In this document: piece by piece, positions 1 to 64,000 of the stretch
How positions within the stretch are numbered: position 1 is the first letter of the stretch
Layout: the number at the start of each line of letters is the position of its first letter
Source: Hyphomonadaceae bacterium
GTDB taxonomy: Bacteria; Pseudomonadota; Alphaproteobacteria; Caulobacterales; Hyphomonadaceae
Direction: 5' to 3'
DNA: 64,000 bases
Assembly: GCA_024742355.1 (NCBI GenBank)
Contig: JANSYM010000001.1
Span: forward strand, 310,001-374,000
The notes under the pieces: model-generated
What the model was told of the DNA's origin: nothing
The model's input: the letters and a program-made list of their open reading frames with translations, nothing else
Databases searched by the model: none
Translations under genes and position numbers: made by a program

Positions 1-1149
1 TTCGGCTTTTTCGACGCGGTAGACCACGCCGTCCAGCATATTGGTGGCGATATAGATCGCGTCCGGCGTGGAGATCACGTCTCTGAAGCCGGTTTGCAGG
101 TCAGCCAGCAGGTCTTCCGTGTCGCCGACACTTCCGTCAGCGCCAATGTCGACACGCACCAGTTTCTGACCGCGGGGTCCGTCCATGGCGCCGATCAGGA
201 GATCGCCGGACCAGTCTTCAAACCCTGTCGTTTCAACTACGGCCATGCCGGATGGGGCAATTGACGGGACCCATTTAACGGCTGGTTGTTCCAGGCCAGG
301 CGCTTCGGTTTCATCGGTGATGATGCTGCCATCATAATTGATGCCATAGGTAATGGTCGGCCAGCCATAATTGTTGCCGGGATTGATCACGTTGAGCTCG
401 TCGCCGCCTTTCGGGCCGTGCTCATGCGCGAACAGGATGCCGCTGGCTGCGTGATAGACGAGGCCTTGCACATTGCGGTGGCCATATGACCAGACCGCAG
501 GATTGCCGCCGCCGCCTGCAAACGGATTGTCGTCTGGTACGGAACCATCCGGCATGATGCGGGCGATTTTGCCGTGCAGAAGATTCGGATCCTGGGCGTC
601 CTGCATATAGCGATAACCATCGCCCAGCGTCACGATCAGCGAGCCATCCGGCAGGAAGGCCAGACGTGATCCGTAATGATAAGTCGTCTCCCGCGGTTCG
701 CCGAGGAAGATCTCGGTGACGTCGCTGAGGCTGCCGGCATCGTCGGACAGGGTCGCGGATATGACCGCCGTCGTGTTCGTTTCACCCATATCCTTGGAAT
801 AGGTCAGATAGAGTTTGCGATTGGTCGCAAAGTCCGGGTCGAGCAGAATGCCGAGCAGGCCGCCCTGACCCTCGACCAGAATATCCTCCGGCAGCCCGGC
901 AATTGGCGCGTCGACCAGCGCATCGCCTGAGATCCGCCGCAACCGACCTTCGCGCTCCGTCACCAGCAAGTCGCCATTCGGCAAGGCCGCCATGCCCCAC
1001 GGAAATTCGAGCTCCTCGGCAATCGGCACGAGCTTCAATCCATCGCTGGATGTCAGCGACCCATCTGCGGCAGCTTCAGGGGCTGCAGCTTGTCCGCCAC
1101 ACGCGGCGAGCAGGGCGATGGAAAGGGCGGAAAGGCTGGTTCGGATCAT
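1..1149 (-). CDS. PQQ-dependent sugar dehydrogenase lipoprotein (3' end cut by window)
   Basis: The gene reads leftward and runs off the window edge, so only about 383 codons are visible and no stop is seen. The N-terminus has a short hydrophobic signal and a lipobox (LLAAC, Cys at about residue 17), implying a lipid-anchored periplasmic or outer-membrane enzyme. The body is a six-bladed beta-propeller of the soluble aldose sugar dehydrogenase (YliI/Asd) type. It shows FPWGMA, GGLLG, the YGHRNVQG motif and the HEHGPKGGDELN stretch that carries cofactor and metal contacts in this family. The ATG at 1149 sits at the signal peptide. The expected role is PQQ-linked oxidation of an aldose feeding electrons to the respiratory chain; the substrate cannot be deduced. 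No PQQ biosynthesis gene is in view. Confidence 0.85.
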   Translation of the reverse strand, partial: MIRTSLSALSIALLAACGGQAAAPEAAADGSLTSSDGLKLVPIAEELEFPWGMAALPNGDLLVTEREGRLRRISGDALVDAPIAGLPEDILVEGQGGLLGILLDPDFATNRKLYLTYSKDMGETNTTAVISATLSDDAGSLSDVTEIFLGEPRETTYHYGSRLAFLPDGSLIVTLGDGYRYMQDAQDPNLLHGKIARIMPDGSVPDDNPFAGGGGNPAVWSYGHRNVQGLVYHAASGILFAHEHGPKGGDELNVINPGNNYGWPTITYGINYDGSIITDETEAPGLEQPAVKWVPSIAPSGMAVVETTGFEDWSGDLLIGAMDGPRGQKLVRVDIGADGSVGDTEDLLADLQTGFRDVISTPDAIYIATNMLDGVVYRVEKAE

Positions 1150-1564
1150 CACGAATCTCCTCGGAACAGGTCTTCGCTCAACATAAGCGGTTTGCCTGTA
1201 AATGAAAGAAGGACGACCCGAACGGATCGTCCTTCCCCTCTCTCCCCGCGCGTCGCGGGGCCCCTTGAGGCGCCAAAGGCGCCTTAAGACTTGTCCGTCA
1301 GGTCTGCATGCGGTGTGGCAACCACCATCTTAACATTGCAGGCGATCGAAATTTCAGCACCTGCTGCGTTTGCGTTTCCTGACGACCATCCCATCTTGCC
1401 TGGGTGGGTTCGCATGCACATGACACAGGCAGACAAGGGTCTTTGTCAACCAATTGGCGTCATTTGGAGTCGTTTGTGACGTCTGTGTGTGACAATTGGT
1501 GCACGGCCCTGATATGATGCGAAAGTCCTGCGACTGCGGTGACAATTGAGAGTGACACGAACAT
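1150..1564. other. 415-base non-coding stretch with three tandem hairpins
   Basis: No credible gene lies here; the short open frames overlap one another and lack ribosome binding sites. The left part holds three successive inverted repeats: 9-base arms at 1208-1216/1227-1235 (with an inner CCG/CGG), 7-base arms at 1244-1250/1254-1260 and 7-base arms at 1268-1274/1278-1284. The right part carries a possible promoter for the que operon. The decamer GTGACAATTG occurs twice (1489-1498 and about 1539-1548). The two flanking genes diverge from this region. Confidence 0.6.
1489..1518 (+). promoter_or_regulatory. Possible promoter of the queC-queE-queD operon
   Basis: A GTGACA hexamer (1489-1494) and a TATGAT hexamer (1513-1518) are separated by 18 bases and lie about 46 bases before the queC start codon. 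This is a consensus-like match found by eye only. No preQ1-riboswitch-like aptamer was recognised. Confidence 0.35.
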
Positions 1565-2272
1565 ATGACCCACACTTCCGCGCTGGTTTTATTTTCCGGA
1601 GGGCAGGATTCCACCATCTGTCTCGCCCATGCTCTTGCCCGGTATGACCGGGTCGAGACGGTCGGATTCGACTATGGCCAGCGACATTCGGTTGAACTGG
1701 AGTGCCGGCCGAAGGTGATTTCTGCGTTGAAATCGAGTTTTCCAGACTGGGCTGGCAAGCTTGGCGAAGACCATGTGTGCGATGTTTCAGTCCTCGGCGA
1801 AATCAGCGACACCGCGATGACGTCTGAAACTGAAATCGAGATTGCTGAGAGCGGCTTGCCGAACACGTTTGTGCCGGGACGCAATCTGCTTTTCCTTACC
1901 CTGGCCGGTGCCATTGCCTGGCGGCGCGGCATTACCACCCTGGTCGGCGGCATGTGTGAGACGGATTATTCCGGCTACCCGGATTGTCGGCGAGAAACCA
2001 TGGACGCCCAGGCGCTGACGCTGGCGCGCGGCATGGACCGGCCTTACAGCATCGAGACCCCGCTGATGTGGCTGGACAAGGCCGAGACTTGGGACCTGGC
2101 GACATCGCTTGGCGGTCAGGCCCTGGTCGACCTGGTGATCGAAGAGACCCATACTTGCTATCTTGGCGACCGCACCCAGCGCCATGCCTGGGGCTATGGC
2201 TGTGGCACGTGCCCGGCCTGTGAGCTACGCGCCAGGGGCTATGAGAAATGGCAGGCACAGGTCGCGGCATGA
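1565..2272 (+). CDS. queC: 7-cyano-7-deazaguanine synthase QueC
   Basis: QueC converts 7-carboxy-7-deazaguanine (CDG) to preQ0 using ATP and ammonia, the last step of preQ0 synthesis for queuosine tRNA modification. The 235-residue protein has the PP-loop ATP-binding motif SGGQDST (residues 11-17). It ends with the zinc-binding Cys cluster GCGTCPAC (Cys213, 216, 219, with a further Cys in THTCYLG). The length is normal for the family. The gene heads the queC-queE-queD operon: its TGA overlaps the queE ATG by four bases (ATGA), suggesting translational coupling. The protein is cytosolic. Assignment is secure. Confidence 0.97.
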
Positions 2273-2919
2273 AGATCTATTCCGTCAAAGAAGCCTATGT
2301 CACGTTGCAAGGCGAGGGCGCGCAGACCGGGCGGGCCGCTGTTTTCCTGCGCTTCGCCGGGTGCAATCTCTGGTCCGGGCTGGAGCGCGACCGGGCGCGC
2401 GCTGTGTGCAATTTCTGCGACACGGATTTTGTTGGAACCGATGGCGAGAATGGCGGCAAGTTTGAAGGCGCGCAGGCGCTTGCCGACCACGTTCTTGCGG
2501 TGTGGGCCGAAGCCTCATCGCGCGGCGGGCAGCCTTATGTGATCTGCACGGGCGGTGAGCCGCTGCTGCAGCTTGATCCAAATGCCATCGCAGCCTTGAA
2601 AGCAGCTGGCTTTGAAATCGGGGTCGAGACAAATGGCACCATCGAAGCCCCCGAGGGGCTGGACTGGATCTGTGTCAGTCCGAAAGCCAATGCGCCACTG
2701 AAACAGCTGCGCGGCAACGAGTTGAAGCTGGTTTTTCCTCAGGACGAAGCCGAAGCACAGCCGGACCAATTTGAAAGCTTGCAGTTTCAACACTTTTTTC
2801 TGCAACCCAAAGATGATAGGGCGCAGGCCGAGAACACTGCGGCAGCGGCCGCTTATTGTATGAAGCATCCGAAATGGCGACTGAGCTTACAGACACACAA
2901 ACTGATCGGACTGCCTTGA
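2269..2919 (+). CDS. queE: 7-carboxy-7-deazaguanine synthase QueE
   Basis: This is the radical-SAM enzyme that contracts 6-carboxytetrahydropterin (CPH4) to CDG. The iron-sulfur motif is the C-x14-C-x2-C variant (CNLWSG... to VCNFCDTDF) rather than the classic C-x3-C-x2-C; this long form is usual in many proteobacterial QueE proteins. CTGGEPLLQ follows as the SAM-binding GGE motif. I place the start at the ATG overlapping the queC stop, giving 216 residues beginning [10 protein letters not shown], which matches the family N-terminus; an upstream in-frame ATG at 2248 lies inside queC and adds nothing conserved. The 3' end overlaps the start of queD. The pathway order is QueD, QueE, QueC. Confidence 0.95.
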
Positions 2920-3293
2920 AGGTAGAAGGCCAGGTTTTCGAAATCACCAAGGCGGTGAATTTCGAAGCCGCTCATTATATGGGTGGCAAGCCGGAAGGGC
3001 ATCCCTATCGGAATCTGCACGGGCATTCGTTTCGACTGGAAGCGACGGTTGCAGGCACCGTGCAGCCGGGCGCCGAATGGGTTCAGGATTTTTCAGACCT
3101 GACGGCGATCCTGACGGAAACCGCGAACAAGCTCGATCATCGCTTGCTGAACGAGATTGATGGTCTCAGCGTCCCGACGCTCGAACGCATCGCGCTGTGG
3201 GCCGCGAATGATCTGAAGACCAGACTGCCGGGCCTGAAGCGCGTGGCACTTGCCCGTCCAAGCCTGGATGAACGCTGCGTCCTGGTGCTCTGA
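2874..3293 (+). CDS. queD: 6-carboxytetrahydropterin synthase-like QueD with altered active site
   Basis: The gene belongs to the QueD/6-pyruvoyl-tetrahydropterin synthase fold and closes the queuosine operon, so its expected job is making CPH4 from dihydroneopterin triphosphate. Zinc ligands are present: His34 (FEAAHY), His49 and His51 (NLHGHS), as is the Asp88-His89 pair (KLDHRLLNE). The catalytic Cys of E. coli QueD (four residues before HGH) is Tyr45 here. The C-terminal KET glutamate is replaced by RPS, while an Asp-Glu-Arg-Cys tail near residue 135 may substitute. The start is uncertain: ATG 2874 overlaps queE by 46 bases, and TTG 2916, which overlaps the queE stop, is an alternative. 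At 139 residues it is slightly long because of the N-terminal extension. Confidence 0.85.
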   Translation: MATELTDTQTDRTALKVEGQVFEITKAVNFEAAHYMGGKPEGHPYRNLHGHSFRLEATVAGTVQPGAEWVQDFSDLTAILTETANKLDHRLLNEIDGLSVPTLERIALWAANDLKTRLPGLKRVALARPSLDERCVLVL

Positions 3294-3301
3294 TCAGGCA
3301 C

Positions 3302-3328
3302 AAAAAAGCCCCGGCATGATGCCGAGGC
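3302..3328 (-). terminator. Rho-independent terminator, minus strand
   Basis: Read on the minus strand, a nine-pair stem with a three-base loop (3308-3328, closed by GCCTCGGCA and its partner) is followed directly by six T (3302-3307). It sits downstream of the small minus-strand gene ending at 3381 and faces the queD 3' end. The hairpin may also help end queD transcription. Confidence 0.8.
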
Positions 3329-3380
3329 CTCGCTTGTCCCCACTTTAGCCCCTCTAAACGTCCCCCGGTCCCCTGGTCGC

Positions 3381-3560
3381 TCAAGGCCGTGTGTTCAATC
3401 GGCGTTTGTCTGCCATTTTGAATATCCAGGCGACGTCCAGTTCCTGAATCGCATCCGGCAGCGCATTGACGCGCGTTTTGATCGTTTCAGCGCGCTTCTG
3501 CTCGCGAACGGCAGCCGTGCGGTCGGCTGGAAACTGTATGACTGTGTGTCGTCTGCTCAT
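3381..3560 (-). CDS. Small hypothetical protein
   Basis: I do not recognise this protein. It would be 59 residues from the ATG at 3560 (MSRRHTVIQF...), rich in Arg, Lys and Ala, with no membrane segment and no Cys after the start. A longer version could begin at 3584. Support for a real gene is indirect. A strong minus-strand terminator follows 50 bases beyond its stop. The frame is isolated between two plus-strand genes and is not the mirror of a known coding sequence. It might equally be the mRNA of a small RNA. Confidence 0.4.
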   Translation of the reverse strand: MSRRHTVIQFPADRTAAVREQKRAETIKTRVNALPDAIQELDVAWIFKMADKRRLNTRP

Positions 3561-3751
3561 GACACAAAGGCTCGCAAAGCCCATGCCAGCTTCGCCTTTT
3601 GCGCGAAAATTGCCCGAAAACTCGCGTTATTATTGGCGAAAAGGCAATTGTGTTTTGGAGCATCCGGGCAATGACAGGTCTGGATTCCCGCGCCACAATC
3701 CTCATCTCCTGTGCAAGATATGAACATTAAGTCTAACCGGGAAGGATCAAG

Positions 3752-4813
3752 ATGATGGTGATGACAATATTCAAATGGTTGGTGGGGTTGGTTCTGGCCC
3801 TGGTGGCAATCGCGGTGATCGCTGTGGTCTCATTGCAGGCGCCGACGAAATGGAAAACGGCGGAAGCGATCCAGACACCGGACGCGCGCTTTGCCGACCT
3901 GGTCGATTATCCGTTCGCGCCAAATTATGCCGAGATAGACGGTTATCGCATCCATTATGTCGATGAAGGGCCGCGTGATGGCCAGACCATCCTGCTCCTG
4001 CACGGACAGCCGTCCTGGAGCTATCTGTACCGGCACATGATCCCGCCTCTGGTCGACCAGGGTTACCGGGTTATCGCGCCGGATCTCGTTGGCTTCGGCA
4101 AGTCCGATAAACCACTCAAGCAGAGTGATCATTCCTATCAGATGCATGTTGATCTGATGACGGATTTCGTCCGCGAGCTTGGCCTTGAGGACACGACCCT
4201 GTTTGCGCAGGATTGGGGCGGACTGATCGGCTTGCGGATCGTTGCCAATGAGCCTGACCGGTTTGCCCGCATCATGATTTCCAATACCGGCCTGCCAGCC
4301 GCCGGTGGATTACGCGGCTGGATTGGCTATCCGATGATCAAATTCGCGGTCTGGCGCGAAGGCAAACCAGATCAAGTCGCGGACGGTGGCGAGTTTCGCT
4401 TCACCCGCTGGATTGCCTGGGCGCGTTATTCGGAGAATTTCGACCTGCCGGCGCTGTTCCAGCAGGCGACCCATCGCACTTTGTCAGACGCAGAACTTGC
4501 TGGATACGCCGCGCCGTTCCCGGACGAGGAATACAAGGCAGCGATCCGCATCTTCCCTTACCTGGTGCCGTCGCAATTGCGCCAGAACCAGAAAGTCATG
4601 GATGAGTTCTACGCCAATTGGGACAAACCTTTCCTGACTGCATTCGGCGACAGCGATCCTGTCACCGCAGGCGGCGATGTGGTCTGGCAGGAGACAGTGC
4701 CGGGCGCGCAAGGCCAGCCCCATACCACGATCGCGAATGGTGATCATTTCATCCAGGAAGACAAGCCGGAGGAGCTCGTCACGCATCTGATTGATTTCAT
4801 CGAGTCGAATTAG
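3752..4813 (+). CDS. Haloalkane dehalogenase-like alpha/beta hydrolase with N-terminal membrane anchor
   Basis: The protein has 353 residues. An N-terminal hydrophobic helix (about residues 5-30) is followed by an alpha/beta-hydrolase domain closest to DhlA-type (subfamily I) haloalkane dehalogenases. Visible are HGQPSWSYLYR (oxyanion region), the nucleophile Asp154 in AQDWGG with the halide-binding Trp next to it, Asp302 in GDSDP as the likely acid, and His332 in NGDHFIQED. The family hydrolyses C-halogen bonds to alcohols. The N-terminal anchor is not present in the classic cytosolic enzymes and suggests the inner membrane or periplasm. GGAAGGA before the ATG is a good ribosome binding site. 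The natural substrate is unknown; an epoxide or ester hydrolase role is possible, although an Asp nucleophile disfavours esterase. Confidence 0.8.
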   Translation: MMVMTIFKWLVGLVLALVAIAVIAVVSLQAPTKWKTAEAIQTPDARFADLVDYPFAPNYAEIDGYRIHYVDEGPRDGQTILLLHGQPSWSYLYRHMIPPLVDQGYRVIAPDLVGFGKSDKPLKQSDHSYQMHVDLMTDFVRELGLEDTTLFAQDWGGLIGLRIVANEPDRFARIMISNTGLPAAGGLRGWIGYPMIKFAVWREGKPDQVADGGEFRFTRWIAWARYSENFDLPALFQQATHRTLSDAELAGYAAPFPDEEYKAAIRIFPYLVPSQLRQNQKVMDEFYANWDKPFLTAFGDSDPVTAGGDVVWQETVPGAQGQPHTTIANGDHFIQEDKPEELVTHLIDFIESN

Positions 4814-4842
4814 AAGAATGGAGCCACGAGACGGGGTGGGTG

Positions 4843-5280
4843 TCAGTTCAGCTCATCCTCGTCGCGCGGCTTGGCCGGCGTGAAGGCCGGGTGCAGCGGC
4901 TCTGCTGGAACGCCTTCTTCCTTCAGCGCCTCGCGTTCCTCTGACGTGGTCTCGCCCCAGATCGGTTTGTGATCGGTTTCACCATAATGCATGGCGCGCG
5001 CTTCCGTGGCGAAGCCATCTCCGACATAATCGAAATTCTCAGCCACATGCTGGCGGGCCTTGGCGGCGAGTTTGCCGAAGACTTTTTGCGGGTCTGGGGG
5101 ACCGGATTTCTTGGTGCCAGAGACTGCCGGGGCCATGATCGCCTTGCCGACATTCGCGCCGTGGCATTCGATGCATTCGACCAGGTTACGCTCAGACTGC
5201 TTGTCATAGGCGTCCGACGAGGCAAACCAGGCCTCGAACTCGGCTTCGCAATCAGAACAGATGAGCGCGTACTTGATCAT
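4843..5280 (-). CDS. DUF1178 family protein
   Basis: A 145-residue protein of the DUF1178 family, widespread in Alphaproteobacteria and of unknown function. The N-terminus MIKYALICSDC with a later CIECHG gives two CxxC pairs (Cys8/11 and Cys36/39), a probable zinc ribbon. The Phe-Ala-Ser-Ser and Ala-Pro-Ala-Val stretches are typical of the family. It is the last gene of the comF-grxC-DUF1178 run, and its ATG overlaps the grxC TAA by one base (TAATG), so it is translationally coupled. The C-terminus is acidic and Pro-rich. Confidence 0.88.
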   Translation of the reverse strand: MIKYALICSDCEAEFEAWFASSDAYDKQSERNLVECIECHGANVGKAIMAPAVSGTKKSGPPDPQKVFGKLAAKARQHVAENFDYVGDGFATEARAMHYGETDHKPIWGETTSEEREALKEEGVPAEPLHPAFTPAKPRDEDELN

Positions 5281-5537
5281 TAGGCCGCCAATAATGCATC
5301 CAGTTTGCCAGCGCGTTCAAGCGCCATCATCTCGTCGCAGCCGCCAATATGCAGGTCGCCAACGAAGATTTGCGGGAAAGTCCGGGCGCCGCCCGACTTT
5401 TGAATCATCTCGGCTTTCTTCTTGGAATCCATGCCTGCATCGATGTGGTCGATCTTCACATTCTTCTGTTTGAGCAGGCTCATCGCGCGCGAGCAATAAG
5501 GACAGAAAGCGCGCGTATAGATGGTCACATTGGCCAT
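5280..5537 (-). CDS. grxC: Glutaredoxin 3
   Basis: An 85-residue dithiol glutaredoxin, reducing disulfides with glutathione in the cytosol. The redox motif CPYC is at residues 12-15, TFPQIFVGDLHIGG provides the cis-Pro and glutathione-binding loop, and the C-terminus has the usual GKLDALL helix. Length is exactly that of GrxC. It lies between comF (32 bases upstream) and DUF1178 (overlapping), an arrangement common in related Alphaproteobacteria. Confidence 0.95.
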   Translation of the reverse strand: MANVTIYTRAFCPYCSRAMSLLKQKNVKIDHIDAGMDSKKKAEMIQKSGGARTFPQIFVGDLHIGGCDEMMALERAGKLDALLAA

Positions 5538-5569
5538 AGTCTGGGCGATCCTTTGTTTCGGTTCGCCTC

Positions 5570-6340
5570 TTATATGGTAACGTCTGCCTCTCTGACAACG
5601 CGCGCGAGCACCAGCACATTCACGCGGGCGGCGCCGGCCTTTTTCAAGGCCTTGGTACAGGCGGCGAGCGTTGCGCCGGTGGTCAGCACGTCATCGACCA
5701 GGGTCACGGTGCTGCCTTTGATGCGCGGCTGGCGCGACTTTCGGACTTCGAAGGCCCCGGCAACATTGCGCCGTCGCTGGCGCGCGGTCAGGCCGCCCTG
5801 GCTCGGCGTGTTGCGCTTGCGCGACAAGGCATCGACAAGGGCCAGCGTCCCGGTTTTTCGCGAGACGCCCTGCGCCAGCCAGGCCGATTGGTTGAAGCCG
5901 CGCGTGGCCAGGCGTTGATAATGCAATGGCACCGGCACCAGCCAGTCGGTTTCCGGGAGGATATCGCGTCCAGCCAGGGCCATCCAGTTTGACATCGCGT
6001 TCAGACCGTCGCGGCGCCCGGCATGTTTGAGTTCGAGTATGGCCTGGCGCGAGGTGTCGTCATAAGCGATGGCCGCGCGGGCCTGATTCCATTTCTGGGC
6101 CTTGGACGCGCACGAGCCGCACAGGCTGTCGGCGCCGAGATCAAGCTCCAGCGGCATGGCGCAGGATCGGCACCCGGCACCGTTGAGGAAATTTATCTGC
6201 GCAAAATCTTCAGGCGCGAGTGGGCCGTCGCCGCCATGACGGTCTCCAGAGATAATCGAGCGCTGGGGCCATACGAAATTTGCAAGCGAACGGAGTCCGG
6301 CCCTTGCAGATCGCGTCGTCCAGTGCATATCGGAGCTCAT
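5570..6340 (-). CDS. comF: ComF family phosphoribosyltransferase-like protein
   Basis: A 256-residue ComF-type protein: an N-terminal double CxxC zinc finger (CRSCAMP... and CGSCASK) followed by a type-I phosphoribosyltransferase fold with the PRPP loop VTLVDDVLTTGATL near the C-terminus and VPVPLHYQRLATRGFNQS in the middle. ComF proteins take part in DNA uptake, probably handling incoming single strands. I choose ATG 6340 because a purine-rich site (GGTGGAGAGGG) precedes it; the open frame extends further but crosses into the divergent neighbour. Its ATG overlaps the start codon of the methyltransferase on the other strand (CATG at 6338-6341). Confidence 0.9.
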   Translation of the reverse strand: MSSDMHWTTRSARAGLRSLANFVWPQRSIISGDRHGGDGPLAPEDFAQINFLNGAGCRSCAMPLELDLGADSLCGSCASKAQKWNQARAAIAYDDTSRQAILELKHAGRRDGLNAMSNWMALAGRDILPETDWLVPVPLHYQRLATRGFNQSAWLAQGVSRKTGTLALVDALSRKRNTPSQGGLTARQRRRNVAGAFEVRKSRQPRIKGSTVTLVDDVLTTGATLAACTKALKKAGAARVNVLVLARVVREADVTI

Positions 6341-7256
6341 GTCGCCCTCTCCACCTCCCATCATGTTTGATCGAGCACGCGTTGCCCGCAACCGGGACCG
6401 TGCTTCATTGCGTTTCAGAGAGTATGCCTTCCTGAAGGGTCGAGAGTCCAATCAATTATTGGAAAGATTAGCCGACACATCGCGCGAATTTGACCGTGCG
6501 CTGGACATTGGCGCCCATGACGGACAGGCCTGCGAAGCCCTCTGTGAAAGTGGAAAAGTAAAAGAAATCATCGCCTTGGAGTCGTCTCCTCGGATGCTGG
6601 AAAGCCTGCAATCCCGCGGCTTCGAGACTGTCACATCTGACAGCGAGATTCTGGCGTTTCCGCGCGCGAGTTTCGACCTGGTGACCAGCATCCTGGCGCT
6701 GCACTGGATCAATGACCTGCCGGGCATGTTGAGCCAGGTTCGTCAGGTCCTGGTCCCGGACGGCCTGTTTCTGGGATGCCTGTTCGGGGCTGGCACATTG
6801 CCGGAGCTGCGTGCAGCGCTGATCGACGCCGAGAGCGAGATTACCGGCGGCATCAGCCCGCGCCTGTCGCCCTTGCCGGGTCTGCAGGACATGGCGGGCC
6901 TGCTGCAGCGTGCCGGGTTTGCCTTGCCTGTTGCCGATGTCGAGCGTGTCACGGTGCGCTACAGCCATCCGATGAAGCTCCTGCAAGACCTGAAAGGCAT
7001 GGGCGAGCAGGCCGCCTTTGCGCCGCGCGAGGGGCAGGTCCGCAGACCGCTCTCGCGGCCCATTCTCGCCCGCATGAGCGAGATCTATATGGACCGGTTC
7101 CAGGATGAAGACGGCAAGGTGCGCGCAACTTTTGAAATTGTCTGGCTGTCTGGCTGGGCCCCGCATGCCAGCCAGCCCAAACCGCTCAAACCGGGTAGCG
7201 GCAAAGTCAACCTTGCTGATGCCGTCAAGCGCGTTCGCGATGGGGAGGTCGACTAG
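6339..7256 (+). CDS. SAM-dependent methyltransferase, NDUFAF5/BioC-like
   Basis: A 305-residue class-I methyltransferase. The N-terminal FDRARVARNRDRA signature and the following glycine motif (ALDIGAHDG) match the bacterial relatives of NDUFAF5 and BioC. A DLVTSILALHWINDLP post-motif and GLFLGCLFG follow. NDUFAF5 hydroxylates a complex I Arg in mitochondria, and BioC methylates malonyl-ACP; which applies to this group is not known. The start at 6339 gives nine residues before FDR, and ATG 6363 is an alternative. No strong ribosome binding site is visible for either. Divergent from comF with overlapping start codons. Confidence 0.82.
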   Translation: MSPSPPPIMFDRARVARNRDRASLRFREYAFLKGRESNQLLERLADTSREFDRALDIGAHDGQACEALCESGKVKEIIALESSPRMLESLQSRGFETVTSDSEILAFPRASFDLVTSILALHWINDLPGMLSQVRQVLVPDGLFLGCLFGAGTLPELRAALIDAESEITGGISPRLSPLPGLQDMAGLLQRAGFALPVADVERVTVRYSHPMKLLQDLKGMGEQAAFAPREGQVRRPLSRPILARMSEIYMDRFQDEDGKVRATFEIVWLSGWAPHASQPKPLKPGSGKVNLADAVKRVRDGEVD

Positions 7257-7317
7257 GCCCTCTTTCAGCCCGGCGACAAATCAGCGTATGAAGGCTGTAA
7301 GTTTTGGGAGCGGGCAT

Positions 7318-8439
7318 ATGTCATTGAAATCAAGCGCAGCCGGAATCTGGGTGATCGCCGCCGGGGTGATCATCGCCTTCCTGTATCTCGGCCGGGACAT
7401 TCTCGCGCCATTTGCGCTGGCTGTGTTCCTGTTTCTGATCATTGAAGGTTTTGCGCGGGTGATTGATGAACGCTCCGAGCTGCTCAAGCGCGGCTGGTCG
7501 CGGGCGCTCGCCATTCTCGTCGTCATAGGCGGCTTTGTTGGCTTTCTCGCGATGATGGCGCGTGGCGTCGCCGAGTTTGGCAGCCAGGGGGACGCCTATC
7601 TCAACCGCATCAATGGACTGATCGAAGATGCCTATGGCTGGCTGCATCTCGGCGACGCGCCGACCCTGACGCAATTGGTGTTCAACGAAACCGGCCAGGC
7701 CTTTCTTGGGACGATTGCCAGCGCGACCAGCGGTTTGACCGGCGATCTGGTCCTGATCCTGATCTATGTCGCTTTCCTGTTCCTCGCGCAGTCAGCCTGG
7801 CCTGTGAAACTCGACCGGATTTTCTCGAACGCAGACCGCCGCGAGCAGGTCAAAGAGGTTGGCGACGCCGCGCGCCGGGGTATCGAGACCTATTTGTGGA
7901 CGCAAACCGTGATCAGCGCCCTGATCACAGCGCTGACCTATGTGACGCTATTGGCGCTCGGCGTCGACAATGCGCTATTCTTGTCGACGCTAATATTCGT
8001 GCTGAACTATATTCCGACGATCGGTTCGATCGTCGCTGCGATGGTGCCGCCGCTTTTTGCCCTCGTACAGCCTGAGATTGCCGCCTGGATTCCGGGTGAT
8101 GCGCCGAATGACAGCTATGTCTTTGCCGCCATGGTTTTTCTCGGCGTGAGCTTCTGGCAATTCTCGATTGGCAATTTTGTGCAACCCCGGATCATGGGGG
8201 ATACACTCAACCTATCCGCGTTAGTCGTGTTATTGGCACTGGCCATCTGGGGCGCGATCTGGGGCATCCCGGGAATGTTCCTTTCAGCGCCTTTGACAGT
8301 CCTGATGATGATCCTTTTTGCGCAATCTGATTCGACGCGCTGGATCGCGATTTTACTGTCTGCAAACGGCGAACCCTTGTCACACGATAGCGCCACAAAG
8401 ACAGAAAGTGATCAGGCCCAAAGCCTTGAAACTCAATGA
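7318..8439 (+). CDS. AI-2E family transporter (PerM/TqsA-like permease)
   Basis: A 373-residue inner-membrane protein with about seven to eight hydrophobic segments. There is a long loop after the second pair, and the C-terminal core contains LNYIPTIGSIVAAMVPP and FVQPRIMGDTLNLSALVVLLAL, the hallmark region of the AI-2E transporter family (formerly UPF0118). Members export small molecules, including AI-2 or Na+/H+ in characterised cases; the substrate here is unknown. GGGAG seven bases before ATG 7318 decides the start against upstream in-frame codons. The gene follows the methyltransferase by about 60 bases and may be co-transcribed. Confidence 0.88.
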   Translation: MSLKSSAAGIWVIAAGVIIAFLYLGRDILAPFALAVFLFLIIEGFARVIDERSELLKRGWSRALAILVVIGGFVGFLAMMARGVAEFGSQGDAYLNRINGLIEDAYGWLHLGDAPTLTQLVFNETGQAFLGTIASATSGLTGDLVLILIYVAFLFLAQSAWPVKLDRIFSNADRREQVKEVGDAARRGIETYLWTQTVISALITALTYVTLLALGVDNALFLSTLIFVLNYIPTIGSIVAAMVPPLFALVQPEIAAWIPGDAPNDSYVFAAMVFLGVSFWQFSIGNFVQPRIMGDTLNLSALVVLLALAIWGAIWGIPGMFLSAPLTVLMMILFAQSDSTRWIAILLSANGEPLSHDSATKTESDQAQSLETQ

Positions 8440-8533
8440 TTGTTACAGGATGAGCTGATTTTTCACTTGGCTTTGTGTCAACTTTCTTACATATACAACT
8501 TTGTTGGGACAAAATCAGTCGCATTACAGAAAT

Positions 8534-8622
8534 CTGGCCTCCGCGTGCGTCCCCCCACCCAGCCTGCGGATGAGGCCAGTAGGGCCCACCGGACAAGTCC
8601 CCGTTCGGTGGGTCCGCTTATT
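8534..8622 (+). terminator. C-rich-loop hairpin followed by Rho-independent terminator
   Basis: Two hairpins follow the transporter gene. The first has 8-base arms (8534-8541/8572-8579) and inner CCGC/GCGG pairs, exposing a C-rich loop (GTCCCCCCACCC). The second has 10-base arms (8582-8591/8606-8615) and runs into a T-rich tail, a standard terminator for the plus strand. The pair may be a plain 3' UTR or the body of a small RNA. Confidence 0.6.
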
Positions 8623-8636
8623 TTCAGGCCAGACTT

Positions 8637-11600
8637 TTAAGACGCCACGGTTTGCATGAATTTGCGCATTGCATCCGCAGCGAGTGCGAATTGCGCAAAA
8701 CTTGGCTTGGACCCGGTATAGGTTTTGACTTCTTGCAGCAGTGTTGCCCGGGCGTCGCTATGCTGCTGCACCCACGTTTTCGTGTCTCCGGATGCCAGCG
8801 CCTGATGCGCAGCGTCGGCTTGCAGATGCTCAAGCTCGCGAATGAGGCCACGTGTGGCCAGTCGGTCCCAATGCGGCATCTCAGCGATCGCGGACGTTGC
8901 CGCTGCGCGCAGTCGGTCAAGCGACAGTGCATCGCCGATTTGTAGATAGGCCTTGGTGGCGGCGGCTGCATCTTGATCGCTCTTTGCCGCCAGTTGCATG
9001 ATCAGCGGTGCGTCTGCAAGCATGCGGGTCGCTGCCACAGCTTCCGCGAGTTCGCCTGGAACACCGTCGCGCCCAAGATGATTGATGCGGCGCTGGAAGA
9101 CCGCTTTTTCATAAGCGGGAAGTGTAGCGGCGGAGAGGCCTGCGAGGGCATCACGCGCGGCTGCAAACTGCTCAATCTGGGCCGCAATCGAGCCATCAGA
9201 ACCGGTTGTCAGCACACTATGCGTCAGGCGCCGAAGGGATGTGGCAAGTCCAGCCTGAAGATTGTTCTGGCGCTGGGTTGGCACCTGGTTATCGAGGCCG
9301 TCAATCTGAGTCTTCAGGTCCGAGATATTCAGCACCGCCCGCGCGACTTCAAAGGCCGCCACGATATTTGCGTTCGCCGCGCCGGACTGCTCGCGCAGGC
9401 GCAGCAGGAAGACGGGGCCGGCAATGTCGACGATCCGGTTGGCCAGCACCGTGCAGATGATTTCGCGCTTCAGGCGGTGCGCTTCCATCACGTCCTGATA
9501 TTGCAGCAGTGCTTCAGGGAAATATCCGCGCAGAGTGGACTGGAAATAAGGGTCGTCCGGGACCTCGGACTCGACCAGATCGTCAAACAGGACGATTTTG
9601 GTCCAGGCCATGAGAACCGCAATTTCCGGCCGGGTCAGGACGCGGCCATCGGCTTCGAACTGGCTCATCTCGGCCGTGCTTGGCAGGCCCTCGACTTCGC
9701 GATCGAGCACGCCGCGCTCTTCCAGTCGCACCATCAGCCGCTCGAAGGCGACATGGTCGCGCTTGGCGCGTTCTTCGGCAAGGCTCAGCGCCCCGGTCTG
9801 GGAATAATTGTGCGCCAGGACATGGTCGGCGACATCGTCTGTCATTGAAGCGAGCAATGTGTTGCGCTCACCGCTTGGCAGGGCGCCGCGACGCATTGCT
9901 TCGGTGCACAGGATCTTGATATTGACCTCATGGTCGGAGCTGTCGACGCCAGCTGAATTGTCGATTGCATCTGTGTTCAGACGCACTCCATTGAGAGCGG
10001 CCTCGATCCGGCCTGCCTGGGTGAGGCCGAGATTGGCGCCTTCGCCGACAACCTTGGCTTTCAATTCGCGGCCATTGATGCGCATGGAATCATTGGCGCG
10101 GTCGCCTGCATCTGCATGGGTTTCGTCCGACGCCTTGATATAGGTGCCGATGCCGCCAAACCAGAGCAGCTCGCAGTCGGATTTCAACAAGGCATGGATG
10201 AGCTCATCAGGCGTCACCGCGTCGGACGTGATGCCCGTCATCGCCTTGATTTGCGGCGTCAGTGTTACTGATTTGGCGCTGCGGTCGAAAATGCCGCCGC
10301 CTTCGCTGATCAGGCTTTCATCATAATCCAGCCAGCTGGACCGCGGCAGGTCGAACATGCGCTTGCGTTCTTCCCACAACCGTTCCGGATCCTGTGGGTC
10401 CGGATCGATGAAGATGTGCATGTGGTTGAAGGCGGCTTGCAGGCGGATCTGCTTGGACAGCAGCATGCCATTGCCGAACACGTCGCCGCTCATGTCGCCG
10501 CAACCGATGACGGTGAAGGGTTCGGTCTGGATGTCCTTGCCGATCTCGCGGAAATGACGTTTCACGGCTTCCCAGGCGCCGCGCGCAGTGATGCCCATCT
10601 TCTTGTGGTCATAGCCGGCCGATCCGCCAGACGCGAAGGCGTCACCGAGCCAGAACCCGTGTGAAACACTGATTTCATTGGCGATATCAGAGAATGTCGC
10701 CGTGCCTTTGTCAGCTGCCACAACCAGGTATGGGTCATCACCATCGTGAATAACCGTGCGCGCCGGCGCCTGGACGGCGCCATCGATGAGATTGTCGGTC
10801 AGGCCAAGCAGGCTGGTAATGAAGGTCTTGTAGGCGTCGATCCCGGCGTCGCGCACGGCCTCGCGGCTGCCACCAAGTGGTAACTGTTTGGGAAAGAACC
10901 CGCCTTTTGAGCCGACCGGCACAATCACCGCATTCTTGACCTGCTGCGCCTTGACCAGGCCCAGCACTTCGGTGCGGAAATCATCGCGCCGGTCTGACCA
11001 TCTGAGGCCGCCGCGGGCAACCGGGCCGAAGCGACAATGCACGCCTTCGACCATGGGTGAGTCGACAAAGATCTCGCGATACGGTTTTGGCGCTGGCAGG
11101 TCTTCCAGATCGCGGCTGGCAATCTTGAAACTGATATAGGGCAGCGACTGACCGTCGACGCCATGCTGATAGAAATTGGTCCGTTGCACCGCCATGATCA
11201 GGTCGGCCAACCGGCGGATCACGCGGTCATGATCCAGAGAGGCGACAGCTTTCAACGCGTCCTCGATCTGGTCGCCGAGCGTCACCATCGCGGCGTCGCG
11301 ATTATCCGCAAAGTCCGGATCGAACCGGGCTTCGAACAGCGCCACCAGGTATTTGGTCAGCTCAGGATTATTGTTCAGGGCCGCAATCTGGGTTTGCCGG
11401 GCTGGATCGAGACCGGTCTGGTGGCGATAAGCGCACAGAGCGCGGCACAGACCGGACTGGCGCCATGTCAGGCCGGCATTGAACACGAGCGCATTGAAAC
11501 CATCATTCTCGGCGCGATCGCTCCACACGGCGACGAAGGCGTCTTCGAAGGCCGCACCGACTTCGGCGAGATCAATATCCTGGCCATCGACCCGGCGCAT

Positions 11601-13367
11601 GGACAGCGAGTGAATCCAGTATTCATCTGGCGCATCCGGCACCGGCTTGGCGGTCGGTGCGACTGGGTAGCCGGTCTCGAAGGCTACGAAGAGGCCCATA
11701 CGCTCGAACACGGGCACGCAATCTGAAAGCGCAATGGCGCCGCTGCGTGAATAGACTTTGGCGCGAATTTTCGCCGTCTCATCCTTGCTGCGACGGTAGG
11801 CGCGCAAGGCAATCGGACTGTCCTGGTGCAGATTGGCCAGCATGGCGACATCGGCCATTGCTTCTTCCGGATCGAAGGCTTCGCGATAGGCGGCGTTGAA
11901 GGCGCCTGTGAATAAGGTCGCCAATGAGCGCGCATCATCATTCAGATCGCTGCTCATGACGGCGTCGTGGAAGCGATCATTCCATGTTCGCGAAAGCTCA
12001 GCGATGGTCCGTTCCAGGTCTTCGAAATCAGGTCTCGGGCCGGATGCAGGAAGGGCGGTTTCAAACAGGACGCGAACCATTGTGGCGCCGTCAAAACTGG
12101 GCTGGAAGCTGCTCATGCGGCCGCCCCAGGCGGTTTCGATGGCTTCGGCTATGTGTCGCCGCAAGTCAGTGTCATACGCTTCACGCGGCACGAATACGAC
12201 GGTTGAGACAAAGCGATTGAAACGGTCGGCACGGGTGAACACACGAACGCGCGGACGGGCGACCAGGTCGAGCACGCCTTGCATGATCGGCGCGAGCTCT
12301 TCCGACTTGGTCTGGATGAGTTCGTCGCGCGGCCAGCCCTCGATGATGTTGGACAGGGTTTTCTCATTGTGGCTGCCGGGCAGCACATTGAGGATGTCCA
12401 GCACGCGCTCCATCCGGCGGCGCAGGAGCGGGATGTTGCGCACAGACTCATTGTACGCTTCGGCCGTGTATAGCCCGAGGAACCGGGTCTCGCCGATGAC
12501 CTCGCCCTTTTCGCCGAAATGCTTGACCCCGACATAGTCGCAGGCAACGCGGCGATGGACGCGGCTTTGCAGGGTCGCCTTGGCCATGATCAGGGTTTCT
12601 GGTTCAGCCAGGAAAGCCCCGATCTCTTCGGTGAGCAGCAGCGGTTCAGCGCCGCGATTGAGCACATTGCGCGCATCATCGCGCAACAGTCCAAGGTTGG
12701 AGCCTTCAACGGTGTCGGGCTCTTCTGGCAGCACATTGCCGTCCGGGCCGGTCTGGAACGTGTAACTGCGAGCGCCGAGGAAGACGAAACGCTCATTGCC
12801 GAGCCATTTCAGGAACTCGACCGCTTCGTCCTTATAGCGGGCGGAGACGTGCGAATTATTGTTGAGACGCTCAATCTCTGCGGCCATGCGGGCGCGCATT
12901 TCCTGATAATCCGCGGTGGCGGCATGTACATCGGAAAGGGTCGCTTGGGCTTCTGCCAGCAGGCGCGCCTGTTCGCCTTCGCTGAGATCCGGAAGATGGA
13001 TCTGGATCAGCGAGAACCGGCCGTCTGCGGTTTCAACGATCGGATGGAAAAGCGTCATCACTTCAAAGCCGAGGTCGCTACAGGCACCGAGCAGCGAATC
13101 GACCAGGAAGGGACGATCGGGGCCAACCGCTTCGAGCAGGTGATGTCCGAGCAGTTCATTGCGAACGCCCTCTGCCGGGCGGATTCTCACCGCGGCCGTC
13201 TTGGTTGATTCGAACCATTCCCAGAGCGATTTGCCCAATGTCTCGATATTGCCCCTTGGGATAGAATTCCGCGAATCAGGCGGAACCTCGGCAAGCATTT
13301 GCGCAATGCAGGATGCTAGAGGGTCAGAATTTCTGGAATTGTCGGAAGTGTGAGAATGATCGGCCAT
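8637..13367 (-). CDS. gdhZ: NAD-specific glutamate dehydrogenase, large (about 180 kDa) class
   Basis: A 1576-residue protein, the normal size of the large NAD-dependent glutamate dehydrogenases (Caulobacter GdhZ, Streptomyces L_180 class). It oxidatively deaminates glutamate to 2-oxoglutarate and ammonia in the cytosol. The N-terminal half carries the regulatory ACT-like segments of this family. The catalytic part shows GSKGGFFPKQLP with the active-site Lys, YDHKKMGITARGAWEAVKRHFRE, and the NAD-binding CGDMSGDVFGNGML. The C-terminal third is the helical extension unique to this class. The start at 13367 has AAGGGCAG upstream. It lies downstream of the M1 aminopeptidase on the same strand, which suits amino-acid catabolism, but 116 bases separate them. 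Confidence 0.95.
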   Translation of the reverse strand: MADHSHTSDNSRNSDPLASCIAQMLAEVPPDSRNSIPRGNIETLGKSLWEWFESTKTAAVRIRPAEGVRNELLGHHLLEAVGPDRPFLVDSLLGACSDLGFEVMTLFHPIVETADGRFSLIQIHLPDLSEGEQARLLAEAQATLSDVHAATADYQEMRARMAAEIERLNNNSHVSARYKDEAVEFLKWLGNERFVFLGARSYTFQTGPDGNVLPEEPDTVEGSNLGLLRDDARNVLNRGAEPLLLTEEIGAFLAEPETLIMAKATLQSRVHRRVACDYVGVKHFGEKGEVIGETRFLGLYTAEAYNESVRNIPLLRRRMERVLDILNVLPGSHNEKTLSNIIEGWPRDELIQTKSEELAPIMQGVLDLVARPRVRVFTRADRFNRFVSTVVFVPREAYDTDLRRHIAEAIETAWGGRMSSFQPSFDGATMVRVLFETALPASGPRPDFEDLERTIAELSRTWNDRFHDAVMSSDLNDDARSLATLFTGAFNAAYREAFDPEEAMADVAMLANLHQDSPIALRAYRRSKDETAKIRAKVYSRSGAIALSDCVPVFERMGLFVAFETGYPVAPTAKPVPDAPDEYWIHSLSMRRVDGQDIDLAEVGAAFEDAFVAVWSDRAENDGFNALVFNAGLTWRQSGLCRALCAYRHQTGLDPARQTQIAALNNNPELTKYLVALFEARFDPDFADNRDAAMVTLGDQIEDALKAVASLDHDRVIRRLADLIMAVQRTNFYQHGVDGQSLPYISFKIASRDLEDLPAPKPYREIFVDSPMVEGVHCRFGPVARGGLRWSDRRDDFRTEVLGLVKAQQVKNAVIVPVGSKGGFFPKQLPLGGSREAVRDAGIDAYKTFITSLLGLTDNLIDGAVQAPARTVIHDGDDPYLVVAADKGTATFSDIANEISVSHGFWLGDAFASGGSAGYDHKKMGITARGAWEAVKRHFREIGKDIQTEPFTVIGCGDMSGDVFGNGMLLSKQIRLQAAFNHMHIFIDPDPQDPERLWEERKRMFDLPRSSWLDYDESLISEGGGIFDRSAKSVTLTPQIKAMTGITSDAVTPDELIHALLKSDCELLWFGGIGTYIKASDETHADAGDRANDSMRINGRELKAKVVGEGANLGLTQAGRIEAALNGVRLNTDAIDNSAGVDSSDHEVNIKILCTEAMRRGALPSGERNTLLASMTDDVADHVLAHNYSQTGALSLAEERAKRDHVAFERLMVRLEERGVLDREVEGLPSTAEMSQFEADGRVLTRPEIAVLMAWTKIVLFDDLVESEVPDDPYFQSTLRGYFPEALLQYQDVMEAHRLKREIICTVLANRIVDIAGPVFLLRLREQSGAANANIVAAFEVARAVLNISDLKTQIDGLDNQVPTQRQNNLQAGLATSLRRLTHSVLTTGSDGSIAAQIEQFAAARDALAGLSAATLPAYEKAVFQRRINHLGRDGVPGELAEAVAATRMLADAPLIMQLAAKSDQDAAAATKAYLQIGDALSLDRLRAAATSAIAEMPHWDRLATRGLIRELEHLQADAAHQALASGDTKTWVQQHSDARATLLQEVKTYTGSKPSFAQFALAADAMRKFMQTVAS

Positions 13368-13483
13368 AAGCAGCTGCCCTTGGAAGGATGTTCTTCCTTA
13401 AGGGAAATCTCGCGCCGTCTCAATCGAAATGGCATTGATTTTTTTGCAATGACTGTTGACTGCGATGTCAGCTGCCTTGGTCG

Positions 13484-16207
13484 CTATCTCGCCTCGAGCG
13501 CCGCCGCCAGTTCATTGCCTTTTATCGACCGGAAAGCCGCGCACAGTCGCGCGGTTTCAGAGGCCTGCGCCAGCCGCCGTTCATAGCCTGGAATAAGGTC
13601 GGCTTTGCTGTCCAGGAACGTGATGGCGTCGTCGATTTCATCCGCCGTGCAGAAATAGGCCACCAGCCGCGCCGTTTGCGGTTTGCGGATTTCCGGTGTG
13701 TTCGCAATCACGGCATCGAAATCGGATTTGAACTTGTCCCAGGCGGCGGCTGCGACAGACGTGTTCTGCAAGGCTGACAGATAGACGCCCCAGGCAACCT
13801 GTCCGTCAAACCCGTCACCTCGGACGCGGTCCATCAAGGCGAGGACGTCGGCTTCATCGCCATGCTCAGCGAGCGTATAATAGGTCTGCCGCCGCTCACG
13901 TTGGTTGGCGGTCGATGCCGCGAAGCCGAGCGCCGCTTGGAAAAAGGCACCGTCATCATTCTCAGCGGCAATGCCGATCGCGGTTTGGACCATATCTGGC
14001 GTCAGTGCTGACGCATCGGGATCATTGATGACACCGACATAAGCCGCCGCCGCAGCCGCCAGGCGCGCGCGATCTTCCGGCAGGTGCCCGACTTTCAGCA
14101 GGCGTGCATTCAGCCCCGTCTTGAGCAATTGCTCTCCTTCGCTGAGCGATTGGGGCGCACTTGCCTCCAGACGCTGCCAACGCGGGCCATAGGCCGACAT
14201 GACGAAATCCCGGAAGGCCTGCTGCGAGGTCTCGTCCGCAAGCGCCTCCATATAGGTTTCAAGGTTTGGCATTGGGTCGAGCGCTGCGCTCCAGGTGCCG
14301 TTTGCATTGACTTCCAGGGCCTGCAAAAGCGTTGACGCAGACAGGCTGCCAGCGGCGAATGAAGCGGTCGCACTGTCGGCGAAGCTCAGCTGCTCGGCCG
14401 GCGTCAATCGGTCATAGTTCGCGATCAGGGCCTGCCAAGCCGTGTCGTTCAGATTAAAGCGCCAATAGCCTGCGCCGTCCGCATTCGGCATCACCCAGTC
14501 CGGACATTGGCCTTCAACAGGAATCTCCAGAACCGGCCCCGTGAACATGTCGCGATAAGTGTGCGTGTCGGTCCCGCTGCCGGTCTTGATGGCGAGCGGG
14601 ATTACCCAGGTCTGTGCGCCTGGATCAATCGTCGAGCCGAGCGGGGCATAACGGCTTTGCGTCACTGTAATCAGGCCGGAATCCGGGGCTGGACAGGTCA
14701 AATTGACCTGCAGGTTCGGAATGCCCGGCTGCATGATGAAGGACGTGAAACTTTCGACCACGTCAGGCGACTTGCTGCCATCGGCAATCGAGGTCATGAA
14801 ATCGTCGACGTCAGCAACGCCGTCCTCGAACCGGCGCATGTGCAGGCGGATGCCGTCTCTGAAGGCGTCTTCGCCGAGATAATTCTCGAACATGGACAAG
14901 ACGCCGCCGCCTTTGCGGTAGGTGATGGCGTCAAAGGCATCCAGAATGTCGGCATTGCGCGCGATCGGATTTCGGATCTGGCGTGCGGAGGCGAGGCTGT
15001 CATTGTTCATGGCGCCAATCGCGGCCCGTTGCGCCGCCACGTCGAACCCGGTGTCCGGATAGACCGCGTTCATGGTCTTGTAGCTGATCCAGGTCGCGAA
15101 GGCTTCGTTGAGCCAGATATCATTCCACCAACGCGGTGTGACCAGATTGCCGAACCATTGATGGCCGAGTTCATGGGCGTGCGTCGTCATCGCCTGCCGT
15201 CGACCGGCAAGGCTGGTGCGATCATTCAAAAGCAGCCGGCTTTCCCGGTAGATGATCGCGCCAGCATTCTCCATCGCGCCATAAGCAAAATCAGGGGCCG
15301 CGATCAGGTCGAGTTTGCCATAAGGGTAGGGGTAATCGAAATAGGCTTCCTGCCAGACCACCATCTCATCCGTGATCGCCATCGCCTGTTCCAGCTGGTC
15401 GCCTTTGCCAGAAGGCGAGAAGCCACGAAACGGAATCGCACGCGGGCGGATCTCATTTGGCGGCAGAACGCCGCCATCGCGCAAATCATACGGTCCGACC
15501 GCCAGCGCAACGAGATAGGACTGGATGTCTCGCGTCGTCGCGAATTGAAACTCGATATTGCCGTCATCACGCGTGGTCTGAGCCTTCAGAGGGGCATTGG
15601 TGACGACCTGGTTGCCTGCCGGCGTCGCGACGGTCAGCGTCCATGTGGTTTTGAAACGCGGTTCGTCAAAACTCGGCACCAGACGGCGCGCGTCGATCGG
15701 CTCCATCTGCGTGGCGAGATAAGGTCGACCATTCTGCTCCGCCTTGTAGAGCCCGGCCAGGCCAAGATTGTAGGGGGCGGTATAGTCCAGTAAAAGTGTT
15801 GAATTGCCTTTTGGAACGGGCGTCGCAAAGTCGAGGCGCGAGACGCCGCCTTCTGCCTTGGACCGCGTGAATGTGGCTTCGAGCTCGGTACCATCAGCAA
15901 GCCGGGCGGACGCCGATGAGATGTCATGGTCGATACTGTGCAGCCAGACGCGCGCGTGCGGTTCATCCAGCGTGACATCGATCTCGACCTGTCCGGAGAA
16001 TGTGTCCTGCGCCGGATCGGTATAAAGGCTCAGCCGATAGGCCGTGGGCGTGACGCCATCTGGCAGCTGACCGGCTGGCGGAACATCCTGCAGGATGGGT
16101 GGCACGTCGTCGAAGGTGATATCACCCTCGCTGCGGGTACAGGCGCTCAGAAGAACAGCGCCAGCGATTCCAGCGAGCAGGCATGATCGAAAGGTTTTCG
16201 TCAGCAT
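13484..16207 (-). CDS. M1 family metallopeptidase (aminopeptidase N-like) lipoprotein
   Basis: A 907-residue gluzincin aminopeptidase. The start at ATG 16207 gives a signal peptide ending in a lipobox (LLSAC, Cys about residue 20), so the enzyme is probably lipid-anchored outside the cytoplasm; the longer open frame begins inside the divergent GST region. The substrate motif GAMEN (YGAMENAGAI) and the zinc site HELGH (345-349) with the downstream Glu in WLNEAFATW are intact. The C-terminal half is the ERAP1-like helical domain. It releases N-terminal residues from peptides, feeding amino acids to the downstream glutamate dehydrogenase in principle. Confidence 0.93.
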   Translation of the reverse strand: MLTKTFRSCLLAGIAGAVLLSACTRSEGDITFDDVPPILQDVPPAGQLPDGVTPTAYRLSLYTDPAQDTFSGQVEIDVTLDEPHARVWLHSIDHDISSASARLADGTELEATFTRSKAEGGVSRLDFATPVPKGNSTLLLDYTAPYNLGLAGLYKAEQNGRPYLATQMEPIDARRLVPSFDEPRFKTTWTLTVATPAGNQVVTNAPLKAQTTRDDGNIEFQFATTRDIQSYLVALAVGPYDLRDGGVLPPNEIRPRAIPFRGFSPSGKGDQLEQAMAITDEMVVWQEAYFDYPYPYGKLDLIAAPDFAYGAMENAGAIIYRESRLLLNDRTSLAGRRQAMTTHAHELGHQWFGNLVTPRWWNDIWLNEAFATWISYKTMNAVYPDTGFDVAAQRAAIGAMNNDSLASARQIRNPIARNADILDAFDAITYRKGGGVLSMFENYLGEDAFRDGIRLHMRRFEDGVADVDDFMTSIADGSKSPDVVESFTSFIMQPGIPNLQVNLTCPAPDSGLITVTQSRYAPLGSTIDPGAQTWVIPLAIKTGSGTDTHTYRDMFTGPVLEIPVEGQCPDWVMPNADGAGYWRFNLNDTAWQALIANYDRLTPAEQLSFADSATASFAAGSLSASTLLQALEVNANGTWSAALDPMPNLETYMEALADETSQQAFRDFVMSAYGPRWQRLEASAPQSLSEGEQLLKTGLNARLLKVGHLPEDRARLAAAAAAYVGVINDPDASALTPDMVQTAIGIAAENDDGAFFQAALGFAASTANQRERRQTYYTLAEHGDEADVLALMDRVRGDGFDGQVAWGVYLSALQNTSVAAAAWDKFKSDFDAVIANTPEIRKPQTARLVAYFCTADEIDDAITFLDSKADLIPGYERRLAQASETARLCAAFRSIKGNELAAALEAR

Positions 16208-16322
16208 TTTGCGATCCAATACAATCCATGAGGCACGGCTTGAAGCATAGGATTTGGACAGGCGCAAAGGTTTCTCTGCGTTCATCTTTTCGGATGCGAC
16301 AAATAGCAGTAGGGCAGGTTCC

Positions 16323-16997
16323 ATGAAACGGCTATGGCACTGGCCTATCGACCCGTTGGGACGGACGGTTCGCTTGATGATGAGCGAAAAAGGGTGGACC
16401 TATGAGTCCATCGAAATTCGCCCATGGGTGTCGGATCTGGAACTCGCCGCGCTGGCCCCGGGCGCCTGCGCGCCGGCACTTCTGGACACGGATGCCGAGG
16501 TGAAAACCTCGGCGGTCGGATCGCTTGCCATTTGCGAATATATCGAAGAGGCGCTGCCGAGCCCGCGTCTATTGCCGTTCACGCCGATGGAGAAGGCCGA
16601 AGCGCGGCGTCTATGGCAATGGGCGGAGGAGAGCTTTGCCGGCATCAACAACACGCTGCTGGCTGAGCGGGTGACGCAATGGGTCAAGCGCGATCGCTCC
16701 CCTGACAGCCTTGCCTTGCGACAAGGCGCCCATGCCCTGAAGAACCGGATGACCTTCCTCGAAGCCCTTGCTGGTGAGCGCGCGTATATTGGCGGGCGGA
16801 ACTTCTCGATTGCCGATCTCAGCGTCGCGGCGCACTTGTCGGCCTATGATTATTTCGGCGATGTGCCCTGGGATCTCACGCCGGATTTGAAAGCCTGGTA
16901 TGCCCGGATGAAGTCGCGCCCGAGCTTTCGCGGATTGCTGGAAGACCGGGTTGGCAATGCCAAGCCTGTGAAGCACTATACCGACCTGGACTTTTAA
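16323..16997 (+). CDS. Glutathione S-transferase family protein
   Basis: A 224-residue protein with an N-terminal thioredoxin-like domain (MKRLWHWPIDPLGRTVR...) and a C-terminal all-helical domain with the N-capping motif IGGRNFSIADLSVAAHL. The usual N-terminal Cys/Ser catalytic position reads Pro-Leu-Gly, so the chemistry is unclear. GGCAGG upstream supports ATG 16323. It is divergent from the aminopeptidase and followed 11 bases later by the orphan secreted protein, with which it may be co-transcribed. Confidence 0.85.
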   Translation: MKRLWHWPIDPLGRTVRLMMSEKGWTYESIEIRPWVSDLELAALAPGACAPALLDTDAEVKTSAVGSLAICEYIEEALPSPRLLPFTPMEKAEARRLWQWAEESFAGINNTLLAERVTQWVKRDRSPDSLALRQGAHALKNRMTFLEALAGERAYIGGRNFSIADLSVAAHLSAYDYFGDVPWDLTPDLKAWYARMKSRPSFRGLLEDRVGNAKPVKHYTDLDF

Positions 16998-17008
16998 TCG
17001 GGGGTATC

Positions 17009-18172
17009 ATGCTTCGCGCATTATTGAGTTTTGCTGTCTTGTGTTGGTGCGGGGCCGCCCCCGTCTGTGTGGCCCAGTCAGCGTATGAGTACGATCGTTA
17101 CATCAAAAAGTTGAACGATTGGTCCGAAATGACCGGTTTCATTTTTCGGGATGCGTCTCGCATCGTGCGGCCATCGGACGACGTGTTCGATGCATATGTG
17201 CAGTTTATGGAAGGTAAGATCAGCGAAGAGGCGGTCAGGTCCAGGATCGAATTCGCGCGTGAATCCGTTGAATCGGAAACACGATTTGCGCGGGAGAGTG
17301 TCGATTTTTTGCCGGAACCACCCGCGAAACCCGATTGGTCGCAAATGCAGGTTTTCTTCACCCCGGACAAGCTTAACCGAATTCTTGACCACTCGCACTC
17401 TCATGCCGTTGAAGTCATTGATTTCGTTGATAATGCTTTGGGAAATGAGTATGTGGATTTTGAGGCTTTTGCCAGAATCCAGGACCAACGCACGCGCGCT
17501 TTGCTGACCATTGACGAGACCTTCATCCAAGCGACACTCAGTCAATTGCCTGACCGCGATATTCCTGTTGCGACGTTGTATGAATTGGAATTGATAACGC
17601 TGGAAATCGCGCACCTCCTTATGGATATGCAGACGAATGTTCTGGCAAATGGAAACGTGACTGAATACGTGCGCGCTCAAACGAAATTTGAGTCCGCGAT
17701 TGAATCGATTCCGGAAACTGTTCAAAAAGGAGAGCGGCAGCAGGTCGAAGTGGAACGCGATATCGAAGCGGAGTGTCGCGATGCGTCCTTTCAGGACCAA
17801 ACCATGTGCGACAGAGCGCGCAAAGCCACTGCGCTGTTCGGCCAGGCTTGGGCACTGGAGACCGCCATCTACGTTTGCCTATCCGAAAACTCGCCGGCTA
17901 GGATTCCACAAACCGAAGCCGATCGCGTTCGTCTCGGCCAACTCATGGGTGTTTTGGAACTCGCGGCGGAAAAACGAGTGCGTCTCTCAGACAACCGTGT
18001 AAACGCGAGTGAAGGTCGATCAGCTGCGGCGAAAATTGAATTCCCATTGAACGGCGAAAAAGATGTAGATCTTTGCACACCAGTGGCATCCGAAAAAGCG
18101 AGAAGCGATAGAAAGAAAGCAGCGGAGACAAGCTTAGAGACGCAGGAGCGTGAGCTCGCCGTTCCCACGTGA
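17009..18172 (+). CDS. Orphan secreted protein of unknown function
   Basis: I do not recognise this 387-residue protein. It has a good ribosome binding site (GGGGG before the ATG) and a Sec signal peptide with probable cleavage after VAQS near residue 24. The mature part is predicted mainly helical, acidic and charged, with four Cys (256, 267, 290, 356) that could form two disulfides. It ends in a Lys/Glu-rich tail. No transmembrane helix follows the signal. Its coding sequence is visibly less GC-rich than the neighbours (many AAA, GAA, TTT and ATT codons), which hints at transfer or weak selection. It lies between a GST gene and queG, unrelated in function. Confidence 0.75.
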
Positions 18173-18233
18173 ATTGCACATCGCGTCGCCATTTGGACTT
18201 GCTAAGATGCGCCGAAGCAGCTCGCTATGTAGA

Positions 18234-19361
18234 ATGAGCCCTGTGTCGAACTTTCTTCATGCCACCGCGCAAGCGCTCGGCTTTGACGCGTGCCAGATTT
18301 GCCGGGCTGATGAGCCCTGGCCGGCGGGTGAGCGGCTGGAAGCCTTTGTCGAGGCCGGGCATCACGGCTCGATGGCCTGGATGGAGACGACGCTTGATCG
18401 CCGCAAAACGCCGACGGCGATGTGGGAAGATGCCAAATCGGCTGTGGTTGTGGCGCTCAATTACGGGCCGGATCACGACCCGATGCAGAGCCTGGAACGT
18501 ACCGGCGAAGGTAACATCTCTGTCTATGCCCGCGGCAAGGACTATCATGATGTTCTGAAAAAGCGCCTGAAACAGCTGGCGCGTGCCTTCGTCGCCGAGA
18601 CCGGCGCTGAGGTCAAAGTCTTCGTTGACACCGCGCCGCTGATGGAAAAGCCGCTGGCGCAGAAGGCGGGGCTCGGGTGGCAGGGCAAGCACACCAATCT
18701 GGTCTCGCGCGAGCACGGGTCCTGGCTGTTCCTGGGCGTCATGTTGACCAGCGCCGAACTCGAGCCAGAGGCGCCCGAGATTGACCATTGCGGATCGTGT
18801 CGGGCGTGCCTCGATATCTGTCCGACAGCGGCGTTTCCGGCGCCTTACCAGCTCGATGCGCGCCGGTGCATATCCTATCTGACCATCGAACATAAAGGCC
18901 CGATCGCGCATGAGTTCCGGGCCGCCATGGGCAACCGTATCTATGGCTGCGATGATTGCCTGGCCGTCTGCCCGTGGAACAAGTTTGCGGAGACCGCCCG
19001 AGAAGGCGCGTTCTGGGCCCGTGCCGAGCTCAAGGGGCCGGGGCTTGATGAACTCGCGGCACTCGATGACAGACAGTTTCGGGATGTGTTCTCCGGCTCG
19101 CCAATCAAGCGTATCGGGCGCGACCGTTTCATTCGTAATGTGTTGATTGCGCTTGGAAATTCAGGTGATGCGAATCTGATCGAGGGAAGCGTTCTTCCGC
19201 ATTTGGACGATCAGGATCCGGTCATTCGCGGCGCTGCTGTCTGGGCGCTGTCACGCCTTGATTTGGCCCGCTTTGAAGCCGAAAAGGCCGCGCGTTGCGA
19301 GCTGGAAACGGATACGCAGGTGAGGGCGGAGTGGCAGAGACAGAAGCAACCAGCCGAATGA
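18234..19361 (+). CDS. queG: Epoxyqueuosine reductase QueG
   Basis: QueG reduces epoxyqueuosine to queuosine in tRNA, using cobalamin and two 4Fe-4S clusters. The 375-residue protein has the cobalamin-binding N-terminal domain ([38 protein letters not shown]). Two ferredoxin motifs follow, [12 protein letters not shown] and [18 protein letters not shown]-like C-terminus ([14 protein letters not shown]...) contacts tRNA. ATG 18234 fits the family N-terminus; upstream in-frame ATGs overlap the preceding gene. Its TGA overlaps the mtgA ATG (ATGA). It completes, with queC, queE and queD at 1.6-3.3 kb, most of the queuosine route, though it is not linked to that operon. Confidence 0.95.
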
Positions 19362-20041
19362 GTATCGGGCGCTGGATCTGGCGGGCCGTCAAATTTGCCG
19401 GCGGCCTCGTTGTCGCCGTGCATCTCTACGCGCTGATCCTGTTTTTCGCGCCGGTTCCGGGCACGTTCAACATGACCGGCCGCATCGTTCAGGGCACGGA
19501 TGTCTATTATAGCTGGACGCCGCTGGAAGAAATCTCGCCGCATATTGCCCGCGCCGTGATCGCGGCGGAGGATACGCGCTTTTGCGAGCATTCAGGCGTC
19601 GACATCGACGCCATCAAAACCGCCCTCGATGAGCGCGAGGAAAGCGGCCGGGTGCGCGGCGCCTCAACGCTGACCCAGCAAACCGCGAAGAACGTCTTCC
19701 TGTGGAATGGCGGCGGCTATGCGCGCAAGGGCGCAGAGGCCTGGATGGCGGTGTTTATTGATGGCTTCTGGGGCAAGCGGCGGGTGATGGAAGTCTATCT
19801 CAATGTTGCCGAATGGGGCGATGGATTCTACGGCGCAGAGGCCGCCGCCTATGGCCGCTTCGGCAAACCCGCCAAAGACCTGACAAAGTTTGAGGCGGCG
19901 CGCCTGGCGGCTGTGCTGCCAAGCCCGAACAAGTGGCGAGTCAATCCGGCAGGACCTTATGTGAGACAGCGCACGGGGACCATTCTCGCGCGCATGGATG
20001 TGGTGGCGCGGGACGGGCTCGACAGCTGCGTTCTGGACTAG
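19358..20041 (+). CDS. mtgA: Monofunctional biosynthetic peptidoglycan transglycosylase
   Basis: A 227-residue glycosyltransferase-51 enzyme that polymerises lipid II into glycan strands at the inner membrane. There is one N-terminal transmembrane helix (about residues 10-32). The GT51 motifs follow: [12 protein letters not shown] with catalytic Glu71, [13 protein letters not shown], and VEVYLN-like [14 protein letters not shown]. There is no transpeptidase domain, hence monofunctional. The start overlaps the queG stop. The TAG stop shares the palindrome CTAG (20038-20041) with the stop of the convergent TPR gene. Confidence 0.95.
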
Positions 20042-20691
20042 TTGAGTTCCGACAGCCGGATGGCTTCGCGAATATCACCGCGCAAGACGAGGATATCAAT
20101 ATTCTCCGGATCGAGCGCCAGCGCCTCTTCCATATCAGCTCTGGCGGCCGGTAGATTCTCTGTCGCGAGGTGCGCCCGGGCGCGCAGGGACAGGGCCTCG
20201 GCATCGCCGGGGTTGAGCTGCAAGGCGGCGTTGAGGTCGTCGACGCCTTCGATCCAGCGCTCAATGGCGAGATAGGCCGCAGCGCGATCCTTGTAGATAT
20301 CCGGGTCATCCTGTTCGAGCTTGAGCGCCTCGGAGAGGGCGACAATCGCGGCATCCGGATAATTGCCCGCCAGCCAGGCATTTCCGGCCTGAGCGAGATA
20401 GATGATGCGGTCCTGAAGCTCAATCGCATCCGGCGCCGTTGCCAGCGCTTCCAGCCGCGCCGCGCCTTCTTCCAGCCGGTCCAGCGCCAGCAGCGACAGG
20501 GCATTGCAGTATCGCGCCTTTGGACGGTTGCCATTGCTCAGCCAGGCGAGGGAATCCTCGAACGCTTCTTCCGGTGCGGTCTCGGTTTTTTCGATACAGG
20601 CCTGCAGGCGATCCATCTCGGCGCGGGCAATATCTTCTGATGCAGATTGCGAGATTGGGAGAAGCCCAGACAACAAGACAGCTAAAAGCAT
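20038..20691 (-). CDS. Secreted tetratricopeptide-repeat protein
   Basis: A 217-residue protein with a signal peptide (MLLAVLLSGLLPISQSAS) and at least four TPR units from about residue 55 on, with typical Ala/Gly/Tyr spacing such as AGNAWLAGNYPDAA and KDRAAAYLAIERW. It is a scaffold for protein-protein contacts in the periplasm; partners are unknown. ATG 20691 is preferred over the upstream 20751 because it places the signal peptide at the N-terminus. Convergent with mtgA, with the stop codons overlapping. Confidence 0.8.
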   Translation of the reverse strand: MLLAVLLSGLLPISQSASEDIARAEMDRLQACIEKTETAPEEAFEDSLAWLSNGNRPKARYCNALSLLALDRLEEGAARLEALATAPDAIELQDRIIYLAQAGNAWLAGNYPDAAIVALSEALKLEQDDPDIYKDRAAAYLAIERWIEGVDDLNAALQLNPGDAEALSLRARAHLATENLPAARADMEEALALDPENIDILVLRGDIREAIRLSELN

Positions 20692-20751
20692 GGACAATCC
20701 CTCCGACAAGCCAATATCTATTGCAGTAAGGACACTCAGATACGAGCGCAA

Positions 20752-21588
20752 ATGACAGATCCGTCACAACCCCTCTTTTTGTTTGGACCGGGCTATTGTG
20801 CCACAGCGCTCGCGGCGGTGTGGACGGGTCCGGTCATGGCAACATATCGCTCGGATGAGGGCCTGCACAGGCTTGCAGAAACACCGCTGAAGCCGGTCTC
20901 AAGTGTGGATGAAACCGAGCTGCGCGCAGCGATTTGCGGCGCGCATGTGCTGATCAGCACGCCGCCGGATGAAAATGGCTGTCCCGCGCACGCATTGATC
21001 GGTGACGTCGCCGACACGGCAGCGAGCGTGACCTATCTGTCGACCACAGGCGTCTATGGCGACCTCGGCGGCGGCTGGGCGATGGAGTGGAGCCCACTCA
21101 ACCCACAGTCGGAACGTGCCCGGCGCCGGGCGGCTGCGGAACGCGCCTGGCAGGCGACTTTTGACACGGCCTGCATTGTCCGGCTGCCCGGGATTTACGG
21201 CCCTGGACGGTCAGCCCTTGATCGCCTGCGTGGCGGCACGGCACGGCGGATCGTCAAGGATGGGCATGTGTTCTCACGCGCGCATGTCGACGATATTGCC
21301 AGCGGTCTTTACGCCTTGATCCAGAACCAGGCGCGCGGGCCGTTCAATCTCTGCGATGACCTCGCGGCCCCGCCGCAGGATGTGGTCAGCTTTGCAGCGG
21401 ACCTGCTGGGCCTGGAGCCGCCGCCGGAGACACGGTTCGAGGAGGCGGATCTCTCGCCAATGGGGCGGAGTTTCTACGCCGAATGCAAACGGGTCTCGAA
21501 TGCGCGGCTGAAAGCCGTCACGGGGTGGCGACCAGCCTATCCCACCTATCGCGATGGCTTGTCTGCCATCCATGCGTCAGGGGGCTAG
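20752..21588 (+). CDS. NAD(P)-binding epimerase-like protein (atypical SDR)
   Basis: A 278-residue atypical short-chain dehydrogenase related to NAD-dependent epimerases. The dinucleotide loop is FGPGYCATAL near the N-terminus. YLSTTGVYGDLGGGW contains the Ser/Thr-x-Tyr region, and RLPGIYGPGRSALDRL and FNLCDD are common to SDR proteins of the YeeZ type. The classic YxxxK is not evident, so oxidoreductase activity is uncertain. It diverges from the TPR gene and its stop (TAG) shares CTAG with the convergent DUF1501 gene. Confidence 0.75.
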   Translation: MTDPSQPLFLFGPGYCATALAAVWTGPVMATYRSDEGLHRLAETPLKPVSSVDETELRAAICGAHVLISTPPDENGCPAHALIGDVADTAASVTYLSTTGVYGDLGGGWAMEWSPLNPQSERARRRAAAERAWQATFDTACIVRLPGIYGPGRSALDRLRGGTARRIVKDGHVFSRAHVDDIASGLYALIQNQARGPFNLCDDLAAPPQDVVSFAADLLGLEPPPETRFEEADLSPMGRSFYAECKRVSNARLKAVTGWRPAYPTYRDGLSAIHASGG

Positions 21589-23024
21589 CTGCTGGCGCCG
21601 CCCATGAAGCCGAGATCGCGGGTATTGAAATTGCTCAGATTTGGCAGAGAGCTGCCCAGTTCCGAACTGTTCAGTCCGAACCACGCGCCCATGGTCGCCG
21701 CGTATTGCTCAACCGATGTGGTCGGAATCAGACGCCCCCCTGTCCGCGTATAGAAGCCATTGCCAAGATCCGCGGTGGGCATGTCGCCATAAATGTTCTT
21801 TCCGCGAACATCGCCGCCAGCGACGAAATGGTGACCGCCCCAACCGTGATCGGTGCCATTGCCATTGTCGATCAGCGTGCGGCCGAAATCAGATGCCGTG
21901 AAGACCAGGACATTGTTCCACTCGCCGATCTCGACCATGGCGTCACGGAAGGTCGAAATCGCAGATGCCAGATCGGTATGCAGGCCGCCGAGAGAATTTG
22001 CTTGCCCACTATGCGTATCGTAGCCGCCTGTGTTGACGTAATACATTTGTCGCGAAACGTTCAGGAACTGGCGAATCTTGATCGTCTCAGCCACCGCCTG
22101 CATCTGCCTCGACAGGCTGGAATTGCCTGCAAAAACAGTACTGAACGGAGTCGCATTGGCGCGCGCCGTCGCATATTGCTCGGAATTTTCGACGGCTTTG
22201 GCCGTTGCGATTGAGGTGTCTTGTTCGAACAGATTGCGACTTTGCAAATCGCGACGCGTCAGCAATGTGCGAATCTTGTCGCGCGCAGCATCGTCGCCAT
22301 CGGTGGAGCCGAGCAGATTGCGATTGGTGTAGAGGCTTGGCTCCGGGGCGCCGCCGCTGGTCACCGTGAATTGCGAGACATCATTGCCGGCCAGGAAGAC
22401 ATCGTTCGATCGTGTCGCCATGGCGGAAAACACGCGGTTCTCACTTGGCGAGGAGGCAACGACGCGGTCCATAAACCGGCCACCCCATCCCAATCTCGAA
22501 CCTTCGACGCCAAATGACATCCAGGTTGACTGCTGGTCATTGTGCGAGAACAGCCGCTTCGGCAGGATTGCAGAATCACTGTCGAGCTGAGCGCGCGTGG
22601 TTGGCTGAATCAATGGGCCGACATTGCCGACCACAGCCAGGTCACCGGCTTCGAACATCGCATGCAGCGATGCCAGTTCCGGCGGCATCGCAAATTGCCG
22701 CCCACCAAAATTGCCAGCATTGTCGGGATTGAGCTGCAACAGGTTGGCGCGATTGCGCGACGAGGCAGACGATCCGGAATTGTAGGACCCGAACAGGCCG
22801 CTGCGCACGCTCTGCAGCTGATTGTACGAGGCCTGATCATAAGGCAGGACAGAGTCCGCGCCATCCATACCGCCTTTCAGGAAGATACAGACCATCGCCT
22901 TGTATCCGCTGGTATTGGCAGCCCAGGCATCATTCAGCCCGAGCCCCGTCATGGCGCCGAAACTGCTTGCAAATCCAGCCGTGCCGAGGCCGGCCAGGAC
23001 GTGACGTCGTGAAATATTGGCCAT
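21585..23024 (-). CDS. DUF1501 domain-containing protein, Tat-exported
   Basis: A 479-residue protein of the DUF1501 family, distantly related to alkaline phosphatase/sulfatase folds. The N-terminus MANISRRHVLAGLGTAGFASS is a twin-arginine signal, so it is exported folded. FLKGGMDGADSVLPYD, NTGGYDTHSGQ and FTASDFGRTLIDNGNGTDHGWGGHHFVAGG are family hallmarks with many potential metal ligands (Asp, His). A strong GAAGGAG precedes ATG 23024. It lies 20 bases after the DUF1800 gene in the same operon; the two families nearly always travel together. The substrate is unknown. Confidence 0.9.
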   Translation of the reverse strand: MANISRRHVLAGLGTAGFASSFGAMTGLGLNDAWAANTSGYKAMVCIFLKGGMDGADSVLPYDQASYNQLQSVRSGLFGSYNSGSSASSRNRANLLQLNPDNAGNFGGRQFAMPPELASLHAMFEAGDLAVVGNVGPLIQPTTRAQLDSDSAILPKRLFSHNDQQSTWMSFGVEGSRLGWGGRFMDRVVASSPSENRVFSAMATRSNDVFLAGNDVSQFTVTSGGAPEPSLYTNRNLLGSTDGDDAARDKIRTLLTRRDLQSRNLFEQDTSIATAKAVENSEQYATARANATPFSTVFAGNSSLSRQMQAVAETIKIRQFLNVSRQMYYVNTGGYDTHSGQANSLGGLHTDLASAISTFRDAMVEIGEWNNVLVFTASDFGRTLIDNGNGTDHGWGGHHFVAGGDVRGKNIYGDMPTADLGNGFYTRTGGRLIPTTSVEQYAATMGAWFGLNSSELGSSLPNLSNFNTRDLGFMGGASS

Positions 23025-23044
23025 TCGTGAGACTCCTTCTGAGC

Positions 23045-24817
23045 TTACCAGGTGACCGCGTAAGAGGGTGAATTGAGAACGAGAGCAACCGCCGTCATAA
23101 CCACATCCTCGCGGTCCTGAGCGGTGTTCTCCGCAGTGTTTGTTCGAATTGGGATCGTGTTCAGGATGTCGACAATGTCAGTCTTCTCGATATCCGTCAT
23201 TCGGCCGCCGGTGAGCAGGTCATCCAGATGATCTACCAAGGCTTGCGGTGTGTCGACGAGCGCCAGTTCCTCACTATAGTCCGGCGAATAGGTCTGTATC
23301 GACGAGTCCGCCTGGCCTGCGCGGTCGAACGCAAACTCAGTCATGAAATTCATGATTCCGACCGCACTGCTGGCATTCACAATCTGGAATTCAGGCACGG
23401 TAATGTTCTGATCTCCGGCATTTGTACCCGGGGCGATGTACCCGGGGCGATAGAAATTGAATACCGATGGCGCGCGGAACGCCTGCTGTCCGAGTGAGAA
23501 CGCATTGCTGCGCGTGTCTCGAAGAGCGTTTTCGTTCTTGGCGTCCAGCGTTTGAACGTTGAACGCCCGGGCCCAATGGGTGAATCGCAGGATCGGTTCG
23601 CGGACCTTGCCAATCGCCAGCGTGCCACCGCTGGTCGGCTCAGCAAAGAGCGTCGGCTCGAGCAGGACGGCGGCGAGTGTGGCCTGCAGGTCGCCGCGCT
23701 GGCCGGTGCCAAATCGTTGCCCACCCGGTGCGGTAAAACTGCCATTCTCAAACGCCGTTGCAACATTCTGTATATAGGCTGGCGACGGATTCGATTGCGT
23801 GAACCGCTGGATCAATTGACGCGAAATGAATGGCGCGACGTTGGGGTGATTGAAGATTGTGTCCAATGCGATGCGAATGCTTTCATCGCCCGGTGTGCCT
23901 GCGGCAATTGTGGTCCCAAGGAATTGTTTTTCGAGCTCGGAATGCGAGGTGGCGACGATTTCCATCCGACGAATGCGCGCATCGGACGTGTCGTCGCCGG
24001 TGCTGCTGCGCGCAAAATTGAGGCCGGTGAACACCCGCGCCAGACCGACAATGTCATCATTCGAATAGGTTTCGATCTGCTGGCCCTGGCCATCCAGTCT
24101 TGGGCTGCCATCCATGTTCAGCTCGATCACGCCGATCGAAAACAGTTGCAGGATTTCCCGCGCATAGTTTTCATCCGGCATACGTCCGGTATTGGGATTG
24201 CCTTTCTGATTGCCGCGATAGGTCAGATAATTGCCCATGGCGGGCGAATAGGTCACGGCTTCGAGCACATCGCGATAATTGCCAAGGGCATTCTCGATCA
24301 GGACGTCCTGATAATAGCCGCGGAGGAATTGATCTGAGTCATTTGCGTCCGAGTAGACGAAGATTTGCGAGAGCGCGAACGCCATGCGCTGGCGCAGCTG
24401 ATCGTCGGAACCGACAATGTGATCCCAATACAGCGCGTTGATCACCTTGCCGTCCAGGCCACCATCGGGTCTGCGCGGTTGGGCGAGCAAAATCGGCAGG
24501 GAAAGCGAGACCGGCTTGGCAAATTCGCGCGCCACCCAATCGGCGGCGTCGGTGCCTGTCAACGCGGCGATTTCCGACTTCGATCCGCCAAATGTGGCGC
24601 GTGCCAGGAAACGGGTTGCCTCGATGCTGGTATCGACTTGAGTACTTCCAGAGATAGGCGGTGTTCCGCCGCCGCCTCCGCCACCACCACCGGATCCGCC
24701 TCCGCCGACCGGTGTGGTCGGGGGCACGGATGCACCGCCCCCACCGCCGCTACAGGCAGCAAGTACAAGTCCTGCGGCAAAAAGAGTACTGACTAGATAG
24801 CTCGGCGACTTACGCAT
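23045..24817 (-). CDS. DUF1800 domain-containing lipoprotein
   Basis: A 590-residue DUF1800 protein. The signal peptide ends in a lipobox (LVLAAC, Cys about residue 22), followed by a long Gly/Pro/Ser linker (residues about 23-55) rich in poly-Gly, then the DUF1800 domain. Typical landmarks are RFLARATFGGS, RMAFALSQIFVYSD, MGNYLTYRGNQKGN, PDENYAREILQLFSIG and GTPGDESIRIALD. A surface-exposed lipoprotein reaching out on a flexible linker is plausible. It forms a two-gene operon with the Tat-exported DUF1501 protein. No enzymatic function is established for the family. Confidence 0.9.
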   Translation of the reverse strand: MRKSPSYLVSTLFAAGLVLAACSGGGGGASVPPTTPVGGGGSGGGGGGGGGTPPISGSTQVDTSIEATRFLARATFGGSKSEIAALTGTDAADWVAREFAKPVSLSLPILLAQPRRPDGGLDGKVINALYWDHIVGSDDQLRQRMAFALSQIFVYSDANDSDQFLRGYYQDVLIENALGNYRDVLEAVTYSPAMGNYLTYRGNQKGNPNTGRMPDENYAREILQLFSIGVIELNMDGSPRLDGQGQQIETYSNDDIVGLARVFTGLNFARSSTGDDTSDARIRRMEIVATSHSELEKQFLGTTIAAGTPGDESIRIALDTIFNHPNVAPFISRQLIQRFTQSNPSPAYIQNVATAFENGSFTAPGGQRFGTGQRGDLQATLAAVLLEPTLFAEPTSGGTLAIGKVREPILRFTHWARAFNVQTLDAKNENALRDTRSNAFSLGQQAFRAPSVFNFYRPGYIAPGTNAGDQNITVPEFQIVNASSAVGIMNFMTEFAFDRAGQADSSIQTYSPDYSEELALVDTPQALVDHLDDLLTGGRMTDIEKTDIVDILNTIPIRTNTAENTAQDREDVVMTAVALVLNSPSYAVTW

Positions 24818-25010
24818 GTCGTCGTCCCTCGTTTGAACATCCCGGCCCGTATGTCGTTTTTTTTGCGCCCCAAACAGCTAAGTCTTCGTAAGACGAGGCA
24901 CGATAATTTGCACGATGCGTTAACGCCTTGTTAATCAAGGTCTTTCCGAAGCAAGGTTGAATGAAATTTAATGTTCAAACGCCGAAAGAAAGCCGCTCAG
25001 ATCCCAATGA

Positions 25011-25985
25011 TTACGGGGATATAATCAATTTTCCGACGACTTTGCGATCCAGAAGCTGGCGAAATCCGTCCACGGTTTGCGCCAAAGGCAGACAATCATG
25101 CACATGGGGTCGGGTCTTTCCCTCACGCGCCCAGGACCAGATTTGCGCGACATTCTCTCGACCGCGTTCCGGAAACTGGCGTCCATATTCGCCGGCGCGG
25201 ACACCGACGACGGAAAATCCCTTGATCAAGGGCATGTTGGTCGCGACCGACGCGATGCGCCCGGACGTGAAGCCGATCACCAGCAAGCGGCCATCAAACG
25301 CGATGCAGCGCACGCTTTCATCAAAGACATCACCTCCGACCGGGTCATAGATCACATCCACGCCGCGCCCGCCGGTCAGGTCTTTAACCTGCTGGCGAAA
25401 GCCGTCTTTCGTGTTGATCACATGGTCGGCGCCATAGGCTTTGACCTTCGCAAGCTTGTCATCAGATCCGCCTGTCGCGATCACCGTGGCGCCAAGCAAT
25501 TTGCCGACATCGACAGCGGCCATGCCAACCCCGCCACTAGCGCCATGCACCAAGAGCGTTTCACCCGCTTGCAACCGCCCGCGCCGGACAAGGGCGACAT
25601 AGGCGGTGAGGTAGGCAGCGGAATAAGAGGCGGCTTGCTCGAAGGACAGGTTGGTCGGCTTTGTTTGCAATCCGTCGATGGCGGCGATGGCGTATTCGGC
25701 AAACCCGCCAAAACGTGCGCCGCCGCAAACTTCGTCGCCAACAGAAAATCCGTCAACGCCGTCGCCAATCGCTGCCACCGTGCCGGAAATGTCCATGCCT
25801 GGCGTGAACGGTGGATCGAGCTTGAGCTGGTATTTGCCCTGGCAGAGCAGAATGTCGGGATAATTGATGCTGGTGGCGTGAACCTTGACCAGCACCTGGC
25901 CGGGACCTGGCGTCGGTGTCTCAACCTCGCGCAGCTCGACCCCGGCCAGATCGTCAGTGATTTTATGGCAGACGAGGGCGCGCAT
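25011..25985 (-). CDS. NADPH:quinone oxidoreductase family protein
   Basis: A 324-residue zinc-independent medium-chain dehydrogenase/reductase. N-terminal GroES-like domain (TSINYPDILLCQGKYQ) and a Rossmann domain with VHGASGGVGMAAVDVGKLLGA, then YDPVGGDVFDESVR, typical of quinone oxidoreductase/acyl-CoA-reductase-like MDRs that lack the catalytic zinc Cys residues. It reduces quinones or enones with NADPH in the cytosol. ATG 25985 overlaps the TGA of the upstream esterase gene (TGATG). It is the third gene of a tetR - esterase - qor operon, suggesting a detoxification or catabolic function under the TetR regulator. Confidence 0.9.
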   Translation of the reverse strand: MRALVCHKITDDLAGVELREVETPTPGPGQVLVKVHATSINYPDILLCQGKYQLKLDPPFTPGMDISGTVAAIGDGVDGFSVGDEVCGGARFGGFAEYAIAAIDGLQTKPTNLSFEQAASYSAAYLTAYVALVRRGRLQAGETLLVHGASGGVGMAAVDVGKLLGATVIATGGSDDKLAKVKAYGADHVINTKDGFRQQVKDLTGGRGVDVIYDPVGGDVFDESVRCIAFDGRLLVIGFTSGRIASVATNMPLIKGFSVVGVRAGEYGRQFPERGRENVAQIWSWAREGKTRPHVHDCLPLAQTVDGFRQLLDRKVVGKLIISP

Positions 25986-27019
25986 CAAAGCTTGGCATAG
26001 GCGTCCCGGACCATGCCGGCGACCTCCAGACAGGCGTCGCGGGCAGCTGGCACCACCGCCGTAAATGCGGTGAAGCCATGCGCGAGACTGTCATAGCATT
26101 TGAACGTGACATCGACGCCCGCGGCTTCCAGCTTCTTGGCATAGGCGGCGCCGTCATCGACCAGCGGGTCAAACCCGGCGGTCGCAATCACGGCAGGCGG
26201 CAAGCCTTCCAGGCGCATTTCCTGTGCGGGAGAGAGCAGGACATTGCTGCGCTCGAACTCGTCCGGGAGATATTGTTTCATGAACCATTGCATGGTGTCG
26301 GTCGAAAGCGGGTAGGTCTCGCCATAGGTCGTCGCCGACGGGAACTCAGTGACCAGGTCAGTCGCCGGATAGATCAGCAATTGCAGCTCCGGCTTGGGCA
26401 TGCCGCGGCGGGTTGATTCCTGCGCGATGATGGCGCTGAAATTGCCGCCCATACTGTCGCCGCCAATCGCCGCACGGCCGGCCGGCGCTCCATATTTCTC
26501 GGCGTTCGACAGGGTCCATTCATAGGCCGAGATACAATCTTCCAGGCCGACAGGAAACTTGTGTTGCGGGGCGAGACGATAATCGACCGAGACAACCGGG
26601 CATTTGGCGACTTTGGCGATCATCGAACAGAAGGCATGACAGGCTTCGACATTCAGGATCACCCCGCCGCCCATATGCCAATAGGCCATCATCGGCGCGC
26701 TCGGATCCTGATCGTCCGGCTGGTACAGGCGGACCGGAATTTCGTGCCCGTCCTTGCCGGGAATTGTCATGTCCTCAAAACGAACGCCGGGCTCGGGCTT
26801 GGCCGCGAACATGCCGAGCCCCTCGATCGCGGCCGCCTGGGCCACTTCCGGTTCCAGGGACGACATTGGCGGTTGTTTGGCCGCGCCATGGGCGATGAAT
26901 TGCAGATTGGGGTCGAGCGTGCGCCCGCCGAGGACAACCGGCTCACCGCCCGCCATTTTGATTTTCCAGCTGGCTGGCAGCTTCAGAAGCAGTTTCGCAA
27001 TCGTTGCCTGCAGACTCAT
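25985..27019 (-). CDS. Alpha/beta hydrolase of the hormone-sensitive lipase family
   Basis: A 344-residue esterase of the HSL (family IV) group. The oxyanion motif, normally HGGG, reads HMGGG (YWHMGGGVI). The nucleophile is in GDSMGGN (usual GDSAGG). The acid is Asp in TAGFDPLVDDG and the base is His in LAHGFTAF. An N-terminal cap region precedes the core. Expected activity is hydrolysis of short-chain esters in the cytosol. Upstream, an inverted repeat (27029-27035/27046-27052) would pair with the Shine-Dalgarno GGGAGG, so translation may be controlled. Co-transcribed with the TetR gene (49 bases upstream) and qor (one-base overlap). Confidence 0.88.
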   Translation of the reverse strand: MSLQATIAKLLLKLPASWKIKMAGGEPVVLGGRTLDPNLQFIAHGAAKQPPMSSLEPEVAQAAAIEGLGMFAAKPEPGVRFEDMTIPGKDGHEIPVRLYQPDDQDPSAPMMAYWHMGGGVILNVEACHAFCSMIAKVAKCPVVSVDYRLAPQHKFPVGLEDCISAYEWTLSNAEKYGAPAGRAAIGGDSMGGNFSAIIAQESTRRGMPKPELQLLIYPATDLVTEFPSATTYGETYPLSTDTMQWFMKQYLPDEFERSNVLLSPAQEMRLEGLPPAVIATAGFDPLVDDGAAYAKKLEAAGVDVTFKCYDSLAHGFTAFTAVVPAARDACLEVAGMVRDAYAKL

Positions 27020-27027
27020 CCACCGGC

Positions 27028-27052
27028 CCTCCCAATCATTTTTTCTTGGGAG
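27028..27052 (-). promoter_or_regulatory. Hairpin masking the esterase ribosome binding site
   Basis: Minus-strand arms CTCCCAA and TTGGGAG flank an A-rich 10-base loop; the second arm is part of the GGGAGG that lies eight bases before the esterase ATG. Folding would hide the ribosome binding site. Found by eye, not folded computationally. Confidence 0.4.
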
Positions 27053-27068
27053 CTAATCTGACCGCGCT

Positions 27069-27692
27069 TCAGGATTTGGCAAGCGCTTCGATCCCTGCCA
27101 GCATCAGTTTTGCCGAGAATTCTGTTGCTCCCGCCGCGTCAACCGGGCGGCGAAGCAGCATCTTGTCGCCGGTTTCCCTGGCGATACCGATCGCGGCGGC
27201 GGTGAGATAGTCCAGGTCGAGATGCGCAAGGCCGACCTTGTCCATGACAATTTCCAGGTCGGCGCGGATTTCGTCGGACACGGTTTGCATTTCCGGCGTA
27301 TCGATCCGGACCCCGATCAGGCTCATATGCGGTGACCCCGCCTCGATCGCCGGATTGTTCTCTTCGGCGAGGAAATTGAAATAGGCGCCATAGGCAGCGT
27401 AGAGATAGGATTCCAGGTCCTGCGCATCCTCGCGCACTTTCTGGAGCAGGGGACGGAAGCGTTTCACGCTGTCATTCGAGATCGCCTCGAACACTTCTTC
27501 CTTGGACTTGAAATAATTGTAGAATGTGCCGCTCGCCAGGTCGGTTTCGCGAATGATGTCGCGAATATTCGCCGCGTCATAGCCGATGCGCGCAAACACG
27601 GTGCGGGCGGCATCGAGAATCGCTTGTCGATTGGCTTGCTTGGCGCGCGCGCGTTTGCCCATGCGGACAACAGGTTCAGCGGTAATCGTCAT
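27069..27692 (-). CDS. TetR family transcriptional regulator
   Basis: A 207-residue regulator with an N-terminal TetR helix-turn-helix (ILDAARTVFARIGYDAANIRDI followed by ASGTFYNYFKSKEEVFEAI). The ligand-binding C-terminal domain is variable and includes a stretch common in fatty-acid or CoA-ester-sensing TetR proteins, but the ligand cannot be named. It is the first gene of the tetR - esterase - qor operon and probably autoregulates it. A segment with HM-LIGVRI after residue 120 lies in the ligand domain. Confidence 0.9.
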   Translation of the reverse strand: MTITAEPVVRMGKRARAKQANRQAILDAARTVFARIGYDAANIRDIIRETDLASGTFYNYFKSKEEVFEAISNDSVKRFRPLLQKVREDAQDLESYLYAAYGAYFNFLAEENNPAIEAGSPHMSLIGVRIDTPEMQTVSDEIRADLEIVMDKVGLAHLDLDYLTAAAIGIARETGDKMLLRRPVDAAGATEFSAKLMLAGIEALAKS

Positions 27693-27743
27693 CTCAATCC
27701 ATATCCCTCTCGGGACCAGTGTGCTCAGATTGGTGACGGTCCG

Positions 27744-28421
27744 TCAACTTTTAAGTTGCGGTGCACTGTCGAGACGCAGCCGGCGCCGCACAGTGAGGAA
27801 CACACCCCAGGCTGCGCGCAGCAGAATGAGCGCCAGCATGCCCCACATCGGCTCGCCCAGAGCGGCCATGGCGAAGGCGCCGGCAAAGATTGCTATGTGA
27901 AGGACGATGACCCGGCCATAAGGCTTCATCATTTCCTTTTCGACCGAGGTCTCGCGATACTCGCCGCGCAGAATATAGTCCTGGACGAACAGGAAGATCT
28001 GGACCGCGATGATGGCAAGCACAAAGGCCGGCATGCTGGCACCTGACAGCAAGGCTTCGTGGATCAGGCCGACGGGCGTTGGGAAGCCTGGTGACCCTGA
28101 GCTGTCCATATTCGCAAAGGCGCTGACAAAGATGCCGTGGACGAAGCAGAACATGCCATAATGGAAGACGAAGAACGGCCCGATAAACAGCATGCCGAGG
28201 ACGCCGATAATATGTCCCTTGGCGCTGGTCGCGATCATCTTGGCGAGTGTGACGGCGCCGATAATGACGTTTTCAAGCCAGTAGAGAAAGACCAGCGGCG
28301 CGGCGCCCCAGCCCAGCGTCAGCACCGCCCATATCGGAAACAGGTCGACGGCAAGGATGACCCAGGCGACCGGGTCCCGATAGGTCCGCGCCAGGGTGTT
28401 CGGGTTGAGAAAACTCAGCAA
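27744..28421 (-). CDS. DUF6498-containing membrane protein
   Basis: A 225-residue inner-membrane protein with six or so hydrophobic segments. FLYWLENVIIGAVTLAKM and FHYGMFCFVHGIFV match the DUF6498 family, whose function is unknown. A TTG codon at 28421 is the only plausible start: a stop lies just upstream in frame and no ATG fits the conserved N-terminus. It sits 17 bases after the M23 peptidase gene and may be co-expressed with it. The C-terminal tail is basic (RRRLRL), likely cytoplasmic. Confidence 0.75.
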   Translation of the reverse strand: MLSFLNPNTLARTYRDPVAWVILAVDLFPIWAVLTLGWGAAPLVFLYWLENVIIGAVTLAKMIATSAKGHIIGVLGMLFIGPFFVFHYGMFCFVHGIFVSAFANMDSSGSPGFPTPVGLIHEALLSGASMPAFVLAIIAVQIFLFVQDYILRGEYRETSVEKEMMKPYGRVIVLHIAIFAGAFAMAALGEPMWGMLALILLRAAWGVFLTVRRRLRLDSAPQLKS

Positions 28422-28438
28422 GGGTCAGTCCCACACGA

Positions 28439-29119
28439 TCAGCTGGTGCTATCCAAGCCACTCCATCGCGGAAAGTCCAGCGGGTTATTGGCCGTCAGGC
28501 CCCAGGATTTTCGCGGCGTATTGTAATTGCCGGTGAGGATTTCGTAATGGACATGGATGGCGGTGGCATTGCCGGTCCGTCCCATCATGCCGAGCGGCTG
28601 GCCGAAGCCGATTTTCTGGCCCGGCGCCAGGCCTTCGGAGAAATAGGCAAGATGGCCATAGCGCGTATAGACGCCATTGCCGTGGCCAATCAGAACTTGA
28701 TAGCCAAAGCCCGATTGCTGGCTCACTTCCAGCACGCGGCCCGGCCCGGCCGAATAGACGGGCACAGCAGGCCTTGCCTGCAAGTCGATCCCCTTGTGCA
28801 TCGACCCGAAACGCGGCCCGAACCCGGACGTCATGCACGCCCCGTTGACCGGCGAGGCGGCGAGGATCACGCCCTTGGCCACAACCAGCGCGTCATAGGT
28901 GAGAATGCGTCCGGACCCATCTGTGGACGGGCGATTGGAGAAGGACGGCGTGCACGCATAGAGGTGATAGTCTGGCTTGAACGGCCCCTGCTGGGCGCGC
29001 GGCGACGGCGTTGCCGGGCCTGGCGTTGCAATCGGGCCTTGCGGATACTGGACCGGCGGCGGTGGAGACGAGCATGCGACCAGGCCCGCAGCTGCCAGCC
29101 CCGCAACGATGGTTCGCAT
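28439..29119 (-). CDS. M23 family metallopeptidase lipoprotein
   Basis: A 226-residue lipoprotein: the lipobox LVACS places the acylated Cys near residue 16. A Pro-rich linker (SSPPPPVQYPQGP) is followed by a LytM/M23 domain with zinc ligands in GSMHKGIDLQA (HxxxD) and HVHYEIL (HxH). Both metal motifs are intact, so it is probably an active peptidoglycan endopeptidase rather than an EnvC-like activator. It lies in a minus-strand run after the flavin monooxygenase (18 bases). Confidence 0.88.
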   Translation of the reverse strand: MRTIVAGLAAAGLVACSSPPPPVQYPQGPIATPGPATPSPRAQQGPFKPDYHLYACTPSFSNRPSTDGSGRILTYDALVVAKGVILAASPVNGACMTSGFGPRFGSMHKGIDLQARPAVPVYSAGPGRVLEVSQQSGFGYQVLIGHGNGVYTRYGHLAYFSEGLAPGQKIGFGQPLGMMGRTGNATAIHVHYEILTGNYNTPRKSWGLTANNPLDFPRWSGLDSTS

Positions 29120-29137
29120 TTTCCAGCTCCTGATACT

Positions 29138-30481
29138 CTACGCAGACACCCGGGCGCGCTTTCGTCCCTTCTCCAATTCTTGCATGAGGTCTCTTACATA
29201 AGTGTTGAAATCGACCTGCATTGTGTGACGAACTGCCTGATAAAAGTGGCCCATATGTGTCTTTTCGTCCGCGGCCGTAATGCGATCCATCTCCTCACCG
29301 CTCGGCAGCGCGTATTCACCTGTGATCAGGGCGACCGCGAGTTTTGACTGCTGCTCGGCAAAATTGACCAGCGTCGGCAGCGGCTGAGCAAGGGCCAGGA
29401 AGACCAGATTCTCATAGCCCGGCTTCACCATCCGCTTGAACAGCGGGAAGCGGTTATCTGTCGGCGTGAGCTGAGCATCACCCTCAAAGAACGGGAAGGA
29501 GACCTTGTACCCCGTTGCCCAGACGATGGCGTCAATCTCCTCACGGCTGCCATCGGTGAAGATGACGGCGCCTGGCTCAAACCGCTCAATCGCGCCTTTG
29601 GCGGTGATGTCGCCGCAGCCGACCCGGGTGAGGAACTCGCCCGAGACCGATGGATGGGCATCCAGCGGTTCATGGTCCGGTTTCGGCAAGCCATAGTCTT
29701 GCGGATTGCCGATCTCCTTCTTGATCTTGGACCGGGCGAGGGCGCGGCCGACGCTCATCGGCATCCAGCTGGGCAGGATGGCCTTGTCTGCGGGCTGGCC
29801 GCCGAGATATTTTGGCAGCACCCAGACCCCGCGCCGCATCGAGATGATCAGCTTCTCGGCGATCGGGCGTTGTGACAGTTCCGACGAAATATCCATGGCC
29901 GAATTGCCGGCCCCGACGACCAGGATCTTCTTGCCGCGAAAATCATATGGCTCGAATGGATCCTCGTAATTGTGGCTGTGGATCTGATAGCCGGCAAATG
30001 TGTCCTGCCCGGGATAGTCATCCGGCGTGCGCGGGTCCCAGTGGTGACCATTGCCGACAAACAGCCATTGATAGGTCCGGGTTTCGCCGGTCGACAGGGT
30101 CACGTCCCAATCGCCATCAGCGCGGCGCACCGCCTTGTCGACACTGGTATTGAAGGTGATCGTCTCGCGCAGGCCGAAATGATCGACATAATCATGAAAG
30201 TATTGCAGCAGCTGGCTGTGATGCGGGAAATCGGGCCAGTCTTCCGGCACCGGATAATCCTCGAAGGCCAGGCGCCATTTCGACGTGTCGATATGCAGGC
30301 TCTGATAGCAGGACGACATGCCGTTCGGGTTCTTATAGTACCAGTTGCCACCAATATCGTCCGAGGTTTCGAAGCAATCATAGGCGATGCCATAATCCTT
30401 CAAACGCTTGGCCATGGTGAAGCCGCTACAGCCCGCACCGATAATGCAGGCCGTTTCTGAGCCCGCTTTTGTTCTCTGCAT
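29138..30481 (-). CDS. Flavin-containing monooxygenase family protein
   Basis: A 447-residue FMO-type enzyme. It has an FAD-binding GAGCSG near the N-terminus, the monooxygenase signature FAGYQIHSHNY (FxGxxxHxxxY), an NADP-binding VVGAGNSAMD in the middle, and an ATG motif (WATGYKVSFPF). The family oxygenates S- or N-nucleophiles or acts as a Baeyer-Villiger enzyme; the substrate is unknown. ATG 30481 is preceded by AGGTGG at good spacing and is chosen over the TTG at 30508. The C-terminus is basic (KGRKRARVSA). Confidence 0.9.
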   Translation of the reverse strand: MQRTKAGSETACIIGAGCSGFTMAKRLKDYGIAYDCFETSDDIGGNWYYKNPNGMSSCYQSLHIDTSKWRLAFEDYPVPEDWPDFPHHSQLLQYFHDYVDHFGLRETITFNTSVDKAVRRADGDWDVTLSTGETRTYQWLFVGNGHHWDPRTPDDYPGQDTFAGYQIHSHNYEDPFEPYDFRGKKILVVGAGNSAMDISSELSQRPIAEKLIISMRRGVWVLPKYLGGQPADKAILPSWMPMSVGRALARSKIKKEIGNPQDYGLPKPDHEPLDAHPSVSGEFLTRVGCGDITAKGAIERFEPGAVIFTDGSREEIDAIVWATGYKVSFPFFEGDAQLTPTDNRFPLFKRMVKPGYENLVFLALAQPLPTLVNFAEQQSKLAVALITGEYALPSGEEMDRITAADEKTHMGHFYQAVRHTMQVDFNTYVRDLMQELEKGRKRARVSA

Positions 30482-30546
30482 TACGTCATTCCACCTGGTC
30501 TGCAACAACCATCTTGCCAGTATTGAGAATGGTTTGACAATAGCCA

Positions 30547-30568
30547 GAAGGCCGCGTTTGCGGCCTTC
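30547..30568. terminator. Perfect hairpin between the monooxygenase and the small secreted protein
   Basis: A nine-base perfect inverted repeat (30547-30555/30560-30568) with a four-base loop. The flanks are only weakly T-rich, so terminator function on the minus strand (after the small protein gene) is likely but not certain. Confidence 0.55.
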
Positions 30569-30601
30569 CGAAAATACTCGCAGGTGTAAGAACGAAGTAG
30601 C

Positions 30602-30829
30602 TTAGAGCGTTCCGCACAGCGCGTGTATGGTTCCGGGAATACCGGGACATTGGTATTCGCAAACGCCACCACCGAGGTCACGGACCAAGGTACAATCCTC
30701 GCGCTTTATATCCAGAAATTCCTGAATCTCGGCGGACGTGAGTTGTTGGGCTTGGTGTTGAGTACTGACGCCCTCGCCCGGCATCGCAATGAATATTGCT
30801 GAAGCGAAAACAATGGATTTAACAATCAT
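30602..30829 (-). CDS. Small secreted Cys-containing protein
   Basis: A 75-residue protein from ATG 30829, with an ideal AGGAG six bases upstream. Residues 1-20 form a Sec signal peptide (MIVKSIVFASAIFIAMPGEG). The mature part has four Cys (46, 57, 61, 72), consistent with two disulfides, and a CEYQCPGIPG motif. I do not recognise the family. The frame continues upstream to 31567 as a spurious extension that mirrors the thioesterase gene, so automatic callers may merge the two. The DNA here is AT-rich compared with the rest. A perfect 14-base palindrome (30853-30866) lies just upstream of the ribosome binding site. Confidence 0.7.
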   Translation of the reverse strand: MIVKSIVFASAIFIAMPGEGVSTQHQAQQLTSAEIQEFLDIKREDCTLVRDLGGGVCEYQCPGIPGTIHALCGTL

Positions 30830-30852
30830 ATCATTCTCCTGTTTTTCAACTG

Positions 30853-30866
30853 CACTCGGCCGAGTG
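30853..30866. promoter_or_regulatory. Perfect 14-base palindrome upstream of the small secreted protein
   Basis: CACTCGGCCGAGTG lies 24 bases before the start codon of the small secreted protein, in AT-rich DNA between two divergent genes. It may be an operator or a 5' UTR structure. Confidence 0.4.
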
Positions 30867-31030
30867 ATTGTATTTAGATCCCATTTATTTGATGGTGTCA
30901 CTCTAATAAATATTAATTCAAGCGGGGGTTGCGTGTGGATGAGCAACTCCATCTCAAACTGCGCCTTCCATTTTTTTGATTTGAAGATTATCTCATGGGC
31001 TTTCCCGCAAACAGAGAGATGCATTGAGCT

Positions 31031-31513
31031 ATGGACGAAAGCATTGCCAGCCTGGACAAGCGAATCGAGCTGATGCGCCAGCATATGGACGGCATGACCC
31101 AGATCGTGCCCTGGGCACGTGAGACCGGGTTCAAGGTCACGAGAGTTGAGCGCGGACAGGTCTGGGGCGTGCAGCCTTTTGCCGAACACCTGGTCGGTGA
31201 TGTCGACGCACAGGTCATTCATGGCGGCGCCATTACAACCTTGCTGGACAATCTCAGCGGCATGGCCTGCGCCGCCTCGCTGGAAGAGTTTCGCTTCGTG
31301 GCGACGCTGGACCTGCGCATCGATTATATGCGCCCGGCCGATAGCGGCCGCGATATTATTGGCGAGGCCGAGTGCTATCACGTCACCAAGTCCGTCGCCT
31401 TCACCCGCGCCTGGGCCTATCATGAGAGCCGCGACAAGGTGATTGCCACCGCGCAAGGCGCCTTCGCCATCAACAAGCCCCGACCGAAAGCCAGCCTGGG
31501 AGTGCCGGAATGA
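31031..31513 (+). CDS. PaaI-type hotdog thioesterase (first of tandem pair)
   Basis: A 160-residue hotdog-fold protein with the thioesterase signature VIHGGAITTLLDNLSG and the following strand LDLRIDYMRPA. The family hydrolyses acyl-CoA thioesters. It is the first of two adjacent paralogs; its TGA overlaps the ATG of the second (ATGA). The HDAC-family gene follows, so the three may be one unit. Substrate specificity is unknown. Confidence 0.88.
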   Translation: MDESIASLDKRIELMRQHMDGMTQIVPWARETGFKVTRVERGQVWGVQPFAEHLVGDVDAQVIHGGAITTLLDNLSGMACAASLEEFRFVATLDLRIDYMRPADSGRDIIGEAECYHVTKSVAFTRAWAYHESRDKVIATAQGAFAINKPRPKASLGVPE

Positions 31514-31947
31514 GCGAGACCCTGACCCGCGGCCAGCAGCTGGAATCCTTTCTCGAGCGCGTGCCAATCGTACAGACGCTGGGCATGCGCTGCGACATCA
31601 AGGGCGATGACATGACCGCCGTGCTGCCGTTCCAGGACAAGCTGATCGGCAATTTCACCATCAAGGCATTGCATGGCGGCGCCATCGGCACCTTCCTGGA
31701 AATGACGGCGATGGCGCAGCTCTTCCTGGTCTCGGATGTCGAGCGTCCGGCCCGCACGATCAACATTACGGTCGACTATCTGCGCCAGGGCCGCGCCGAA
31801 GACCTGTTTGCCAGGGCTCGCGTGATCAAGCTCGGACGGCGCATGGCCTCAGTCACCGCAGAAGCCTGGCAAAGCGCGCGCGACAAACCGGTTGCGGCGC
31901 TGCATGGGCATTTTTTGCTGAACCGCTCTGGCGAGCCGCAAAGCTAG
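31510..31947 (+). CDS. PaaI-type hotdog thioesterase (second of tandem pair)
   Basis: A 145-residue hotdog protein with LHGGAIGTFLEMTAMA and TINITVDYLRQGR. The acidic catalytic position on the helix reads Glu (FLEMTA), where the upstream paralog has Asp (LLDNLS). The two are only moderately similar, so a heterodimer or double-hotdog assembly is possible. Translationally coupled to the first thioesterase and 15 bases before the deacetylase gene. Confidence 0.87.
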   Translation: MSETLTRGQQLESFLERVPIVQTLGMRCDIKGDDMTAVLPFQDKLIGNFTIKALHGGAIGTFLEMTAMAQLFLVSDVERPARTINITVDYLRQGRAEDLFARARVIKLGRRMASVTAEAWQSARDKPVAALHGHFLLNRSGEPQS

Positions 31948-31962
31948 CGCCATATCCGGGTC

Positions 31963-32853
31963 ATGCTGCCCATCATCCACCACTCTGACTATGACGCCGC
32001 CAGCGTGGGCGATGACCACCGTTTTCCGATGCGCAAATATTCTTTGGTGGCCGATCTGCTCAGAGCGCGCGGCCTGACCTTTGAAACACCGGCGCATGCG
32101 ACGCAAGACGCGCTCGAGCAGGCGCATGATCCAGCCTATGTGCGCGGCGTTCTGACCAGCGCGCTCGATGCCAGGACAGCGCGGCGCGTCGGTTTCGAGA
32201 TGACGCCGGCAATCGCGGCGCGGACCCGTGCCTCCGTCGGTGGCACCGAGCTCGCGGCCCGGCGCGCGTTGGAGACAGGGGCAGCGGTCAATCTGGCGGG
32301 CGGCAGCCACCATGCGGACTATCAAGGCGGCGCCGGGTTCTGTGTGTTCAATGATGTTGCGGTTGCGGCGCTCAGCTTGCTCGGCGAAGACCGGATCGGT
32401 CAGATCGCTGTGATCGATCTGGACGTCCATCATGGCGACGGCACCGCCCTGATCTTCGCCGATGAGCCGCGTGTGTTTACCGCCTCCTTGCATTGTGAGG
32501 ATAACTGGCCGCGCACCAAGCCGCCGTCCGATCTCGATGTTGGCCTTGCGCGCGGCACCGAAGACGCCGTGTATCTCAGCGCCGCCGACACGCTCATCGC
32601 GCAGGTGCTGGACACCGCAAAACCCGACCTGGTCTTCTACAATGCCGGGGTCGACCCGCATCTGGACGACCGTCTCGGATTGCTCAGCCTCAGCGATGAC
32701 GGCCTGAAGGCTCGCGACACCTGGGTTGCGCAGGCCTGTTCAGCGCGGGGCATCCCCCTGGTCGGCGTGCTGGGCGGCGGCTATAGCAAGAATGCCCGCG
32801 CGGTCGCCGAGCGCCACACTTTCCTGGTCGACGCGCTGCAAGAAATTGTCTGA
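31963..32853 (+). CDS. Histone deacetylase family (acetoin utilisation-like) amidohydrolase
   Basis: A 296-residue arginase/deacetylase-fold enzyme. Zinc and catalytic motifs are visible: [29 protein letters not shown] and [11 protein letters not shown], which supply the catalytic His pair and the Asp-His-Asp zinc ligands. Bacterial members deacetylate acetylated lysines, polyamines or other amides. Co-directional and close to two thioesterases (15 bases) and recQ (53 bases). Confidence 0.9.
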
Positions 32854-32906
32854 TTGCCCGTTCTGGTCGCTTGTTTCGCCGCGCGATTCCTTTGACAGTT
32901 TCGGCG

Positions 32907-34745
32907 ATGACGAACGCTGATGATCCGACGCTCCAGAATGCCCGCGACCTGTTGCAGCGGATTTACGGCTATGATGATTTTCGCGGCCTGCAAGCCGATG
33001 TGATTGCTGATGTGATGGCCGGGCGCGACGCCCTCGCTGTCCTGCCGACCGGCGGCGGCAAGTCGCTCTGCTACCAGATCCCGTCAATGTTGCGCGATGG
33101 TGTCGGTCTCATCGTCTCGCCTTTGATCGCGCTGATGGCGGACCAGGTCGACGCGCTGAAAGCCCTGGGGGTGAAGGCCGAACGGCTCGATTCATCGATG
33201 CAGCACGAGGACCGGCTTGCGGCCCTGCAGGCGGCGCGGGCGGGCGAGATGCACATGCTCTATGTCTCGCCAGAAGGCTTGTCCGGCGGGCTCCTGAACG
33301 CGCTGAGCCAGCTCAATGTCTCGCTGATCGCCGTCGACGAGGCGCACTGTGTCAGCCAGTGGGGACATGATTTCCGACCGGACTATCGCGCGCTCGGGCG
33401 GCTCAAGACCGTATTCCCGAACGTGCCGCGCCTGGCCGTGACCGCGACCGCGGATGCGCGCACGCGTGAGGATATTCTGCAGCAGCTCGATCTCACCGAG
33501 CCGGCGGTTCATGTCGCCAGTTTCGACCGGGCCAATCTGACGCTCGGCGCTGAACCGAAAACAGGGAACAAGACCGATCGCCTGGTCAGCCTGATCCGCG
33601 CCCACAAGGGCCAAAGCGGCATCGTCTATGCTGCCACCCGCAAAGGGACTGAACAGCTCGCCGAAGCGCTGGAGAAGAATGGCATCGCAGCGCTCGCCTA
33701 TCATGCCGGCCTTGAGTCTGAGGACCGGGCCGAGCGTCAGCGGCGCTTCCTGCTCGAGGATGGTCTGGTCATGTGCGCGACCGTGGCCTTCGGGATGGGC
33801 GTCGACAAGCCGGACGTGCGCTTCGTGATCCATGCCGATCCGCCGAAGACGATTGAAGCCTATTGGCAGGAGGTCGGCCGTGCCGGCCGTGACGGTGAGC
33901 CGGCGGAGGGCTTTGCCCTGTTCGGGCCAGCGGATTTACGGCGCAGCCTGATGTGGAGCTATGACAGCGACGCGGACGAGGCGATCAAGCGCGTGCAGAT
34001 CAACAAGACGCGCCAGCTCTTTGCCTTGCTCAATGGCGATGCCTGCCGCCGCCAGGCGGTGCGCCAGTATTTCGGCGAGCGCGATGCCAAACCGTGCGGG
34101 GTCTGCGACAATTGCCAGGCCGAAGAGGCGGACCTCTATGACGCCACGCGCTGGGCCCAAATGGCCGTCTCGGCCGTGCTGCGCTGCGGCCAGAAGATTG
34201 GTCGCGGGCGACTGATCATCCATTTGATGGGCCAGGCGAAAGACGGGTTCGACGAGGACCTGTCGCAGCAATCGACCTATGGCATCGGCGCCGAATTGCC
34301 CAAGACCGGCTGGAATGCGGTCTTTGACGAGCTTCTGTTCACTGGCCTTCTGGCTGAAGGCGGCGAGGTCACACGGCCTTTCATCCATGTGCCGGACCAT
34401 GATGTTGCCAAAGCGCTGTTCAAAGGCGATCGCGAGGTCCTGTTGCGCAGCGATCCGACGGTTCGGCGGGCCCGGTCACGCGGCAGCAAGACGGCCAGCG
34501 CGGCGTTTGCCGATCTCTCGACGCGAGACCGCGAGCTGTTTGACCAGTTGCGCAACTGGCGGGTCGAACTCGCCAAATCCAAAGGCGTGCCGCCTTATGT
34601 CATCTTTCATGATAAGACGCTGGCAACGATCGCGACGGAGCGTCCGGCCGACATGGTGGAATTGCTGCAGATCTCTGGCGTCGGGGAGAAGAAAGCCGGG
34701 CGCTATGGTGAGGATATTGCCCGCATCGTCCGCGACGCGGCATAG
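32907..34745 (+). CDS. recQ: ATP-dependent DNA helicase RecQ
   Basis: A 612-residue RecQ helicase, which unwinds recombination and replication intermediates 3' to 5'. Walker [12 protein letters not shown] (about residue 46-56), DEAH at 144-147, the aromatic-rich loop after it ([12 protein letters not shown]), helicase motif [12 protein letters not shown], the zinc-binding RQC Cys residues ([13 protein letters not shown]... CGVCDNC) and a C-terminal HRDC domain ([24 protein letters not shown]) are all present. ATG 32907 matches the family start. Full length, no defects. Confidence 0.96.
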
Positions 34746-34763
34746 GCCGGATACAGAGATCGT

Positions 34764-34804
34764 AAAAAAGAAGACGGGACTGTGGGTAAATCAGCCCCGC
34801 CTTC
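34764..34804 (-). terminator. Rho-independent terminator after amtB
   Basis: On the minus strand a 13-pair stem (with two G-U pairs, 34770-34804) precedes six T (34764-34769). It follows the amtB stop at 34819 and lies between convergent recQ and amtB. Confidence 0.85.
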
Positions 34805-34818
34805 CACTGTGAGAGGGA

Positions 34819-36132
34819 TTAATGCCCGTAGGCAGACTCCCCATGGCTCGACGTATCGAGCCCGGTTTCCTCGTCTTCGGCAGAGACACGCAAAGGCGTC
34901 ACCAGCTTGACGAGAAACAGGATGAGGCCGCTGAACACAGCGGACCAGAGACAGACGGTGACAACGCCAGTGAGCTGCACCGTGAACTGGCTGGCAATGC
35001 TCGCCTCGCCGAGGCCAGGCGCCATCGGGCCGAGGCCGGCCAGGAAAGGGATGAGCAGCGTGCCGAGAATGCCGCCAACGCCATGCACGGCGAAGACATC
35101 GAGGCTGTCATCAATCTTCAGTTTGGTGCGGATCAGTGTCACCGCATAGTAGCAGGCGAGCGCGGCGGCTGTCCCGATCAGGATTGCGGCGAGTGGGCCG
35201 ACAGAGCCTGCCGCTGGGGTGATCGTGGCGAGGCCGGCAATCGTGCCGGTCGCGGTGCCGACCAGGGTTGGCTTGCCATATTTGACCCACTCGATCGCCA
35301 TCCAGACCAGCGATGCCGTCGCCGCCGAGAGATGCGTGACCAGCATGGCCTGACCCGCCCCGGCGCTGGCGCCGCCTGCGGAGCCGGCATTAAACCCGAA
35401 CCAGCCAACCCAGAGCATGCTGGCGCCGAGCATGACAAAGGCGGGATTATGCGGCGGCCGCATTTCCTGCGGGAACCCGGTGCGCTTGCCCATCATCGCG
35501 ACAAAGACCAGCGAGCTGATGCCCGCGGTCGCGTGCACAACCAGGCCGCCAGCAAAGTCATGGACACCCTGACCGGCAAGCCAGCCGCCACCCCAGACCC
35601 AGTGACAGACCGGCGCATAGACCAGCACAAGCCAGAGCACAGAGAAGAGCAGGACCGCGCCAAAATTCACGCGCTCGACATAAGCGCCGACAATCAGCGC
35701 CGGGGTGATGATGGCGAACGTCATCTGGAACATGATGAAGACGGATTCCGGGATCGAACCGCTCATCGCATCCGTCGTGAGCCCGTTCAGAAAGGCGCCA
35801 GAGAGGCCGCCCCAGAGCGCGCCCATGCCCGCCGCGTCGCCATTTCCGTCACCAAACGCAATCGAGTAGCCAATCGCGACCCAGACCAGCGACATCAGGC
35901 AGGCCAGGACCAGGCATTGCATCAGGACGGACAGGACATTCTTGCCCTGAACCAGGCCGCCATAAAACAGGGCGAGGCCCGGCAGGGTCATGAACAGGAC
36001 CAGCGCCGTCGAGGTCAGCATCCAGGCCGTGTCACCGGTATCGGCGAAGGCGGGGGCTGCCAGAAGCGAGAAAATTGCAAGAGTGGAGATGGCGCGCGCG
36101 GCGGACGCGCCTCGGCTTTTCGTGAATATCAT
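34819..36132 (-). CDS. amtB: Ammonium transporter
   Basis: A 437-residue Amt/MEP/Rh channel. The start at ATG 36132, with GGAGGG eight bases upstream, gives a cleavable signal peptide (SLLAAPAFA) followed by 11 transmembrane helices. Pore residues are recognisable: the first His in VVHATAG, the second His in VFAVHGVGG, and the Phe gate regions ALFYGGL. It conducts ammonium/ammonia across the inner membrane. The usual partner glnK is not adjacent; the next upstream gene is a divergent MATE pump. Confidence 0.95.
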   Translation of the reverse strand: MIFTKSRGASAARAISTLAIFSLLAAPAFADTGDTAWMLTSTALVLFMTLPGLALFYGGLVQGKNVLSVLMQCLVLACLMSLVWVAIGYSIAFGDGNGDAAGMGALWGGLSGAFLNGLTTDAMSGSIPESVFIMFQMTFAIITPALIVGAYVERVNFGAVLLFSVLWLVLVYAPVCHWVWGGGWLAGQGVHDFAGGLVVHATAGISSLVFVAMMGKRTGFPQEMRPPHNPAFVMLGASMLWVGWFGFNAGSAGGASAGAGQAMLVTHLSAATASLVWMAIEWVKYGKPTLVGTATGTIAGLATITPAAGSVGPLAAILIGTAAALACYYAVTLIRTKLKIDDSLDVFAVHGVGGILGTLLIPFLAGLGPMAPGLGEASIASQFTVQLTGVVTVCLWSAVFSGLILFLVKLVTPLRVSAEDEETGLDTSSHGESAYGH

Positions 36133-36323
36133 TTTGTTCGCCCTCCCGAAGCGATGAGGCAGGCAATGAAGATTCACGGGCCGGGAACAAGGGCGGAGCA
36201 GGGCTGATGCATGCGCTTTTTTGCGGTTTGTCCAAATCTTGTGCGGTCGTGCCCAGAGTTTGGGCGGCGTGGCCGACAAGCTTGCTGGCTGACATTCATC
36301 TCAGTTCAGTCTAAGCGGCGCCC

Positions 36324-37649
36324 ATGACAGACCTTGTCCTTACCCGCGCGCGTGTCTTGCGCCTGGCCGTGCCGGTGATGCTGGCCCAGGCCGCAATCGC
36401 CGCGACGGGGGTCGTCGATACCGCCGTCATGGGCCTGTATGGCGACAAGTCTGACCTCGCCGCCGTGGCCATTGCCAGCGTCGCGTTCAGCTTCATCTAT
36501 TGGGGCTTTGGCTTCCTGCGCATGTCGACCACGGGACTGGTGGCACAAGCGCTCGGCCGTGACGACATGGCCGGTGCACGGGCGACGCTGCAGCGCGGTC
36601 TGCTGCTCGGGGCGGCCTTCGGAGTCTCAATCTTTGTCCTGTCGCCCGTGCTGCGCATGGGCGTGTTCGCACCATTCGGGGCCGAGCCGGATGTGGTCGA
36701 CCTGGCCGATGGCTATTTCGCCGCGCGGGTCTGGGGTGCCCCGGCCTTGCTGACCCAATATGCGATCACCGGCTGGCTGCTCGGCACCGGCCGGACCGGC
36801 GCGCTGCTGGCCATGCAGATTGTGATGAATGGTGTGAACATCGTGTTGGATGTGTGGTTCGTCGCCAGCCTTGGCTGGGGGCCGGCCGGGATTGGCGCCG
36901 GGACGGCGATTGCCGAATGGGTGTCGCTGGTGTTTGGCTTGGTGCTGATATGGCGCAGTCTGAAACGTGAGCCGGGCCTGCTCGACCGCGCGGCGCTGAT
37001 GGCGCTGTTCAATGCCAATCGCGACATCCTCATCCGCACCCTGGCTTTGCTCTTTGCCTTTGCCTGGTTCGTTCGTTCCGGCGCGCAGATGGGCACAGCG
37101 CAATTGGCCGGAAATGAAGTGCTGTTGCAGTTCATCACCGTCGCCGCCTTTGTCCTGGATGGGTTTGCCTTTGTCGCTGAAAAGGAGGTCGGCGAAGCCT
37201 ATGGCGCTCGCAGCGTGGATCGTCTGCGCCGCGCGATGCGCCTGACCAGCGAACTCGCTCTGGCCTTTGGGGTCGTGATCAGCCTGGCTTACCTGTTTGC
37301 CGGCGCGGAGATCATCCAGCGCTTTATCAGCGATCCGGAAGCGCGCGACGCGGCGCTGGCCTTCCTGCCATATTGCGCCGCGGTGCCTTTGATTGGCGTG
37401 GCGGCGTTCCAGCTCGACGGCTTCTTCCTCGGCGCCACACAGGGGCGGGCGATGCGCAATGCGGGCATCGTGGTGACAGTGGCCTATGTCGCGCTCGATC
37501 TGCTGCTGCGACCGCTGTGGGGCAATACCGGCGTGTGGCTGGCTTTTCTCGGCATGTATGTGCTGCGGGCGGGGGCGCTTGGCTATTACTTGCCGAGCCT
37601 CATGCGCGCGACGGCAGGTCCGCGCCCGCAGCCTCAGCCACGGAGCTGA
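36324..37649 (+). CDS. MATE family efflux transporter (DinF-like)
   Basis: A 441-residue protein with 12 hydrophobic helices in two six-helix halves. The N-terminal LAVPVMLAQAAIAATGVVDTAVMGLYG and the later LLGTGRTGALL match the DinF branch of MATE exporters, which expel drugs or metabolites in exchange for Na+ or H+. Divergent from amtB. The last 50 bases overlap the 3' end of pyrD on the opposite strand. Confidence 0.9.
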   Translation: MTDLVLTRARVLRLAVPVMLAQAAIAATGVVDTAVMGLYGDKSDLAAVAIASVAFSFIYWGFGFLRMSTTGLVAQALGRDDMAGARATLQRGLLLGAAFGVSIFVLSPVLRMGVFAPFGAEPDVVDLADGYFAARVWGAPALLTQYAITGWLLGTGRTGALLAMQIVMNGVNIVLDVWFVASLGWGPAGIGAGTAIAEWVSLVFGLVLIWRSLKREPGLLDRAALMALFNANRDILIRTLALLFAFAWFVRSGAQMGTAQLAGNEVLLQFITVAAFVLDGFAFVAEKEVGEAYGARSVDRLRRAMRLTSELALAFGVVISLAYLFAGAEIIQRFISDPEARDAALAFLPYCAAVPLIGVAAFQLDGFFLGATQGRAMRNAGIVVTVAYVALDLLLRPLWGNTGVWLAFLGMYVLRAGALGYYLPSLMRATAGPRPQPQPRS

Positions 37650-38688
37650 AGCCATCGGCGTGCAGGCGCTCGGCCAGGTCGGCATTGACTTTCGCCACCA
37701 GGCCGGGACCGTGAATGCTCAGTGCGGAATAGAGCTGCACAGCGTGGGCCCCGGCCCTGATCTTGGCATAGGCGTCGGCGCCGCTGCTGATCCCGCCACA
37801 GCCGATCAGGTCGAAGTCTCCGAACAGCTCGCTCGCGACGTCTTTCAGGACCCGCGTCGACTTTTCCATCAGCGGCGCACCAGACAGGCCGCCGCTCTCG
37901 CTGGCATGTGCGCTGCGCAGACTGGCCGGGCGATCGAGCGTGGTGTTCGAGACAATCAGGCCGGAGAGCCAGGCACCTTCGCCGCGAACGGTGTCGACAA
38001 TGTCGGCCAGCGCCGCGTCGTCCAGGTCGGGCGCGATTTTCAGGAAGGCAGGTTTCTCAGCGCCCGCGTCGGCCCTGGCCGCAGAGCAGGCCGCGCCACA
38101 CCGCGTCAGCAATTCCTGCAAAGCCGCCTTGCCCTGCAAGCCGCGCAAGCCCGGTGTGTTCGGGCTGGAAATGTTGATCGTCAGGTAGCTGCCATATGGA
38201 TAGACCGCCGCGATGCCGGTCTCATAATCGGCGATGAAATCATCGCTGGTCTTGTTAGCCCCGACATTGGCGCCGACCGGACAGTCCGGGCGCGGCGGCG
38301 CGCGGCGCAGGCGCCGGACAAAATAGTCGAGCCCGTGATTGTTGAACCCCATGCGATTGATGACGCCGTCATCTTCGGTGAGGCGAAACAGGCGGGGCTT
38401 GGGATTACCGGGTTGCGGTTTCGGCGTGACGGTGCCGCATTCAAGAAACCCGAACCCAAATCGCGCCATGGCGCTGTGAACGTCCGCATTCTTGTCGAAC
38501 CCGGCAGCGAGGCCAACCGGGTTTGCGAGATGAAGGCCTGACTTTGGGAGTTCGACCGGGATGCCCCAACGGTCTGGGGAGATTTTCGGCAAACCTATGC
38601 CAAGCTTCAACCCGCTTATGGTCGCCGAATGCGCCGCTTCCGGCGACAGCTTCTTCACCAAAGGCAGGGCGAGGTCCGGCAGGCTCAT
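37600..38688 (-). CDS. pyrD: Dihydroorotate dehydrogenase (quinone)
   Basis: A 362-residue class 2 enzyme that oxidises dihydroorotate to orotate at the inner membrane using ubiquinone, in pyrimidine synthesis. FMN-site motifs NPVGLAAGFDKNAD, GFGFLECGTVTPKPQPGNPKPR and NRMGFNNHG, INISSPNTPGLRGLQ and LIGCGGISSGADAYAKI are typical. The catalytic Ser is in VSNTT-adjacent NISSPN. The N-terminal helix that tunnels quinone is present. Coupled to the upstream DUF952 gene by an ATGA overlap. The 3' end overlaps the convergent MATE gene by 50 bases. Confidence 0.96.
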   Translation of the reverse strand: MSLPDLALPLVKKLSPEAAHSATISGLKLGIGLPKISPDRWGIPVELPKSGLHLANPVGLAAGFDKNADVHSAMARFGFGFLECGTVTPKPQPGNPKPRLFRLTEDDGVINRMGFNNHGLDYFVRRLRRAPPRPDCPVGANVGANKTSDDFIADYETGIAAVYPYGSYLTINISSPNTPGLRGLQGKAALQELLTRCGAACSAARADAGAEKPAFLKIAPDLDDAALADIVDTVRGEGAWLSGLIVSNTTLDRPASLRSAHASESGGLSGAPLMEKSTRVLKDVASELFGDFDLIGCGGISSGADAYAKIRAGAHAVQLYSALSIHGPGLVAKVNADLAERLHADGFSSVAEAAGADLPSRA

Positions 38689-39044
38689 GTGTCGATATCG
38701 CCTGGCAATTGTGGGATGCCGTCACCGTCGAGACCCAGGGTCCAGACCCGATTTGCGGCACCGATATTTAGCCGCGCATAAAGATGCGGGAACAGGTCAC
38801 CGCCGCGGCTTTCTTCCCAGCGGATGGGAATGCCCATCTCTTCGACAATGTATTCCAGCAGGCGCACATGCTTGGCCCCGGGATAATGCAGGCGCAGCGT
38901 CTCGTGCACTTGTTGGCGGGTGGAGAGATGGACATAGCCATCGCCTTCGTCGAGCGCGGTTTGAGAATAGCCGAGCTCTTCCGCCACCGCCCAATCCTGG
39001 GCGCTGAGAATTTTGTAGATACGGGTTCGTTGCAGCATCACCAT
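38685..39044 (-). CDS. DUF952 domain-containing protein
   Basis: A 119-residue DUF952 protein of unknown function. RIYKILSAQDWAVAEELG, DGYVHLSTRQQVHET and FPHLYARLNI match the family; the invariant HLS and HLY His residues suggest an enzyme. ATG 39044 fits, with GAGGTG upstream; the reading frame extends upstream without conservation. The gene and pyrD form a two-gene operon. Confidence 0.85.
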   Translation of the reverse strand: MVMLQRTRIYKILSAQDWAVAEELGYSQTALDEGDGYVHLSTRQQVHETLRLHYPGAKHVRLLEYIVEEMGIPIRWEESRGGDLFPHLYARLNIGAANRVWTLGLDGDGIPQLPGDIDT

Positions 39045-39166
39045 GTCCGCGTGTTCACCTCTTTTTGGGCCGGAATGCAAGACAATTGGGCCGCTGAATT
39101 GATGAGACAATAGTCCTATGGTAAGAATCCTCGCGTCGTTCACCACCCTGATTGAGGCCAACGACC

Positions 39167-39769
39167 ATGCAACATGGGGACATCTGGCGCGGCATTGACC
39201 TGCTGGCGCAGCGTCACGGACTGTCGACGTCCGGGCTGGCCAAACTTGCTGGGCTGGATGCGACCGCGTTCAACAAATCCAAACGCCTGCCCAGGGATGG
39301 CCGTCCGCGCTGGCCATCGACCGAGAGCATTTCGCGGGTGCTGATGGCGGTCGGCAGCGATTTCGACGAGTTCGCTGCATTGGTGACCGGGCGTGGCGGG
39401 ATTGGTGTGCCGCTGGTGCGTCAATCAGATATGGATCAGGCTGACACGCTGGACCTGGGGTCTGCGGATGAGACGCGGTTGCCGGGTGATGAGCCTGACG
39501 AGGCCTGGTTTGTCCTCGAAATCGACACGCCGGATCTGGCGCCTTTCTATCATGTCGGCGAGCGGCTGGTCATCGGTCACGGTGCGCCCTTGCGCGAGGG
39601 CGACCGCGTCATCGTCAAACCCACGCATGGCGGCGCTCTGACGGGCACGCTGGTGCAGGCGACGCGCGACCAGATCCACGTACAGACTGCCGGGAACCCG
39701 AATGAAGTCCGGTTCTTTGAGCGCGCGAAGACTGACCTGATCGCGCGCATTCTGTGGGTCAGCCCGTAG
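39167..39769 (+). CDS. Helix-turn-helix / S24-like repressor
   Basis: A 200-residue protein with an N-terminal HTH resembling XRE repressors (IDLLAQRHGLSTSGLAKLAGLDATAFNKS) and a C-terminal S24/LexA-like peptidase-type domain (DEAWFVLEIDTPDLAPFYHVGERLVIGHGAPLREGDRVIVKP). In phage-type repressors the S24 domain self-cleaves; the Ser/Lys pair is not obvious here. No prophage gene is nearby, so it is a chromosomal regulator. Divergent from the DUF952-pyrD operon. GAGG nine bases upstream supports ATG 39167 over the earlier TTG. Confidence 0.82.
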   Translation: MQHGDIWRGIDLLAQRHGLSTSGLAKLAGLDATAFNKSKRLPRDGRPRWPSTESISRVLMAVGSDFDEFAALVTGRGGIGVPLVRQSDMDQADTLDLGSADETRLPGDEPDEAWFVLEIDTPDLAPFYHVGERLVIGHGAPLREGDRVIVKPTHGGALTGTLVQATRDQIHVQTAGNPNEVRFFERAKTDLIARILWVSP

Positions 39770-39856
39770 CAGAGCCAGTCAGCGGATTGAAAATCCTCAA
39801 ATCTTTTGACCAATGGGCTTGCGCCCTAGGGCGGTCTTGTGGAAGGACTGCGCGTC

Positions 39857-40759
39857 ATGGATTGGGATAAGCTGAAGTCTTTTCACGCTGCAGCAGAAGC
39901 GGGCAGTCTGACCGCCGCCGGTGAGCGGCTGGGGATTTCGCAATCGGCTGTCTCTCGTCAGATCGCCGCCCTGGAAGAGCAATTGGGTGTGTCCCTGTTT
40001 CAGCGCCATGCGCGCGGCCTGGTCCTGACCGATGCCGGTCACACGCTGCACCGTTCCACAGTCGACATGGCGACGGCTGCGCAAGGCGCGAGCGCAGCGC
40101 TGAAAGACCAGCAGGATGTCGCGCAAGGCGAGCTGATCGTCACCGCGCCGGTGGCGTTCGGATCGACCTGGCTGGTCCCGCGCCTTGGGGAGTTTGTCAC
40201 ACAGAACCCTGAAATGCGCATCGATCTGCGCCTCGATGATGGCGAACATTATGACTTGCTGAAACTGGAAGCTGAATGTGCGATCCGCTTGTGGGCCGCT
40301 GACAAGGCCGACCTCATTCAGCGCAAGCTGGCGACGGTGGCGACCAATCTCTATGCCTCGCCCGAATATATCAAACAGCATGGCATGCCGCGCACGCCGC
40401 AGGATCTCGATAATCACCGGATCATTGCCTATGGCGCGGCCGACAGTCCGATCACAGCGATGAGTTTTGCCGAACGGGTCGGGCGCGATGATGCCGGGCC
40501 GCGTAAAGCCGCGCTGACGGTGAACAATGTCTCGGCCATGTTGCGCGCCGCTGAAGCCGGGCTGGGGATTGCCGACTTGCCGGACTATATGGCGAGCGCC
40601 GTGCCGCGGCTGGTTCGGGTCCTGGAGGATCATACCGGACCGAGCTTTGATCTCTACTTCATCTATCCAAGCGACCTGAAACGTTCCAAGCGCATTGGCG
40701 CCTTCCGGGACTTCCTGACTGGCCAGGTTGAGGCCTTCCGATCGTCACCTTTGCGGTAG
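39857..40759 (+). CDS. LysR family transcriptional regulator
   Basis: A 300-residue LysR regulator: N-terminal winged HTH (FHAAAEAGSLTAAGERLGISQSAVSRQIAALEEQLG) and an effector-binding periplasmic-binding-protein-like domain. AAGGA upstream of ATG 39857 (MDWDKLKSF) decides the start; a GTG at 39839 is less likely. The target is not obvious because no divergent gene abuts it on the left. The candidate small RNA downstream is separately structured. Effector unknown. Confidence 0.92.
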   Translation: MDWDKLKSFHAAAEAGSLTAAGERLGISQSAVSRQIAALEEQLGVSLFQRHARGLVLTDAGHTLHRSTVDMATAAQGASAALKDQQDVAQGELIVTAPVAFGSTWLVPRLGEFVTQNPEMRIDLRLDDGEHYDLLKLEAECAIRLWAADKADLIQRKLATVATNLYASPEYIKQHGMPRTPQDLDNHRIIAYGAADSPITAMSFAERVGRDDAGPRKAALTVNNVSAMLRAAEAGLGIADLPDYMASAVPRLVRVLEDHTGPSFDLYFIYPSDLKRSKRIGAFRDFLTGQVEAFRSSPLR

Positions 40760-40782
40760 CGAATATTAGTTTTGTGTAATGT

Positions 40783-40848
40783 ATGCAAAATTGCATGCGG
40801 CATTTGCGGACATGCATGTTGCATTTACAACCAAAGAGCCCATATACC
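40783..40848 (+). promoter_or_regulatory. Candidate promoter and TGCAT-rich operator before the small RNA
   Basis: TTGCAT (40819-40824) and TATACC (40843-40848) with an 18-base gap make a possible promoter. Overlapping it are inverted repeats ATGCAA/TTGCAT (40783-40788/40791-40796) and the palindrome ACATGCATGT (40810-40819), all built on TGCAT. A regulator could bind here, e.g. the upstream LysR protein. Confidence 0.35.
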
Positions 40849-40854
40849 CCCCGT

Positions 40855-40961
40855 GTTGAGGTTCCGGACACGACCCGATCATTCCTCCGATTGGGTGTTT
40901 CCTCCCCCAGACGGAACCAAACTCCAAGGCCTGGCTGCGTATCGCGCCGGGCCTTTTTCTT
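40855..40961 (+). ncRNA. Candidate small RNA exposing two CCUCC motifs
   Basis: No open frame with coding character lies here. The DNA forms an ordered set of stems. P1 pairs GGTTCCG (40860-40866) with CGGAACC (40912-40918). P2 inside it pairs ACCCGAT (40873-40879) with ATTGGGT (40890-40896) and holds a 10-base loop containing CCTCC. Between P2 and the P1 closing strand an unpaired CCTCCCCC tract (40901-40908) remains. A Rho-independent terminator follows. Exposed CCUCC tracts are how several known alphaproteobacterial trans-acting small RNAs contact ribosome binding sites. Start and expression are inferred; a promoter-like pair lies just upstream. Confidence 0.55.
40926..40961 (+). terminator. 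Rho-independent terminator of the candidate small RNA
   Basis: AAGGCCTGGC (40926-40935) pairs with GCCGGGCCTT (40946-40955), ten pairs including one G-U, followed by TTTTTCTT. The T tract overlaps the stop codon of the convergent TadG-like gene, so it may act on both strands. Confidence 0.85.
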
Positions 40962-42825
40962 ATTTGGAGATCCGGACCAGCGTGGTCAGCAAAGAGCTGA
41001 ACGCGATGCCAATTTCGCCGGACGAGATATTGTAGAAATCCGCTTCAGAGCTCGCGCACTGTTTGAGATTGGAGATCGCGGTTGAATCATTGATATCGAC
41101 GGCGATCGTATAGAGCTGGATGCCATATTGAGTTTTCATCTGCTCGCAGGAATCGAGCATCAGATTGTCGAGCGCCGTCTTGTCGAGCCGTTGGATGTCC
41201 GGGTGGCGCCAGCAACCGACACTGTCATCATGGTCTTCGGGATGACCAACGTCATAAGACTGTTCGGTGCGACTGGTGCAGCCATAATAGCCTTCAAAAT
41301 TGCGCGGCGCGACATTCACCCCGTCCGTCAGCAGCACGGCGATCTTGATGACTTCCGGGTCGTCCCAGGCGGATGGTTCGGAATCGGTCGGATAGGAAAA
41401 GAAGGTCGTCCAGTCGGTGCGTGGTGACAGGGTGCGCAAACCCCACATCAGGCCGATATCGGTGTGCGTGCCGCCTGGCGCGGGGTACATTTGCTTCAGC
41501 TTGTTGACCACTTGCGCGCGATTGGACGAGGCTGCGAGCATCGGCGACGGGCAGTTCATGTTCGGTCCATTGATCGCCTTCTGACGATCCCAGGGGAAGA
41601 TGTCGGAACTGCCAGAATCGGTTGGGCGGTAATCGCAAATCTTCCCGCCATCGTTCAGATAAGCAAACTCGTTCGGGTCTGAGATGCAGGGTTCGATATA
41701 GCCATTGGAATCGGTCCAGCCATTGCTGTGATAATAATTGTACTGGTACTGGGCCGAGTAATCCGGGCGAGTGCCGGCGCGGACGGCTTTCGGCTGGTAA
41801 TTGTTCGCCGCGCCGCCAGACCACCAGGGATCTGCGCGCAGCTGTGTCGTGTCGGTGACGCGGCAATTATAAGAGCAGTTCTGGCGATTGTACCAATAGG
41901 GCTCGAGCTTGGGCGGGACGATGGCGAGCGGCCATTTATGCGCCGGAAAGGCATCGGTCAGCGGCGTCTTCACGGTGCCGGTCAGGCTGACCTCGCGCTC
42001 GCCTGCGGCGGCGCGCACACAGCCGCGCCAGGTGGTGGGGGCAAACAGGTCGTCGGCATCGCTCTGCCGGGTCAGGGTTTGCCCCGTGAACGGGTTTTGC
42101 GTGTGACGCCAGGGATGCACGGCCGGCGCCGCCGGGACCGTACGCGAGCCATAGGCAGGTGGCAGCGTGCCGCTGGTCGGGGTCGAGTCCGGGGTCGCAA
42201 TCGGCTCCGCCATGATGTTTACCGTCGTCGCCCAGGGCACAACCGAGATCTTGATATCTTCATGGCCATAGCGTTCGAACAGCGTGTCGGAGAAGTTCAC
42301 CGCCGCCTCGCGCATCAGGTTCATGCGGTTGGAGCGGAACATGGACGTGGAATTGTCGAGGATAAGCGCGATCTCGAGGCGCTTATTGCCGCCAATCGCC
42401 GCCTGCGCCGTGGCGCCGATCGTGGTCGTGTTGCGATTGAGGATGCCGCCAAAGAAATTCTTCATGACGCTGGTCGCGGTGGCGTCAACAGTGCCGCCAA
42501 CCTCGTCGAATGTGAAGGAGATGGTCGGCTGCGTGTCACCGAGGCCGAATTCCAGGTGATTGCGCTGAAAGATGCGATTGCCGGCCTGGCGCGCTGCGTC
42601 TTCGCGCTCCGACGGGGTCAGCGACGGATCGGCATAATATTCCTTGGCCGCCATCAGGACCGCCGCATCAATCGAGTGTTGCAGCTGGTTCTTATTGTTG
42701 AAGGCGCGCTGTCCATCGACGGAAAACCCGATCACGGCGGTCACCGGAACCAGGAACAGCCCGAACATCATCAGCGTATTGCCGCCCGTGTGTCGAAGGA
42801 ATGAGTTTAACGCCCGCATGCGCAA
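40960..42825 (-). CDS. TadG-like pilus assembly protein with von Willebrand factor A domain
   Basis: A 621-residue protein. The N-terminus has a single helix in a TadE/TadG-like prepilin context (GNTLMMFGLFLVPVTAVIGFSVDGQRAFNNKNQLQHSIDAA). A VWA domain starts at EIALILDNSTSM, which carries the DxSxS metal site. About 270 residues rich in Asn, Trp, Tyr and Cys (including WRGCV and an Asn/Tyr-rich region) are inserted before the rest of the VWA fold (VLLTDGVN). This layout is usual for TadG-related proteins. It is presumably an envelope-anchored part of a Flp/Tad system, but no other tad gene is nearby. An ATG at 42819 is an alternative start. Confidence 0.83.
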   Translation of the reverse strand: MRMRALNSFLRHTGGNTLMMFGLFLVPVTAVIGFSVDGQRAFNNKNQLQHSIDAAVLMAAKEYYADPSLTPSEREDAARQAGNRIFQRNHLEFGLGDTQPTISFTFDEVGGTVDATATSVMKNFFGGILNRNTTTIGATAQAAIGGNKRLEIALILDNSTSMFRSNRMNLMREAAVNFSDTLFERYGHEDIKISVVPWATTVNIMAEPIATPDSTPTSGTLPPAYGSRTVPAAPAVHPWRHTQNPFTGQTLTRQSDADDLFAPTTWRGCVRAAAGEREVSLTGTVKTPLTDAFPAHKWPLAIVPPKLEPYWYNRQNCSYNCRVTDTTQLRADPWWSGGAANNYQPKAVRAGTRPDYSAQYQYNYYHSNGWTDSNGYIEPCISDPNEFAYLNDGGKICDYRPTDSGSSDIFPWDRQKAINGPNMNCPSPMLAASSNRAQVVNKLKQMYPAPGGTHTDIGLMWGLRTLSPRTDWTTFFSYPTDSEPSAWDDPEVIKIAVLLTDGVNVAPRNFEGYYGCTSRTEQSYDVGHPEDHDDSVGCWRHPDIQRLDKTALDNLMLDSCEQMKTQYGIQLYTIAVDINDSTAISNLKQCASSEADFYNISSGEIGIAFSSLLTTLVRISK

Positions 42826-42908
42826 GAGGCTAGAATTGCGGGGTCAAGGCGCCGCTAAAGTGAAAGTTTCAATTTCACCGACCGTCTGAACCGATCATCG
42901 ACCATACT

Positions 42909-43784
42909 CTAGAACGGCACGCCATCATCGGCGTCGCCATCGTCGCCGGGCGCGAGGCCGGCAAAATCGAACACGCGTTGATCGTGCAAATGGCTCGGGC
43001 GTACCGTGGCCAGCGCATGCGCCATGACCTGGCGTACGCCGGGTTTGCGGGTCTCCCAATCGTCGAGCAGCTGCTTCATCGCCACGCGCTGCAAGCCATC
43101 CTGCGACCCGCAGAGATTGCAGGGGATGATCGGAAATTCCATCGCCTGCGAGAACTTTTTCAGGTCCGCTTCGGCGCAGGTGATGAGCGGGCGCAGCACC
43201 ATCACGTCGCCTTCATCATTGAGCAGTTTGGGCGGCATCGCGGCGAGCCGTCCGCCATGCACGAAATTCATCATGAAGGTTTCAAGCGCGTCATCGCGGT
43301 GGTGGCCGAGCACGATGGCGTCACAGCCTTCTTCGCGGGCGATCCGATAGAGAATACCGCGTCGCAGGCGCGAGCACAGCGCGCAGAAGGTCTGCGTGTC
43401 GGGGATCTTGTCGGTGACGATGGAATAGGTGTCTTCGGTCTCGATCCGGTAATCGACGCCGACCTTGTCCAACCATTCGGGCAGGACATGTTTGGGAAAG
43501 CCCGGCTGGCCCTGGTCGAGATTGCAAGCGAGCAGGTCCACCGGCAGCGCGCCTTGCCATTGCAGGTCCATCAGTACGCTGAGCAGGCCATAACTGTCCT
43601 TGCCGCCGGACAGACAGACCAGCCATTTCGGGCGCTTGTCGGCCTGGCGGTCAATCAGCCCATACTGGTCAATGACCTGTAGGGCATTGCGTGCGAGCCG
43701 TTTGCGCAGCTTCTTGAAGCTGACGGATTTCGGCACGTCGGCAAAGATGGGCGGGACGGTGGAGAAGGTCGCTGTATCGGCCAT
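42909..43784 (-). CDS. ttcA: tRNA 2-thiocytidine biosynthesis protein TtcA
   Basis: A 291-residue thiolase that inserts sulfur at C32 of certain tRNAs, using ATP and a 4Fe-4S cluster. SGGKDS at residues 59-64 is the PP-loop; [13 protein letters not shown] carries two cluster Cys and a third is in [13 protein letters not shown]. Length and architecture are normal. It follows a small inverted repeat at 42860-42878 upstream of the TadG-like gene. Cytosolic tRNA modification fits with other such genes in the window. Confidence 0.95.
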
Positions 43785-43854
43785 GCCGCCGCCTATGCCA
43801 TGAGCAGGCGCGGCGATCTAGAGCGTGAAGGCGGTTCCTGGTGAAACGAGGCGG

Positions 43855-44355
43855 CTAGGCGGCCTTGCGTCCGAGGCCGAAGAAGCCGCGTGATTTTTTC
43901 GCAGACTTGCGGTTCAGCTTTTTGACCGATGCTGATGATTTCGGCGTGTTCAGGCCGTAATATTCCCTGGCGCTCATCCAGCCAGTCTTCAGCGACGTGT
44001 GGTTGGGCGCATCCTCTGAGCTGCGGGGTTTCAGCATATTGTTCAGCTTGGGCCGGTATTTGCGGATCAGGTCTTCTTCGATCTTCTGGCGCTTGTTCTC
44101 GGAGCGAATGCACAAATAGTGGCGCTCGGACGCGCCTTTCTTGCGCGCCTCTTCCCAGCGCTCATGCCCTTCCAGGCGCCCCTGCAGATTGGAGGCCTTG
44201 CCAATATAGATCGGCTTGAGGAAGAAAAATGCCGTGCGGCGGACCATCACATAGATGCCGCCGGCATCTGGCAGCGCCTCGATGGTCTTGGTGATTTTGA
44301 AGCGATAGCGACGGCTGCTCTCGCCGCGCCAGACATGCCAGCCATAAGGGATCAT
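43855..44355 (-). CDS. GIY-YIG nuclease family protein
   Basis: A 166-residue protein with a GIY-YIG core: GGIYVMVRR and YIGKASNLQGRLEGHERWEE, with Arg and later Glu consistent with the catalytic set. It is a stand-alone small GIY-YIG protein, not UvrC. The C-terminus is strongly basic (KKLNRKSAKKSRG), suggesting nucleic acid binding. GGAG eight bases before ATG 44355 beats the TTG at 44367. It lies 35 bases downstream of rnhB on the same strand, so the two may be co-transcribed. Substrate unknown. Confidence 0.82.
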   Translation of the reverse strand: MIPYGWHVWRGESSRRYRFKITKTIEALPDAGGIYVMVRRTAFFFLKPIYIGKASNLQGRLEGHERWEEARKKGASERHYLCIRSENKRQKIEEDLIRKYRPKLNNMLKPRSSEDAPNHTSLKTGWMSAREYYGLNTPKSSASVKKLNRKSAKKSRGFFGLGRKAA

Positions 44356-44390
44356 GGAGGTCTCCAACCATTAAGGGTTAATAAAAACGC

Positions 44391-44984
44391 CTAATTGGTT
44401 AAGGTTTCGCTAAGCATTGCCCGGCGCACCGGGGCAAAACTGGTGCGGTGAATGGGGCAGGGGCCGAGTGTGCACAGCGCCTCGGCATGCGCGGCGGTGC
44501 CATAGCCCTTGTGACCGCTGAAACCATAACCGGGATACGTGGCGCAAAAGCCTTCCATCAAGCGATCGCGTTCGGTCTTGGCGAGGATCGAAGCAGCTGA
44601 GATGGCCGGCTCTTTCAAATCGCCCTTGATGATCGCTTCCGCTGGTGCTGGCAGCTCTCTGGGCAGGGCGTTGCCATCGATCAGGATTCGCGTCGGCGTA
44701 ATCCCAAGACCGGCTATCGCGCGCTGCATGGCCAGGAAGGTTGCTTCGCGAATGTTCAGCTGGTCAATCTCGTCCGGCTCGGCATGGGCGACGCTCCAGT
44801 ACGCAACGTTCGCCTTGATCTCAGGTTCCAGTGCGAACCGCTTCTTTTCGCTGATCTTTTTCGAATCGGTCAGGCCAGCAATCGGGCGGGCGGGGTCGAG
44901 GATCACGGCTGCCGCAGTCACGGGACCAGCCCAGGGGCCACGCCCGGCCTCGTCTACACCGCAGATCAGGTCTATGTGTGTCAT
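44391..44984 (-). CDS. rnhB: Ribonuclease HII
   Basis: A 197-residue RNase HII, which cleaves RNA in RNA-DNA hybrids and single ribonucleotides in DNA. The active-site motif [10 protein letters not shown] (Asp11, Glu12) and the later Asp residues in [10 protein letters not shown] and [17 protein letters not shown] are present. ATG 44984 begins [14 protein letters not shown]; a TTG at 44999 is an unneeded extension. It lies head-to-head with the qor gene (35 bases apart). Confidence 0.95.
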
Positions 44985-45019
44985 CAGACGATACAACAAT
45001 GATTCTGGAAGGCGGGGCT

Positions 45020-45991
45020 ATGAGCGACCCATATGTAATTGAAATGAGCGAGACCGGCGGCGTCGAAGTCCTGGTCAAGACGGCCCGCGCGCCGCGCCAG
45101 CCCGGCCCTGGTCAGGTCCTGGTGCGCCAGACCGCATCGGGCCTCAATTTCATCGATACCTATCACCGCACGGGTCTTTATCCGGTGAAGCTACCTTTCG
45201 TGCCAGGCTCGGAAGGGGCGGGTGTGGTCGAGGCGGTGGGCGAAGGTGTGGACCATATCGCGCTCGGCGACCGCGTCGCTTATCTCGGCTCCGGCACCTA
45301 TGCGACGCATTATACCGGCCCGGCTGCGACCATGGTGAAACTGCCCGATGGCATCAGCGAACAGGACGCTGCGGCGGTTCTGCTCAAGGGCCTGACCGCC
45401 TGGATGCTCTTGTTCGAAGTGCGCCGCGCGTCGCCGGGCGAGACCGCTTTGGTCTGGGCGCCGGTTGGCGGCGTTGGCTCCTTGCTGGTGCCGTGGGCGA
45501 CCGCGCTTGGCGTGGATGTGATTGCCGTCACATCCAGCGACGCCAAGGCGAGCCGCGCGCGTGAGCTCGGTGCGCGGGCGGTGGTGCTGTCCTCGCAGGA
45601 CGTCGCCGCCGAAGTGCGCGGGCATACCGGCGGCGCGGGTGTCGATGTCTCCTATGACAGTGTCGGCAAGACCTCCGCCCAGGCCTCGCTCGACAGCCTC
45701 AAGCCGCGCGGTTGGTGGGTCAGCTATGGCAATGCTTCAGGCGCGGCTGATCCGATTGCGCCGGGGGCTCTCGGCGCCCGGGGATCGCTCATCCTGACCC
45801 GGCCCAGCCTGTTCCACTTCATCTCCGACGCCGACAGCCTGCGCCGAGGGGCCGCCGCCTTGTTCGGCGCCATGCGGACGGGCACGATCGCGGCGAATGT
45901 CGGCCAGACGTTTCCGCTTAGCGAGATCGCGGATGCGCATACCGCGCTGGAGAGCGGCAAGACGGTTGGGGCGACGGTGCTCTTGCCATAA
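45020..45991 (+). CDS. NADPH:quinone reductase, zinc-independent MDR
   Basis: A 323-residue quinone reductase of the QorA type: ASGLNFIDTYHRTGLYPVKLPFVPGSEGAG is the family signature, and the Rossmann domain shows VWAPVGGVGSLLVPWATALG followed by YDSVGKTSAQASLD. It reduces quinones with NADPH in the cytosol. AAGGCGGGG upstream supports ATG 45020 over earlier in-frame ATGs. It is the second quinone oxidoreductase in the window and is not closely similar in sequence to the one at 25.0 kb. Confidence 0.92.
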   Translation: MSDPYVIEMSETGGVEVLVKTARAPRQPGPGQVLVRQTASGLNFIDTYHRTGLYPVKLPFVPGSEGAGVVEAVGEGVDHIALGDRVAYLGSGTYATHYTGPAATMVKLPDGISEQDAAAVLLKGLTAWMLLFEVRRASPGETALVWAPVGGVGSLLVPWATALGVDVIAVTSSDAKASRARELGARAVVLSSQDVAAEVRGHTGGAGVDVSYDSVGKTSAQASLDSLKPRGWWVSYGNASGAADPIAPGALGARGSLILTRPSLFHFISDADSLRRGAAALFGAMRTGTIAANVGQTFPLSEIADAHTALESGKTVGATVLLP

Positions 45992-46018
45992 GGGCGGCAC
46001 CAGGGGCGAGTGGTCGCG

Positions 46019-46813
46019 TTAGATCAGACCGATACCTTGTCCGGCTTGCACCGCGACGAAGCCGGCGACCGCCAGGATCATCACGGCGAATGCCAGTCTG
46101 GCCGTCCGCAATCGGCCGGCCAGCCATTTGGAAATCAGGATACCGACCACACCGCCCAGCGCGCCGCCGGCCAGAAGCAACAGGATGAGGCGTCCGTCGA
46201 CCAGGCCCGACATGGCGTAATTGGCGGACGTTGCCGCCCCGAAGATTGACACTGAAACCAGGGAGGATGCCGTCGCATTGGCCATGGTCATGCCAACCGC
46301 AAGCATCAGGCCCGGGACAATCAGAAAGCCGCCGCCAATCCCGAAAAAGCCGGCGGCCAGGCCGACCACCAATCCGATCGGCGCCAGTTGCAACACCATG
46401 CGCGGTGTCAGCGTCACGTCGGGGTCGCCCGCTGTCTTTGGCTTGCGAAACATGGACAGAGCGATCATCGCCATCGCCGCTGCGAAGCCGAGCAATAGGA
46501 CATCGCCCTGCGTGATTTTTGCCAGACTCGAGCCAAGGATCGAGCCGATCAGGCCGGACATGGCAAAGACGATAGCGCAGGGCCACTTCACCCGCCCGCC
46601 GCGCCAGTGACCGAACAGGCTGAACAGCGCAATCGCGGCAACGCCCGCCGCCGACGTGCCGATGGCGACATGTGGATCATCAACGCCGACCAGATAAAGC
46701 AGCAAGGGCGCGGCGAGGACCGAGCCACCGCCGCCAAACGTGCCGAGAAACACGCCGACAATCGCACCGCTGAGCAGGCTCAGGGCGATGATATCCGGGG
46801 TCAGCTCGATCAT
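46019..46813 (-). CDS. TauE/SafE family sulfite exporter-like permease
   Basis: A 264-residue membrane protein with about eight helices. GVFLGTFGGGGSVLAAPLLLYLVG and VVGLAAGFFGIGGGFLIVPGLMLA are the two repeated TauE/SafE signatures. It is the last gene of the BigR-like operon, so it most likely exports sulfite or other sulfur anions produced by persulfide oxidation. It lies seven bases from the rhodanese gene. Convergent with the qor gene. Confidence 0.88.
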   Translation of the reverse strand: MIELTPDIIALSLLSGAIVGVFLGTFGGGGSVLAAPLLLYLVGVDDPHVAIGTSAAGVAAIALFSLFGHWRGGRVKWPCAIVFAMSGLIGSILGSSLAKITQGDVLLLGFAAAMAMIALSMFRKPKTAGDPDVTLTPRMVLQLAPIGLVVGLAAGFFGIGGGFLIVPGLMLAVGMTMANATASSLVSVSIFGAATSANYAMSGLVDGRLILLLLAGGALGGVVGILISKWLAGRLRTARLAFAVMILAVAGFVAVQAGQGIGLI

Positions 46814-46820
46814 GAAGCGT

Positions 46821-47351
46821 CTATGCGGGCTGACGCCGGTTCCAGGGCATGGCTTGCAGCAATGTCGCCATTCCGCACCAGCCGCTGATCCCGGCGAACA
46901 TCAGGCCGGCGCCGACAAAGGCGGAAAGGCCGAACCATGCGGGCGCCACGAACCAGCCGAGCAATACACCGATCAGGATCAGGCTGCCGGCCGTGATCTG
47001 AACCTGGCGATTGATCTCGAGCGGCGCCTTGTTGTCCCTGGCCGTAGGCAAACCCAGCGCGCGCCAGGCGTCCAGGCCGCCCTCCAGCATGAACGCGTCC
47101 CCATCCACATGCTGGGCCAGGACGGCGCAATTGGAATCCGTGCGCATGCCGGACTTGCAATGGAAGATGGCGTTCTGCCCGGCATCCAGTTTCAGGTCGG
47201 CCTCATCGAGCGCTGAGACCGGCAAGGAAATCGAGCCAGGAATATGCTCGCGCGCATACTCGTCGGGTTCGCGAATATCGATCAGGACAGCCTTGCCGGA
47301 CTTCAATCGGTCAGCCGCCACGTTCGGGGTGAGTTTTGTCAGTGTCGTCAT
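46821..47351 (-). CDS. Rhodanese domain protein fused to DUF2892 (YgaP-like)
   Basis: A 176-residue two-part protein. Residues 1-105 form a rhodanese domain with active loop CKSGMRT (persulfide-forming Cys). The C-terminal part is a two-helix membrane DUF2892 unit (ILIGVLLGWF... FAGISGWCGM), as in YgaP. It is a membrane-bound sulfurtransferase working with the persulfide dioxygenase. The ATG overlaps the TGA of the upstream regulator (ATGA). The CGM Cys in the last helix is a possible extra thiol. Confidence 0.9.
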   Translation of the reverse strand: MTTLTKLTPNVAADRLKSGKAVLIDIREPDEYAREHIPGSISLPVSALDEADLKLDAGQNAIFHCKSGMRTDSNCAVLAQHVDGDAFMLEGGLDAWRALGLPTARDNKAPLEINRQVQITAGSLILIGVLLGWFVAPAWFGLSAFVGAGLMFAGISGWCGMATLLQAMPWNRRQPA

Positions 47352-47674
47352 TTCAACATCTCCGGACAGTAAATTTTCATCAGGGTTTCAATCACCTGGC
47401 GCACAGCAGGATCGGACAATCGGTAATAGATGGTCTGAGCGTCCCGCCGCGTCGCCACCAGCTCCCGCGTGCGCAACACGGACAGGTGTTGCGACAAGGC
47501 CGATTGCGACAGGCCGCTATCGGTCTGCAGCTCGCTCACAGACGCCTCAGAGGCGCCAAGGCGGCACAGAATCATCAAGCGATGCGGATTGGACATGGCC
47601 TTGAGCAGGCTGGCCGCCACTTCCGCCTTGGCTTCAAAAACACGGGGGTCGAGCAGATTTACGGTGTTGGTCAT
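47348..47674 (-). CDS. ArsR-family persulfide-responsive repressor (BigR/SqrR-like)
   Basis: A 108-residue winged-helix ArsR regulator with LMILCRLGASEASVSELQTDSGLSQSALSQHLSVLRT. Two Cys, Cys37 (ILCRL) and Cys103 (IYCPEML), occupy the positions that in BigR and SqrR form a di- or tetrasulfide on sensing persulfides, releasing DNA. No other metal-binding motif is visible. The first gene of the regulator - rhodanese - TauE operon, divergent from the dioxygenase; the intergenic palindrome is the likely operator for both directions. Confidence 0.9.
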   Translation of the reverse strand: MTNTVNLLDPRVFEAKAEVAASLLKAMSNPHRLMILCRLGASEASVSELQTDSGLSQSALSQHLSVLRTRELVATRRDAQTIYYRLSDPAVRQVIETLMKIYCPEMLK

Positions 47675-47680
47675 GTTTCC

Positions 47681-47721
47681 TATATATTAGGTATTGCTAA
47701 TTTAGCAAGTGCTAATATATA
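47681..47721. promoter_or_regulatory. BigR-like operator between divergent persulfide genes
   Basis: An exact inverted repeat TATATATTAG/CTAATATATA (47681-47690/47712-47721) encloses a second one, GCTAA-T-TTAGC (47696-47706). AT-rich dyads of this kind are the usual BigR/SqrR targets. It lies six bases upstream of the repressor start codon and 20 bases before the dioxygenase ATG. Confidence 0.75.
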
Positions 47722-47741
47722 AATCTCAAAGGAGATACACA

Positions 47742-48596
47742 ATGATCCATGTTGAGGCTTATTTTGACGACGCCACCAATACGGTGACCTATCTGGTCGC
47801 GGACACCGCGACGCAGCAGGCGGTCCTGATCGATCCGGTTCTGGACTATGAACCGCATCGCGCCGCGCTCACCACGCAATCTGTTGATACGATCCTGGCA
47901 GATCTCCGGGCCCGTGAGCTGACCCTCACCTGGGTGCTCGATACACATGCGCATGCCGATCATCTGTCGGCGGCTGATTATGTCCGGGACGAAACCGGCG
48001 CCAAAGTCGGTATCGGGGCAAAGATCACTGAGGTTCAGAAACTGTTCGGCCCGGTGTTCAATGCCAGGGATGTCTGCGCCAGCGGCACGGTTTTCGACGC
48101 GCTGTTTGAGGATGGCGACGAAATCGCATTCGGCTCAACCGCCATCAAGGTGCTGCACACCCCAGGTCATACCCCGGCCTGCGTGACTTATGTGATCGAA
48201 GACGCGGCATTCGTTGGCGATACGCTGTTCATGCCCGACTATGGCACGGCGCGTGCGGATTTTCCGGGCGGCGATGCCCGCACCCTGTACCGGTCGATCC
48301 AGAAGATCCTGGTTCTGCCCCCGGAAACACGCATTTTTGTCGGCCATGATTACCTGCCGAAATCGCGCGATGAAGTGGCCTGGGAAAGCACGGTGGCCGA
48401 GCAAAAGACCGCAAACGTCCACCTGCAGGAAAATGATGAAGAGGCTTTCGTGGCCATGCGTGAAGCACGCGACGCCACGCTTCAGGCGCCGCGGCTGATC
48501 CTGCCATCCTTGCAAGTCAACATTCGCGGCGGCGCGTTGCCGCCGGCCGAATCGGATGGGCAAACTTATCTGAAACTGCCGGTGAACAGAATCTAA
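47742..48596 (+). CDS. blh: MBL-fold persulfide dioxygenase (ETHE1/Blh-like)
   Basis: A 284-residue metallo-beta-lactamase-fold enzyme. Metal ligands HAHADH (His69, His71, Asp73, His74), GHTPACVTY and GHDYLP are intact; FMPDYGTARADFPGGDA is the Blh/ETHE1 signature with the Arg and Asp that contact glutathione persulfide. It oxidises persulfides to sulfite. AAAGGAG with good spacing fixes ATG 47742 and removes the upstream frame. Divergently controlled with the repressor; sulfite can leave through the TauE permease. Confidence 0.92.
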   Translation: MIHVEAYFDDATNTVTYLVADTATQQAVLIDPVLDYEPHRAALTTQSVDTILADLRARELTLTWVLDTHAHADHLSAADYVRDETGAKVGIGAKITEVQKLFGPVFNARDVCASGTVFDALFEDGDEIAFGSTAIKVLHTPGHTPACVTYVIEDAAFVGDTLFMPDYGTARADFPGGDARTLYRSIQKILVLPPETRIFVGHDYLPKSRDEVAWESTVAEQKTANVHLQENDEEAFVAMREARDATLQAPRLILPSLQVNIRGGALPPAESDGQTYLKLPVNRI

Positions 48597-48607
48597 GCGC
48601 CCGCTTT

Positions 48608-49504
48608 CTATCCCGCCGGGTCCAGCTCCAGCAAGAGGGCCGGGTCGATATAGAAGTCGCCGCTGCGATCCTCGCTGCCGGGATTGCGCCATTTGACCGC
48701 CCAGTGCAGGTGCGGGCCGGTTGTGCGACCTGTATTGCCGCTGGCGCCGAGGCGCGCGCCGGCTGCCACGACGTCGCCCGCAGCGACGTCGACTTCTGAC
48801 ATGTGCATGAAGACCGAGACCAGGCCATCGCCATGGTCGAGGAAGACCGTGCCGCCTTCATAATAGAGATCGGGATCGCCCAGGGTCACGGTGCCGGCCG
48901 CTGGCGCGACGATCTCCGTGCCGGTTGGGATGGCAATGTCATAGCCGCGATGGATGGAGGTTTTCTCGCAGGTTTCGCCATCCTTGCCGACGCCGATATA
49001 TTTGCGGGCCGGGCCAAAGGGCGAGGAAGGCGGGCCGTCAGACGGGCGCAGGAAACCCGTGCGCGCGCCCGGGCCCTTATTGAAAGTCTTGAACGCGTCC
49101 TGTTTCTTGACCCAGCTGCGCGAGGCATGGGCTTTCTGTTCCTCGGTGCGGGCATCGACCTTGTCGCAATCGAGGCCTTCAATCGTGCGGAATGGGTCGT
49201 CGCGTTCCGACAGCGTCAGGAATTGCACAGGCAAATCATGTTCGATTGAGGACACGCGCAGGGTGAGGGTTTCCGCGCGCTTCAGGCCGATCGTCGCGAT
49301 GCCGTCTGCATTGACCGGAACATCGCGCCGCGCTTCGCCATCCGGGCCGGACACGCGCAGCGTGCTGCCGGCAGGGGCTTCACAGAGCAGCAGGCCGCCC
49401 TGCACAGCTTGTCCGGCGCAGGCAATGGTTCCGGTTTCAGCTGCGCCGGTGCCGGGCAGGCCGATCCAGACGAACAGGGCCAGAAGCCAGTCTCTCAGAA
49501 ACAT
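48608..49504 (-). CDS. Secreted M23 family metallopeptidase
   Basis: A 298-residue protein with an N-terminal signal (WLLALFVWIGLPGTGAAE), a beta-rich middle region and a C-terminal LytM/M23 domain. Zinc motifs SIHRGYDIAIP (HxxxD) and GPHLHWAV (HxH) are intact, so it should cut peptidoglycan crosslinks in the periplasm. Convergent with the dioxygenase. It is directly adjacent to the upstream DUF2093 gene (TAG then ATG with no gap). A paralogous M23 lipoprotein lies at 28.4 kb. Confidence 0.9.
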   Translation of the reverse strand: MFLRDWLLALFVWIGLPGTGAAETGTIACAGQAVQGGLLLCEAPAGSTLRVSGPDGEARRDVPVNADGIATIGLKRAETLTLRVSSIEHDLPVQFLTLSERDDPFRTIEGLDCDKVDARTEEQKAHASRSWVKKQDAFKTFNKGPGARTGFLRPSDGPPSSPFGPARKYIGVGKDGETCEKTSIHRGYDIAIPTGTEIVAPAAGTVTLGDPDLYYEGGTVFLDHGDGLVSVFMHMSEVDVAAGDVVAAGARLGASGNTGRTTGPHLHWAVKWRNPGSEDRSGDFYIDPALLLELDPAG

Positions 49505-49714
49505 CTAGGCCTTGCCGCTCATGCGCGTCGCGGCGGCGGCGGCATCAATATAGGCTTCCTGATGATCGACGCTCCAATAGCGCAGCGCTGCGATCGGAAT
49601 CTTGCGGCCGGTAACCGCGCAAATCACGTAATCCCCAGGACTTAGCAGTTCGAGATCGGCATCGAGATAGCGGATCTTGGCTTCGCCGGGCTGTCGGTCT
49701 GTCTTCTTAAGCAT
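49505..49714 (-). CDS. DUF2093 domain-containing protein
   Basis: A 69-residue protein of the alphaproteobacterial DUF2093 family, unknown function: GEAKIRYLDADLELLSPGDYVICAVTG followed by IPIAALRYWSVDHQEAYIDA. I start it at ATG 49714, which matches the family; a longer form from 49762 or 49804 would overlap the recA promoter. The C-terminus abuts the M23 gene and both are probably one transcript. Divergent from recA. Confidence 0.85.
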   Translation of the reverse strand: MLKKTDRQPGEAKIRYLDADLELLSPGDYVICAVTGRKIPIAALRYWSVDHQEAYIDAAAAATRMSGKA

Positions 49715-49776
49715 GGCCGCATAATGCCTGATCCACGGGCGAAAGGGAAGCCGGGAATTCATACGGAAGTTTTCGC

Positions 49777-49805
49777 TTTGTTCTCGTGAACAAATGTGGT
49801 ACATA
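49777..49805. promoter_or_regulatory. recA upstream palindrome and promoter
   Basis: A perfect dyad TTTGTTC-TCGT-GAACAAA (49777-49794) lies 76 bases before the recA ATG. It overlaps a possible -35 (TTGTTC), with TACATA at 49800-49805 as a possible -10. It may be the LexA site, although it is not the GTTC-N7-GTTC direct repeat usual in Alphaproteobacteria. Confidence 0.5.
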
Positions 49806-49870
49806 AGTCACAGCTGGCGGGCTCGGGGCCATTCTACGCCGAGTATGTTATAGACGAAAAGGAACGACTC

Positions 49871-50950
49871 ATGTCCAAACCCAACCTGCAACTCGTGGAT
49901 AAGGATTCCGGCGTGGATAAGCAGAAAGCTCTCGAAACGGCACTCGCCAACATTGACCGTGCATTTGGTAAAGGCTCGGTGATGCGCCTTGGCGAACAAA
50001 CTTCTATGGATATTGAGTCGATTCCGACAGGATCGCTCGGCCTCGACATCGCTCTTGGCATTGGCGGCCTGCCAAAAGGCCGTGTGATTGAAATTTATGG
50101 CCCGGAAAGTTCCGGTAAGACGACGCTGTCGCTGCACATTGTGGCGGAAGCGCAGAAAAATGGCGGTGTCTGCGCCTTTGTCGATGCCGAACACGCGCTT
50201 GACCCGGTCTATGCCGGCAAGCTCGGGGTTGATCTCGATGACCTCCTGGTCTCGCAGCCCGATACTGGCGAACAGGCGCTGGAAATCGCCGACACATTGG
50301 TGCGCTCCGGCGCGATTGATGTCCTGGTCATCGACTCGGTTGCGGCGCTGACGCCGCGGGCCGAGATTGAAGGTGAGATGGGCGACAGCCTGCCAGGCCT
50401 GCAAGCGCGTCTGATGAGCCAGGCGCTGCGCAAGCTGACCGGCTCGATTTCCAAGTCGAACTGCATGGTCATCTTCATCAACCAGATCCGGATGAAGATT
50501 GGCGTCATGTTTGGTAGCCCGGAAACCACGACCGGCGGTAATGCGCTGAAATTCTACTCCTCTGTCCGTCTCGACATTCGCCGCATTGGCGCGCTGAAGG
50601 ACAAGGATGAGGTGATCGGCAACCAGACCCGCGTGAAAGTGGTGAAGAACAAGGTTGCCCCACCCTTCCGCCAGGTCGAGTTCGACATCATCTATGGTGA
50701 AGGCATCTCCAAGACCGGCGAGATCATCGATCTCGGCGTCAAATGTGAAGTCATCGAGAAGTCCGGCTCCTGGTATTCCTATGGTCCGGAACGGATCGGG
50801 CAGGGGCGCGAGAAGACACGGCAATTCCTCAAGGACAATCCCGACATTCGTGACGAGATCGAGCTTGAGATTCGCAAGCGCTCCGGGCTCTTGTCCGACG
50901 TCCTGCTGACCGAAGGTGGCGGCCCGGCGGAAGAGGCTGAAGCCGGTTAA
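49871..50950 (+). CDS. recA: Recombinase A
   Basis: A 359-residue RecA, the strand-exchange and SOS co-protease. Walker A GPESSGKT (77-84), Walker [12 protein letters not shown]1/L2 DNA loops (EIEGEMGDS and [28 protein letters not shown]) and an acidic C-terminus (EEAEAG) are all as expected. AAGGA eight bases before ATG 49871 sets the start. Followed by a strong terminator, so alaS downstream has its own transcript. A DUF2093 gene is divergent. Confidence 0.98.
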
Positions 50951-50987
50951 GCTGCGGCCCGAAACAGGGCCAAAAATCAGACCATGT

Positions 50988-51024
50988 GCAACGCGCCCGC
51001 GGAAACGCTTGGCGCGTTGCTTTT
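50988..51024 (+). terminator. Rho-independent terminator after recA
   Basis: GCAACGCGCC (50988-50997) pairs exactly with GGCGCGTTGC (51011-51020), followed by TTTT. Confidence 0.9.
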
Positions 51025-51086
51025 ATGGACATATATCCACCCCCGAGAACGCGCTCATGATGGGCACAGCGGCAAAAGGAAGTTCC

Positions 51087-53738
51087 ATGACGAGTGTCAA
51101 CGATCTGCGCGAAGCATTTCTGTCCTATTTCGAAAGCAAGGGACATGTCCGCAAAGCCTCCGCGCCGCTGGTGCCGGAGAACGATCCGACCTTGCTGTTC
51201 GTCAATGCCGGCATGGTGCCGTTCAAGAACATCTTTACCGGCGCCGAGACCCCGTTCGCCCCGCGCGCGACGACCTCGCAGAAATGCGTCCGCGCCGGCG
51301 GCAAGCACAATGATCTCGACAATGTCGGCTACACCGCCCGCCACCACACGTTCTTCGAAATGCTCGGCAACTTCTCGTTCGGCGACTATTTCAAGGACGA
51401 CGCCATCGCCATGGGCTGGGAGCTGGTGACCAGGGAGCTCGGCCTGCCGGCGGACAAATTGCTGGTCACCGTGTTTGCTGAAGATGATGAGGCCGCTGCG
51501 ATCTGGAAGAAAGTCGCGGGCCTGCCGGACGACCGCATCATCCGCATCGCAACGTCGGACAATTTCTGGTCAATGGGCGATACTGGCCCATGCGGACCCT
51601 GTTCGGAGATCTTCTTCGATCACGGGCCTGAGGTCTGGGGCGGCCCGCCCGGAACGCCGGAAGAGGATGGCGATCGGTTCATCGAAATCTGGAACCTGGT
51701 CTTCATGCAATTCGACCAGCAGCATGGCGGCGACCGCACCAATCTGCCCAAGCCGTCCATCGATACCGGCATGGGCCTGGAGCGGATCGCGGCGGTCCTG
51801 CAGGGCGTCCACAATAATTACGAGATTGACCTGTTCCAGAACCTGATCGCGGCCGAGGAAGACGTCTATTCCCAGAACGCGACCGGCGACCAGCTCGGCT
51901 CATTCCGCGTGATTGCCGACCATTTGCGCACGTCGGCCTTCCTGGTTGCCGACGGTGTGACGCCGTCAAATGAAGGGCGCGGCTATGTCCTGCGCCGGAT
52001 CATGCGGCGCGCCATGCGCCATGCCCACATTCTCGGCGCGCGCGAACCCGGCATGCACAAGCTGGTGCCGGCCCTGATCACCGAAATGGGCGCCGCCTAT
52101 CCCGAACTGGGCCGTGCCCAGGCCGCGATCGAGAGCGCGCTCGAACAGGAAGAGAGTCGGTTCCAGAAGACATTGGGCCGCGGGCTCGCCTTGCTCGACG
52201 ATGCCAGCGGCGATCTGAAAGAAGGCGATACGCTGCCCGGCGAGACCGCTTTCAAACTGTATGACACGTTCGGCTTCCCGCTCGACCTGACACAGGACAT
52301 CCTGCGCGGCCGCGGCATGAGCGTCGACGAGACGGGCTTTGACGCTGCCATGGCGAAACAGAAAGAGGGCTCGAAAGCGGCCGGCTTTACCTCAGGCGAC
52401 GCCGCCTCCGGCGAGGTCTGGTTCCGCCTGCTGGATGACGTCGGCGCCACGGAATTCCTTGGCTATTCCGATCTTGCCGGCGATGCGAAACTTGTTGCGA
52501 TGGTTTCGGATGGCAGTCCGGTAAATTCTCTGAACAGCGGCGATGAGGCCGAGCTTTTGCTCGACCGGACGCCCTTCTATGCCGAAAGCGGCGGCCAGGC
52601 CGGCGATCATGGCGTCATCGAAACCAAAGGCGGCGCCCGCTTCATCGTTCGCGACGTGCAGAAACGCGCTGGCGACCTCCACGCCCATATTGGCGAAATG
52701 GTCGAAGGTTCGCTCTCGGTCGGCGATGCGGTATCGGCCCAGGTTAATGGCGACCGCCGGACGCGGATCATGGCCAACCATTCGGCCACCCACCTGATGC
52801 ATGCCGCCCTGCGCGATGTGCTCGGTGAGCATGTCACCCAGAAAGGCTCCCTGGTCGAGGAAGAGCGCATGCGCTTTGACTTCTCGCATGGCGCGCCGGT
52901 CACGCCTGCTGAAATCGAGGCGATCGAGGACCAGGTCAATGCCGTCATCCGGCAGAACAATCCGGTCGGCATTGCCGTGACGACGCCTGAAAAGGCGATC
53001 GAGGCAGGCGCGCTGGCTTTGTTCGGTGAAAAATATGGCGACGAAGTGCGCGTCCTGTCCATGGGCACGGATCTGCAGGATGCCGACAAGACCTATTCGG
53101 TCGAACTGTGCGGCGGCACGCATGTCGAGCGCACGGGCGATATTGGCACCTTTGTCATCCTGTCCGAAAGTGGCGTCTCTGCGGGCGTACGGCGCATCGA
53201 AGTGGCAACGGGCGCCGAAGCCCTGGCCTTCCTGCGCAGCCGCGCCCAGGTCGCGGTCGATCTCTCGGATCAGCTGAAAGTGCCGCTGAAAGATGTCGGC
53301 AAGAAAGTCGCCAGCCTCACCGAAGACCGCAAGGCGCTGGAACGCCAGCTCGCTGACGCCAAGCGCGCGCTTGCCATGGCCGGCGAGAGCGGCGCGCCAT
53401 CTGGCCCGGAAGAGATCAATGGCGTCAACCTGATCGCGCGCGTCGCGGAAGGCGTGGGCGGCAAGGATTTGCGGGCCCTCATCGACGAGGCCAAGGCGCA
53501 GATGAAGTCCGGCATCGCTGTCTTTATCGGCGTCAATGATGGCAAGGCGGCAGTCGCTGTCGGCGTGACCGAGGACCTGATCGGCACGCGTTCAGCGGTC
53601 GACCTGGTGCGCGTCGCCGCAGCAGAAGTGGGCGGCAAAGGCGGCGGCGGCCGCCCTGACATGGCGCAGGCTGGCGGACCTGATGGCTCAAAGGCGGAAG
53701 CGGCTCTGGATGCGGTTCGCGCGGCGCTGAAGAGGTAG
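51087..53738 (+). CDS. alaS: Alanyl-tRNA synthetase
   Basis: An 883-residue class II synthetase, full length. The N-terminal catalytic core starts with [14 protein letters not shown] and [17 protein letters not shown]. The tRNA recognition domain follows. The editing domain has the HxxxH zinc motif in [19 protein letters not shown] and the partner [11 protein letters not shown]. The C-terminal C-Ala domain ends [17 protein letters not shown] 51087 follows GGAAG and matches the family; the longer frame crosses the recA terminator. Charges tRNA-Ala in the cytosol. Confidence 0.98.
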
Positions 53739-53755
53739 CGCCGCGCGGGCGCAGA

Positions 53756-54589
53756 CTAAACAATCCGCGGCAACCACATGCCCATCACTGCAGCGAAGAT
53801 GCCGATCGACATCGCGGCGGTCGCGACAAAGACAACAGACGCGGCAGCGAGCTTCGCAGCGCCGTGCCGCTGCGGTGCGCTGGCCCACAGATAGATTTCC
53901 AGCAAGAGCAGCGGCAGCGCCATCTGGCCGAAATACCAGCTATAGATAAACGGTCCGGAAAAGGTCTCCGTGTCGATCCCGATGCCGCCCGTGGTCATGA
54001 ACCAGAACATCATTCCGACGCGGAAGAACCAGACTGCACTGACCACCATGAACAGGCGCATGGCCCAGCGCCGGTGGCGGTCGAACTGGCGGGCGACGGC
54101 ATAGCGCAAAGCCAGCGCGCCGAAAGCCAGGATCAGGACCGCATCCAGGCTGATCGCGACATGACCGGCAAGGCCGCCCAGCACGCCGCGCGTCCAGACG
54201 AGATACAGACCGGCAATGCTGGTGAAGAAGGCGAAGAAGAGATAGGTGCGACCGAGATTTCGATGTAGAGCGGGGAAGCGGTTCCGGATCGCTGGGATCA
54301 GCTGCAAAGGGCCGCCGCCGACAATGATGATGGCCACCAGAATGTGTCCGGCAATGGCGAGATTGCCGACCAGGTCGCCGGCCGCATGGCCATGCGGAAG
54401 GTGCGTGTCGCCCAGTCCCGGCAGACCGCCCAGGGCGAGCACCGGGACATAGAAGCCGATCACATAAGCGACGAACAGCCATTGCCCGAATGCGGCGATC
54501 AGAAACCAGATCTGTCCGCTCAGTGTTAGCGCTTTCTGGGCATTCAGGTTCAGCTGCCATCCTGGGGAGTCGTGGGCTGCGCTTTGCAT
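53756..54589 (-). CDS. DUF2306 domain-containing membrane protein
   Basis: A 277-residue inner-membrane protein with about seven to eight helices. LQLIPAIRNRFPALHRNLGRTYLFF and FDRHRRWAMRLFMVVSAVWFFRVGMMFWF match DUF2306 (YozB-like) proteins; conserved His (GHILVA, PALHRN, RHRRW) may bind heme or metal. Function unknown. Divergent from the AraC-type regulator at 54.7 kb, which may control it. The stop lies 18 bases from the convergent alaS end. Confidence 0.85.
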   Translation of the reverse strand: MQSAAHDSPGWQLNLNAQKALTLSGQIWFLIAAFGQWLFVAYVIGFYVPVLALGGLPGLGDTHLPHGHAAGDLVGNLAIAGHILVAIIIVGGGPLQLIPAIRNRFPALHRNLGRTYLFFAFFTSIAGLYLVWTRGVLGGLAGHVAISLDAVLILAFGALALRYAVARQFDRHRRWAMRLFMVVSAVWFFRVGMMFWFMTTGGIGIDTETFSGPFIYSWYFGQMALPLLLLEIYLWASAPQRHGAAKLAAASVVFVATAAMSIGIFAAVMGMWLPRIV

Positions 54590-54716
54590 GTTCCAACCTC
54601 GATTTGTTTACGTACAAGGCTCGCTACTTGCAGTCGGGCCAATTGTTGCCAATGATCCGCGATACCAAATGCTTGACTGAAACAGACACCGCCTGCGCCA
54701 CTGAAAGGCCCGTTCA

Positions 54717-55739
54717 TTGTCCCCTCAGCCCACTGTTTCCGCTGGATATGCCAAAGCGCTCTTCGATCTCGCGGTTGAACGCGGGGCGCCGGCGGGTGTA
54801 CTGCTCGAGGCCGCCGCCTTGCAAACAGCGGATTTCGAGAACCCGCTGGCCCGCATTCCGCTGACAAAATTCAAGGCGCTGATGCGGCAGGGCAAGCGAC
54901 TGTCCGGCGAGCCGGGCCTGGCCCTGTATTTTGGCGCGACCATTCCATTCGATGACCTGTCCATTGTCGGCCTGATCTGCCGGGCGGCGCCGACCATGGA
55001 AGCGGCGTTCAACCAGATGAACCGTTATGGCCGCCTGATCATCGACACGGATGGCGGTCAGTCTGGTGACCGGTTCGTGATTTCCCGGCGGGGCGGCCGC
55101 GTTTTCATTGACGATACGCGCGACGCGCCGGACGAATTTCCGGAGCTCACGGAATCGACTCTTGGGCGGTTCATTTGCGGGGTCGGCCGCCATTTCCCCG
55201 ATCGCGGCTTCTTTCTGTCTGCAGAGGTGACCTATTCCCGTCCGGGTCATGCCGCGCTGTATGAGGCCTTGCTCGGCGTGCCGGTCCGGTTTGGCGGCCA
55301 GTTCAATGCCATGGAGGTCAGCGAGACCTGGCTCTCCTTCCGCATCAACCGGCCGAACAATTACGTCTTTGGTGTGCTCAGCGACCAGGCGGCCGAGCTT
55401 CTGACGCAGCTGGAGTCCAGCTCCAGTGTGCGCGCCGAGATTGAGCGCCGGCTGATGCCGCTATTGCATACGGGCGACACGGACATGCGCGCCATCGCCG
55501 CGGAGATGGGCTGCAGCGCGCAGACCCTGTATCGTCGGCTGAAGCGCGAGGAGACGAGCTTTAAGGACGTCGTCGATGAGCTGCGCCGCAAACTCGCCAT
55601 TGATTATCTTCGCAGTGGTAAAGTGACGGTCAGCGAGACCGCCTATCTGGTCGGCTTCTCCGAACTCAGCGCCTTCTCGCGCGCGTTCAAGAGATGGACC
55701 GGCAAGACTCCGGGGCAGTTTCACAAGCAGACAGGGTAG
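54717..55739 (+). CDS. AraC family transcriptional regulator
   Basis: A 340-residue regulator of the OruR/ArgR-like AraC group. The N-terminal Arabinose_bd-type domain spans residues about 20-210. The C-terminal double HTH has MRAIAAEMGCSAQTLYRRLKREETSFKDVVDELRRKLA and the second motif VSETAYLVGFSELSAFSRAFKRWTGKTPGQF. The start is TTG 54717, with AAAGG eight bases upstream; no in-frame ATG exists before residue 50. It is divergent from the DUF2306 gene, its most likely target. Effector unknown. Confidence 0.9.
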   Translation: MSPQPTVSAGYAKALFDLAVERGAPAGVLLEAAALQTADFENPLARIPLTKFKALMRQGKRLSGEPGLALYFGATIPFDDLSIVGLICRAAPTMEAAFNQMNRYGRLIIDTDGGQSGDRFVISRRGGRVFIDDTRDAPDEFPELTESTLGRFICGVGRHFPDRGFFLSAEVTYSRPGHAALYEALLGVPVRFGGQFNAMEVSETWLSFRINRPNNYVFGVLSDQAAELLTQLESSSSVRAEIERRLMPLLHTGDTDMRAIAAEMGCSAQTLYRRLKREETSFKDVVDELRRKLAIDYLRSGKVTVSETAYLVGFSELSAFSRAFKRWTGKTPGQFHKQTG

Positions 55740-56105
55740 GGGGGCCGTTCTATCCATCACGCTCTGCCCAGGCTTGTCTGGGCAGCCCATCACGAGCAAG
55801 CGCGTCTGAGATCGGGAGCGACAACACCTCTCCCGATCGCGGCAGACAGATTACGTGCTGGGCCCCACGGAAAATTCCGTGGGGAACGCTGGAAGGGAAA
55901 CCTGGGTTCACGTCAACCGCCGAAGGTGCTTCATCGAGATCAACCCGCATGCTGAATTCTTAGCGACCGATCGAACGCCAAAGCACCGCTATCTGCAGAT
56001 ACTGATATGCAGAGGCGCAGGAACCGAGTAGTTGCAGGCCAAACTGAACCTCGCCGTCTGTCCTGGACCATGCGGGATGTTTCAGCCTCATTTGAAAGTC
56101 CTGAC
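55740..56105. other. 366-base intergenic stretch with a three-hairpin repeat
   Basis: No gene is convincing here; the short open frames follow the repeat. The left half is the repeat described separately; the right half contains the imperfect dyad near 56000-56020 and the upstream region of the helicase gene. No clear promoter could be chosen. Confidence 0.6.
55758..55895 (+). repeat. Three-hairpin dispersed repeat, copy A
   Basis: Three consecutive inverted repeats: CTGCCCAG/CTGGGCAG (55764-55771/55778-55785), GATCGGGAG/CTCCCGATC (55810-55818/55830-55838) and CCCCACGGAA/TTCCGTGGGG (55863-55872/55875-55884). Spacing and sequence match copy B at 63.4 kb. It lies between the AraC gene and the helicase gene. 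Confidence 0.85.
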
Positions 56106-57947
56106 ATGAAAACCGAGTTTGAGATTGCTGCGCCCCTCGCTCAGGCGCTGGCAGACAAAGGGTTTGAGGCTTTGACCCCGGTCCAGGAAGCCGTGCTGGA
56201 CCCAGACCTGTTGGGCCGCGACTTGCTGGTCTCGGCGCAGACCGGCTCGGGCAAGACCGTCGCTTTCGGCCTGGCGCTGGCGGCATCGGTCCTTCAGGAT
56301 GCCGAGCGCCTACCAGAGGCAGAGACCCCGTCGGCGCTGATCGTGGCGCCCACCCGTGAGCTCGCGCTGCAGGTGACGAAAGAGCTGCAATGGCTGTTCG
56401 CGCCGGCTGGCGGACGCGTCGCCTGCTGCATTGGCGGCGTCGATATTCGCGATGAACGCCGCGCCCTCTCCAGAGGCGTCCATTTCGTCGTCGGCACGCC
56501 AGGGCGGCTGGTCGACCATATCCGGCGCGGCTCGCTGGACCTGGAAGACGTGCAGGCTGTCGTCCTCGATGAGGCTGACGAGATGATGGATATGGGCTTC
56601 CGCGAGGAGCTTGAACACATTCTCAACGCCGCACCTGAAGACCGGCGGACTCTGATGTTCTCGGCCACGGTGTCGAAACCGATCGCGCGGCTGGCCGAGG
56701 CCTATCAGAACAATGCGGTGCGGCTGAACACGGTCTCGGCCCAGTCGACCCATAGCGACATCACTTATCAGGCGATGACCGTGGTGCCGAATGATGTCGA
56801 GAAGGCGGTCATCAACCTGCTACTCTATCACGACGCGCCGAATGCCATCGTCTTCTGTTCGCGCCGGGATGCGGTGAACAAGCTCACCTCGCGTCTGACC
56901 AATCGCGGGTTCTCCGTGGTCGCGCTGTCGGGTGAGTTCAGCCAGAAAGAGCGTAGCAATTCCGTTCTGGCAATGCGCGATGGCCGTGCCCGCGTCTGTG
57001 TCGCTACCGATGTCGCGGCGCGCGGATTGGATTTGCCCGGGCTCGACCTGGTCATCCATGCTGACCTGCCGCGCAACAAGGAAGGTCTGCTGCACCGGTC
57101 AGGCCGCACCGGTCGGGCCGGTCGCCAGGGGGTTTGTGCGCTCATCGTCCCGGTCCGCGCGCGGCGCCGGACAGAACGTCTCCTGCACGAGGCCAAGGTT
57201 GAGGCCGAATGGCGCCTGCCGCCATCTGCGGCAGAGATTGAAGAGGCCTTGAACGCCAAGCTCCTGGTCAATGAGGTGTTCCAGGCGCCGCCGGATGAGT
57301 CAGAGGCCGGCCTTGCGGATGCATTGCTTGAAAAATACAGCCCTGAACACCTCGCCGCGGCATTGGTTCGCCTGACCCGCGCGACCGATTCCGCGCCGGA
57401 AGTGCTGCAAGATCCGGGCGCGCAAAAGCCAGGCCGGGCGCGCCAGGACCGCTATGATCCGGACCGCGACTTCCCGCGCGATGACAAGCGCGCACATGGC
57501 GGGCGCCGTGGGTCGGACTTTTCCGATGGCCAATGGGTCAAGCTCGGCGTCGGTCGCAAAAACAAAGCCGATCCGAAATGGCTGATCCCGATGTTGTGCA
57601 AGTCCGGCGGCTTCTCGCGCGGCAGCATTGGCGCCATCCGCATCGAGCCGGACGCCACCCATGTCGAGCTGAAACCGGATGCCGCCAACCGCCTGATCGA
57701 AGCGGCTGGCGAGCGCCAGATCATCGACAAGAGCATCTGGGTCGGCCTGGCCGACGCGCCGGGCGAGCCGGAACCACGCCCGAAGAAAAGAGAAGGCTTC
57801 AAAGGTAAACGCCCAAACAAGGTCCGCCGCCCTGACGGTGACAAGACGGGCGGAAAGAAGTTCGCGAAAAAACGCACCGGCCCGAAGAAACCCCGCGGTC
57901 CAAATGGTGAAAAAAAGCGCAGCAAGAAACCGGCAGGGCGGAAATAG
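56106..57947 (+). CDS. DEAD-box ATP-dependent RNA helicase with DbpA-type RNA-binding domain
   Basis: A 613-residue helicase. Core motifs: Q-motif region LTPVQEAVL, Walker A AQTGSGKT (about residue 44-51), PTRELA, DEAD (155-158), SAT, and HRSGRTGRAGRQG. A C-terminal RNA-binding domain follows (WVKLGVGRKNKADPKWLIPMLCKSGGFSRGSIGAI, DbpA type), then a very basic Lys/Arg/Gly tail. DbpA and related CsdA-type enzymes remodel ribosome assembly intermediates. I prefer ATG 56106 because the helicase fold begins there and GAAAG precedes it; upstream ATGs at 56007 and 56070 add no conserved sequence. Confidence 0.92.
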   Translation: MKTEFEIAAPLAQALADKGFEALTPVQEAVLDPDLLGRDLLVSAQTGSGKTVAFGLALAASVLQDAERLPEAETPSALIVAPTRELALQVTKELQWLFAPAGGRVACCIGGVDIRDERRALSRGVHFVVGTPGRLVDHIRRGSLDLEDVQAVVLDEADEMMDMGFREELEHILNAAPEDRRTLMFSATVSKPIARLAEAYQNNAVRLNTVSAQSTHSDITYQAMTVVPNDVEKAVINLLLYHDAPNAIVFCSRRDAVNKLTSRLTNRGFSVVALSGEFSQKERSNSVLAMRDGRARVCVATDVAARGLDLPGLDLVIHADLPRNKEGLLHRSGRTGRAGRQGVCALIVPVRARRRTERLLHEAKVEAEWRLPPSAAEIEEALNAKLLVNEVFQAPPDESEAGLADALLEKYSPEHLAAALVRLTRATDSAPEVLQDPGAQKPGRARQDRYDPDRDFPRDDKRAHGGRRGSDFSDGQWVKLGVGRKNKADPKWLIPMLCKSGGFSRGSIGAIRIEPDATHVELKPDAANRLIEAAGERQIIDKSIWVGLADAPGEPEPRPKKREGFKGKRPNKVRRPDGDKTGGKKFAKKRTGPKKPRGPNGEKKRSKKPAGRK

Positions 57948-58017
57948 GGGCGGAACCGCGATGGTTTGCGAGCGTTCACGAAGCGGCGTCGCACGGCCGT
58001 TGCGGGGACGCTAAAAG

Positions 58018-58046
58018 AAAGGCGTCGATATCGAATCGACGCCTTT
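58018..58046. terminator. Bidirectional terminator between convergent genes
   Basis: A 12-base perfect inverted repeat AAAGGCGTCGAT/ATCGACGCCTTT (58018-58029/58035-58046) with a five-base loop. On the minus strand it continues into TTTCTTTT, a better terminator for the metalloprotease gene; on the plus strand it follows the helicase. Confidence 0.85.
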
Positions 58047-58068
58047 GATCGTGGATGTAACCGCGAGA

Positions 58069-59643
58069 CTAGTTCGATGGTCCTGGAACAGAAGAGGGTC
58101 CATTTCCGGGAGCGCCCTCAACCGTATAGGCGAGCAGATTATAGTCCCCCGTTCGGAAACTGTTCAGGCCCAGCGCGCCGAGTGAAACCAGTGTTCCGTC
58201 AGCGAGCGGCACCAGGTCTGGACCTGTAACCTCAATTCGATATGTACCAGTTTCCGGAAGCGTATAGTCGAAGATCAACGGTTCCAATCCTTCAAAGGTT
58301 CGCTGATTGGCTGCAACTTCAACAAACGATCCGTCAGCTTGTCGCAATTGCAGGCTCAGGCGCGCGAGCACGAAATCCGCAATATTGCTATCAGAGCTGG
58401 ATATGATCTCCGCGTTAAACACATCGCCGGCGCGGCCGTCGATTTCATAGTGATCTGCTTCATCCAACTGGGCGATCGTGCCGTTTACCAGCCCGGCCCG
58501 GACGTCCAGCTTGCCACCAGAGTTTGCGCCAGCAAGCAATGGATTTGCGGCAACGACTTTATTCAGATCCAGCTTGCCATTGGTGACGGCAATGAAGTCT
58601 TCTTCGATGGCGCGTGTTCGCGCATTGATCGCGAGCTTCACAGCTGAGCGTTCAGAAAAGAAGCGGTCGACAAATGGTGGACTGTTCAATGCAAGCCCCG
58701 CACTGGCACCTGAAGCCATGATGTGACTCAGCGTTTCGAGCGCTGTCTGATCCGTCTCCAACAATGGGATGAATTCGCCTGGGGAGCGGGCCGGAGGCAA
58801 ACCACTTCCTGGTGCGCCGAATGAATCATGGTGGCGCAAGCCCTGGATATGGCCCAGCTCGTGCGACGCAGTGTTTGCCGATTGATTGACCACGGCGATC
58901 CGACGGAACGTCTCGATGCCTGCGGCGTCCAATGGCGCGCCGAGGCCTAGAAAGCCAGCCAAATTCTGCGTCCCGAAATTGGCATCCAATTCAGCGAGCA
59001 ATTGCCAAAAACTCGCATCAACGAATGCGCCGTCATTTCGAGAATCGTTTCCAAAGTCGATATTGTCGGCCCGCCCGAACAGAATGCCTCCGGCAAGGTC
59101 GATCGGATTGGCATCATTGTCGCCAATTCTCAGGGTCGTGTAATCGCCTGAACCAGGCTCGGTTTGCGTGAACTCGTAATTGTAAGCGGCGTAGTCGTCT
59201 TCCAGGCGTTGCTGGATGAAGTCTCGATCCGATTGTGAGTAGATGTAGTCCGGAAAAATCCCGCCTGCGAACGGAACACCATTGACGAAAACATTGAAAA
59301 ACGGAGAGGCACTGCCGAACCGCAGATAGACCACTTGCGGGGCATTATTCTGCTGGCCTTGTTTGAGCCCGCGTCCATTGGTGCCGGTATTCGAAGATGC
59401 GGCATTCGCCTGCATGGCGGCGGCATTTACCACGCCCTGCCGGTCGGCCGCAAAATCTTGCAGGAACGCCACCAGTTCCGCTTCAGTTTCCGGCTGGAAA
59501 GAGGCGCACATGGACAGCGGGCAATGATCAAACTCGATCCGCAAATTATTGTCGGTCAGGTCGGCGTCGACTTGAGCGCTCGCCGCGCCCCAACCAAGCG
59601 CGGAAACGGCCGCTGCTGCTGCGAACAATTTTACTAATTTCAT
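58069..59643 (-). CDS. Secreted metzincin-type metalloprotease
   Basis: A 524-residue secreted protein: signal peptide ending near SALGWGAASA, a zinc site HELGHIQGLRHHD (HExxHxxGxxH at residues 261-271) and a Met-turn candidate SHIMASG. This is the metzincin layout of matrixin or pappalysin-like proteases. The C-terminal third resembles PPC (pre-peptidase C-terminal) beta-domains (FDYTLPETGTYRIEVTG). It ends in Ser/Pro-rich GPSSVPGPSN without a sorting signal I recognise. GGGAG before ATG 59643 sets the start. It is probably an extracellular protease or peptidase; substrates unknown. Flanked by a terminator. Confidence 0.82.
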   Translation of the reverse strand: MKLVKLFAAAAAVSALGWGAASAQVDADLTDNNLRIEFDHCPLSMCASFQPETEAELVAFLQDFAADRQGVVNAAAMQANAASSNTGTNGRGLKQGQQNNAPQVVYLRFGSASPFFNVFVNGVPFAGGIFPDYIYSQSDRDFIQQRLEDDYAAYNYEFTQTEPGSGDYTTLRIGDNDANPIDLAGGILFGRADNIDFGNDSRNDGAFVDASFWQLLAELDANFGTQNLAGFLGLGAPLDAAGIETFRRIAVVNQSANTASHELGHIQGLRHHDSFGAPGSGLPPARSPGEFIPLLETDQTALETLSHIMASGASAGLALNSPPFVDRFFSERSAVKLAINARTRAIEEDFIAVTNGKLDLNKVVAANPLLAGANSGGKLDVRAGLVNGTIAQLDEADHYEIDGRAGDVFNAEIISSSDSNIADFVLARLSLQLRQADGSFVEVAANQRTFEGLEPLIFDYTLPETGTYRIEVTGPDLVPLADGTLVSLGALGLNSFRTGDYNLLAYTVEGAPGNGPSSVPGPSN

Positions 59644-59783
59644 GAACAACTCCCTCTTTTTATTTCAGCAACACTTACGTTGAAGGGGCGTATCGTCCAG
59701 TTAATTCGTGTTCTTGATTAGAATTTTCCGCCTTGGCACCAGCTTAGAGGCCGTCGGCGAACCATCGCGTTCAAATGTCCCGC

Positions 59784-60449
59784 TCACACATCTCCCGGAA
59801 ACACCGGCTCGTCATCCCCCGCCTGCCATTGCGCGTATTTCGGCATGATCTGCTTGAACAGGGCGCTGTCGAGATGGTGCGCGAGCCAGCGCTGGAGATG
59901 CGGCAAGTCCAGCGCGTCGAACCAGGTGCGGTCGGTGTTGGCGAACTGGCGGATGAATGGGAAGATGGCGATATCGGCATAGCTGACGCGGTCACCGAAC
60001 AGGTGCGGGCGGGTCGCGAGTTGCGCGTTGAGTATCTCGAGAAACGCGAGGCCCAGAGCGCGTTGCTCGTCGCGCACCACGCCTTCATCCTCATAGCGAT
60101 TGGGATATTTGTAGCGGTCGAGCGCGTGCTTGAACGGGCCGTCGCATTCGGCGATCAGGGCGTCCATGTCGGCGGGGCTGCCTGTGTCCGGGCTCAGCCA
60201 GTCACCGGTATCATTGCGGGTGAGCGCCCAGGCCATGACATCGAGACTTTCCTCGATCACCGTGCCGTCTGGTTCGACAATCACCGGCACCGTGCCCTTG
60301 GGCGAGGCCTCGAGCATTTCGGCCGGTTTGTCGCGCAGCACGACTTCGCGCAGGCGGCATTCAATGCCCGCGTTTGCAATCGCCATGCGCGCGCGCATCG
60401 CATAAGGGCAGCGTCGGAAAGAATAGAGGATCGGCCGGGCGCCGCTCAC
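59784..60449 (-). CDS. Glutathione S-transferase family protein
   Basis: A 221-residue GST with the N-terminal redox-like motif CPYAMRAR and GTVPVIVEPDGTVIEES glutathione-binding turn, then the helical C-terminal domain (SYADIAIFPFIRQFA). Start is GTG 60449, which overlaps the TGA of trhO (GTGA), so the two genes are translationally coupled. Substrate unknown. Confidence 0.88.
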   Translation of the reverse strand: MSGARPILYSFRRCPYAMRARMAIANAGIECRLREVVLRDKPAEMLEASPKGTVPVIVEPDGTVIEESLDVMAWALTRNDTGDWLSPDTGSPADMDALIAECDGPFKHALDRYKYPNRYEDEGVVRDEQRALGLAFLEILNAQLATRPHLFGDRVSYADIAIFPFIRQFANTDRTWFDALDLPHLQRWLAHHLDSALFKQIMPKYAQWQAGDDEPVFPGDV

Positions 60450-61402
60450 GCAGACACTTTCTTGCGCGGCGTCATCACGACATTGTCGCCAATATGGCTT
60501 TCGCCGCGCTGGCGGGCGAGGCGCACCTGCTTCTGGCGTTCGCGCAAGGCGGCCATCTTGGCCTCGGTGAAGGTGCCATGGCAGCGCGGGCAGGAGACGC
60601 CGTCCTCGTACTTTTCGTCGGCGCGGTCCTCGGCACTGACCGGGTGGCGGCAGGCATGGCAGAGCTGATAATCACCGACTTCCAGGCCATGGCCGACACT
60701 AACGCGCTCATCAAAGACGAAACATTCGCCTTCCCAGAGACTGTCTTCCTCAGGCACGGTTTCGAGGTATTTGAGAATGCCGCCCTGCAGGTGGAAAACA
60801 TCCTCGATGCCGAGGGATTTCACGTAAGAGGTCGATTTCTCGCAGCGAATGCCGCCGGTGCAGAACATCGCAATTTTCGGTGTCCGGCCCTGTGCGGCGA
60901 GCTCAGCGCGGAATTTTTCGAACCATTCGGGAAACGCGCGAAAGCTCTCGGTTTCCGGATCGATGGCGCCCTGAAAGGTGCCGAGCGCGACTTCATAATC
61001 ATTGCGCGTGTCGATGACGACCGTGTCGGGATCGCTGATCAAATCATTCCAGTCTTCAGGCTTCACATAGGCCCCGACGAGACAGGTCGGGTCGGTGCCC
61101 GGCACGCCCATGGTGACGATCTCATTCTTCAGGCGCACTTTCAGACGCAGGAAAGGCATCGCCTCGGCATGGCTGTCTTTCCATTCCAGGCTGGCACAGC
61201 CGGGCAGGGCGCGGATCGCCTCCAGCGCCGCGTCCATGGCCTCCGGGGTTCCGGCAATGGTGCCGTTCACGCCTTCCGTGGCGAGCAGGATGGTGCCTTT
61301 GATCCCGAGCGCATTGAGACGCTCGAACAGCGGCGCGCGCAGGGCTTCGGGATCGTCAAAACTGACAAACTTATACAGGGCGGTGACACGAATATTCGAC
61401 AT
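60446..61402 (-). CDS. trhO: tRNA uridine(34) hydroxylase TrhO
   Basis: A 318-residue rhodanese-domain protein of the TrhO/YceA family, which installs 5-hydroxyuridine at position 34 of certain tRNAs using oxygen. The catalytic loop is CTGGIRC with flanking MFCTGGIRCEKSTSY; a C-terminal zinc-finger-like region (LCHACRHPVS and CPRCHGTF) follows. Length is as in E. coli YceA with an extended tail. It heads the two-gene operon with the GST. Confidence 0.95.
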   Translation of the reverse strand: MSNIRVTALYKFVSFDDPEALRAPLFERLNALGIKGTILLATEGVNGTIAGTPEAMDAALEAIRALPGCASLEWKDSHAEAMPFLRLKVRLKNEIVTMGVPGTDPTCLVGAYVKPEDWNDLISDPDTVVIDTRNDYEVALGTFQGAIDPETESFRAFPEWFEKFRAELAAQGRTPKIAMFCTGGIRCEKSTSYVKSLGIEDVFHLQGGILKYLETVPEEDSLWEGECFVFDERVSVGHGLEVGDYQLCHACRHPVSAEDRADEKYEDGVSCPRCHGTFTEAKMAALRERQKQVRLARQRGESHIGDNVVMTPRKKVSA

Positions 61403-61463
61403 GGCCCGGGCTTATGCCAGAACCGGCGCCCGGAGGAAAGTCAGGGCAATCACGTGGTTTGCA

Positions 61464-61907
61464 CTAACAGCAGCCGCGTGCGCTCCGGGTTTTGGGCGCC
61501 GGCTTTGCGACAGTCTCCGGGGCGAAGTCCTCGCCATAGGTCTGGATCGTGCCCATGGTGTGGAACATCTCCCAGACCACGTCGGATGGATCGGTGGTCC
61601 AATGCTTGTCGCCATGGGCATAGCAACACTGCGCATCCGGCTCGTTCAGCATGGCCTGGTCGGCGCCGGCCAGGCGGTCGTGCAGCTCGGCCAGCTCATC
61701 GGCGTTTTCGGCCTGGATGCCGAGATGATTGACGCCAGCCTCGCGCGCGCCGCGCTGGCTGACGGCCAGGTTCACACGCGGATCGTCGACTTGCCATTTG
61801 GCATAATCGTCTTTGTCGACACTCGGCGCCTGACCGAACAGGGCGGAGTAAAATCGTTTCGTCGCGTCGAGGTCGTCGACGCTGATATGGACATGTAGGC
61901 GTTTCAT
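61464..61907 (-). CDS. arsI: ArsI/CadI family heavy-metal resistance enzyme (C-As lyase)
   Basis: A 147-residue vicinal-oxygen-chelate dioxygenase that cleaves the carbon-arsenic bond of trivalent organoarsenicals such as methylarsenite. The iron ligands His5, His61 and Glu113 and the vicinal thiols Cys94-Cys95 (DAQCCYAHGDKHW) correspond to the known ArsI set; a second Cys pair ends the protein (RGCC). AAGGAG six bases before ATG 61907 sets the start. It is coupled to the upstream arsR (TGATG overlap), an As(III)/MAs(III)-sensing pair. A longer frame overlapping arsR on the same strand is spurious. Confidence 0.92.
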   Translation of the reverse strand: MKRLHVHISVDDLDATKRFYSALFGQAPSVDKDDYAKWQVDDPRVNLAVSQRGAREAGVNHLGIQAENADELAELHDRLAGADQAMLNEPDAQCCYAHGDKHWTTDPSDVVWEMFHTMGTIQTYGEDFAPETVAKPAPKTRSARGCC

Positions 61908-62248
61908 CAGGGGGCTCCTTTCAAGGACAGGGTTGAGTCTTCCAGGCCGCCGACAATTTCCGGCAGGCCCTGGCAGCACTCGGACAGCAAGAAGGTCGAG
62001 AGGCCGCGCAAGGCGCTGAAACTGACGCGGTATATGATCGATCGGCCCTGGCGTTCTGAATGGATCAAACCGGCCTGGCTGAGTACATTCAGATGCTGGG
62101 ACATGAGATTGTGGCGAATGCCGAGATGGCGCGCGAGGTCTCCGGCAGCGACACCGTCGGAACCGGCTTTGACCAGCAGGACCAGCGTGTCCAGACGGGT
62201 TTCCTGGGACAAGGCGGCGAAGGCGGAGAGGGCGTTTGTTTTGTTCAT
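61907..62248 (-). CDS. arsR: ArsR-family arsenic-responsive repressor
   Basis: A 113-residue winged-helix regulator with LSQETRLDTLVLLVKAG, LARHLGIRHNLMSQHLNVLSQAG and RSIIYRVS. Its vicinal Cys91-Cys92 near the C-terminus (SECCQG) provide an arsenic-binding site of the type where the thiols lie outside the DNA-recognition helix. It heads the arsR-arsI operon; the perfect 10-base inverted repeat upstream is its likely operator. ATG 62248 is preferred to the longer 62335 start, which would include the operator. Confidence 0.9.
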   Translation of the reverse strand: MNKTNALSAFAALSQETRLDTLVLLVKAGSDGVAAGDLARHLGIRHNLMSQHLNVLSQAGLIHSERQGRSIIYRVSFSALRGLSTFLLSECCQGLPEIVGGLEDSTLSLKGAP

Positions 62249-62555
62249 GCACACCGAGATAGGGACGAAATTTATTATGTCAATGATTCGTGATATATTG
62301 ACATAATAGTTTGACCACCGCCTTGCCTTCGCCAAATTCGCTGCGTATAGCCGCTCTCTCTGCCAACCTGATCAACAAGAGGAGGGGTGCATGCAGACCA
62401 GATACGTCAACTCAAACCACCCCGTTTCTAACTCTTAGGATCAGGACCTTTTCCAATGGGCCAATCAATAGCGGGCTGCGCCAGCAGTCCATCATGCGCG
62501 CGTCTGCGCGCCCCATTTGTTTCAATTCAGCCGGAAAGGCTGGCAGGAGAATCTC
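62249..62555. other. 307-base intergenic stretch with the arsR operator
   Basis: The left end contains the arsenic operator described separately. Further right is a GC-rich palindrome GCGCGC-GTCT-GCGCGC near 62500. The stretch ends with AGGAG before the 62556 gene. The short open frames here have no signs of coding. Confidence 0.55.
62275..62306. promoter_or_regulatory. Candidate ArsR operator
   Basis: Arms TTATGTCAAT (62275-62284) and ATTGACATAA (62297-62306) are exact inverted repeats, 12 bases apart, lying 26 bases upstream of the arsR start codon. A TTGACA is embedded in each orientation, so binding would block a promoter -35 region. Confidence 0.7.
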
Positions 62556-63308
62556 ATGCGTGAGGATATGTTCAAAGTCATTGTCGAGCGTCCACGCTGG
62601 GGCAGTCGGCATGCGCCGAAGGCCAAGCTGCGCAATGACAAAGTTCCAGGCCGCAAGCGCGCCACTGGCCGTCGCCAGGCGCTTGAACAGCACGGCTATA
62701 CCAAATGCCTGAATGAGAATCTGGCGCCGCTCAAGCGCTATCTCATGAAGCAGGTCGGCCGTCCCTGGGACAAAGTTTATAGCGAGATCAGCGAGCACCT
62801 CGATACGGGCAGCACGGTGAAGCAGCACGTGCGCGATCACCTGACCGATTTCATTCTGATCAATGTCTCGGTCGATCGCGATGGCGGCTTCATGGCAACT
62901 CGTCACTGGGGCGGGCCACAACCGCCGCATCTGTGGTGGGCGAAGCTCTATGTCGATCCCAATGATGGCCTCATCAAGCGGACCGACAAATTGTGCCGAA
63001 AGCTCGGCGTGAAGGATTATCGCGGCAAGCTCCGCGACGATCGCAAACGCCGCGCGCAAGGCTGGCGCTTCGATCACAATCTGCGGGTCCTGACCGACAC
63101 GCGTGTTCTGGTGAAGCTGAAAGGCTGCTGGTTTCAGATCGACACTGATGAGGCACCAACCGACAAGTTCGGGCGTGCCCTCTATGGCCGCGATCTTGTC
63201 GAAGCGCTGGCCAAAGGAAGCTCAGACGACGGCGTCGCCTGGCGCATCATCGCCAAGCATCAGCTGAACAAGAAAGAGCTAAAAGCACACAAGCTCAGCA
63301 ATGATTGA
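62556..63308 (+). CDS. Conserved protein of unknown function
   Basis: A 250-residue protein with a strong AGGAG eight bases before ATG 62556. It begins MREDMFKVIVERPRWG and continues with LNENLAPLKRYLMKQVGRPWDKVYSEISEHLDTGSTVKQHVRDHLTDF. I recall this N-terminal pattern from uncharacterised proteins of several bacterial phyla, but no function. It is strongly basic (many Lys, Arg), without signal peptide or membrane helix, and has two Cys near the middle and C-terminus; nucleic-acid or ribosome association is plausible but unproven. Neighbouring genes give no clue: arsR-arsI upstream and repeats downstream. Confidence 0.85.
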   Translation: MREDMFKVIVERPRWGSRHAPKAKLRNDKVPGRKRATGRRQALEQHGYTKCLNENLAPLKRYLMKQVGRPWDKVYSEISEHLDTGSTVKQHVRDHLTDFILINVSVDRDGGFMATRHWGGPQPPHLWWAKLYVDPNDGLIKRTDKLCRKLGVKDYRGKLRDDRKRRAQGWRFDHNLRVLTDTRVLVKLKGCWFQIDTDEAPTDKFGRALYGRDLVEALAKGSSDDGVAWRIIAKHQLNKKELKAHKLSND

Positions 63309-63404
63309 GGGAGAGAGGCTTCGAGCAATCGGAGCCTCTTTTCTTTCGCGCCAATGTTCGCTGAGGGTCATTGGCAGACATTGCGCGGCGACCGCGCGCT
63401 CGTC

Positions 63405-63545
63405 GACGCTCTGCCCAGCCCGGTCTGGGCAGTCCATCACCCGAGCGCACTGTGAAGACCGGGAGCGAAAACATCTCTCCCGGTCCTCGCGGCAAGATCC
63501 CGTGCTGGACCCCACGGAAAATTCCGTGGGGAGCGCTTGGAGGAA
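63405..63545 (+). repeat. Three-hairpin dispersed repeat, copy B
   Basis: Same order and orientation of hairpins as copy A: CTGCCCAG/CTGGGCAG (63411-63418/63425-63432), GACCGGGAG/CTCCCGGTC (63457-63465/63477-63485) and CCCCACGGAA/TTCCGTGGGG (63510-63519/63522-63531). The third hairpin is identical in both copies. The second differs by a paired T-A to C-G change that keeps the stem. Confidence 0.85.
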
Positions 63546-63590
63546 AATGCGGATCTGCGTTTGCACATAGAGATCAGTTCCCTAATAGGC

Positions 63591-63695
63591 CCTCATCCTG
63601 AGCGAAGTCGAAGGATGAAGGGCCGTGCTTCCTGAAAGCCCGCCTCGTCCTTCGACCCCCGATCGCGTCGAGGGCAGGCTTCGCTCAGGATGAGG
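63591..63695. repeat. Long REP-like inverted repeat
   Basis: Exact 17-base terminal arms CCTCATCCTGAGCGAAG (63591-63607) and its reverse complement (63679-63695), enclosing a nested near-palindrome TCGAAGGATGA/TCGTCCTTCGA. This type of sequence is widely scattered between genes in alphaproteobacterial genomes. Confidence 0.8.
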
Positions 63696-63715
63696 CTCAA
63701 AGAGTTAACCGCTCA

Positions 63716-63788
63716 TCCCGGGCTTGACCCGGGACCTCCGGCAACGCTTCCGGTCTCTATCGCACGAGATCCCGGATCAAGTCCGGGA
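63716..63788. repeat. Head-to-head pair of REP-like hairpins
   Basis: Two 19-base hairpins, TCCCGGGCTTGACCCGGGA (63716-63734) and TCCCGGATCAAGTCCGGGA (63770-63788), are near reverse complements of one another, 35 bases apart, a BIME-like arrangement. Confidence 0.8.
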
Positions 63789-63938
63789 CAGTCGGGGTGG
63801 CGTGCATGCCCACTCCTCCACCGAAAGCCGTCATCACAAACTCCGTCCTCTAACCCCGTGTGCGTCAGGCGGTTTCCAATCCCGATCCTTCATTGCCCCA
63901 TTGTGTTTGCCCGTTGAGGCGCTACACCCCGGGCGATC

Positions 63939-64000
63939 ATGCTGACCATTTCAAACCTCGACTATCGCGTAGAAGCCCGGCCGCTTTTTGAGGGGGCGTC
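63939..64000 (+). CDS. ABC-F family ATP-binding protein (5' end only)
   Basis: The first 20 codons (MLTISNLDYRVEARPLFEGA) of an ABC-F type ATPase of the Uup/EttA class are seen before the window edge. N-termini of this form, with ISNL-Y-E-RPLF, are characteristic of ABC-F proteins that act on ribosomes. No Walker motif lies within the window, so the subfamily cannot be named. The repeat cluster ends 150 bases before the start. Confidence 0.65.
   Translation, partial: MLTISNLDYRVEARPLFEGA

Follow-up and report, generated by a model that had tools for sequence, protein, structure and literature searches.

Small palindromic REP-like dimers, most likely mobile or once mobile, are dispersed in Henriciella genomes

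A family of dispersed elements about 132 bp long is represented twice in the DNA analysed here, a window of 64,000 nucleotides from a Hyphomonadaceae bacterium, and most likely consists of small palindromes, mobile now or in the past, of a general type already known. The copy-rich genomes belong, according to named records, to the genus Henriciella (Hyphomonadaceae). In each copy two REP-like hairpins in inverted orientation flank a spacer, and we put a probability of about two in three on the reading that the unit is an inverted heterodimer moved in trans by an enzyme other than a detectable Y1 transposase. Its closest known kind is the CGTC-type REP dimer of alphaproteobacteria, though head and stem start differ. 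An earlier sequence-only reading had pointed to a structured RNA or a structural DNA element; the family is indeed dispersed, non-coding and structure-forming, and a dedicated structured RNA lacks support. A DNA element is favoured because the family model matches both strands of most copies and the organisation is that of a dispersed mosaic.

Copy A (55759-55890) and copy B (63406-63537), delimited by similarity search and A/B comparison, lie in the same orientation on the forward strand, where the earlier reading had placed them; their 132-bp cores share 103 of 132 bases. With A as the query, B is one of 26 matches in the genome and far above chance (E=1.1e-28). The A/B comparison also bears out the description of the stems. 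Hairpin 1 (TGCCCAG-GCTTGT-CTGGGCA, 55765-55784, in A; TGCCCAG-CCCGGT-CTGGGCA, 63412-63431, in B) keeps the stem TGCCCAG/CTGGGCA, and hairpin 3 (55863-55884 and 63510-63531) keeps CCCCACGG/CCGTGGGG; hairpin 2 changes from GATCGGGAG/CTCCCGATC in A (55810-55838) to GACCGGGAG/CTCCCGGTC in B (63457-63485). Hairpin arms are near-invariant and the interior is variable among 40 aligned copies, and pair counts over a catalogue of 71 copies cover 70 rows for hairpin 1 and 69 for hairpin 3, a few of these rows being out of register. The copies also show a possible pairing of heads and of tails that the earlier reading left out. In B, the left head CGCTC (63407-63411) pairs with GAGCG (63531-63535) and the left tail TCCATCAC (63433-63440) with GTGCTGGA (63502-63509), with one mismatch (TCCA.CAC with GTG.TGGA); in A, the left head CGCTC (55760-55764) faces GAACG (55884-55888), to which it is 4/5 complementary, and the left tail CCCATCAC (55786-55793) faces GTGCTGGG (55855-55862).

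The sequence-only reading was to fall if A and B had no further copies; many more are present in their own genome and genus. The genome itself (G000) has at least 27 places in all, comprising at least 24 full-length places, two cut by contig ends and one left half lacking its partner (L024). Two genomes of the same genus are also rich in copies, G003 with at least 23 places and G041 with 19, two of them degenerate; there are fewer in G001 (2) and in G013, G008 and G022 (1 strong copy each). The model finds a match at E<=1e-3 in 19 of 29 genus genomes, the weak matches that were folded being relatives with other stems, and in a class-wide search with stricter filters the home genome is the only one of 289 with a match at E<=1e-5. 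Most copies match the model on both strands, as a palindrome would. Our alignments A1 and A2 contain 18 and 40 copies, respectively; A2 excludes L019, L020, L024, L025 and two C12 copies of G000 as well as four G003 places, and the catalogue of 71 omits L019, L020 and G003:C7:199293. No published account of the family was recognised in a literature search conducted mostly outside subscription journals.

The 23 copies examined all lie clear of predicted genes, the predictions behind this and the neighbour counts being based on a home-made codon score. Many copies are part of larger mosaic units, which can be seen around B on the forward strand. Module U, a repeat of ~51 nt directly upstream of B (63355-63405, with its left boundary set by the match between L019 and L020), recurs upstream of certain other copies, in G000 as well as in G041. 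Family comparison further delimits D2, a second inverted palindromic repeat (63589-63698), and D3, a third palindromic dimer (63709-63800). D2 follows 8 of the 25 catalogued copies of G000 within about 25-55 nt and in the same orientation, and D3 comes after D2 at 6 of these 25; D2 is likewise associated with 10/19 copies in G041 and with 0/22 in G003. The two contig-end copies are 98% identical across 157 nt (51 of them upstream), after which the match ends, an identity that assembly overlap at contig ends can create.

Some insertions may now serve as 3'-end elements that stabilise or end transcripts, as has been proposed for other REPs; this role is compatible with the mobile-palindrome view and is a possibility that we hold tentatively, at clearly below even odds. 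Copy A begins 19 bp past the stop of an AraC-type gene, and among 19 classified copies 6 lie between convergent genes and 9 between genes of the same direction, which fits such a role; on the other hand, 4 lie between divergent genes, the distances from copy to gene range widely, and a consensus scan called no terminator-like site around A or B. The arms are present at sites common to genomes, which would suit a 3'-end role as well as a conserved RNA. However, the likeness between copies at such sites does not clearly exceed that of random G000/G041 pairs (for 60 random pairs, 0.82 with sd 0.08 in the arms and 0.62 with sd 0.07 in the interior) and thus gives no support for selection at a site, and conversion between copies could have the same effect.

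With RNA parameters the best fold of both A and B is a cloverleaf, lying 4.85 and 6.13 sd, respectively, below dinucleotide shuffles, with 0/200 shuffles as good for either copy. The head pairing of A is weak (2 pairs with RNA parameters, none with DNA parameters), and copy L006 forms the cloverleaf under both sets alike. By our own criterion, applied to 70 of the 71 catalogue copies with the half copy left out, the full cloverleaf is the best fold in 44/70 with RNA parameters and in 44/70 with DNA parameters, and 26 of the 70 have another best fold. The same cloverleaf may form inside the cell. One alternative builds on this shape: the elements would be palindromes folding as cloverleaves (four-way junctions), and both their spread and their assembly into mosaics would be due to a junction-recognising enzyme belonging to neither the Y1 transposases nor the reverse transcriptases. 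We consider this alternative rather unlikely.

A still less likely alternative is a structured RNA, either an sRNA family or a cis-regulatory RNA, under selection for its fold. The strength of the fold and the position outside predicted genes would both be expected of such an RNA, and the compensatory change in hairpin 2 had been taken as evidence for structure. This change does not survive a count of copies: in 21 own copies the pair is T-A 8, C-A 5, T-G 5, T-C 1, C-G 1 and A-T 1 times, with no covariation (Fisher p=0.87), and in a wider set of 55 copies from three genomes (A2 plus 15 of the 19 G041 places) the one-sided Fisher p is 0.79. The compensatory change looks coincidental because the two sides of the pair vary independently in both sets; substitutions breaking the stem, which the earlier reading had said would count against it, are found in 6 of the 21 own copies, with a wobble in 5 more. 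The interior arms as a whole pair no better within a copy than across copies (permutation P of 0.74 in G000, 0.91 in G003 and 0.33 in G041). Hairpin 1 does vary in a paired fashion, in a few sub-types (pair 7 in 70 rows: G-C 48, A-T 16, G-T 1, unpaired 5). For the whole structure in 40 copies, the observed number of cells with a double change is reached by 6/500 shuffles, which favours an RNA, and slid controls are clearly below the observed values; the covariation score is reached by 20/500, pairs with a double change by 38/500, cells paired by 40/500 and pair types by 254/500. Overall covariation is thus weak, and by the tool's own warning kinship among the sequences inflates it. Also against an RNA, besides a centre without covariation, are the scoring of most copies on both strands and the lack of a fixed neighbour gene. 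The consensus scan around A and B found neither terminator-like nor promoter-like sites, other promoter types being outside its reach. No Rfam family matches positions 50000-64000 at the curated threshold; three matches fall below it, among them RF03139, which scores 24.8 bits against a threshold of 34.7 where it covers hairpin 2 of A (55810-55845).

A strict-sense REPIN moved by a RAYT, a Y1 tyrosine transposase, would likewise be a dispersed inverted hairpin dimer outside genes, and is already disfavoured to the point of being improbable. A search for the Y1 transposase domain (Y1_Tnp, PF01797) finds nothing in G000, G003 or G041; of the 3 among 29 genus genomes that do have a match, G013 contains a single strong copy of the family, and the model matches in G010 and G021 are all weak (best E 3.6e-6 and 1.2e-6). 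The head, moreover, is CGCTC-like and not GTAG. Retrotransposition of an RNA, for instance via a group II intron-type reverse transcriptase, would yield a folded, dispersed element and is very improbable, as PF00078 is absent from G000, G003 and G041 though found in 13/29 genus genomes.

Inspection by eye of the neighbourhoods (63 loci, some overlapping; 273 predicted proteins) revealed no recurrent mover-like family, and the neighbour clusters common to loci look like ordinary enzymes, the largest consisting of 5 proteins from 5 loci. An orphan gene without a Pfam or NCBIfam match (62556-63308) adjoins B. As a candidate mover it was rejected: no element is found next to the relatives of the gene in G041, G008 and G001, and the gene is present in 15/100 order genomes, of which G000 and G041 alone are copy-rich. 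The search for clean empty sites and target duplications yielded neither, the relatives being too distant; for A, relatives of the AraC-type gene were at most 59% identical, and for B, none of G041, G008 and G001 has, past the orphan gene, DNA matching what comes after B.

BIMEs and RIMEs are mosaic repeats of palindromic modules. The family resembles those of E. coli and Rhizobium, respectively, in this organisation, a likeness by description (for BIMEs see also PMC2817692). For a MITE of a DDE transposon, defined by terminal inverted repeats and a target-site duplication, short inverted ends are present and there is no empty site at which a duplication could be read. REPINs with RAYTs (Pseudomonas, GTAG type; see also PMC3116915) are units of two inverted REPs, as here; such systems have a cognate Y1 transposase and a GTAG/GGAG tag (GTAG also in the text of PMC3733652), and here the copy-rich genomes show no Y1 transposase match and the heads carry no such tag.

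The alphaproteobacterial REP dimers with a CGTC tag (Di Nocera, De Gregorio and Rocco 2013, PMC3733652) are closer. As far as the text of that paper describes them, they too are inverted hairpin dimers found mainly between genes, with heterodimers in several families, a CCA tail, spacers of 20-100 bp that can have complementary ends or small stem-loops, and no known transposase tied to them. Our family shares the inverted dimers without transposase association (neighbour families judged by eye) and, in most copies, has CCA after hairpin 1 and its complement before hairpin 3. Stems of 7-9 bp roughly fit the 8-9 bp of the superfamily, and against its loops of 4-5 nt hairpin 3 has 4 nt in A and B and hairpin 1 mostly 5 nt in G003 and 6 nt in G000. 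The heads differ: unpaired CGTC (or TGTC/CCTC) in the published families, and CGCTC 33, CGTTC 2, TGCTC 2 and three others 1 each in 40 aligned copies here. So do the stem starts, which are two A-T pairs there and T-A,G-C or C-G,C-G here. Unlike the CGTC REPs, as described, the family has a conserved stem core in the spacer and belongs to larger mosaic units. Relatives found with the same model in G059 and G102 carry CGTC or TGTC heads. The words Henriciella, Hyphomonadaceae, Hyphomonas and Maricaulis are absent from the main text of PMC3733652.

Taken as a REP-like heterodimer moved in trans, the unit would be REPIN-like, with two hairpins of different stems linked by a ~70-nt spacer with a stem of its own. 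When single-stranded, for example on the lagging-strand template, its heads would pair, its tails would pair and three arms would protrude, giving the cloverleaf in many copies. We infer that the folded strand is, or formerly was, recognised by a trans-acting enzyme that copies or moves the unit; this is most likely how the family spread, and the enzyme would not be a Y1 (RAYT/IS200) transposase detectable in today's copy-rich genomes. Counting against this reading are the 26 copies with another best fold, the missing head pairing in the DNA fold of A, the lack of an empty site, a target duplication or a recurrent mover-like neighbour, and the solitary left half L024. Between genes, the hairpin arms would be kept as interior and surroundings drift, and other palindromic dimers may have been joined on, giving the mosaic units that recur in part of the genus.

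The hairpin 2 result carries a caution, in that a change which looked compensatory between two palindrome copies ceased to be evidence when the count was widened to 21. CGTC-type REPs are, in the text of PMC3733652, without a known mover, and the family described here is well bounded, with three copy-rich genomes. Other members of the genus have few strong copies or none, so a comparison of gene content could narrow the candidates for the mover. If a junction-recognising enzyme does act on these elements, its discovery would supply the missing mover of the CGTC-type REPs.

The sequence-only reading had described two copies of a three-hairpin element, and re-inspection of the window bears out both their existence and their description: copy A (55759-55890) and copy B (63406-63537) are each 132 bp long and share the same orientation. 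Both belong to a dispersed family. Within the assembly that holds the window (3.46 Mb, 18 contigs), a whole-genome sequence search with copy A returns 26 matches, and a covariance model built from 40 copies finds, among the matches listed, at least 24 full-length places and two that end at contig ends. A lone left half (L024), present in the sequence search with copy A only, brings the total to at least 27 places. Five copies form a dense cluster within 24.7 kb of contig C12 (L125/L126), with model matches starting at 7371, 11658, 16714, 22970 and 24564.

None of 23 own-genome copies overlaps a predicted gene in our home-made gene calls, by which nine lie between genes of the same direction, six between convergent and four between divergent genes, with four unclassified. 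Consensus scans call neither a promoter nor an intrinsic terminator around copies A and B. An orphan gene (62556-63308; 250 aa) precedes copy B; it occurs in 15 of 100 genomes of the order, has no match in Pfam or NCBIfam, and the DNA before it likewise aligns with G041, a copy-rich genome of the same genus. It is followed at 63313-63349 by a GC-rich inverted repeat and then TTTTCTTT, which is terminator-like by eye, is not called as a terminator by the consensus scan, and has Rfam hits (BjrC68 and ctRNA_p42d) that are both sub-threshold.

The outermost part of the element is a head, CGCTC opposite GAGCG, inside which lies hairpin 1 (TGCCCAG/CTGGGCA); the pairing of the tail, TCCA.CAC opposite GTG.TGGA, bears the centre with hairpin 2, and hairpin 3 is CCCCACGG/CCGTGGGG. 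Copy B and a second copy (L006) both have as their best RNA fold a four-way junction with no unpaired junction bases, and the DNA fold is concordant. Copy A forms the cloverleaf with RNA parameters, but with just two head pairs, and its DNA fold contains no head pairs. Counting a cloverleaf as full when head, tail, hairpin 1 and hairpin 3 all form (our own criterion), 44 of 70 copies have it with RNA and 44 of 70 with DNA parameters; the share is 20/24 (RNA) and 19/24 (DNA) in the window's own genome (G000), and about half in G041 and G003, another copy-rich congener. Hairpin 1 is doubled in tandem in 9 of the 71 catalogued copies, and the centre, judged by eye, is seemingly inverted in three (L016, L021 and L022). 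Since the end hairpins, with their heads and tails, look like inverted relatives of each other, our reading of the unit is a REP dimer whose two stems are unlike.

Compared with the CGTC REP dimers described by Di Nocera et al. (PMC3733652), the element differs in its head and stem start, whereas the tail, the dimer form and the lack of a transposase are common to both. Neither the Y1 transposase (PF01797) nor the reverse transcriptase family (PF00078) has a match in G000, G003 or G041, and no recurrent mover-like gene family was found next to the copies. A genus mate, G019, has six reverse-transcriptase places of identical score (L201) and matches the element model once, weakly. Two other families of the order contain relatives, picked up by the same model, whose heads are CGTC or TGTC. 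Given this mixture of likeness and difference, together with these relatives, we call the element a variant of the CGTC kind and not a plain member. G065, from another family of the order, has a multi-copy dimer of its own (L082, L086), about 107 bp long and with different stems; its element-model matches number 18, both strands counted. Exact matches to the right arm occur in database records titled Henriciella, Hyphomonadaceae bacterium, Hyphomonas and, once, Parvularculaceae; among six that were folded, the clearest, including the Parvularculaceae record, carry stems other than those of the element.

The element also forms mosaics with other repeats. Copy B is directly preceded by module U, a repeat of about 51 nt, and followed by two palindromic dimers, D2 (63589-63698) and D3 (63709-63800). 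D2 lies downstream of 8/25 catalogued copies in G000, 10/19 in G041 (leaving out L188, where it is partial) and 0/22 in G003, and D3 follows D2 at 6 of the 25 G000 copies. Both dimers are dispersed and found also apart from the cloverleaf element, with 45 (D2) and 16 (D3) genome matches, some of which are two strands of one place. The two contig-end copies have 157 nt in common, 51 nt of it upstream, beyond which the match stops; assembly overlap may add to their 98% identity because both are cut by contig ends.

A compensatory change in hairpin 2 had been read as pointing to a structured RNA or a structural DNA element, but as evidence it finds no support: the two positions show no association (p=0.87 in 21 own-genome copies; p=0.79 in 55 copies), the 21 copies having T-A 8, C-A 5, T-G 5, T-C 1, C-G 1 and A-T 1. 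Interior arms pair no better within one copy than across copies. Across 40 copies, the structure as a whole scores only slightly above column-shuffled controls and clearly above slid ones. Unlike the hairpin 2 pair, hairpin 1 varies in paired fashion over 70 rows, at pair 6 (A-T 55, G-C 11, unpaired 4) and at pair 7 (G-C 48, A-T 16, G-T 1, unpaired 5), and hairpin 3 has a few paired changes; in both hairpins these are confined to a few sub-types and thus do not represent many independent events.

Three cross-genome copy pairs have matching sequence on both flanks; the alignment of the flanks is poor. Arms and interior are 90% and 63% identical in one G000/G041 pair (L021-L194), 87% and 61% in the other (L017-L190), and 72% and 43% between G041 and a further genus mate, G001 (L078-L198); 60 random G000/G041 pairs give 0.82 (sd 0.08) for arms and 0.62 (sd 0.07) for interior, so that the same-site pairs do not clearly stand out in similarity. 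In L078-L198 the left flank matches at unequal distances from the element, and the hairpin 3 stem differs between the two genomes and is fully paired in each. The element has probably been in place at the shared sites since the genomes parted, and its arms there may have been kept by selection or by conversion between copies.
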